Source: Pseudomonadota bacterium (lineage in GTDB: Bacteria > Pseudomonadota > Alphaproteobacteria > Kiloniellales > J153). Taken from it: 41,580 nucleotides of DNA. Within the stretch, counting starts at the first letter, position 1; every line of letters starts with the position of its first letter. The DNA is taken from positions 1 to 41,580 of the forward strand of contig JACZVL010000004.1 in the NCBI GenBank assembly GCA_022572685.1. Direction: 5' to 3'. This document shows, in pieces, positions 1-41,580 of this stretch. Made by a program: the position numbers and the translations under genes. The notes under the pieces are model-generated. The model saw nothing but the letters and a program-made list of their open reading frames with translations. It did no database searches and was not told the origin of the DNA.

Positions 1-21
1 GAGGCGGCGCGGCGGCGCTAG

Positions 22-384
22 CCTGCCGCGTCCCCGGGCGCGCGCGACCGCTTCATCGAGGTCGAGACCGAAGCGCGCGAGGCCGCCGGGATGCCGCCCT
101 TCGGGCGCCTGGTGGCGCTGATCCTCTCCAGCCCGGACCCCGCGGCATTGGCGCGCGCGGCCCGGGCGCTGGCCCGCGTGGCGCCCCACACCGACGGCGT
201 CCAGGTGCTGGGTCCGGCGCCGGCCCCGCTGGCGGTACTGCGCGGCCGCCACCGCTGCCGCTTCCTGCTCAAGGCGCGCCGCGAGGTGGCGGTCCAGAAG
301 CTGGTCCGGGACTGGGTCGCCCAGGTCAAGCTGCCCGGCAAACTGCGCCTCCAGATCGACATCGATCCCTACAGCTTCATGTAG
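22..384 (+). CDS. priA: Primosomal protein N' (PriA helicase), C-terminal part; 5' end outside or disrupted
   Basis: Reading frame with RFIEVETEAREAAGMPPFGRLVALILSS...GRHRCRFLLKA...LQIDIDPYSFM typical of the PriA C-terminus; ends TAG at 382-384. An in-frame TAG at 19-21 lies just upstream. Confidence 0.8.
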   Translation, partial: PAASPGARDRFIEVETEAREAAGMPPFGRLVALILSSPDPAALARAARALARVAPHTDGVQVLGPAPAPLAVLRGRHRCRFLLKARREVAVQKLVRDWVAQVKLPGKLRLQIDIDPYSFM

Positions 385-546
385 GGCAACCGGCCGATTC
401 AGCCCGGGAATAACAGGCCGGAAAACCGGTGCCCGTCGCGCCTTGCCTGCCCTTGGGGACTATGATACCAAACGCGCGCCCACGGCGGGGCTGCCTGCCG
501 CGGCGGCGAGGTTATTGTCGCTTTCGATCGCCGGTCCGATTCTGAC

Positions 547-1142
547 GTGACCGGCTTCCGCGCTTCCCAGGGGGGGACCCAAAGCTTGGCGGCTGAGGTT
601 ATCGGTTTGAGCGGCTTGCCCGGGCGCTATGCCTTGGCGCTGTTGGAGCTGGCGGACGAGCGCAAACAGCTCGATCCGGTGGCCGACGACCTGCGTGGCC
701 TCAAGGCCGCGATCGCCGAGAGCGAAGACCTGCGCCGGCTGATCCGCAGCCCGCTGTTCACCCGCACCCAGCAGAGCCAGGCCATGGCCGCGATCCTGGA
801 CCGGGCGGGGGTCGGCGAGCTGACCCGGCGCTTCGTGCTGCTGGTCGCGCGCAACCGGCGCCTGTTCGCGCTCGATCGCATGATCGCGGCCTATCTGGCC
901 GAGCTCGCGCGCCGGCGCGGCGAGATCACCGCCCGGGTGACCAGCGCCACCGCGCTCGACGACAAACAGCAGCGCGCCCTGGTCGAGACCCTGCGCAAGG
1001 AGGTCGGCGCCAAGGTCCAGGTCGAGATCGAGGTCGACCCGGGCCTGATCGGCGGCCTGATCGTCCGGGTCGGCAGCCGCCTGATCGACGATTCCATACG
1101 CAGCAAGCTGCAGAGACTACAACTGGCCATGAAGGGGGTTGG

Positions 1143-1146
<4 letters not shown>
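547..1146 (+). CDS. atpH: F1 ATP synthase subunit delta
   Basis: [13 protein letters not shown]...[15 protein letters not shown]...[31 protein letters not shown] start; overlaps the atpA start. Confidence 0.92.
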
Positions 1147-2675
<1,529 letters not shown>

Positions 2676-2688
2676 GGCGCCAGGGGCC

Positions 2689-3625
2689 ATGCCGAATCTC
2701 AAGGACCTGCGGGTCCGGATCGCCAGCGTCAAGTCGACGCAGAAGATCACCGCCGCCATGAAGATGGTCGCCGCCGCCAAGCTGCGGCGGGCTCAGGAGC
2801 AGGCCGAGGCCGCGCGCCCCTATGCCGAGCGCATGGAGCGCATGCTGAACTCGCTGGCCGCCGCCAGCGCCGGCAGGGAGGGCGCGCCCGAGTTGCTCGC
2901 CGGCAACGGGCGGGACCAGGTTCACCTGTTGGTCGTCGGCACCGCCGACCGCGGACTCTGTGGCGGCTTCAATTCCGGCATCGTGCGCGAGGTCCGGCGC
3001 CGCATCGCCGCGCTGCGCAAGGACGGCAAGACGGTCAGGCTGCTCTGCGTCGGGCGCAAGGGCCGCGACCAGCTGCGCCGCGAGTTCGGCGACGCCATCA
3101 TCGACACCATCGAGGACGTGGCCAAGCCGAGGCTCCGCTTCGAGGCCGCCGAGTCGATCGCCAAGCGCATCGCCCAGATGTTCGAGGCCGGCGAGTTCGA
3201 CGTCTGCACCATCTACTACGCCCGCTTCCAGTCGGCGATCAGCCAGGTCGTGACCGCCCAGCAGCTGATTCCCTTCGCGCCCGCGGATGGGGCCCACGGG
3301 GGCGCCCACGGGGGCGGATGGCGCCGAGGCCGCGGAGTCGGGCGGGGCATCCGGCGGGGACTCGCGCGCGGTCTACGAGTACGAGCCGAGCGAGGAGGAT
3401 ATCCTGGCGGCGCTGCTGCCGCGCAACCTGGAGGTGCAGTTGTTCCGGGCGCTGCTGGAGAACACCGCCAGCGAGCATGGCGCGCGCATGACCGCCATGG
3501 ACAGCGCGACCCGCAACGCGGGCGATATGATCGACAATCTGACGCTGACCTATAACCGCACGCGCCAGGCGGTCATCACCAGTGAACTGATCGAGATCAT
3601 CTCCGGCGCGGAAGCCCTTAAGTAG
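2689..3625 (+). CDS. atpG: F1 ATP synthase subunit gamma, split across two frames (frameshift near 3285-3340)
   Basis: N-terminal [36 protein letters not shown] in frame 1 to about 3285. C-terminal [81 protein letters not shown] continues in frame 2. Confidence 0.9.
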
Positions 3626-3648
3626 GCCCGCGGCGGGAACGAGATTAG

Positions 3649-5094
<1,446 letters not shown>

Positions 5095-5146
5095 GGCACG
5101 CGGAACCAGAAACCACGGCGGCATAACCGGACGCGGAACGAGGGCC

Positions 5147-5554
5147 ATGGCCGAGGAACAGGTGAATTTCGAATTGGTGACGCCCGAGCGCCTGCTGGTC
5201 TCGCGCGGCGTCGATATGGTGGTGGTGCCGGGCGAGGACGGCGACTTCGGCGTCTTGCCCCGGCATACGCCGATGATCTCCAACATCCGTCCGGGCGTGC
5301 TCGGCCTCTACCAGGACGGCGAGCTGACCGAGAGCATCTTCGTGGCCGGCGGTTTCGCCGAGGTCACGGCGGCGCGCTGTACGGTGCTGGCCGGCCAGGC
5401 CATGGCGGTCGAGGACCTGGACCGCGGCGCCGCCGAGCAGAAGCTCAAGGACACGCGCGAGGACCTGGAGGACGGCCGGGACGACGAGGCCCGCCGCGAG
5501 GCCGAAAGGCAGATCGCGGTCTGCGAGGAAATCCTCAGAATCACGGCAAGCTGA
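5147..5554 (+). CDS. atpC: F1 ATP synthase subunit epsilon
   Basis: MAEEQVNFELVTPERLLVSRGVDMVVVPGEDGDFGVLPRHTPMISNIRPGVL...; start chosen inside a longer ORF. Confidence 0.92.
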   Translation: MAEEQVNFELVTPERLLVSRGVDMVVVPGEDGDFGVLPRHTPMISNIRPGVLGLYQDGELTESIFVAGGFAEVTAARCTVLAGQAMAVEDLDRGAAEQKLKDTREDLEDGRDDEARREAERQIAVCEEILRITAS

Positions 5555-5594
5555 CGCGGCGCGGCGCGCGGAACGACAGGCACGGGTTCGGACC

Positions 5595-6074
5595 ATGGCC
5601 ATGACGGATACTTCGGAACCAGACGCACCCGGCGTGATCGCCAAGCCGCCGTTCATCTATTTGGGTTTTCTCGCACTCGGCCTCGGGCTCGATTGGCTGT
5701 GGCCCTCTCCGCTGCTGCCCGAGACGCTGCGCTACATGCTGGGCGGCGCCCTGATCGGCCTTGGCATCGCCCTGACCCTCGCCTCGGTCCGGCAATTCAG
5801 GGCCGCCGGCACCAGCTTTCACACCCACAAGCCGACGACCGCGATTCTGACCGACGGGCCCTACCGCATCTCGCGCAACCCGATCTATATCGGCCTCACC
5901 GCGATTTACGCCGGGATCGGCATCGCCGCCGACGCGCCCTGGGTCTGGGTCCTGCTGCTGCCGACGCTGGTGGTCATGCGCTACGGCGTCATCGCGCGCG
6001 AGGAGCGCTACCTCGAGCGCAAGTTCGGCAAGGAATACCTGGACTACAAAGCGCGCGTGCGGCGCTGGCTATAG
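5595..6074 (+). CDS. Isoprenylcysteine carboxyl methyltransferase (ICMT)-like membrane methyltransferase
   Basis: Hydrophobic protein with GPYRISRNPIYIGL...VVMRYGVIAREERYLERKFGKEYLDYKARVRRWL typical of ICMT/PEMT-type membrane methyltransferases. Confidence 0.8.
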   Translation: MAMTDTSEPDAPGVIAKPPFIYLGFLALGLGLDWLWPSPLLPETLRYMLGGALIGLGIALTLASVRQFRAAGTSFHTHKPTTAILTDGPYRISRNPIYIGLTAIYAGIGIAADAPWVWVLLLPTLVVMRYGVIAREERYLERKFGKEYLDYKARVRRWL

Positions 6075-6095
6075 CGCCTCGGCCAGGAGAAGGAG

Positions 6096-6125
6096 AAAGG
6101 GGACAGTCCCACTCCTGTCCCCTTT
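6096..6125. terminator. Perfect 11-bp inverted repeat AAAGGGGACAG-N8-CTGTCCCCTTT; bidirectional terminator or REP-like palindrome
   Basis: Lies between convergent genes (5595-6074 + and 6128-7033 -); stem perfect by eye. Confidence 0.6.
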
Positions 6126-6127
6126 GT

Positions 6128-7033
6128 CTACCCCGCCGGCGTCTCGAAGCGGTCCTCGGCGTAGCGGCGGCCGGTCTCCAGCATCTCGGGGGTGCCGACC
6201 AGCTCGTTGACCTGGCGGAAATCGAACATGCGGTCGCGGAACGGCCCGGTGGTGCCGTGGCGCGCCAGGGTTTCGAAGAACGCGCCGGCCATGTGGGCGA
6301 AGGCGCGCACCAGCGCGCTCGGGAAGATCACCATGCGATAACCCAGCCCCTGCAGCTCCTCGGCCGGCAGGATCGGGGTCTTGCCGCCCTCGACCATGTT
6401 GGCGAGCAGCGCCACCCGGCCGCCGAGCTCGCGCCCGATCGCCGCCAGCTCCTCGCGCGAACCCGGCGCCTCGACGAACAACACGTCGCAGCCGGCCTCG
6501 ATGTAGCGCGCGCCGCGTTCGAGCGCGGCCTCGAAGCCCTCGACCGCAATCGCATCGGTGCGGGCGACGATCAGGGTCTCGGCGTCGGCGCGGGCATCGA
6601 GCGCCGCCTGGAGCTTGCCGACCATCTCCGCCGCCGGCACCAGGGTCTTGCCCTCGAGATGGCCGCAGCGCTTGGGGTTGGTCTGGTCCTCGAGCTGGAT
6701 CGCGCTGGCGCCGGCACGCTCGAAGCGGCGCACCGTGCGCATCACGTTGAGCGCGTTGCCGTAGCCGGTGTCGGCGTCGACCACCAGCGGCACGGCGACC
6801 CGTTCGCGGATGATCGCCAGGGTATCGGCGACCTCGGTCATGGACACCAGGCCGATGTCCGGCCGCCCGAAGCGGCCGTAGGCGATGCTGGCGCCGGACA
6901 GGTAGAGCGCGGTGAAGCCGGCCCGCTCGGCGGTCAGCGCGCCCAGGCCGTCATAGACCCCGGGCGCGACCACGATGCGCCCGCTGTCGAGTTGCGCCCT
7001 GAGAGTCCCCGGGGGCGTCGCTTGGCTGGTCAT
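6128..7033 (-). CDS. ICL/PEP mutase superfamily lyase (oxaloacetate decarboxylase, methylisocitrate or 2,3-dimethylmalate lyase-like)
   Basis: GVYDGLGALTAERAGFTALYLSGASIAYGRFGRPDIGLVSMTEV...VDADTGYGNALNVMRTVRRFERAGASAIQLEDQTNPKRCGHLEGK; start at MTSQATPPG. Confidence 0.88.
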   Translation of the reverse strand: MTSQATPPGTLRAQLDSGRIVVAPGVYDGLGALTAERAGFTALYLSGASIAYGRFGRPDIGLVSMTEVADTLAIIRERVAVPLVVDADTGYGNALNVMRTVRRFERAGASAIQLEDQTNPKRCGHLEGKTLVPAAEMVGKLQAALDARADAETLIVARTDAIAVEGFEAALERGARYIEAGCDVLFVEAPGSREELAAIGRELGGRVALLANMVEGGKTPILPAEELQGLGYRMVIFPSALVRAFAHMAGAFFETLARHGTTGPFRDRMFDFRQVNELVGTPEMLETGRRYAEDRFETPAG

Positions 7034-7563
7034 GACCCTTCCTTTCCGGCCCGCGATTTGAAGCGCCGCTCCAGCTGCGGGATCAGGCCGCCATCGGCGA
7101 TCAGCGCCAAGAGGTGCGCGGGCACCGGCTCGCAGGCGTAACGCTCGCCGGAACTCAGGTTGCGGAGCACGCCGGCCTCGGCATCGAGCGCCAGGCGGTC
7201 CCGCGCGTCGATCCGCCCGGTTTCCGGGCAGAGCACCGCCAGCAGGCCGAGGTTGAAGGCGTTGCGGTAGAAGATGCCGGCGAAGGACTTGGCGATCACC
7301 GCCGCCACCCCCAGGATGCACAGCACCTGGGCGGCCTGCTCGCGCGAGGAGCCGAGGCCGAAGTTGCCGCCGCCGATCACGAAGTCGCCGGGCGCCACCT
7401 GGCCCGCGAAGTCCGGGTCGACCGATTCCAGGCAGTGTGCCGCCGCCGCCTCGACCGGGCCCTTCATGTAGCGGCCCGGGGCCAGCACGTCGGTGTCGAT
7501 ATTGTCGCCGAACACCCAGGCCCGGCCGGCCTGACTGTTGGGGCCGGGGCCGTTTTCCGTCAT
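7030..7563 (-). CDS. Aconitase-family dehydratase small subunit (LeuD/DmdB-like)
   Basis: RAWVFGDNIDTDVLAPGRYMKGP...FVIGGGNFGLGSSREQAAQVLCILGVAAVIAKSFAGIFYRNAFNLGL; overlaps both neighbours by 4 bp. Confidence 0.88.
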   Translation of the reverse strand: MTENGPGPNSQAGRAWVFGDNIDTDVLAPGRYMKGPVEAAAAHCLESVDPDFAGQVAPGDFVIGGGNFGLGSSREQAAQVLCILGVAAVIAKSFAGIFYRNAFNLGLLAVLCPETGRIDARDRLALDAEAGVLRNLSSGERYACEPVPAHLLALIADGGLIPQLERRFKSRAGKEGS

Positions 7564-8849
7564 GGCGCCGCTCCGTCCAGCAGCTCGCGCGGGTCGCCGA
7601 TGCGCCCGGTGACCGCCGCCGCGGCCACGGTGTAGGGCGAGGCCAGATAGACCCGGGAAGAGGTCGCGCCCATGCGGCCCTTGAAGTTGCGCGCGGTGCT
7701 GGCGATGCAGACCTCGTCCTCGGCCAGCAGCGCGCCGCCATACCCGGCGCAGGCGCCGCAGCCGGTCGGCAGAATGCTGGCGCCGGCCTCGGTCAGGACC
7801 TCGAGGGTACCCTCGGCGGCGGCCTGCTCGGCGGCGCGCGCGGAGGCCGGCGCGACCAGCAGACGGGTGCCGCGCGCCACCTTTCGACCTTTCAGCACCT
7901 CGGCGGCCATGCGCAGGTCGATGAGCTTGGCGCCGGTGCAGGCGCCGATGTAGGCGCGGTCGACCGCGACCGGGCCGATCTCGCCGACCGGCGCCGCGTT
8001 GGCCGGGCTGTGGGGTGCGGCGACCTGGGGCGCGAGCGCGCCGGCGTCGAAATCGAGCGTGGTCCGGTAGGCGGCGTCCGGGTCCGACTGCCAGCGCGCC
8101 AGGTCTCCCGCTTCGCCGTCGAGTTCGGCGCCAACGTCGCGCAGATAGTCCGCGGTCGTGGCGTCGGGTGCGATCAGGCCGGTCTGGGCGCCCAGCTCCA
8201 CCGCCATGTTGCACAGGGTCATGCGCTCGGCCATGGGCAGCTCGGTGACCGCCGCGCCGTCGTACTGGATGACCTGGTAGCCGCCGCCGTCCATGCCGAG
8301 GCGGGCGCAGAGTGCGAGCATCATGTCCTTGGCCGCGACCCCGCGCCCGAGCCGGCCGGACCAGCGCAGGCGGATCGTCTCCGGCACCCGGATCCAGGTC
8401 TCGCCGGTGGCCAGCACGCCGGCCATGTCGGTCGCGCCGACGCCGAACATGAAGCAGCCGAAGGCGCCGCCGGTGCAGGAATGGCTGTCGCCGCCGACCA
8501 CGAACAGGCCGGGCCGCAAGTGCCCGCGCTCGGGCAGCACGATGTGGCAGACGCCCTGCATGTCGTAGAAGTTGCGCACCCCCGCCGCGGCCACCCAGTC
8601 CCGGGTCAACGCCTGGATCGCCGCCGAGGCGGCGTCGAAGGCGGGCACGAAGTGATCGGTGATCACCACCAGCCGGTCCGGGTCCCAGACCCCCACGCCC
8701 AGTCGTTCGAGCATGGGCGCGAGCCGGCGCGGGCCGCTGGAATCGTGGACCATGGCGAGATCGACCCGGCAGGTCACGATCTCGCCGGGCGTGACCGCAG
8801 CGCGGCCGGCGGCGCGGGCGATGATTTTCTCGGCGAGAGTCTGGGCCAT
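7560..8849 (-). CDS. Aconitase-family dehydratase large subunit (LeuC/homoaconitase/DmdA-like)
   Basis: MAQTLAEKIIARAAGR...GGDSHSCTGGAFGCFMFGVGATDMAGVLATG...YIGACTGAKLIDLRMAAEVLKGRKVA...PTGCGACAGYGGALL. Confidence 0.9.
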   Translation of the reverse strand: MAQTLAEKIIARAAGRAAVTPGEIVTCRVDLAMVHDSSGPRRLAPMLERLGVGVWDPDRLVVITDHFVPAFDAASAAIQALTRDWVAAAGVRNFYDMQGVCHIVLPERGHLRPGLFVVGGDSHSCTGGAFGCFMFGVGATDMAGVLATGETWIRVPETIRLRWSGRLGRGVAAKDMMLALCARLGMDGGGYQVIQYDGAAVTELPMAERMTLCNMAVELGAQTGLIAPDATTADYLRDVGAELDGEAGDLARWQSDPDAAYRTTLDFDAGALAPQVAAPHSPANAAPVGEIGPVAVDRAYIGACTGAKLIDLRMAAEVLKGRKVARGTRLLVAPASARAAEQAAAEGTLEVLTEAGASILPTGCGACAGYGGALLAEDEVCIASTARNFKGRMGATSSRVYLASPYTVAAAAVTGRIGDPRELLDGAAP

Positions 8850-8861
8850 GGCGCGCGCGCC

Positions 8862-9065
8862 CTACGTTGTGGCCGGCTCGGTCTTGCCGGTCAGGCAGAC
8901 CGGGCAGACGCAAGAGCTCATCCCCGTGCGGATGATGAAGTCCTCCCAGTCGAAGTTGATCTCGACCTTGAGGCACCAGCAGTCCGGCGGGCCGTCGCAG
9001 TTGAATGTGCGCCCGCAATTCGGGCAGCTAACGCCCGCCTTCGCTGTCGTATCCTGATTGTCCAT
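8862..9065 (-). CDS. Small cysteine-rich CWC-motif protein
   Basis: 67 aa MDNQDTTAKAGVSCPNCGRTFNCDGPPDCWCLKVEINFDWEDFIIRTGMSSCVCPVCLTGKTEPATT; CPxCG and CWC motifs. Confidence 0.7.
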   Translation of the reverse strand: MDNQDTTAKAGVSCPNCGRTFNCDGPPDCWCLKVEINFDWEDFIIRTGMSSCVCPVCLTGKTEPATT

Positions 9066-9171
9066 CCCGCCTCGGCAGTCCGCATCGATCCGAACCGCAC
9101 TATAGTCCAAACAGAGCGCGGACGCAGCGGCAAGAGGAAGCGCGCAGGTGCGCCTCAAGCCGGTGAAACGC

Positions 9172-9621
9172 TCACGCTGACTTGCGCGGGAGGTCCAGAT
9201 GCAGCTCCAGATCGCCGCCGGCGGCACGGATGGCGTCGGCCAGGCGCTCCAGGCCGCTGGCGTGGCGCGGATCGAGGAGACGCCGGACCTCGCGCTCGTG
9301 GCAACCCAGACGGGCGGCGAGCGCGACGTTGGTCAAACCGGCCACACGCTGGGCGATATAGAGCGCCAACGTGGCTGCGGTCAGCGCCGGCGGCGCGACC
9401 AGGCGCTCGCCGCGCCGTTTGGCCGAGGGCAGGGGCACATCGAGACGCCGCGCGATCCGAAACGACAGGGCCTCGTCCAGGCAGTCGCGCGCCGCCTCCA
9501 ACGCCGCGTCCGGATTTTCGCCGAAGGTGACGGCGCCGGGCAGGTCGCGAAAGGTGACCGTGACCTCTCCCCCTTCCTCGATATGAAAGACGGCGGGATA
9601 AGCGATTCGGGACACCGCCAT
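9172..9621 (-). CDS. hicB: HicB-family antitoxin with C-terminal helix-turn-helix-like region
   Basis: VTFRDLPGAVTFGENPDAALEAARDCLDEALSFRIARRLDVPLPS; C-terminal VALAARLGCHEREVRRLLDP HTH-like segment. Confidence 0.88.
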   Translation of the reverse strand: MAVSRIAYPAVFHIEEGGEVTVTFRDLPGAVTFGENPDAALEAARDCLDEALSFRIARRLDVPLPSAKRRGERLVAPPALTAATLALYIAQRVAGLTNVALAARLGCHEREVRRLLDPRHASGLERLADAIRAAGGDLELHLDLPRKSA

Positions 9622-9651
9622 GACATTATCTCCTTCTCGAACCGGGGCGCA

Positions 9652-9867
9652 TCAACCAAGATCACCCAAAGTCAGCCCCAACCCCTTCAACATGGCGGCC
9701 AGGGTGCCTTTCGGCAGATCGCCGCGATGCCCGGGGACCGTCGTGAAGCGGGAGCCATAAAGCAGGGTCACATGACTGCCCTTGCCACGGCTCGTGACGA
9801 CCTCAACGGAAATGCCACGCTTCCGGCCAAGCTTTCTGATCCTGCGTATGAACCGCGCTCCGTTCAC
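9652..9867 (-). CDS. hicA: HicA-family mRNA interferase toxin
   Basis: 71 aa; ...RKLGRKRGISVEVVTSRGKGSHVTLLYGSRFTTVPGHRGDLPKGTLAAMLKGLGLTLGDL, with conserved GKGSH motif. Confidence 0.88.
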   Translation of the reverse strand: MNGARFIRRIRKLGRKRGISVEVVTSRGKGSHVTLLYGSRFTTVPGHRGDLPKGTLAAMLKGLGLTLGDLG

Positions 9868-9875
9868 GACGCTAG

Positions 9876-9932
9876 ATATCGTACATATGTGTCCGATTTA
9901 CAAGCGTAATATCGTACATAATTGTCCGATTT
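9876..9932. promoter_or_regulatory. Two 24-bp direct repeats (22/24 identical, 33 bp apart), candidate HicB operator
   Basis: ATATCGTACATATGTGTCCGATTT at 9876-9899 and ATATCGTACATAATTGTCCGATTT at 9909-9932; each contains the dyad GTACA-N4-TGTCC. Confidence 0.65.
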
Positions 9933-10107
9933 TCCTGCCCGCTTCGCGGAGCTTACCGCGAGACCCCGGCGCTTGGTATCTTGGGTGCGATCTGCCATGT
10001 ATAGTGCCGCACCGGGACCGCGGCCGGGGCACCCAATACGCCCTTGAAAACGCTACAGGAACCAGCCGCCCGGCCCCGGGAAGGAAACCAGTCGAGAGCC
10101 GCGAGAC

Positions 10108-11094
10108 ATGGCGCAACCCCTGCTCAGCGTCGAGAACCTGCGCGTCGAGTTCCCGACCCGCCACGGCACGCTGGTGGCGATCGACGACACCTCGTTCCAC
10201 ATCGACGAGGGCGAAATCCTCGGCGTGGTCGGCGAATCGGGCGCCGGCAAGTCGATCACCGGGATGTCGATCATCGGCCTGCTCGACCCGCCCGGCCGCA
10301 TCGCCGGCGGCCGCATCCACCTCGACGGCCAGCGCATCGACAACCTGTCCTACGAACAGATGCGGCGCATCCGCGGCAAGAAGATCGGCGCCATCTTCCA
10401 GGACCCGCTGACCAGCCTGAACCCGCTCTACACCATCGGCCGGCAGCTGGTCGAAACCATCCTGACCCATAGCGAGATGTCGCGCGCGCGGGCCCGCAAG
10501 CGCGCCGTCGAGCTCTTGGTCGAGGTCGGCATTCCGGCCGCCGAGCGGCGCTTCGACAGCTACCCGCACCAGTTCTCCGGCGGCATGCGCCAGCGCGTGG
10601 TGATCGCGCTCGCGCTCTGCGCCAACCCGCGCCTGATCATCGCCGACGAGCCGACGACCGCGCTCGACGTCTCGGTGCAGGCGCAGATCATCGCGCTGCT
10701 CAAGACGCTGAGCCGCGAGCACGGCACCGCGGTCATGCTGGTCACCCACGACATGGGCGTGATCGCCGAGACCGCCGATCGGGTCGCGGTGATGTACGCC
10801 GGGCGCCTGGCCGAGATCGGCCCGGTGCAGGAGGTGATCCAGCGCCCCAAGCACCCCTACACGGTCGGCCTGATGGGCTCGATTCCGACCATCGGACACC
10901 GCATCGAACGGCTGATCCAGATCGAGGGCGCGATGCCGCGGTTGACCGACATTCCGACCGGCTGCGCCTTCAATCCGCGCTGTCCCAAGGCCTTCGATCG
11001 CTGCCGGGTCGAACGCCCCGAGCTGATCCCGGTGGAAACCTCCGAGGCCGCCTGCTGGCTCTACGACCGGGAGCGGGAGGTGGCCCGTGCCTGA
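10108..11094 (+). CDS. Peptide/dipeptide ABC transporter ATP-binding protein (OppD/DppD family)
   Basis: [57 protein letters not shown], oligopeptide-transporter C-terminal [15 protein letters not shown]. Confidence 0.93.
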
Positions 11095-12184
11095 GGCCGC
11101 GGCGGCGGAGTCGGGCGGCGGCGGGAAAACGGCCCGGGAAACCGCCCGGGAAACCGCCCGGGAAACCGATGCGCCCTTCGTCTCGGTGCGCGGGCTGGCG
11201 CACTATTTCGACGTCTCCAAGCCGTGGCTCAACCGGACCCTGGAGGGCGCGCCGCGCCTGATCCTCAAGGCGGTCGACGGGATCAGCTTCGACATCCCGC
11301 GCGGCAAGACCTTCGCCCTGGTGGGCGAGTCCGGCTGCGGCAAGTCGACCGTGGCGCGCTGCGTGGTCGGGCTGTACCGGCCCAGCGCGGGGACGGTCCG
11401 GCTCGACGGGATCGACATGGCCAGCCTCAAGTCGCGCCGCGAGATCATGCCCTTGCGCCGGCGCCTGCAGATGATCTTCCAGGACCCCTACGCCAGCCTC
11501 AACCCGCGTTGGCGCGTCTCGGCGATCATTGCCGAGCCGATCGTCGCTCACCGCCTGATGACCGACCGCAAGGCGATCCGCGCGCGGGTCGACGAGTTGC
11601 TGCGCCAGGTCGGGCTCACACCCGAGGACGGCGTGAAGTATCCGCACGAGTTCTCCGGCGGCCAGCGCCAGCGCGTTTCCATCGCGCGCGCGCTCGCCAG
11701 CAACCCGGAGTTCCTGGTCTGCGACGAGCCGACCTCGGCGCTCGACGTCTCGGTCCAGGCCCAGATCCTGAATCTCATGAAGGACCTGCAGAAGGAACTG
11801 GGGCTGACCTACCTGCTGATCTCCCACGATCTCGCCGTGGTCTACAACTTCGCCGACGAGGTCGGGGTCATGTACCTGGGCCGCCTGGTCGAGTCGGGCG
11901 CGACGGAGGCGCTGTTCGGCGCGCCCCGCCACCCCTACACGCGCATGCTGCTCGACGCGATCCCCGACCTGGAGATGTCGGGCCGCGCCCGCGTCCCGGT
12001 GGCCGGCGAGGTGCCGGACCCGATCGACCCGCCCTCGGGCTGTACCTTCCACCCGCGCTGCCCGCACGCGGACGCGCGCTGCCGCCGCGAAGCGCCCGAG
12101 ACCATCACGGTCGACGGCATCCGCCTCGCCTGCCACGGCATCGAGGAAGGCCGGATCGCGGCCGTGGCGCGAGGGAAGGCGTGA
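11087..12184 (+). CDS. Peptide/dipeptide ABC transporter ATP-binding protein (OppF/DppF family)
   Basis: [79 protein letters not shown] start overlapping upstream gene. Confidence 0.92.
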   Translation: MPEAAAAESGGGGKTARETARETARETDAPFVSVRGLAHYFDVSKPWLNRTLEGAPRLILKAVDGISFDIPRGKTFALVGESGCGKSTVARCVVGLYRPSAGTVRLDGIDMASLKSRREIMPLRRRLQMIFQDPYASLNPRWRVSAIIAEPIVAHRLMTDRKAIRARVDELLRQVGLTPEDGVKYPHEFSGGQRQRVSIARALASNPEFLVCDEPTSALDVSVQAQILNLMKDLQKELGLTYLLISHDLAVVYNFADEVGVMYLGRLVESGATEALFGAPRHPYTRMLLDAIPDLEMSGRARVPVAGEVPDPIDPPSGCTFHPRCPHADARCRREAPETITVDGIRLACHGIEEGRIAAVARGKA

Positions 12185-12309
12185 GGCGCTAGAGAGCACT
12201 CGGCGGTTCCGATCCGGATGTCGAACCCCGGGATTCCACCGTCCGGCCGAATGCCTTACAATCCCGATATCGGAATCCAGCGGTGCGCGGAACGGCAGGC
12301 GAGGAGCCC

Positions 12310-12609
12310 ATGCTAGCCACCCAGCAAGACCCGGAGAGGGAGAAACTGGCCCGCCGCTATGTCTGGTGGCGGGAGCCGGACGCGGCGCTTGGCGACCTGC
12401 CGCGCCTGCTGTGCCAGATCATGGCCTTCGGGACCGCGCGGGACTATGTGGCGGCGCGGCGAATCTGGGGCGAGGGCGCCTTCAAGGACGCGCTTGGCGG
12501 CGCGCTTCCCGGCGCCATGGACGCGCGCTCCTGGGCGTACTGGCATCGGTACTTCAAGCTGCCGGAGCGCGCCATGCCGACAAGGTGCTTCGATGACGCC
12601 GCACCTTGA
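12310..12609 (+). CDS. Small protein preceding an AbiEii-type nucleotidyltransferase; candidate antitoxin or partner
   Basis: MLATQQDPEREKLARRYVWWREPDAALGDLPRLLCQIMAFGTARDYVAARRIWGEGAFKDALGGALPGAMDARSWAYWHRYF; overlaps next gene by 17 bp. Confidence 0.6.
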   Translation: MLATQQDPEREKLARRYVWWREPDAALGDLPRLLCQIMAFGTARDYVAARRIWGEGAFKDALGGALPGAMDARSWAYWHRYFKLPERAMPTRCFDDAAP

Positions 12610-13264
12610 AATCCTGCCGCCGCCGCAACGCGGGTTCTGGGACGCCCATGCGCGGAGCGTTCCCGAGGGCTGGGTTCTCTATGGCGAAACCGCGATCGCC
12701 TTGCGATACGGACACCGGAGCTCGGTCGATTTCGATTTCTTCTCCGACCGCGAGCTGAACGAGGACGCGCTCAGGCGAGAGGTGCGGCCGCTGCGTGACG
12801 GCACGGTCGTCGTTCGGCGGCCAGATACGCTGATCGTGGCCGCACCTGTCGATGACGGCGAGGTCCGCCTGTCCTTTTTCGGGTCCATAGGCTTCGGCCG
12901 CGTGGGCGAACCGGATCGAATGCCGGGCAAGTTTCCGATCGCATCGCCACTCGATCTTCTGGCGACGAAATTGAAGGTCTTGCTTCAACGCGTCGAGGCC
13001 CGGGATTACCTCGACGTGGAAGTATTGCTGCGTGGGGGTCTGTCGCTGAATCAGGGCGTTTCGGCCGCGCTGGCCCTGTTCCCCGATCAAATCAATCCCC
13101 TGGACGTCGCGAAGACCGTCGGCTGGTTCAAAGAGGGCGATCTCGACGCTCGACTGCCCGAGGGCGTCAAAAAATTCCTGACGGCGGCGTCGGTGTCGTT
13201 CCAACCCGAGGTCCACGCCATGAGGCTGGCCGCAAGGAAACTGGGACCGGACGCGGCGGCTTGA
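12593..13264 (+). CDS. Nucleotidyltransferase AbiEii/AbiGii-type toxin family protein
   Basis: VLYGETAIALRYGHRSSVDFDFFSDRELNEDAL...SPLDLLATKLKVLLQRVEARDYLDVEVLLRGG; GxT/A...SxDFDFF nucleotidyltransferase signature and KxxxxxxRxxxRDYxD. Confidence 0.8.
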   Translation: MTPHLEILPPPQRGFWDAHARSVPEGWVLYGETAIALRYGHRSSVDFDFFSDRELNEDALRREVRPLRDGTVVVRRPDTLIVAAPVDDGEVRLSFFGSIGFGRVGEPDRMPGKFPIASPLDLLATKLKVLLQRVEARDYLDVEVLLRGGLSLNQGVSAALALFPDQINPLDVAKTVGWFKEGDLDARLPEGVKKFLTAASVSFQPEVHAMRLAARKLGPDAAA

Positions 13265-13310
13265 GGCGCGCTGGCGGCGCTCGGCCGCGAACTCCCTGGG
13301 TACTTGGCCG

Positions 13311-13547
13311 CTACCGAAACGGCGAACCATCCTGCCGTTCCGCCAGGCTCAAGGCGCGGAGAATGGCGAGGGCGCTGTCCACGAGGATCGACGTCGAGCC
13401 CTTCTCGAACTTGACCACCGTGGGTTGGGTCACCCCGGCCAGCGCGGCCAGGTCCCGCTGGCTCAGGCGCTCCTGTTTTCGGACCGTAACGGCCTCGCGC
13501 ACCAGTCGTTCCCAATTCAGCATGGTCGCTCCGTCGTTCAGGGACAA
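13311..13547 (-). CDS. XRE-family HTH protein, HipB-like antitoxin
   Basis: LSQRDLAALAGVTQPTVVKFEKGSTSILVDSALAILRALSL. Confidence 0.85.
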   Translation of the reverse strand: MSLNDGATMLNWERLVREAVTVRKQERLSQRDLAALAGVTQPTVVKFEKGSTSILVDSALAILRALSLAERQDGSPFR

Positions 13548-14728
13548 ATACGAAAGTACGCCGCGCGTAGCGTGTCGGCGAAAAGGTCGCGAAAATCGTT
13601 TTCCTCGACCCTTTCCGGCGGCGGCACGAGCCCGAGAAGCTGTTCTCTTCTCTTCGCAAAACCTTCAAAGGTTCTCGCGATCGCCGGCCGGGGCAATCCC
13701 AGTTTCAGCCCTAATCCGGTCAACAAATCTCTGTCGATTTGGTCGAACTGGCGAAGTTCATTGTCGATGCGCAGACCGAACCGCGTGCTGTAGCCTTGAG
13801 CGCCGTAGATATAGGTATTGACGATATCGTAGGCAGGCGAGAGGCGCAGCCCAACGACCGTTTCGAGCAACGAGAAATTCTTCAGATGGCAGTCGCAATT
13901 GCCGATCAAGGCATAGGCGACGATACGCTGAAAGTACCGCAGAATATCTATTTCGGGGCGGGCGCTGTGGCGGGTGATCGCCGCGCCGATGTCTTCGAAA
14001 CCGGCGTCGTATTTTCCCAAGTAATCTCTTCCCCGCGGCTTGGACAGGATTTGCGCGAAATCCTCGAGCCTGAGCTTGTCGCCATCGGGCGTGCGGTCGA
14101 AGCGGCGCACGACGAGTGCCGGTCTGGGAATTCCCACGACCGCGGCGGGCTCCGCCTCCACCACCTGGTCGCGCCCCAAGAGCAGTCGGGCCGCCTTGAG
14201 AGCGAGCGTCTCGTTGGCAACGATATTGGGAAGATCGTCACTCGGAAACTTCGCGATGTAAGGCGCGGGGCCGGCGGCTCCCGCCGGAACGAACCCCGCC
14301 GCGCCCTTGGTGACGAGAAGTTTCGGTTGTACCCCGGAGAGGGTCCGCTTGCCCGCGACGGCCGCCGCGGTGAGTTCGTCGAGCTGCCCCCGGCCGGCGG
14401 AGACCGGAGGCTCCACGGGCGCGTGAATCGAAACGGCGCCGATGCAGTCCACGCCAAAAGCAAGCAGGATGCCGAAATCGTCCTCGACGGCGATCTCGGC
14501 GGTCCTGGCTTGTCGATCTCGCAGCCAGCCCTCCGGCCCCAGGTGCTCGAAGAAGGGATGCAAACCTACCGGCCAGGTGTGACTGTCATGGGCGCGTGGC
14601 AGGGCGCAGGCGATGTCCTCCGGGAACTGGCGGTCGTACTCGAAGACCGTCCCGCCCTCGGCGGTCTCGCGCAAGGTCCCGGCTCGGCGGTCCTTGAAGT
14701 CTATCCGGGCATGACGCAGCGCAGCCAT
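13538..14728 (-). CDS. HipA-family serine/threonine kinase toxin
   Basis: 396 aa; GKRTLSGVQPKLLV, APYIAKFPSDD, VVRRFDRTPDGDKLRLEDFAQI, GNCDCHLKNFSL, LSPAYDIVNT. Confidence 0.92.
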   Translation of the reverse strand: MAALRHARIDFKDRRAGTLRETAEGGTVFEYDRQFPEDIACALPRAHDSHTWPVGLHPFFEHLGPEGWLRDRQARTAEIAVEDDFGILLAFGVDCIGAVSIHAPVEPPVSAGRGQLDELTAAAVAGKRTLSGVQPKLLVTKGAAGFVPAGAAGPAPYIAKFPSDDLPNIVANETLALKAARLLLGRDQVVEAEPAAVVGIPRPALVVRRFDRTPDGDKLRLEDFAQILSKPRGRDYLGKYDAGFEDIGAAITRHSARPEIDILRYFQRIVAYALIGNCDCHLKNFSLLETVVGLRLSPAYDIVNTYIYGAQGYSTRFGLRIDNELRQFDQIDRDLLTGLGLKLGLPRPAIARTFEGFAKRREQLLGLVPPPERVEENDFRDLFADTLRAAYFRICP

Positions 14729-14730
14729 CC

Positions 14731-14830
14731 GATTAACGATCGTTATTCATTCTTAGTTTTCGGCAGAGTTAGATAAACTATTGTTTATCAAATAGCGGTC
14801 GTCAATACAATAGATAAACGATCCTTTCTC
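14731..14830. promoter_or_regulatory. Three 18-bp palindromic operator-like boxes with exact 41-bp period
   Basis: GATTAACGATCGTTATTC (14731-14748), GATAAACTATTGTTTATC (14772-14789), GATAAACGATCCTTTCTC (14813-14830). Confidence 0.7.
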
Positions 14831-14875
14831 AAAAAATCGCTTGTCGGGTCCACGCGGATCGCGGCCTTGTTCGGG

Positions 14876-15922
14876 TTAGCCGCCCCCGCCCTCGACCGGG
14901 CCATCGGCTTTCTTCCAGGCGTCGAGGCCGCCCTTGATGTGGCAGGCGTTGGTCAGCCCGGCTTCCCGGGCCGCCTGCACCGCCATCGCCGAGCGCTCGC
15001 CGTAGGCGCAGTAGAACACCAGGCGCTTGCCGGCCGCCGAGGCCAGCTGGTGCAGCAGGCCGCCGGGCCGGACGTTCCGGTCGAGCTCCGGATAGGGCGC
15101 GTGGGCCGAGCCCGGAATCTCGCCGTGGCGCGCGCGCTCGGCCCGGTCGCGCAGGTCCACCAGCACGATCTCCGGCCCGCCGAGCAGGGCCTGGGCCTCG
15201 GCGCAACTCAGCGACCAGCCGCGCGCCTCGATCTCGTCCTGGCTCAGGCCCTGGCGCAGGTTGGCCGGCACCGCGACATCCATCTGCTTCGGGTCGGGCA
15301 GCTTGAGGTTGTCCATGATGGCGGCGTATTCCGCGGCGGAAGACACCTGGAGGCGCGGGTTGTGGGCGCGCTCCTCGCCGATGGTGGAGACCGTGTCGCC
15401 CTTGTAGTCGTGGCCCGGGTAGACCAGGGTTTCGGCGGGCAGGGTCAGCAGCTTGGTGAAGATCGAGTGGTAGGCGGCGTGGGAATCGCCGTGCTGGAAA
15501 TCGGTGCGCCCGGTGCCCCGGATGAACAGGGTGTCGCCGGTGAACACCCGGTCGTCCATCAGGAAACAGTAGGAATCGTCGGTGTGGCCGGGCGTGTAGA
15601 GCGCGGTCAGGCGCAAGCCCTCGATCTCGATCGGGTCGCCGTCGGAGACCCGCTGGGAGACCACGTCGACCTGGCTCTCCGCCCCCATCACGGTGATGCA
15701 GCGGGTGCGGTCGCGCAGCGCGCCCATGCCGGTGATGTGGTCGGCGTGGACGTGGGTGTCGAGCGCTTTCACCAGCTTGAGGTCGAGCTCCTCCAGCAGC
15801 CGGAGATAGCGGTCGACCTTCTCCAGCACCGGGTCGATGATCAGCGCCTCGCCGCCGCGCCGGGAGGCCAGCAGATAGGTATAAGTGCAGGACACGCTCT
15901 CGAACAGCTGACGGAAGATCAT
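14876..15922 (-). CDS. Metallo-beta-lactamase-fold persulfide dioxygenase (ETHE1-like) fused to a C-terminal rhodanese domain
   Basis: THVHADHITGMG, YTPGHTDDSYCFLMDDRVFTGDTLFIRGTGRTDFQHGD, YPGHDYKG; C-terminal LVDLRDRAERARHGEIPGSAHAPY...VFYCAYGERSAMAVQAAREAG. Confidence 0.92.
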   Translation of the reverse strand: MIFRQLFESVSCTYTYLLASRRGGEALIIDPVLEKVDRYLRLLEELDLKLVKALDTHVHADHITGMGALRDRTRCITVMGAESQVDVVSQRVSDGDPIEIEGLRLTALYTPGHTDDSYCFLMDDRVFTGDTLFIRGTGRTDFQHGDSHAAYHSIFTKLLTLPAETLVYPGHDYKGDTVSTIGEERAHNPRLQVSSAAEYAAIMDNLKLPDPKQMDVAVPANLRQGLSQDEIEARGWSLSCAEAQALLGGPEIVLVDLRDRAERARHGEIPGSAHAPYPELDRNVRPGGLLHQLASAAGKRLVFYCAYGERSAMAVQAAREAGLTNACHIKGGLDAWKKADGPVEGGGG

Positions 15923-15982
15923 GGCGGGGCCTCGCGGGTTGCGAACGCGGGGGCCTAGATTAGCACGGGCGCGCTCCGCCCT

Positions 15983-16030
15983 CTATCCCACCGCGATCAC
16001 CGGCTCGCCCAGCACCTCCAACTGCGGCCC
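15983..16030 (-). pseudogene. 3'-terminal remnant of a mandelate racemase/enolase-superfamily gene
   Basis: Minus-strand translation [15 protein letters not shown] matches the C-terminus [15 protein letters not shown] of the gene at 18132-19235; 35/41 nt identical (15990-16030 vs 18139-18179). Confidence 0.75.
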
Positions 16031-16227
16031 TCACAGCGGCAAATGGTCATCGGGCTGGGGTCTGGATCGCCAAATTAGCCCGATGTAGAGGGAGATTGCC
16101 ACGTACCATTCCAAATTAGAATTCTACTTCCTATTGAGTGTATTCTGTGGTAACACTCTCGCTAATCGGGAATCATCGCTTTTTCGTAGGTTCCCAATAG
16201 TGCTTCAGCAACTCAGGGAGATATCTA

Positions 16228-16443
16228 ATGGCTGTACGGAAAGGCATTGGTTCGCAAGAGCTTCAACGCACAAGTGGTGCACTCGAACTAACGGAACTTT
16301 CTGGCAAGGATTTCAATAATGAGATCGCTAAGTCCCGCATCATGGATGCGGTCCATAGGCACGTGAGAGAAGATCTCGGTGTTGCGCCGGACGAGGTTGA
16401 AGTCAAATTTGGACTGAAATTTAGCCTCGACATCGAGTTTTGA
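16228..16443 (+). CDS. Short 71-aa peptide, putative radical SAM-modified (RiPP) precursor
   Basis: AGGGAG (16215-16220) 7 nt before ATG; MAVRKGIGSQELQRTSGALELTELSGKDFNNEIAKSRIMDAVHRHVREDLGVAPDEVEVKFGLKFSLDIEF; directly upstream of the radical SAM gene. Confidence 0.65.
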   Translation: MAVRKGIGSQELQRTSGALELTELSGKDFNNEIAKSRIMDAVHRHVREDLGVAPDEVEVKFGLKFSLDIEF

Positions 16444-16455
16444 TTCCGAGAGAGA

Positions 16456-16476
16456 CGAGGGCTTCCGAAGTCCTCG
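16456..16476 (+). promoter_or_regulatory. Intercistronic 9-bp hairpin between peptide gene and radical SAM gene
   Basis: CGAGGGCTT-CCG-AAGTCCTCG (one G-T wobble); no U-tract follows. Confidence 0.6.
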
Positions 16477-16507
16477 CCTCAAATTATGCCGCAGAACTTT
16501 ACGCAAA

Positions 16508-17725
16508 ATGTTTCAGACGGTAATCATCAAGCTTACCGCAGTCTGTAATCTAGACTGCACGTACTGTTACATGTTCAATCTTTCGGACAAGACCTTCTTG
16601 CGTGTCCCTGCCATGATGGCGCACGAGACTGCGGCCGCCGTAATTGATCTAGTTGATAGGCATCTAAGCCGTCACGGCAGCCCACCATTCCAAGTAGTCC
16701 TGCACGGCGGCGAACCAACGCTGTGGCCGACGGCGGACTTCCAACACTTGCTTGAACGGGTTGATGCGTTATGTGGCAAGCACGCACGTGTTAAGGTTAG
16801 TCTGCAAACCAATGGTGTTATGCTGCGGCCCGCGCTTGTGCGACTGTTGGCATTACACCGGGTGTCTATTGGTATTAGCCTCGATGGTCCAAAGCCGTAT
16901 AACGACCAGGTTCGCGTCGACCATTGCGGCCGAGGGTCATACGACAAGGTAATTCGCACCGTTACGGCGCTATTAGACCAGGAGGGCCAAGGCAATCTTA
17001 TCGGCGGCTTTTTGGCCGTAGCTCAGCCGCAGATCCCACCGCTGCAATTTCTTGATTGGATCGCAAGACTTCCGGTCCCTCGAGTAGATGTGCTGTGGCC
17101 CATCGAATTCAATTACGACAACCCGCCTTGGTCTGACGTTCGGTTCGCCGATTACATTCGAAAGCCCCGGTACGGGCATTGGTTTGCAACATTGTTTGAG
17201 CATTGGTGGCGACGCGATGATCCGGAGATCTACATCCGCCATTTCTATGACATCCTCGAACGCATGGCGGGAAGCAAGGTCCATACGGATGCAATCGGCA
17301 ACGACATGTTGAACATGTTCGTGGTCAACACCGACGGTGGCATCGAATACCCGGATTATTTTCGCGCTTACCGCGATGGTGGGGCGCGGACACCTTTTAA
17401 TGTGTTCGAACATGATCTCGACGAAATTTTGGCCGACGAAGTATTCAGTTATTGTTTGAACATGGGTCAGCACCAACCGGTCGAATGCCGAAAGTGTCCG
17501 CACCTGCATGTTTGTGGAGGCGGATTTCTGCCAGGTCGGATGGCAACGGGCGAGACAGTCCCATTGCGAAAGTCTGTGCTTTGTTATGATCACTATTACT
17601 TTCTTTCGAGAGTTGCCGAGTTGGCCGCACCGTATTTGGCGAAGTCTACTGCATTGGGTCAAAGTGTTAACGTTGGCGGTGAATTGTCCGCCTTCGCGTC
17701 GCAAGAGAGCTTGAGAGTGACGTAA
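16508..17725 (+). CDS. Radical SAM/SPASM domain protein, putative peptide maturase
   Basis: 405 aa; CNLDCTYCYMFNLSD (CxxxCxxC), VVLHGGEPTLW, VSLQTNGVML, ISLDGP; C-terminal CRKCPHLHVCGGGFLPGR...SVLCYDHYYF SPASM-like cysteines. Confidence 0.92.
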   Translation: MFQTVIIKLTAVCNLDCTYCYMFNLSDKTFLRVPAMMAHETAAAVIDLVDRHLSRHGSPPFQVVLHGGEPTLWPTADFQHLLERVDALCGKHARVKVSLQTNGVMLRPALVRLLALHRVSIGISLDGPKPYNDQVRVDHCGRGSYDKVIRTVTALLDQEGQGNLIGGFLAVAQPQIPPLQFLDWIARLPVPRVDVLWPIEFNYDNPPWSDVRFADYIRKPRYGHWFATLFEHWWRRDDPEIYIRHFYDILERMAGSKVHTDAIGNDMLNMFVVNTDGGIEYPDYFRAYRDGGARTPFNVFEHDLDEILADEVFSYCLNMGQHQPVECRKCPHLHVCGGGFLPGRMATGETVPLRKSVLCYDHYYFLSRVAELAAPYLAKSTALGQSVNVGGELSAFASQESLRVT

Positions 17726-17728
17726 AGC

Positions 17729-17872
17729 GTGTGGAACAGCGTGGGCGTGGTGATCGAGCTCGGCCCAGTCGGTCTTATCCACCAAGACGACAAGCTCGTG
17801 CTTCATGTTGATGGTCTGATCGAGACCGGCGCGGAAAAGATCGTCATGCCGCGCCTTCTGCTGGTATTTCGA
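17729..17872 (-). pseudogene. Decayed N-terminal fragment of an IS5-like DDE transposase
   Basis: Minus-strand frame SKYQQKARHDDLFRAGLDQTINMKHELVVLVDKTDWAELDHHAHAVPH resembles the start of IS5-type transposases (..LFRxxLDQIINMxHELVxLAxxIDWxxL..); a stop directly follows the first candidate ATG and homology is lost near 17728. Confidence 0.5.
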
Positions 17873-18131
17873 TCACATCCGATCCTCCAATATCAATGCC
17901 TTGAGGGAATCACAAATCGGCCGGAAAATGATTCCTAATTCGCAAGAAAACGGTCGCCAAAACTAAGGTTTCCTGCAAATTCGGTAAATTCGAATCAGTG
18001 AAAACGCCAGGCAAATCAAAGGCGGTCTGGTTTTTCACAGGGACCGACATGATTGCGAAATGTCTCGCGTGCGTTCCCCCACCCCATGGCAATTGCTCAA
18101 CGGTGGCGTCAGCAAATCGTCGTGGCGCGAC

Positions 18132-19235
18132 TCAGGAGACCGCGATCACCGGCTCGCCGAGCACTTCCATGCGCGGCCGCACGCCCAGGCCGGGGGCGTC
18201 GGAGGCGGCCATGCGGCCGGCGAGGCGTTGGGGGGCGCCCTCGGCGATCGACACGCTCACGTAGCTGTTGAAGTCGGTGGCGGTGAAGCGGAACGGTTCC
18301 GGGGTCGAGTGGTAGAGGTGGGCGATGGCGGCGGTCACGATGTCGCCGCCCCAGGAATCCTCGATGGTCATGGCGAGGCCCATGGCGACGCAGAGATCGC
18401 GGAGCCGGCGCGCCTTGGTCAGGCCGCCCAGCTTGCTGATCTTGATATTCACCACGTCCATGGCCCCATCGGCGTGGCCGCGCAGCAGCATCTCGATGCC
18501 GTCCACCGATTCGTCGAGCACGAAGGGCTGGTCGCAGTGGCGGCGCACGCTCAGGCACTCCTCGTAAGACAGGCAGGGCTGCTCGATATAGACGTCGAGG
18601 TCGCGGACCGCGCGCAGCACGCGCAGGGCCTGATGGGGCAGCCAGCCGGTGTTGGCGTCGGCGATCAGCACGTCGCCGGCCTCACACCGCTCGGCACAGG
18701 CTTGGATGCGCGCGATGTCGGTGTCCGGGTCGCCGCCGACCTTGAGCTGGAAGCGCCGGTAGCCCTCGGCCCGGTAGCCGGCGACCCGGGCCGCCATGGC
18801 GTCCGGCGCGTCTTGCGAGATCGCCCGGTAGAGCATGCCGTCCTCGCCATCGCGCCCGCCCAGCAGGGTGCAGACCGGCAGCCCCGCGGCCTGGCCCAGG
18901 ATGTCCCAGCAGGCCATGTCGAGGGCCGATTTCACGTAGGGGTGGCCCTTGAGCCGGGCGTCCATGTGCCGGTTGAGCGCGTCGAGCTCGCGCGGGTCGC
19001 GGCCGATCAGCGCCGGCGCCAGCTCGGCGATCCCGGCGCGCGCGCCGGCGGCGTAGGACGGCAGATAGGAGGGCCCCAGCGGGCAGACCTCGCCGTGGCC
19101 GGTGACCCCGGCGTCGGTCTCGATCCGCACCACGGTGGAATCGAACACCGAGACCGACTTGCCGCCGGACCAGTGGTAGCTGCCCTCGTGCAGCGGCAGG
19201 TCGACCTGATAGGCCGATATCCTGGTGATTTTCAT
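18132..19235 (-). CDS. Enolase superfamily (MR/MLE) protein, cis-3-hydroxy-L-proline dehydratase-like
   Basis: [54 protein letters not shown]...[10 protein letters not shown]...IADANTGW...VLDESVDG...[13 protein letters not shown]...[14 protein letters not shown]. Confidence 0.85.
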
Positions 19236-19286
19236 GATGCCCCCCGGCGCCGAATGCTGTGGCCGAACCCTACCGCCGGCGCGGTC

Positions 19287-20084
19287 CTATTGCCAAAGGT
19301 TCTTGATAAAACCCGCGATGCGGGCGCAGACCAGATCCGGTCGCTCGAGGTGTGGAATGTGGCCGCAGTCCGGGATCATCCAGGCCTCGGCCGGGCCGGA
19401 CACGCCCGCCGCGATGGCCGCGACCTGGGCGGGGGAGCCGTGCGCGTCGTCGGCGCCCTGGATGACCAGGGCCGGACAGGTGATGGCGGACAGCCGGTGT
19501 TCCACGTTCCAGTCCCGGGCGCCCGGATCGAGCCAGGTCTCGGCCCAGCCGCGGAACATGGCCTCGGTGTTGGCGCCGTGGTGCCGGGCCAGGCGGTCGC
19601 GCAGGCCGCCCGCCCGCCAGCGCGCGACCACGGCCTCGATGCCGCCCCGGGTCACGTCCTCGACGAAAACGTGCGCGGCCAAGGTCACGCAGGCCTCGGC
19701 GCGTTCGGGGCAGGCGGCGGCGTAGAGCAGGGCGATGGTGCCGCCGTCGCTGTGCCCGATCAGGACCGGCCGCCTGACGCCGCAAGCCGCCAGCACCTCG
19801 GGCAAGGCGTCTTCGGCCTCCCGTTCCAGATGGTCCCGGGGCCGCGGCAGCGCGAGCGCCTCGGAGCCGCCGAAGCCCCAGCGTTCGTAGAGCAGGCCCG
19901 ACAGGCCCGTGGCCCGGCACAGGGCGGCGGGAAAGTCCTCCCATTGCGGGATGCTGCCCAGGCCCTCGTGCAGGAACACCAGGCAGCGCGCCCCGGGCGC
20001 GGCCGGCCCGCCGATCCACTGCGCGCGCAAGCGCCGGCCCGCCGCGGTGATCTGGAAGAATTCGCCCGGCGCGAAGGCGCTCAC
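19287..20084 (-). CDS. Alpha/beta hydrolase
   Basis: VFLHEGLGSIPQWEDFPAALCRATG, LIGHSDGGTIALLYAA, nucleophile motif GHSDGG. Confidence 0.88.
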   Translation of the reverse strand: MSAFAPGEFFQITAAGRRLRAQWIGGPAAPGARCLVFLHEGLGSIPQWEDFPAALCRATGLSGLLYERWGFGGSEALALPRPRDHLEREAEDALPEVLAACGVRRPVLIGHSDGGTIALLYAAACPERAEACVTLAAHVFVEDVTRGGIEAVVARWRAGGLRDRLARHHGANTEAMFRGWAETWLDPGARDWNVEHRLSAITCPALVIQGADDAHGSPAQVAAIAAGVSGPAEAWMIPDCGHIPHLERPDLVCARIAGFIKNLWQ

Positions 20085-20989
20085 GCGCGTGGCGGGCCGA
20101 AGCCGTAGAGCTCGGCCGGGTTATCGGTCAGGATGCGCCGGCGTGAGGACTCGTCTCCGGCCCAGTCGAGCAGGAGATCGAGCAGCACCGCGTCGTCGGG
20201 CGGGTCGGCGCGCGCGCTCGGGTGCGGCCAGTTGCTGGCCCAGAGCATGCGCTCCGGCGCCGCCCGGATCAGCGCCTTGGCCAGGGCGCCGACATCGCCG
20301 TAGAGCGGCGGGCCCTGGCGCGAGGTCTCGTAGGGCGCGGAGAGCTTGACCCAGCAATTCCCGCCCTCGACCAGGCGCAGCAGGCTCCGGAAGGCCGGGT
20401 GATCGGGCGCCACCGGCTCCAGGAACTTGCCGGTGTGGTCGATCACGAGCGGCCCCGGCAGGCGCTTGAGGGCCGCCTCGTGCTCCGGCAGCTCGCGGCC
20501 GTCGAGTTGCATCTGCAGGTGCCAGCCGAAGGGCGCGACCCGCGCGGCCATGGTCTCCAGGCTGGACCAGGGCAGCACCCCGCCGGGCAGCATGAAAAAC
20601 CGGATGCCGCGTGCGCCGAGCCCGGTCAGGCGCTCGAGCTCGGCGTCGGTCACGCTCTCGTCGACCACCACCACCGCGCGCGCCGCCGCGCCCAGTTCCG
20701 CCCCGCCCAGTTCCGCCCCGCCCAGTTCCGCCAGGGCATCCAGGGTGCAGCGGTTGTCCGTGCCGTAGGCGCTGGGCTGCACGATCACCACCCGCTCGAC
20801 GCCGAGCCGCGTCATCAGCCTCCGGTAGGCCTCGACCGGCGCGTAGGGCGGCGGAAACGGGCAGGTCGGCGCCAGGGGATAGTCCTCGCGTGGGCCGTAA
20901 AAGTGCATGTGGCAGTCGGTCGCGCCGGCCGGGCAGGCCAGCCGGGGCGCGGTTTCGGTCACCGCCGCTATCGGGATGTCTTCGTTCAC
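20081..20989 (-). CDS. Amidohydrolase family protein (2-pyrone-4,6-dicarboxylate lactonase-like TIM barrel)
   Basis: CPAGATDCHMHFYGP...VERVVIVQPSAYGTDN...PLVIDHTGKF...VKLSAPYE...RMLWASNWPHP. Confidence 0.88.
   Translation of the reverse strand: MNEDIPIAAVTETAPRLACPAGATDCHMHFYGPREDYPLAPTCPFPPPYAPVEAYRRLMTRLGVERVVIVQPSAYGTDNRCTLDALAELGGAELGGAELGAAARAVVVVDESVTDAELERLTGLGARGIRFFMLPGGVLPWSSLETMAARVAPFGWHLQMQLDGRELPEHEAALKRLPGPLVIDHTGKFLEPVAPDHPAFRSLLRLVEGGNCWVKLSAPYETSRQGPPLYGDVGALAKALIRAAPERMLWASNWPHPSARADPPDDAVLLDLLLDWAGDESSRRRILTDNPAELYGFGPPRA
20690..20730. repeat. 15-bp tandem repeat (about 2.7 copies) within the amidohydrolase gene
   Basis: GCCCAGTTCCGCCCC repeated; encodes GGAELGGAELG. Confidence 0.85.
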
Positions 20990-21018
20990 CGCCTCGCCTC
21001 CGCGTTTTTAGTTCATGA

Positions 21019-23942
<2,924 letters not shown>

Positions 23943-23980
23943 CCGCCGAGCAGCCGAAACCAAATCCCGGGACCGCCCGC

Positions 23981-24787
23981 CTAACCTGCATCTCCCGCGC
24001 AGCGGAAACCGACCATGTCGAGGCCGATGTCGGGCGGGTTGCCGTGGCGGTAGGACACGCGCAGACAGTACGGGTTGTTGCCCCAGCCGCCGCCGCGCAG
24101 GGCGACGTCGTCGGGCTTGCCGGGGAAGCGGCTCGCCGTCCACTCCCAGACGTTGCCGGCCATGTCCAGGAGCCCGAAGGGCGAGGCGCCGCGCGCGTAG
24201 CTGCCGACCGGCGCGGTGGTGCGGTAGCCGTCGGCGGCATCGGGCGCGCAGCAGGGCACGGTGCCGAAGTTGGCGCGGGCGCCCGCGCCCTGCTCCGGCG
24301 CCGCGTCGCCCCAGGGATAGCGCCGGCCGTCGCTCCCGCGCGCGGCGAACTCCCATTCCGCTTCGCTCGGCAGGCGCAGGCCCGCCCAGGCGCAGAAGGC
24401 GGCGGCGTCCCGGGCCGAGACCTGGACCACCGGATGGTCGGGCCTGTCGGCGATGGTGCTGTCCGGGCCCTCGGGGCGGCGCCAGTCGGCGCCTTCGACG
24501 CGCCGCCAGCGCCCGGTCCAGACGTAGCCCGCGCCCGAAGCCTCCGCGTCGCTGCGGTAACCGCCGGCCGCGGCGAAGGCGGCGAACTGCCGGTTCGTGA
24601 CCTCGTGGCGCATGATCCGGAAGGCCGCGACGCGGACCCTCTTGGGCGCCTCGTCGGGCTCGCCCTCCGCGTCGCCCATGACGAATTCGCCGCCGGGCAC
24701 GGCGATGAGATCGAGCGCCGGCGGCTCGGCCGCCGCGACCCGCGCGCCCAGCAAAAGAGCGCCGATCAAGAAGCTCGCGGGATGCAC
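23981..24787 (-). CDS. Formylglycine-generating-enzyme (SUMF1/DUF323) fold protein with signal peptide
   Basis: IAVPGGEFVMGDAEGEPDEAPKRVRVAAFRIMRHEVTNRQFAAF...LRLPSEAEWEFAARG...LLDMAGNVWEWTASRF...LRGGGWGNN. Confidence 0.88.
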   Translation of the reverse strand: MHPASFLIGALLLGARVAAAEPPALDLIAVPGGEFVMGDAEGEPDEAPKRVRVAAFRIMRHEVTNRQFAAFAAAGGYRSDAEASGAGYVWTGRWRRVEGADWRRPEGPDSTIADRPDHPVVQVSARDAAAFCAWAGLRLPSEAEWEFAARGSDGRRYPWGDAAPEQGAGARANFGTVPCCAPDAADGYRTTAPVGSYARGASPFGLLDMAGNVWEWTASRFPGKPDDVALRGGGWGNNPYCLRVSYRHGNPPDIGLDMVGFRCAGDAG

Positions 24788-24817
24788 CCTGCCGGCCTTT
24801 CGCGTGTTGCGCCGCGC

Positions 24818-25627
24818 TCACTCGATCTTCGTAAGATCGCCCGAGAACTCCATGCCGCAGAACGGGCCGCCATGGAAGGCGCGCTCGACCTCGGGCTCGT
24901 CCTCCGGCGCCATCCGGGCCTCCAGCTCCGCGGCGAAGGCCTCGGCGTTGTCTTGTGGCGCAAAGCCGATGCGTTTGCCGCCTGGGTTGTCCCACCAGTT
25001 GCGGTCGTTGGCCGAAACCCCGTAGACGATCTCGAAGTGGACGTCGGCGGCATCGAGCGCGCGCCCGATGAGATGAATCCCGTCGCGCGGGCTGAGCCAG
25101 GTGGACAGCATGCGCAGGTTCAGCGGCTGGGGCTGCCACGAGCCGATCCGCAAGGCGACGCAGGCGATGCCATGCTTGTCGGCGTAGAGCCGGCCCAGGC
25201 CCTCGCCGAACAGCTTGCTCAGCCCATAGTTGCCGTCCGGCCGGAAGGTGGCGCGATCGTCGATGCGTTCGGACCGCCGGTGGAAGCCGATCACGTGGTT
25301 GGAGCTGGCGAAGACCACGCGCTGGACGCCCTGGCGCCGGGCCGCCTCGAAGACGTGGTAGCAGCCGACGATGTTGGCCTCATGGACGATCTCCCAGGTG
25401 TTCTCGACCGCCATGCCGCCCAGATGCACGACCGCGTCGACCCCCGCCATCGCCGCCTCGACCTGGGCGAGATCGCGCAGATCGGCGGGCACCAGTTCCT
25501 CGCCCGGCCCGGCCTCGCCGAGCGGCGCGATATCGGAAAGGCGCAAGATCGGATAGGCGCCGCGCAGGCCCTCGCGCAGGGCGCGGCCGATGGTGCCGGC
25601 CGCGCCGGTGATCAGAACCCGTTCCAT
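24818..25627 (-). CDS. NAD-dependent epimerase/dehydratase family, uronate dehydrogenase-like
   Basis: VLITGAAGTIGRALREGL...VHLGGMAVENTWEIVHEANIVGCYHVFEAARRQGVQRVVFASSNHVIGFH...YGLSKLFGE. Confidence 0.88.
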   Translation of the reverse strand: MERVLITGAAGTIGRALREGLRGAYPILRLSDIAPLGEAGPGEELVPADLRDLAQVEAAMAGVDAVVHLGGMAVENTWEIVHEANIVGCYHVFEAARRQGVQRVVFASSNHVIGFHRRSERIDDRATFRPDGNYGLSKLFGEGLGRLYADKHGIACVALRIGSWQPQPLNLRMLSTWLSPRDGIHLIGRALDAADVHFEIVYGVSANDRNWWDNPGGKRIGFAPQDNAEAFAAELEARMAPEDEPEVERAFHGGPFCGMEFSGDLTKIE

Positions 25628-25638
25628 TGTCCGTCTCC

Positions 25639-26769
25639 CTATTTATTTTCCGCCCACGGCACGATCGCGGCCTTTTCGACCGCCGCCTGGTCGAAGCCGA
25701 AGCCGAGGCCGGGGTCGCTCGGCACCACCAGATCGCCGCCGCGGAGCTCGAGCTGGCGGTCGATCAGCCGGCGGAAATTGAGCACCTGGTCGTCCGCGAA
25801 ATACTCGACGAAGGGCGCGTTCGGCAGCGCCGCCACCAGGTGGACGTGGAGGTCGTGGAACCAATGCGGGCAGACCGGCACCCCGAATCCGGCCGCCATG
25901 GCGGCGATGCGCCGGAACTCGGTGATCCCCCCGCAGACCGCGGCGTCGGTCTGCAGGATGCCGGCGGCGCCCTTCTCCAGGAGTTCCTGAAAGCGCCACC
26001 GGCCGGCCTCGATCTCACCGGTCGCCACGGTCACGGCGGTGTTCTCGACCAGACGCACGTGGTTGTCGATGTCGTCGACCGGGAACGGCTCCTCGATCCA
26101 GTAGGGATCGTAGGGCTCGTAGCGGCGCACGTACTCGAGCGCGGTCGGCAGGTCGCGCCAGGCGTTGTTGGCGTCGAGCATCAGCAGGACCTCGGGATCG
26201 AGCGCCTCGCGCGCCGCGGCGATTCGGTTCTCCTCTGCTTCGGGCGAGAGCCGGCCGACCTTCATCTTGACCGCCGTGAAGCCCTGGGCCGCGTAGCCGG
26301 CCAGCTCCTCGCCGAGCATCTCGTCGGTCTTGCCCTCGAGGTAGTAGCCGCCGCTGGCGTAGGCGGGCACGGTCTCGCGCGCGTGGCCGCCCAGGAACCG
26401 GGCCAGCGACAGGCCGCAGGCGCGGGCGTTGCGGTCCCAGATCGCGATGTCGAGGGCCGAGAGCGCGCGCATCACCGTGCCGGCGCGCCCCTGAAGTACC
26501 GATTCCCGGTACATCTCGTCCCACAGGCCTTCGACCCGGTAGGGGTCCTCGCCGATCAGCACGGGGGCCAGCAACTCGCGCACCGCCACCGTGCCGAGCG
26601 CGCCGGCGGCGCTGCCGACGTAGCAGAATCCGATCCCCTCGACCCCGTCGTCGCCGCGCACCCTGACCAGAAGGTAGTGGCGCTCGCGCACCGTGCGGGT
26701 GGAAAACGCGGTTGGCTTGTCCAGCGGCAAGCTGACCGCGCAGCTCGATACCGATTCGATCTTGGTCAT
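25639..26769 (-). CDS. Mandelate racemase/muconate lactonizing enzyme family protein
   Basis: TAVKMKVGRLSPEAEENRIAAAREALDPEVLLMLDANNAW...WIEEPFPVDDIDNH...VATGEIEAGRWRFQELL. Confidence 0.88.
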   Translation of the reverse strand: MTKIESVSSCAVSLPLDKPTAFSTRTVRERHYLLVRVRGDDGVEGIGFCYVGSAAGALGTVAVRELLAPVLIGEDPYRVEGLWDEMYRESVLQGRAGTVMRALSALDIAIWDRNARACGLSLARFLGGHARETVPAYASGGYYLEGKTDEMLGEELAGYAAQGFTAVKMKVGRLSPEAEENRIAAAREALDPEVLLMLDANNAWRDLPTALEYVRRYEPYDPYWIEEPFPVDDIDNHVRLVENTAVTVATGEIEAGRWRFQELLEKGAAGILQTDAAVCGGITEFRRIAAMAAGFGVPVCPHWFHDLHVHLVAALPNAPFVEYFADDQVLNFRRLIDRQLELRGGDLVVPSDPGLGFGFDQAAVEKAAIVPWAENK

Positions 26770-26838
26770 TGAGTTCCGTCCCCGTTGGCACGCCGGCCCG
26801 GAGGATTTTAGAACATCGGCGCCGCTACGGAAAACGCT

Positions 26839-27480
26839 TTACCGCCGCCAGCCGGCCGAGAGCGTGCGGGCCACGGCCTGGGCGCGATTCTTGACCCCGA
26901 GCTTGCGGTAGACGCCGCGCAGGTGGAGCTTCACCGTGATCTCCTGGATATGGAGCACGCGTCCGATCTCCTTGTTGGTCAAACCGCCCAGGAGCTGTTC
27001 CAGGACGTCCGCCTCGCGCTCGGTCAGCGTCTCGAAGGCCGCGACCGCGGCACCTTCCGGACCGGACCTGGGACCGCCCAGCCGTTCCGCCGAAAGCAGT
27101 CCGGCGGGAACGTAACTCTCGCCGGAAAGAACCAGCCGGACCGCGTTCAGGAAGGATTCGGCGCTCAGGTCCTTGGGCAGGAACCCGCTCGCGCCGTGTT
27201 TCATCGCCGCCAGGACCTCCGCGCGCCGAACCTCGTCGGCAAGCACAAGCAGGCGGACCGCCGGAAAGTAGGCGCGGAACACCGCCACGCCGGCGATGCC
27301 GTCCATATCGGGCAGGTCCCGGTCCAAGAGCACCAGATCGAAGGTCGCTTTCTTGGCCGCCTCCAGGGCGTCGGCGAAGGCATCGCAGGCGGTCACCGCC
27401 ACCCGCCCTTCCAGGCGCTGGAGCACCACCTTGAGGCCTTCCAGAACGAGTTCGGTCCGTTCGGCGATAAGGACCCGCAT
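26839..27480 (-). CDS. LuxR/NarL-family response regulator
   Basis: Receiver LVLLDRDLPDMDGIAGVAVF; C-terminal LTEREADVLEQLLGGLTNKEIGRVLHIQEITVKLHLRGVYRKLGVKNRAQAV. Confidence 0.92.
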   Translation of the reverse strand: MRVLIAERTELVLEGLKVVLQRLEGRVAVTACDAFADALEAAKKATFDLVLLDRDLPDMDGIAGVAVFRAYFPAVRLLVLADEVRRAEVLAAMKHGASGFLPKDLSAESFLNAVRLVLSGESYVPAGLLSAERLGGPRSGPEGAAVAAFETLTEREADVLEQLLGGLTNKEIGRVLHIQEITVKLHLRGVYRKLGVKNRAQAVARTLSAGWRR

Positions 27481-27529
27481 GCCGACCTCCAGCGAAGGAC
27501 CGCGGCGGATTGCGCGGCGTGACTCCGAC

Positions 27530-27710
27530 CCTATACGAAAGTAGTAAACAATTACATACCTCCGGGCGGGGATTTTCCCAGGCGATAGGCAGGATTTGAG
27601 CTAATCCCAACCCAATCCAACCTAGGGGTTCCCTGAGCCACGGCAGGCCGGAGATTCAACCCTACCGACCCTGGCAATACCAACGATGGTTTATAGTCCA
27701 TTCGTATAGG
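27530..27710. promoter_or_regulatory. Divergent intergenic region bounded by an exact 10-bp inverted repeat CCTATACGAA / TTCGTATAGG
   Basis: CCTATACGAA at 27530-27539 and TTCGTATAGG at 27701-27710, between the response regulator (-) and globin-MCP (+). Confidence 0.5.
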
Positions 27711-27877
27711 CATCTGTTGCCAAAGGTATATGGTTAATCGACTCTTAGCCTTTCCAGGGGACACTTGGCGCCTAGTTCAGAGGACGCTCGGGACGGGTCG
27801 ATCCGGTCCCAGGCCTCGCTCGCCCAGGGCGCGTTTGTGCGCCGCAGGCGAAACGGAAGTGGAAGGAGAGAGCCGTC

Positions 27878-30268
27878 ATGGCAACCAAGAAGGACGGTCC
27901 GCTCGGCCCGGGGCAGAAAAAGCTGGTCCAAGACAGCTTCGCCAAGGTCGTGCCGATCGCCGAGGCCGCCGCGGAGCTGTTCTACAACAAGCTCTTCGAG
28001 CTCGACCCCTCGGTCAAGGCCCTGTTCAAGACCGACATGAAAGAGCAGGGCAAGAAGCTCATGGCCACCCTCGCGCTGGCGGTCAAGGGCCTCAACGATT
28101 TGGACAAGCTGGTGCCCGTGCTCCAGCAGCTGGGCCGGCGTCATGCCGACTACGGCGTCGAGCCCGCGCACTACGGCACGGTCGCCGAGGCGCTGCTGTG
28201 GACCCTGGAGCAGGGCCTCAAGGACGACTTCACCGCCGAGGTGAAGGAGGCCTGGACCGTGGTCTACACCCTGCTGGCCGACACCATGATCGCGGCCGCC
28301 GATCAAGCAGACACACCTGAAGACACAACCGCATCTCAGAAAGTGGAGGGATCCGTGAGTAAGCAAGCCGTTTTCTCGGACCAGAACTTCCACCAGATGG
28401 TCGAGGACATGCCGATTAACGTCATGGTCGCCGATCTGGAGGAGTTCAAGGTCATCTACGCCAACAAGGCGACGCTCGCCTCGATTGCGCAACTGGAGGA
28501 AGTCACCAACCTCAAGGCCGACGATCTGGTCGGCACCTGCATCGACATCTTCCACAAGGACCCGGCGCACCAGCGCAAGCTGCTGTCCGACCCGAAGAAC
28601 CTGCCCCACAAGGCGCTGATTCAGGTCGGCCCGGAGACCCTCGATCTGCTGGTCTCGGCGATGTACGACGCCAAGGGCAACTACATCTACGCCATGCTGA
28701 CCTGGAGCATCGTGACCGAGAAGGTCAAGGCCGACGCCCAGGCCGCGCAGCTCACCCAGATGGTCGAGGACATGCCGGTCGGCGTGATGATGTGCGATCC
28801 CGAGACCCTCGAGATCAACTACCTCAACAAGTTCTCGACCGAGACCCTGCGCACCCTGGAGGAGCATCTGCCGGTCAAGGTCGACGACCTGATGGGCACC
28901 TGCATCGACATCTTCCACAAGAACCCGGCGCACCAGCGCAAGCTGCTGTCCGACCCGAAGAACCTGCCCCACAAGGCGCTGATTCAGGTCGGCCCGGAGA
29001 CCCTCGACCTGCTGGTCACCGCGATCAGCGACAAGGACGGCAACTACATGGGCCCGATGCTCACCTGGAGCGTGGTCACCCAGAAGATCCAGGCCGATCG
29101 CGAGAGCGCGCGGCTGTTGCAGATGATCGACAACATGCCGATCAACATCATGACCTGCGATCCCGAGACCCTCGAGATCAACTACCTCAACAAGACCAGC
29201 GTCACCACGCTGCGCTCGGTGCAGGCGTTGCTACCGGTCAGCGCCGACGAAATGTTGGGGCAGTGCATCGATATCTTCCACAAGAATCCCTCGCACCAGC
29301 GCAAGCTGTTGGCGGACCCGAAGAACCTGCCGCACAAGGCCAAGATCAAGCTGGGCGACGAGACCCTGCAGCTCAACGTCTCGGCCGTGATGGACAAGGA
29401 AGGCAAATACCTGGGCCCGATGGTGGCCTGGGACGTCGTGACCGCGCAGGTCCAGATGGCCGAGCGGGTCGGCGAGGTCGTCGACATCGTGTCCTCGTCC
29501 TCGGCGGAGTTGCAGGCGACCGCCGAATCCATGGCGGCGACGGCCGAGGAAACCAGCCGTCAGTCCGAGGCGGTGGCTGCCGCCGCCGAGCAAGCGACCA
29601 CCAACGTCCAGACCGTGGCCGCGGCGGCGGAGCAGATGGCCAAGTCGGTCGAGGAGATCGGCCGTCAGGTCGCGCAGTCCTCGATCGTCGCCGGGCGCGC
29701 GGTCGACGAGGCCAACCGCACCAACACCACGGTCGAGAGCCTGGCCGAGGCCGCCCAGAAGATCGGCGAGGTGGTCGAGCTGATCAGCGACATCGCCAGC
29801 CAGACCAACCTGCTCGCGCTCAACGCCACCATCGAGGCGGCGCGCGCGGGCGACGCCGGCAAGGGCTTCGCGGTCGTTGCCTCCGAGGTCAAGTCCCTGG
29901 CCAACCAGACCGCCAAGGCGACCGAGGACATTGCGGCCCAGATCTCGGGCATGCAGGAAGCCACCAGCGGCACGGTCGAGTCGATCAAGGGCATCTCCTC
30001 CACGATCGGCGAGATCAGCGAGATCGCCAACGCCATCGCCGCGGCGGTCGAGGAGCAGAGCGCCGCGACCCAGGAGATTTCGCGCAACGTTCAGGAGGCC
30101 GCGACCGGCACCCAGGACGTCTCGTCGAACATCACCAGCGTCAACGAGGCCGCGATCGAAACCGGCAAGTCCGCCGGCGGCGTCCTCGAGGCGGCCCAGG
30201 AGCTCTCCACCCAGGGCGAGAAACTGCGCACTGAGATCGAGAAGTTCATGAACGACGACGCCGCGTAA
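27878..30268 (+). CDS. Soluble chemoreceptor: N-terminal globin, three tandem PAS domains, MCP signalling domain
   Basis: Globin [39 protein letters not shown]...; three repeats of MVEDMPxxVMxxDxExxxINYxN...[30 protein letters not shown]; MCP hairpin [50 protein letters not shown]. Confidence 0.93.
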
Positions 30269-30308
30269 GGCGACCAGGAACCCGCCTGGCGGCGGGCACA
30301 AAAAAAGC

Positions 30309-30336
30309 GGGGCCGGCACGGAAAAGTGCCGGCCCC
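30309..30336. terminator. Rho-independent terminator, likely bidirectional
   Basis: GGGGCCGGCAC-GGAAAA-GTGCCGGCCCC, A-run before and ATTTCTTT after; between convergent genes. Confidence 0.9.
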
Positions 30337-30394
30337 ATTTCTTTGCCCCGATATCAGCGCCGCGAGACCGCGCCGCCGCGCCCCACGAACCGCA

Positions 30395-31321
30395 TCAGTG
30401 GCGCATCAACGCGCCGATGTGGGCGGCGCCGGCGCTGGCCACCGCCTCCGGATTGTAGCCGCCCTCGAGGGCCGACACCAGACGACCGCCGCAGTGGTCG
30501 TCGGCGACCGCCATCAACAGCTCGGTCAGCCAGGCGAAGTCGGCGGTCATGAGGTGCTGATCGCCCAGCGGATCGCGCACGTGGGCGTCGAAACCGGCCG
30601 AAATGAACAGGAGTTCGGGCGCGAACTCCATGAGCCGGGGAACGATCCTGCTCTCGAACGCCTGCCGGAAGTCTTTCGCCGCGGTGTGTCGCGCGAGGGG
30701 AACGTTGACGATGTTTCCGGCCCCGGTGTCGCTGCTATCGCCCGAATTGGGAAAGATCAGCGACTGGTGGATCGAGGCCACCATCACGTTGGGCTGGTTC
30801 CGGAAGATCGCCTCGGTGCCGTTGCCGTGGTGAACGTCGAAATCGACGACGGCGACACGCTCGAGGCCATGAACCTGGCGAGCCTGCTGGACGCCGATGG
30901 CGACAGAATTGAATATGCAAAAGCCCATGGTGTTGGCCATCGCCGCATGGTGGCCCGGTGGGCGCACGGCGCAGAAGGCGTTCTGCGCCTCGCCCTCCTG
31001 CACCGCGTCGACCGCGGCGCAGACCGCGCCGGCCGCGCGCATCGCCGCGCTGAGCGAGCCCGGCGACATCACGGTGTCCGGCGCCATATAGGCCTCGCCC
31101 TCGGTGGGCAGGGTCTCGAAGACCTTCGAGATGTAGGGCATTTCGTGGGCGCGCGCGAGCTGGGCGCGTTCCGCGCAGGGCGCGCTACGCCGCTCCAATG
31201 CGTCGAACTCGGGTTCGTCCAGGCGGGCCAGCAGCGCCTGCAGACGCGCGGCCGACTCCGGGTGACCGTGGCCGGTATCGTGCCCGAGGCAGGCGGGGTG
31301 TGAATATAGAATCGTCGTCAT
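30395..31321 (-). CDS. Histone deacetylase/acetoin utilization (class II HDAC-like) family protein
   Basis: YSHPACLGHDTGHGHPESAARL...FCAVRPPGHHA...VVDFDVHHGNGTEAIF...LLFISAGFDAHVRDPLG...ALEGGYN; start at MTTILYSHP. Confidence 0.93.
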   Translation of the reverse strand: MTTILYSHPACLGHDTGHGHPESAARLQALLARLDEPEFDALERRSAPCAERAQLARAHEMPYISKVFETLPTEGEAYMAPDTVMSPGSLSAAMRAAGAVCAAVDAVQEGEAQNAFCAVRPPGHHAAMANTMGFCIFNSVAIGVQQARQVHGLERVAVVDFDVHHGNGTEAIFRNQPNVMVASIHQSLIFPNSGDSSDTGAGNIVNVPLARHTAAKDFRQAFESRIVPRLMEFAPELLFISAGFDAHVRDPLGDQHLMTADFAWLTELLMAVADDHCGGRLVSALEGGYNPEAVASAGAAHIGALMRH

Positions 31322-31338
31322 CGCGCGCCGTCCCGGCC

Positions 31339-31947
31339 CTAACGGCCCTTCGGTTTCTCGCCTCGCGGCAGGCACCAGGGCCGGGCCCGCCTGTCGCCCT
31401 TGCGGCAGAACTCGCATTGGAGCTTGATCTGACTCATGTGGTTCGCGATCTGGCCCTCGCAAAGCTTCAGGAAAGCCACGCGGTCCTCGGCATCGACCGT
31501 GACATCGGAAATCGGCGCGCCGGTCACCTGCGGGTCGTTGAACCCAAGCCGGCGCAGCAGGCGCACGGTCCCGGGATGCACCGAATGGGCGTAGATGCGG
31601 GCGACGTTGTACGCCTCATCAGCGACCAGATCGGCGAAGCCCTGGGTGACGAGAAAACCGGCCAGCCCCCGCCGGCGCAGGCGGTTGTCGACGATAACCG
31701 AATCCAGTTTCAGGACGCGCCGGGCCTGGTCCCGCGCCGACCGATAGAGATGGAAGCAAGCGACCGCGCAGAGGGTGTCGCAACCCCAAAGGCCGACCAG
31801 CACGCGGTCGCAGTCGTCCGGCTCGTCGATACCGCCGTCGAGCGACGTCTGGATCGGTCCGATCTCGGGAGAGCTCGCATAGCGCCTGGCGAATTCCCGG
31901 AACTCCTCGGCCGAAATCTCCGCAATCCTTGGCCCGTCCTGCGCCAT
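31339..31947 (-). CDS. GNAT-family N-acetyltransferase
   Basis: VLKLDSVIVDNRLRRRGLAGFLVTQGFADLVADEAYNVARIYAHSVHPGTVRLLRRLGF. Confidence 0.75.
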   Translation of the reverse strand: MAQDGPRIAEISAEEFREFARRYASSPEIGPIQTSLDGGIDEPDDCDRVLVGLWGCDTLCAVACFHLYRSARDQARRVLKLDSVIVDNRLRRRGLAGFLVTQGFADLVADEAYNVARIYAHSVHPGTVRLLRRLGFNDPQVTGAPISDVTVDAEDRVAFLKLCEGQIANHMSQIKLQCEFCRKGDRRARPWCLPRGEKPKGR

Positions 31948-32118
31948 GACCGCCCTTTTCCCGATCGCCGGACCGGCCTGGTCCGTCTTGGCATCGCAAT
32001 GATTCGAATTCTCCAGCCATTATCGCGCAAGAATATTAAAACGGCGATAAAGGAAAGGCCCCGGACCGCCCCTTGCCTCCCGTATTTACTGATTATTTTC
32101 AACGAGTTATGAGGCGTT

Positions 32119-33300
32119 CTAGATCAGGCCTCGGGCGCTCAGGTTCACCATCAGCGCGCGGCTCCCGAAGGTCCAGGGCGGCAGCCGGTCGCTTCGGTCG
32201 ACCCGGTTGACCAGGCAGCCCAGGGTGGGACACGAGATGCGCACGATGTCCCCGGTCTTGTGGGTGAAACCCTCGCCGGGCCGGTCGCGGTCCTGTACCG
32301 GCACGAACATGGTGCCGGTGAACAGCAGCAGGCCGTCGGGGTACTGGTGGTTCGGGTTGATGGTCTGCGCGGCCAGCTCGGTCACGTCGCGGCTGATCTC
32401 GGCCATCGAGCTGGCGCCTTCCAGGCGGTAGCCGTCCTGGCCCTCGATGACCAGCTTGACTTCCGCCTGGCGCAGGTCGTCGAGGCCGAAAGTCTCGTCG
32501 AACAGGCGCAGGAAGGGGCCGATCGCGCAGGAGGCGTTGTTGTCCTTGGCGCGCCCCAACAACAACGCGCTCCGGCCCTCGAAGTCGCGCAGGTTGACGT
32601 CGTTGCCGAGCGTGGCGCCGACGATCCGGCCCCGGGGGTCGATCACCAGGACGGTCTCCGGCTCCGGATTGTTCCACACCGAATCCGGGTGCAGGCCGAC
32701 GTCCTCGCCGACCCCGACCGCGGACATCGGTGGCGCCTTGGAGAACACCTCGACATAGGGGCCGATGCCGACCTCGAGGTATTGCGACCACAGGCCGCGC
32801 TCGATCAGCGCCGCCTTCAGGCGCTCGGCCTCGGCCGAGCCGGGCTTGACCGAGGCGATGTCGGCGCCGGCGACCTGGGACAAATCGGCGCGAATCTCCT
32901 CGACCCGGGCCGGATCGCCCTGGGCGCGCTCCTCGATGACCCGCTCCAGCAGGCTGGCCACGAAAGTCACGCCGCAGGCCTTCAGGGCCTGGAGATCGCA
33001 AGGCGCCAGGAACCGGGGGCGAATCTCGTCGCGGCCCTCGCGCGGGCTGTTGGCGAGCAGGGCATCGGTGCTGCCCAGGACCTCGCCGCGCGGGGCGGCG
33101 CGCAAGGCCTCGACCGGCGCCTCGGTCTCGAGCAGATGGGCGACCGTCGGGATGGTGGCGGAAACGTCATGGACCTGCCCATCTTCGATCACCACCAGCG
33201 ACGGCCCGGCATGCTTGCCGGGCACCCAGGCGCGACCGACCAACGTTCCGGCATCGCCGTCCGTCGGCAGGCAGCTCGCGGCGTCGAGTTCGAGGTGCAT
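32119..33300 (-). CDS. Fumarylacetoacetate hydrolase-fold family protein
   Basis: GIGPYVEVFSKAPPMSAVGVGEDVGLHPDSVWNNPEPETVLVIDPRGRIVGATLGNDVNLRDFEGRSALLLGRAKDNNASCAIGPFLRLF. Confidence 0.85.
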   Translation of the reverse strand: MHLELDAASCLPTDGDAGTLVGRAWVPGKHAGPSLVVIEDGQVHDVSATIPTVAHLLETEAPVEALRAAPRGEVLGSTDALLANSPREGRDEIRPRFLAPCDLQALKACGVTFVASLLERVIEERAQGDPARVEEIRADLSQVAGADIASVKPGSAEAERLKAALIERGLWSQYLEVGIGPYVEVFSKAPPMSAVGVGEDVGLHPDSVWNNPEPETVLVIDPRGRIVGATLGNDVNLRDFEGRSALLLGRAKDNNASCAIGPFLRLFDETFGLDDLRQAEVKLVIEGQDGYRLEGASSMAEISRDVTELAAQTINPNHQYPDGLLLFTGTMFVPVQDRDRPGEGFTHKTGDIVRISCPTLGCLVNRVDRSDRLPPWTFGSRALMVNLSARGLI

Positions 33301-33395
33301 GAACGGGGTCTCCGGCTCGCGGTCCCTGGGCCTGACGCCCGGATCACTCCCTGGGCGTGACGCCCAATCATATGGAGCCCGGCCGCCGAAGCAAA

Positions 33396-35330
33396 TTATT
33401 CCGGAGACCGGCCGCGGTCCAGAATGGCGCGGATCTTCCGTCCCAGCGCGGCCTTGCGGAACGGCTTGCCGATCATCTCGGCGGCCTCGTCCAGCACGCC
33501 CTTGTGGACGACGGCGTTATCCGTGTAGCCGGAGGTGTAGAGCACCTTGAGGTCCGGATAATGTTCCCGGGCCAGGCGCGCGAGTTGCGCACCGTTGACG
33601 CCGCCCGGCAGCACCACGTCGGTGAACAACAGGGCGACCTCCGGGTGCCGGCCGAGCATGGCGAGCGCCGAGTCCGCGTCGGTGGCCTCCAAGGCAACGT
33701 ATCCCAGACTCCCGAGCATCTTCATCGCCAGCAGGCGCACCTCCGGGTCGTCCTCGACCACCAGGATCGTCTCGAGCGTGCCGTTGGTGGCCGATTGAAC
33801 GATCGGCACCTCGAGGTCGCCCAGGTATTCGGGCTCGCTGCTGCGCGGCAGGTAGACCTTCACCGTGGCGCCGTGGTCCGGCTCGCTGTAGATCTTGACG
33901 TGGCCACCGGACTGCTTGACGAAGCCGTAGATCATGCTGAGCCCGAGCCCGGTCCCCCGACCGACCTCCTTGGTGGTAAAGAACGGTTCGAAGGCGCGCT
34001 CGATGGTTTCGGACGACATGCCGACGCCGTCGTCGGTCACCGCCAGCATGACGTATTGGCCGGCGACGACCTCGGCATGGGCGGCGGCGTAGTCGTCGTC
34101 GAGCCGGACATTGGCGGTTTCGATCGTCAGCTTGCCGCCCTTCGGCATGGCATCGCGCGCATTGACCGCCATGTTGAGCAGCACGTTCTCCAGTTGCGCC
34201 CGGTCGACCTTGCAGCGCCATAGGCCCGCCGCGGTCACGGTTTCGATATCGATGGTCTCACCCAGGGTCCGCTGCAGGAGTTCGGACATGCCCAGGACCA
34301 GTTTGTTGATATCGATGACCTTGGGCTCCAACGGCTGGCGGCGGGAGAACGCCAGGAGGCGCGACGTCAAGGCGGCGGCGCGGTCGGCGGCGGCGATCGC
34401 GCGCGACACCGACTCGCGTGGTTTCGGAGCCTCGCCGAGCTCGGCCTCGGCCAGTTCCAGGTTGCCGATGATGATCGCCAGAAGGTTGTTGAAGTCGTGG
34501 GCCACGCCCCCGGTCAGCTGGCCCACGGCCTGAAGCCTCTGGGCGTGGCGCAACTGCGCCTCGCGTTGCTCGCGCAAGGAGACATCGTGGAGGATCACCG
34601 TGAACACCGTGTCTCCCTCCGCGTCGACCTTGGAGATCGAGGCCTCGGCCGGAAACTCCTCGCCGTTCTTCCGGAGCCCGACGACCTTGCCGCGCTCACT
34701 CATCAGCCGGCTGGCCTCCGGGGCGCCGTGGAACTGGCCCAAGTAGCCGCGGTGGGCGGTTCTGAAGCGCTCGGGCAAGAGCGTCTCGAGAGGTTTTCCC
34801 AAGATATCCTCGGGCGCATAGCCGAAGATTTCCTCGGCGCCCTTGTTGAACAGTTGGATCTTCTGGTCCCGGTCGACCGAAATGATCGCGGCGGAGGCGA
34901 TGTTGACGATCTCGGCGAAACGGCGGACCGAGAAATTCAGCGCCTGGCCGGTCTGACGGTGGGCGCCCAGCTCGTGGGTGAACTCGGCCCGGGTTTCTTC
35001 GAGATACCTGGCCTGCGCGGCCAATCCGGTGCGGAGCAGCGCCAGCCCGAACGCGGTGGCCCCGACACTGGCGACCACCACCACCCAATTGTAGGCCGGC
35101 GATATGGACCCGCCCCACGCGACGGGCAAGGGCGCGCCGTGCAGGCGCAACAAGTCGGCTAGGTGATAGAGGCCGATGGCCGCCAAGCCGCCAGCGATCC
35201 ACAGCAAGCCGCGGCGGGCCCTGGCGTCGACGGCCGGCTCTCGATGCCACGTCACATAGAAAACCGCGGCCGCCGCAATCCCAATGACCGCGACATCGAC
35301 GAACGATCGAAGAACGACCGGCTCCGTCAC
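33396..35330 (-). CDS. Hybrid sensor histidine kinase: N-terminal membrane segments, PAS, HisKA/HATPase and receiver domains
   Basis: PAS KGAEEIFGYAPEDILGKPLETLLPERFR; H-box LTGGVAHDFNNLLAIIIGNLEL; HATPase GRGTGLGLSMIYGFVKQSGGHVKIYSEPDHGATVKVYLP; receiver VVEDDPEVRLLAMKML. Confidence 0.94.
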   Translation of the reverse strand: MTEPVVLRSFVDVAVIGIAAAAVFYVTWHREPAVDARARRGLLWIAGGLAAIGLYHLADLLRLHGAPLPVAWGGSISPAYNWVVVVASVGATAFGLALLRTGLAAQARYLEETRAEFTHELGAHRQTGQALNFSVRRFAEIVNIASAAIISVDRDQKIQLFNKGAEEIFGYAPEDILGKPLETLLPERFRTAHRGYLGQFHGAPEASRLMSERGKVVGLRKNGEEFPAEASISKVDAEGDTVFTVILHDVSLREQREAQLRHAQRLQAVGQLTGGVAHDFNNLLAIIIGNLELAEAELGEAPKPRESVSRAIAAADRAAALTSRLLAFSRRQPLEPKVIDINKLVLGMSELLQRTLGETIDIETVTAAGLWRCKVDRAQLENVLLNMAVNARDAMPKGGKLTIETANVRLDDDYAAAHAEVVAGQYVMLAVTDDGVGMSSETIERAFEPFFTTKEVGRGTGLGLSMIYGFVKQSGGHVKIYSEPDHGATVKVYLPRSSEPEYLGDLEVPIVQSATNGTLETILVVEDDPEVRLLAMKMLGSLGYVALEATDADSALAMLGRHPEVALLFTDVVLPGGVNGAQLARLAREHYPDLKVLYTSGYTDNAVVHKGVLDEAAEMIGKPFRKAALGRKIRAILDRGRSPE

Positions 35331-35499
35331 GAACCCTCCCCACTACTCCCCGCCGATGATCGCGCTGCTTTCGTTGCAACCTTTATTCCCGACGGTTATG
35401 CAATTTTTACCAGATTCACGGAGCCCTGGCGAGTCATACCGGCACCCGCGCCGGCCACCCGTGCAGAAGCGGAAGGGCCGCGGGGACGGGGAACCGGCG

Positions 35500-36276
35500 T
35501 CAGCCTTCGTGGGTCGGCACGACGACCATCTGGGCGATGGTGACGCGCGCGGGCTGATCGAGCGCGTAGACGATGGCGCGGGCGATGTCGCCGGGCTCGA
35601 GGGTTTCGGCGAAGCTATCGTAGTAGGCCGTGCCCTTGGCCGCATCGCCGCGATGCCGGCGTCCGGCGAACTCGGTCCGGGTCAGGCCCGGCAGAATCTC
35701 GGTCACCCTGAGGTCGCGGTCCCCGTAGTCCAGGCGCAGCGCCTCGGTGAAGCCGCGCACGGCGAACTTGCTGGCGTTGTAGATGGTGCCCCCGGGATAG
35801 GCCTTGAGCCCGGCGGTCGAGCCCAGGGTCACCACGTGGCCGCGTCCCCGCGCGACCATGCCCGGGACGACCGCGTGACAGGTCCGGATCATGCCGGTCA
35901 CGTTGGTCTCGATGATGCTGGCCCAGTCCGCGACCGCGCCTTGGTCGAGGCGCCGGCGCCCGCCCAGGTCGTGGCCGGCGTTGGCGACCAGGATGTCGAT
36001 GGCGCGCAAGCCCTCGGGCAGCCGCGCGATCAGGCTTTCGGCCGAGGCCGCATCGGCCACGTCCAGCTCGATGGCGTGGGCACCGGCGCCCAGCTCCGCC
36101 ACCAGCTCGTCCAGGCGCGCCTTGTTGCGGCTCGCGCAGACCACGGCCACGCCGCGCGCGGCCAGCGCGCGGGCCGTGGCGGCGCCGATCCCGGCGCTGG
36201 CGCCGGTCACCAGCGCCACCGCGCCGGGTTGCAGGATACCGTCCTCGGCCAAGTGTCCATCCTCCGCTGGCATCAT
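35500..36276 (-). CDS. SDR-family NAD(P)-dependent oxidoreductase (YdfG-like)
   Basis: ALVTGASAGIGAATARALAARG...ILVANAGHDLGGRRRLDQ...GSTAGLKAYPGGTIYNASKFAVRGFTEALRLDYGDRDLRVTEILPGLTRTEF. Confidence 0.9.
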   Translation of the reverse strand: MMPAEDGHLAEDGILQPGAVALVTGASAGIGAATARALAARGVAVVCASRNKARLDELVAELGAGAHAIELDVADAASAESLIARLPEGLRAIDILVANAGHDLGGRRRLDQGAVADWASIIETNVTGMIRTCHAVVPGMVARGRGHVVTLGSTAGLKAYPGGTIYNASKFAVRGFTEALRLDYGDRDLRVTEILPGLTRTEFAGRRHRGDAAKGTAYYDSFAETLEPGDIARAIVYALDQPARVTIAQMVVVPTHEG

Positions 36277-36415
36277 CAGTGGTGCAAGTTGCCGTATGGA
36301 TACCGAACCGGGCCTGGTTTGCAAATCCATTCCGAAGCGCCTGGGCTGGTGGCGCCAACCGCACGCAGTCCAGGACCCTTGGCATCGCTTCCGGTTCCGA
36401 GAAGCTCCCTTGAGG

Positions 36416-37660
36416 TCAGAGCCTGACCTTGGCGAGCGCCGCTGCAATCATATCGGCGGAGGCGTGACTTACGCCGTATTCACTGGCAAACGGTTTCCAT
36501 TTACTGAGCGCGCCTTCAACACGCTCTATCACTTGCGTAGCGTCCGGCGCTTTCAGGTCGGCTTTCCTGCCTAGTTCGATCAGGTGCGCACGGGTAATGT
36601 TTTTGCCATGCCCAAGCACCGCGCTTGAATGCTCTCCCCCCGGCCCCTGTGACCAGGTCAGATCATAAGCCGGCGCCATACGCCACGAGCCGTCGCGCTC
36701 CATGATATAACTGAATTGCCGGGCATGGTCGTCGCGGTTATGGGCAAGAACATTGAATACCGCGAGGGTGAACATGGCTTTGCATTGGCGCTGGTCACGG
36801 GTAACGGTGCGGGTCAACAAGATAAGGTCTTTATAGTCCAGTGCCGGAATACGAAAGTCCGAATAAAGCAGGCCGCTGGCCGAATGAACATGGACTCGGC
36901 TCGCTCCATCCCGATCGAAACGACGGGCGGCGAAATAGAACTGTCCGTTATTACCGCCGAGCAACCTGGTCTCCGGCATGGACACACCGGCTTCCTTGGC
37001 CATCATCGCGTAGGCCATTTCGATGGCTGCAATGTCTTCGGGGTCACCATGACCTGGGAATTTGACCAAGTAATGGTCATAACCTTCGGGCGCGGCATCG
37101 GTGCCGTGGACGGCGCGACCATTGTCGTTCAGGGCAATCAACGCCTTTGGACGCGCACCACCAGGCGACCCGCCAGCCTGCCCTAATGTTGAAAGCACTT
37201 CGCCAACGTCACCGCCGAGAACCAATCTGGCATCAGCGGCGAGTTGGTCCAGGTCGAGCTCATTTTCACCCGCTTCCCAAGCTTCGATCGACGGCGCATA
37301 GCAAAGAGCGCCGATCCCACGGCTCCCCACACAGGCAAGGCGATCGAGAGGCGTGAGGGTGGCAGGTTCGATTCCGAGTTGACGCGCGCGACGGTCTACC
37401 AGCAAGCGTCCCCATCCGTCAGGCAGGCTATCGTTGAAAACGCCGTGCAAGCCTTCAAAAACGTCCGCCTGATAAGGCCGTTGCAAACCGCTGCTTGTTT
37501 CGTGATGAACGGGGGAGAGGTCGCGCCCCGCCTTTAGAAAGGCGTCATCGTATTCCAGGTAGGCGATGCGATCCCGGTAGGCCAGTTGGCCCACAGGCTG
37601 AATATCGTCATCGTTCCAATGCAGCGATACGTTAAGCGGTGTTCCCGAGGCGATTTTCAC
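36416..37660 (-). CDS. HipA-family kinase toxin (second HipAB locus)
   Basis: GVFNDSLPDGWGRLLVDRRARQLG, GGSPGGARPKALI, YDHYLVKFPGHGDPEDIAAIEMAYAMMAKEAGV, FAARRFDRDG, FNVLAHNRDDHARQFSYIM, MAPAYDLTWS. Confidence 0.93.
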   Translation of the reverse strand: MKIASGTPLNVSLHWNDDDIQPVGQLAYRDRIAYLEYDDAFLKAGRDLSPVHHETSSGLQRPYQADVFEGLHGVFNDSLPDGWGRLLVDRRARQLGIEPATLTPLDRLACVGSRGIGALCYAPSIEAWEAGENELDLDQLAADARLVLGGDVGEVLSTLGQAGGSPGGARPKALIALNDNGRAVHGTDAAPEGYDHYLVKFPGHGDPEDIAAIEMAYAMMAKEAGVSMPETRLLGGNNGQFYFAARRFDRDGASRVHVHSASGLLYSDFRIPALDYKDLILLTRTVTRDQRQCKAMFTLAVFNVLAHNRDDHARQFSYIMERDGSWRMAPAYDLTWSQGPGGEHSSAVLGHGKNITRAHLIELGRKADLKAPDATQVIERVEGALSKWKPFASEYGVSHASADMIAAALAKVRL

Positions 37661-37968
37661 TTGATGCGCCCCCGCTGTGGTTTTTTCCCGCTTCCCAGAA
37701 CCTCGTCAAGGGTTTCAAACCTCTGCTCAAGCAACAACTTTTCCAACGCCGCTTCATCCTTCAAGGCGACGGCAAGACGAATGAACGAAACCAGCGCGAT
37801 TTGGCCGGTACGCTCAAACTTCTTCAATGTGCCCAAAGCTACGCCGCTACGTTTAGCAAGGCCTTCCAGGGTCAGGTTTTGGGCCAATCGGCGGCTTTTT
37901 AGGCGCGCGGCTAATGCGGCCGCTATTTCCTCGGATGGTAACATCGCAAAGGTCATTATTATATCCAT
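37657..37968 (-). CDS. XRE-family HTH protein, HipB-like antitoxin (second HipAB locus); start may be internal (37956 or 37944)
   Basis: ALAARLKSRRLAQNLTLEGLAKRSGVALGTLKKFERTGQIALVSFIRLAVAL; 4-bp overlap with hipA. Confidence 0.85.
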   Translation of the reverse strand: MDIIMTFAMLPSEEIAAALAARLKSRRLAQNLTLEGLAKRSGVALGTLKKFERTGQIALVSFIRLAVALKDEAALEKLLLEQRFETLDEVLGSGKKPQRGRIK

Positions 37969-38012
37969 TATCGTTCATATGCCTATCTAACAGATACTAT
38001 CATATCCTTTAT
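37952..38012. promoter_or_regulatory. Two operator-like direct repeats 41 bp apart upstream of the second hipBA operon
   Basis: GTCATTATTATATCCATTAT (37952-37971) and GATACTATCATATCCTTTAT (37993-38012), 15/20 identical. Confidence 0.5.
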
Positions 38013-38262
38013 AGATTCAAAAAGAGAAAATAACCGCCACTGGGATGGGCCTTCCACAGGCCTATCGACTCGCCAGTACGAGGCCGTCGCCACGCTGCCC
38101 AAATAAACATCGTCCACCTATGTACGAAGCCCCGACCATGGCTCGCGATGCCCCGCATCGCCACGCCACGCGCTCCTTGCCGAAAACCTTGGCAAGCCGT
38201 CCCTATGGGTCATTATCACCGCTCCTTGGTATAAGGTCGGGGGCACCAGGAGGGATCGGGAA

Positions 38263-39291
38263 ATGACCGCCACGCGGGGCAACGGGGGCTTGCGGCCCAA
38301 CACCTTCTTCTGCATCGACGGGCACACCTGCGGCAACCCGGTGCGCCTGGTCGCGGGCGGCGGTCCGCCGCTCCAAGGCGCCACCATGAGCGCGCGGCGC
38401 CAGGATTTCATCGCGCGCTACGACTGGATCCGCACCGGGCTGATGTTCGAGCCGCGCGGCCACGCCCTGATGTCGGGCGCGATCCTCACCCCGCCGGCCG
38501 ATCCCGAGGCCGATACCGGCGTCCTGTTCATCGAGACCAGCGGCTGCCTGCCGATGTGCGGCCATGGCGCCATCGGCACCGTCACCTTCGCGCTGGAGCG
38601 CGGGCTGGTGCAGCCGCGCGAGGAGGGCGTGCTGCGCCTGGACACCCCGGCCGGCCTGGTCGAGGCGCGCTATGAGACCGAAAACGGCCACATCGAGTCG
38701 GTGCGGATCGTGAACGTCGGCGCCTACCTGGCCGCCGAGAAGGTCACCGCCGACTGCCCGGGCCTGGGCGCAATCGCGGTCGACATCGCCTACGGCGGCA
38801 ACTTCTACGCCATCGTCGAGCCCCAGGCCGGCTATCGCGACCTGGCCGACTTCACCGCCGGCGACCTGATCCGCATGTCGCCCGGGTTGCGCCGCAACCT
38901 GAACCAGGCGATCGAGGTGGTCCACCCCGAGGACGAGACGATCCGCGGCATCAGCCATATCCTCTGGGCCGGGGCGCCGCGCGACCCCGCGGCCCAGGCC
39001 CGCAACGCGGTGTTCTACGGCGAGGGGGCGATCGACCGCAGCCCCTGCGGCACCGGCACCTCGGCGCGCATGGCCCAGCTCGCCGCCCGCGGCGAACTTG
39101 CGGTCGGCGACGACTTCGTCCACGAGAGCATCATCGGCTCGCTGTTCCGCGGCCGCATCGAGGCCACCACCAAGGTCGGCAACCACGCCGGGATCGTGCC
39201 CTCGATCGAGGGCTGGGCCCGGATCACCGGCTTCAACACCATCTTCATCGACGACCGCGACCCCTACGCCCACGGCTTCCAGGTGATTTGA
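38263..39291 (+). CDS. Proline racemase superfamily, 4-hydroxyproline 2-epimerase-like
   Basis: CIDGHTCGNPVRLV, SGCLPMCGHGAIGTVT (first catalytic Cys), DRSPCGTGTSARMAQLAARG (second catalytic Cys). Confidence 0.92.
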   Translation: MTATRGNGGLRPNTFFCIDGHTCGNPVRLVAGGGPPLQGATMSARRQDFIARYDWIRTGLMFEPRGHALMSGAILTPPADPEADTGVLFIETSGCLPMCGHGAIGTVTFALERGLVQPREEGVLRLDTPAGLVEARYETENGHIESVRIVNVGAYLAAEKVTADCPGLGAIAVDIAYGGNFYAIVEPQAGYRDLADFTAGDLIRMSPGLRRNLNQAIEVVHPEDETIRGISHILWAGAPRDPAAQARNAVFYGEGAIDRSPCGTGTSARMAQLAARGELAVGDDFVHESIIGSLFRGRIEATTKVGNHAGIVPSIEGWARITGFNTIFIDDRDPYAHGFQVI

Positions 39292-39300
39292 GGAAGGCGA

Positions 39301-41504
39301 TCAGGCGACCAGCAGCAGTTCATCTCCGGCAAAGGCCGATTCGATGAGATCGGTTTCCATGTTGTCGTTGGCGGCGACCAGTTTCACGAAGGCGCCGCCG
39401 TCCACGATTGCCGGGATATCGAAGCGTTGATGTAAGAATCCGCGCAGCGCCGAAACGCTGCGTGGCTCGCTTCGAGCCTCCTGCCTGAGCCAGGCGAGCG
39501 TGCGGTCGGCCGCCGGGCGGTCGCCGAACAAGAAGGCCTTGGCGACGTCGAGGAGCTGCGCTTGGCTGGAGAAGGACTCCTCCAGCCGGGCCAATCGATC
39601 GGCGTCCTTCTGTTTCACGGCGTCAATGAATGCAATGGCGAAGGATCCCCCGACCGAGCCGGCCGCGTCTTTACCTTCCAGCTCCCGGTTCAGGTATTCC
39701 GCGTAGGCGAGGTTTGGGTCCTCCGAAAGAATGCGCTGCACCTCTTCGAGGGCCGAACCGCGCCATTGGCCGTCGCCCTGCCCTCGCCTGAATTCGGAAT
39801 GAAGCCGGCGCAGACGGCCGCGCTGCCGAACCGCCACGTCGACCGGGTCGTCGGTGACCGCGACTTTAGTTGCAGGTATCTTGGGTTTGGCGGCACCGGT
39901 TCTGGAAGCGGCGGCCTTCAGCGGGAGCGGCTTGCCGGCATCGAGCATCTGGAGGTGGGTGCGAAGGACGGGATCGGTTGGAAAGCGCTCGACACCAGAA
40001 TGCAAGACATCCCTCGCAGCCTCGACGTCGCCGGCGTGATAGAGCAGGCGGGCGCGAAGATCGAAACTTGCCTCGTTTTCCAGATGGCGTGAAAAAATGT
40101 CCTCGACAACGGCGGTTGCCTCATCTGCACGGTCCAGCGCAATCAACAGTTCCGCCAGCTGGGTGCGCGCGACGACATTATCGGGGAAACGGACCATGGT
40201 CTCGCGCAGCAGCCGTTCGGCGTCGGACTCACGGCCGGGCAGGTCGCCGAGCAGCAGCGCCAGCTGGGTGCGCCATTGTTCATTCTCCGGGAAGCGGCGG
40301 ATGGCCTCCCAGCCGACCAGCTCCGCCGCCTCGACGGCGCCTTGCTTGGCAAGCGCATCGCGCCACAGGGCCCAACCATAGACGTTGGCCGGTTGCCAGG
40401 CGAGCGCTTGCCGTGCCAGACGGCAAGCCGGCCCCGGCCAACAGGATCGTCGCTGCCCGTGATGATCCCCATGCCGATGTTGCAGGCCGTGGTGACGAGG
40501 TAATGGCTCTCTCCGGTCGCCTCGGCATAGTGTCGGCGTTCGTCAATCAGCGTTGCTATCTCTTTCCCGATCGAAGGAAGCGGATTGCGCGCTCTTTTCC
40601 GGAGTGATTGGACGACGCTCAGCGGGGCCAGTTGCGGGACGGCGACAGGCTGACTCTGTGGCTGTTGTGCCGTCGTGCCGTCCTTCACCTTGACGTCCTG
40701 CCGCCACCAGTCTTTGAGCTCATCCGGCATCTCCTTGGCAGAAGATTGCAACAGCGTTTCTTGTATCGCCCGGCCCCAGTAGGACGGCATGCGCGGATAC
40801 AATCCCTTGAGCGCCCACCATTGTTGCGAAAATTCCGCGACTAGCGGCGTCTGACCCATGGCCCAACGCACGAGGCCGGTTATCCACGGCCGTTCCGAAG
40901 GACTACCCTCCCGCTCCGGAAGCATGCGCAATCCGAGGAGCCCCACGGCCAGATAATGGGAAGGGAAGCTGCCGCCTGCCTGCTCGCAAATGCGCAGCCA
41001 GAGCGGTTCCAGGGCAAACGGGTTTGCTGCCGGTTCTGCGCCGGCCACCAGGCGTTGGGTGAGCGCCAGCGTGCGCCATAGGGTATAGCGGCCGTCCCGC
41101 TGGGCAGCGACCGCCAAACGGTCGGCCCATGAATTCCAGACCACGAACCTCCGGCGAAAATCGCGGGACGAGTCTGGCAGCATCAGCAGGCCGACGATCT
41201 CGAAGGCCTCCGAAACCTTGCGAATCCATCGCTCCAACGGCAGCCGATCGAGCTCGGGCATGCCGCCGGCACGCTGGGAATCGAGCCACTCAAGCAGCGC
41301 CTGATCGAGAACGCCACGGGCTTCGTCCTCTTCCGGGAGGCCGCCAAACAGGAGCCGTGCCGCATCCGGCGCATCGGCGCTTTCGTAGGGCCCGATGCGC
41401 GCGTGGCCCGAAAGCAGATCGTCCAGCTCCGAGGCCGGATCGGCCAGGAAGGCGTCGAGCCAGGGGTGCCGGTCGCGGGGGCGCGCCGTCGTGGCCATGG
41501 CCAT
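39301..41504 (-). CDS. TPR-like/hypothetical protein, one gene split by a frameshift at about 40430-40460
   Basis: ORF 40143-41504 (MAMATTARPRDRHPWLDAFLAD...CNIGMGIITGSDDPVGRG) continues after a frame change as ACRLARQALAWQPANVYGWALWRDALAKQGAVEAAELVGWEAIRRFPENEQWRTQLALLLGDLPG... into the 39301-40197 ORF. Confidence 0.7.
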
Positions 41505-41508
41505 CTAC

Positions 41509-41580
41509 CTAGAGTTCCTCACCGAAATCATCCCGCACGGCCGCCACCTGGAGCGCGGCCAGATGATTGTTTCGCAGGGT
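41509..41580 (-). CDS. C-terminal fragment of an upstream gene running off the window
   Basis: Minus-strand open frame TLRNNHLAALQVAAVRDDFGEEL*, 4 bp before the downstream ATG. Confidence 0.35.
   Translation of the reverse strand, partial: TLRNNHLAALQVAAVRDDFGEEL

Follow-up and report, generated by a model that had tools for sequence, protein, structure and literature searches.

In the FxsA/FxsB and HaaA/HaaB systems a short precursor, with aromatic residues near its C-terminus, is encoded directly upstream of a radical SAM/SPASM enzyme. Peptides of the YhhA type terminate in Tyr/His-Arg motifs (YDR, HNR), and the YhhB genes that we examined are either fused to a long extension or have an oxygenase gene downstream. 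A radical SAM enzyme partnered with an aKG-HExxH peptide hydroxylase is known from the ChlBH pathway (PMC12636437). ChlB itself is fused to the hydroxylase, and its structure has been solved in complex with the precursor leader. Three-residue cyclophanes described so far have Asn, Asp, Arg, Ser or Ala in the third position (PMC11002830). In the passages of PMC7159879 devoted to MoxR/vWA conflict systems, FxSxx peptides and Trypco1 proteins are separately listed components: the former, with SPASM radical SAM enzymes, represent a peptide-processing part of these systems, and Trypco1 is a frequent neighbour of trypsin-like proteases.

The locus described here was found in a stretch of 41,580 nucleotides (the window) of contig JACZVL010000004.1, from the metagenome-assembled genome of a Pseudomonadota bacterium (GCA_022572685.1; Alphaproteobacteria, Kiloniellales). 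It comprises a 71-aa ORF and a 405-aa enzyme ORF, co-oriented and separated by a gap of 64 nt (Table 1); no transporter or protease gene was seen in it. An earlier note, made from the letters of the window, had claimed a well-spaced ribosome-binding site for the 71-aa ORF, as well as CxxxCxxC and SPASM-like cysteines in the enzyme, and our mapping agrees with it on both points. The radical SAM motif corresponds to C13/C17/C20 and the SPASM-like CX2CX5C...C motif to C327, C330, C336 and C359, and all these residues are invariant in the relatives. We consider it quite probable that the two genes, laterally acquired, form a RiPP system of a peptide and its cross-linking enzyme.

Table 1. Features of the gene pair and its surroundings in the window.
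Feature	Position	Strand	Remark
40-nt imperfect direct repeat, left copy	15990-16029		Match to 3' end of MR/MLE-superfamily gene
AGGGAG ribosome-binding site	16215-16220	+	7 nt before the ATG of the 71-aa ORF
71-aa precursor-peptide ORF	16228-16443	+	Start served by the ribosome-binding site
Proposed core FGLKFSLDIEF (aa 61-71)	16408-16440	+	Contains FGL and FSL, both aromatic-x-Leu
Intergenic stem-loop of the gene pair	16452-16480	+	RNA fold
Radical SAM/SPASM peptide maturase, 405 aa	16508-17725	+	Pfam PF04055
IS5-family transposase remnant, N-terminal part	17738-17863	-	Translation
Right copy of the 40-nt repeat	18139-18178		Inside gene 18132-19235(-)

Among the NCBIfam profiles, the enzyme is matched best by YhhB (NF041707; 260.6 bits, cutoff 445), followed by FxsB (TIGR04269; 232.5 bits, cutoff 370) and XyeB (141.7 bits, far under the curated cutoff). 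Three relatives that were scanned likewise reach 226-235 bits against YhhB and 203-214 bits against FxsB, and all four enzymes, including that of the window, miss every NCBIfam cutoff. In a maximum likelihood tree of 42 sequences the window enzyme and its four close relatives group together as a single clade (support 100/100) that is separate from FxsB, HaaB, YhhB and XyeB. Among solved proteins, the radical SAM enzyme ChlB comes nearest (E 1e-39 by sequence, 3e-54 with a profile), and it is also the best PDB match of the predicted fold (Foldseek E 2.7e-17), although this model is of moderate confidence (pLDDT 66.7) and its Cys loops are poorly modelled. ChlB shares the Cys pattern with the window enzyme but only ~25% of its residues. 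With both cysteine motifs in place and XyeB, GrrM, FxsB and YhhB as nearest kin, the enzyme has the sequence features of triceptide-class maturases; it is a SPASM protein of the peptide-maturase type, and its nearest neighbours are enzymes that form cyclophanes. Two further enzymes (L016 and L017), from the same class as the window genome, branch beside the clade and have Gly-rich repeat peptides (FRRGGFVRG...) encoded upstream.

The four close relatives (46-49% identity; 47-49% in the best segment) were obtained by scanning 85,462 species genomes, a scan that detects close relatives only, and belong to Streptomyces canus, two Polaromonas and one Comamonadaceae MAG. Including the window, five loci have been found in all, three of which are close kin, and the gene pair spans two phyla. 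Its rarity is illustrated by Polaromonas, in which 2 of 87 genomes carry a clade enzyme, and by the lack of further clade members among 60 kin of the window genome and in samples of its phylum (399 genomes), the Comamonadaceae-type family (350) and the actinobacterial class (346). The locus of Streptomyces canus, like that of the window, has two genes only, and transposase genes flank the pair. The Polaromonas and Comamonadaceae loci possess a third gene behind the enzyme gene, whose product matches the aKG-HExxH peptide hydroxylase profile TIGR04267, the family also found in ChlBH; in contrast to the fusion in ChlB, the Polaromonas hydroxylase is a separate gene. No such hydroxylase was seen in the window's 81%-complete genome, in a search run without a positive control.

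Beyond these loci, a tblastn search of plasmids with the 71-aa peptide gave no match. Plasmid homologues of the enzyme (26-33% identity) were rejected as members because the upstream peptides are unrelated in those inspected, and a Calothrix plasmid peptide of similar length was rejected as a homologue (z 1.8). A single-protein scan of viral contigs found no relative, and an alignment scan of viral contigs gave partial matches of 21-35%, none of them a true relative. Some plasmid loci are nevertheless worth recording in their own right. On the Calothrix plasmid (L002:697-5155) the 69-aa ORF and an FxsB/YhhB-like enzyme, a two-gene layout resembling that of the window, lie beside a NACHT-domain gene. 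A Rhodococcus plasmid (L009:3550-7286) encodes, one after another, an FxsB-like radical SAM enzyme, an HExxH enzyme and a protein of the caspase family, an arrangement that, by analogy, resembles conflict-system peptide processing. Two Rhizobium plasmids (L004:2721-6276 and L006:1986-6249) carry an FxsB-like radical SAM gene together with an HExxH gene, preceded by large proteins of 380 aa (L004) and 632 aa (L006) and by no short peptide; the L006 locus sits among conjugation genes.

A short ORF lies directly upstream of the enzyme gene in all four close relatives, and its product is homologous to the window peptide. Smith-Waterman scores of the latter are 57 against the Streptomyces peptide (z 7.0), and 46 and 47 against those of Polaromonas and Comamonadaceae (z 6.0 and 6.8), values that were equalled or exceeded by 0-1 of 2000 shuffles. 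Compared with either the Polaromonas or the Streptomyces upstream peptides, the 71-aa ORF ranks first among 620 stop-to-stop frames of the window, and the pairing is therefore not a matter of chance. Strong purifying selection is evident in the relatives: dN/dS is 0.04 in the Polaromonas precursor pair, with 7 of 8 nucleotide differences synonymous, and 0.026 in the C-terminal half between the Polaromonas and Comamonadaceae copies, where synonymous sites are saturated. The earlier note had tied its reading to a conserved short ORF under such selection, and both are found here: a gene-encoded precursor is conserved beside its modifying enzyme, and selected, as in a RiPP. Where the note saw a self-contained two-gene system, its RiPP reading holds, given the conserved precursor, the selection and the enzyme class, but two genes are only one version of the locus, given the hydroxylase of Polaromonas and Comamonadaceae. 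The window locus may lack nothing, as in Streptomyces, or may have lost a gene of the three-gene form.

All five precursors combine an RI[LM]xA-containing helix with a tail of the aromatic-x-Leu/Met type, and Cys is absent from each of them. The tails read FGLKFSLDIEF in the window, FGLKW-COOH in Polaromonas and Comamonadaceae, and WDMDFTLHIHADEED in Streptomyces, with the motifs FGL, FSL, WDM and FTL arranged as FGL-K-FSL, FGL-KW and WDM-D-FTL, respectively. An AlphaFold2 model of the window precursor, of low confidence (pLDDT 57.5), has a helix at aa 26-50 and an unstructured tail at aa 51-71; no PDB match was detectable. The division into leader and core, with the core at aa 61-71, where position and pattern are conserved among the precursors, is what these features suggest.

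Between precursor and enzyme genes the window has a stem-loop of -16.9 kcal/mol (centroid; z -1.6), and in Polaromonas (z -3.9) and Comamonadaceae (z -4.0) the corresponding gap holds far stronger hairpins of different sequence; the Streptomyces locus has none. Since no T-run or terminator-like site was found after the stem-loop, it more likely serves stability or stoichiometry than termination. Very stable hairpins in this intergenic position (L012:5918-6003 and L014:5925-6003; -39 and -49 kcal/mol, z about -4) keep a GGGGC/GCCCC base, and their inner sequence has changed.

The gene pair is foreign to its host. It lies on a low-GC island of ~2.1 kb (~16050-18090), with a GC content of ~0.50-0.54 compared to 0.66-0.75 outside; GC3 is 0.49 in the peptide and 0.58 in the enzyme gene as opposed to 0.90-0.94 in ten flanking host genes, and the mean log codon probability of the two genes (-1.86 and -1.74, respectively) lies below the -0.6 to -0.7 of host genes. 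These values confirm the AT-richer stretch and the different codons that the earlier note had described, but not the end that it had set at 17728: low GC extends to ~18090 and takes in the IS5-family remnant. This remnant has 57-74% identity to plasmid sequences, and two among the matches listed are annotated as IS5 family transposase. The island is a single copy within a host-like contig of the 81%-complete genome, which makes contamination unlikely. It is neighboured by a metallo-beta-lactamase/rhodanese gene on one side and an MR/MLE-superfamily gene on the other. In the nearest sister genome both host genes are kept, and a SAM-dependent methyltransferase gene and other sequence, including a low-GC segment, lie between them (L056:4593-6280); yet another gene occupies the site in another relative, and the site between the two host genes is thus a variable spot. 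Composition, the IS5 remnant, the different insert in the sister genome and the transposases around the Streptomyces pair together indicate that the gene pair was acquired laterally and recently.

Two observations concern the surroundings of the island. It is bracketed by the 40-nt direct repeat (88% identity, first 20 nt identical), whose left copy, a stray duplicate of the MR/MLE gene's 3' end, resembles an attachment-site duplication, but no integrase is present. At a distance of 1-4 kb to the left are genes for an AbiEii-type nucleotidyltransferase toxin and for HipA, the latter accompanied by an HTH (HipB-like) partner (12359-13264(+) and 13311-14728(-)), the HipA gene having an intermediate GC3 of 0.75, and the whole stretch from 12 to 18 kb looks like a patchwork of acquired genes.

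In the mechanism that we propose, the 71-aa peptide would be made first and its helical part (~aa 26-50) would be bound by the radical SAM/SPASM enzyme. A 5'-deoxyadenosyl radical would then lead, in the disordered C-terminal tail, to C-C bonds between aromatic rings and a residue close by, most likely as three-residue cyclophanes F61-G-L63 and F65-S-L67, with a loss of ~2 Da for each. Cleavage and any export would be left to host enzymes, or the modified peptide might stay and act inside the cell. C-C cyclophanes appear likelier than thioethers because the precursors lack Cys and their tails bear aromatic-x-Leu/Met, and the profile matches of the enzyme are led by the cyclophane-forming maturases YhhB, FxsB and XyeB. 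On balance, we regard three-residue cyclophane chemistry as probable. Its assignment to F61-G-L63 and F65-S-L67 is more tentative and is the least certain part of our interpretation, since Leu or Met would be a new acceptor; moreover, the alternating F-x-L-x-F-x-L-x-I is also expected of a plain beta-strand, and the tail resembles the strand of Trypco1.

Other readings of the locus have to be weighed against this one. A SPASM radical SAM enzyme beside a short ORF is a common layout of sactipeptide- and ranthipeptide-type thioether systems, yet no Cys donor exists in the window peptide or in those of the relatives, which excludes thioether chemistry unless the substrate is another peptide; such a system is hardly conceivable here. 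Gene order, enzyme class and the top profile matches, YhhB and FxsB, would also suit an ordinary FxsA/FxsB or YhhA/YhhB triceptide locus. However, the four clade enzymes scanned stay far under the NCBIfam cutoffs and the clade stands separate in the tree, and the peptide lacks an FxS motif and the FxSxx C-terminus as well as the Tyr/His-Arg endings of YhhA and matches no FxsA, HaaA or YhhA profile; an alignment of the precursors against FxsA gives an hhalign E of 0.81, no match. Membership in FxsA is rejected by motif, profile and tree alike, and an ordinary triceptide locus of either type is very unlikely. It is somewhat less improbable, but still unlikely, that the pair is a decaying passenger, the functionless remainder of a former multi-gene cluster. 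The IS5 remnant just downstream, the gene-free low-GC tail and the hydroxylase that three relatives have and the window genome apparently lacks would fit such decay, but neither ORF is broken, all catalytic Cys, the ribosome-binding site and the intergenic hairpin are retained, and Streptomyces canus makes do with the same two genes.

A different connection emerges from the peptide itself, which the earlier note could not match to any named precursor family. A named family can be given: the peptide scores 23.4 bits against CU044_2847 (NF041216), just above the cutoff of 23, and 23.3 bits against Pfam Trypco1 (PF19493), just below the cutoff of 24.6, both over partial length. An HMM built from 30 actinobacterial Trypco1 domains scores 21.9 bits over aa 9-68, where helix and strand ('PdeVeveFGvKls') are in register, as compared to 8.5 for the best of 3000 shuffles and 7.6 for the top scorer among the upstream peptides of 17 other FxsB-like enzymes. 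The five-precursor alignment compared with that of Trypco1 gives an hhalign probability of 87 (pairwise E 4e-6); without the window sequence the same comparison is weak (E 0.018-0.074), in an unchanged register that sets NPAAISIVFGLK against PPDTVSVEFGIK. A common ancestry of the peptide and Trypco1 is plausible from these similarities and falls short of proof, because the signal rests mainly on the window sequence.

The resemblance could mean that the 71-aa protein is simply a small Trypco1-type conflict adaptor, and that the radical SAM enzyme next to it has another substrate or no functional connection with it. The profile scores favour this, but the match stops ~20 residues before the end of the Trypco1 domain, a C-terminal part that the window peptide lacks, and with that HMM the orthologues from Polaromonas, Comamonadaceae and Streptomyces are at chance level or close to it. 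Trypco1 is linked to trypsin, whereas the window peptide is linked to a radical SAM enzyme: trypsin and conflict genes are absent among the flanking proteins scanned, the window's genome has no second Trypco1, the 30 Trypco1 genes used for the HMM have no such enzyme within 1.5 kb, and the pairing of peptide and enzyme is kept across two phyla. We regard the adaptor reading as improbable. Less remote, although speculative, is a Trypco1 domain, the trypsin-like proteases' partner in bacterial NTP-dependent conflict systems, turned RiPP precursor, in which the helix would have become the leader, the FG[LV]K strand the cross-linked core and Leu/Met a new acceptor, with the product acting as an intracellular signal or effector of a defence-like system. 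In the portions of the literature that name Trypco1 we found no published link to radical SAM-matured peptides, and as far as these portions go, the adaptor appears not to have been tied to such peptides before.

Returning to the RiPP reading that we prefer, the five loci represent, as judged by their sequences, a new and rare branch of peptide maturation by radical SAM enzymes, to which a separate family of precursors belongs; present evidence does not make it a new kind of system. The locus is small enough for tests in Escherichia coli, and its clade adds very rare, probably peptide-crosslinking enzymes. The versions of the locus predict different products: one cross-link and a hydroxylation in Polaromonas, two cross-links without hydroxylation in the window and in Streptomyces. 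The resemblance to Trypco1 offers a concrete sequence link between RiPP precursors and conflict systems. If the precursor indeed derives from Trypco1, the binding surface might be common to ordinary Trypco1 proteins as well, and confirmation of this ancestry would make the finding more interesting.
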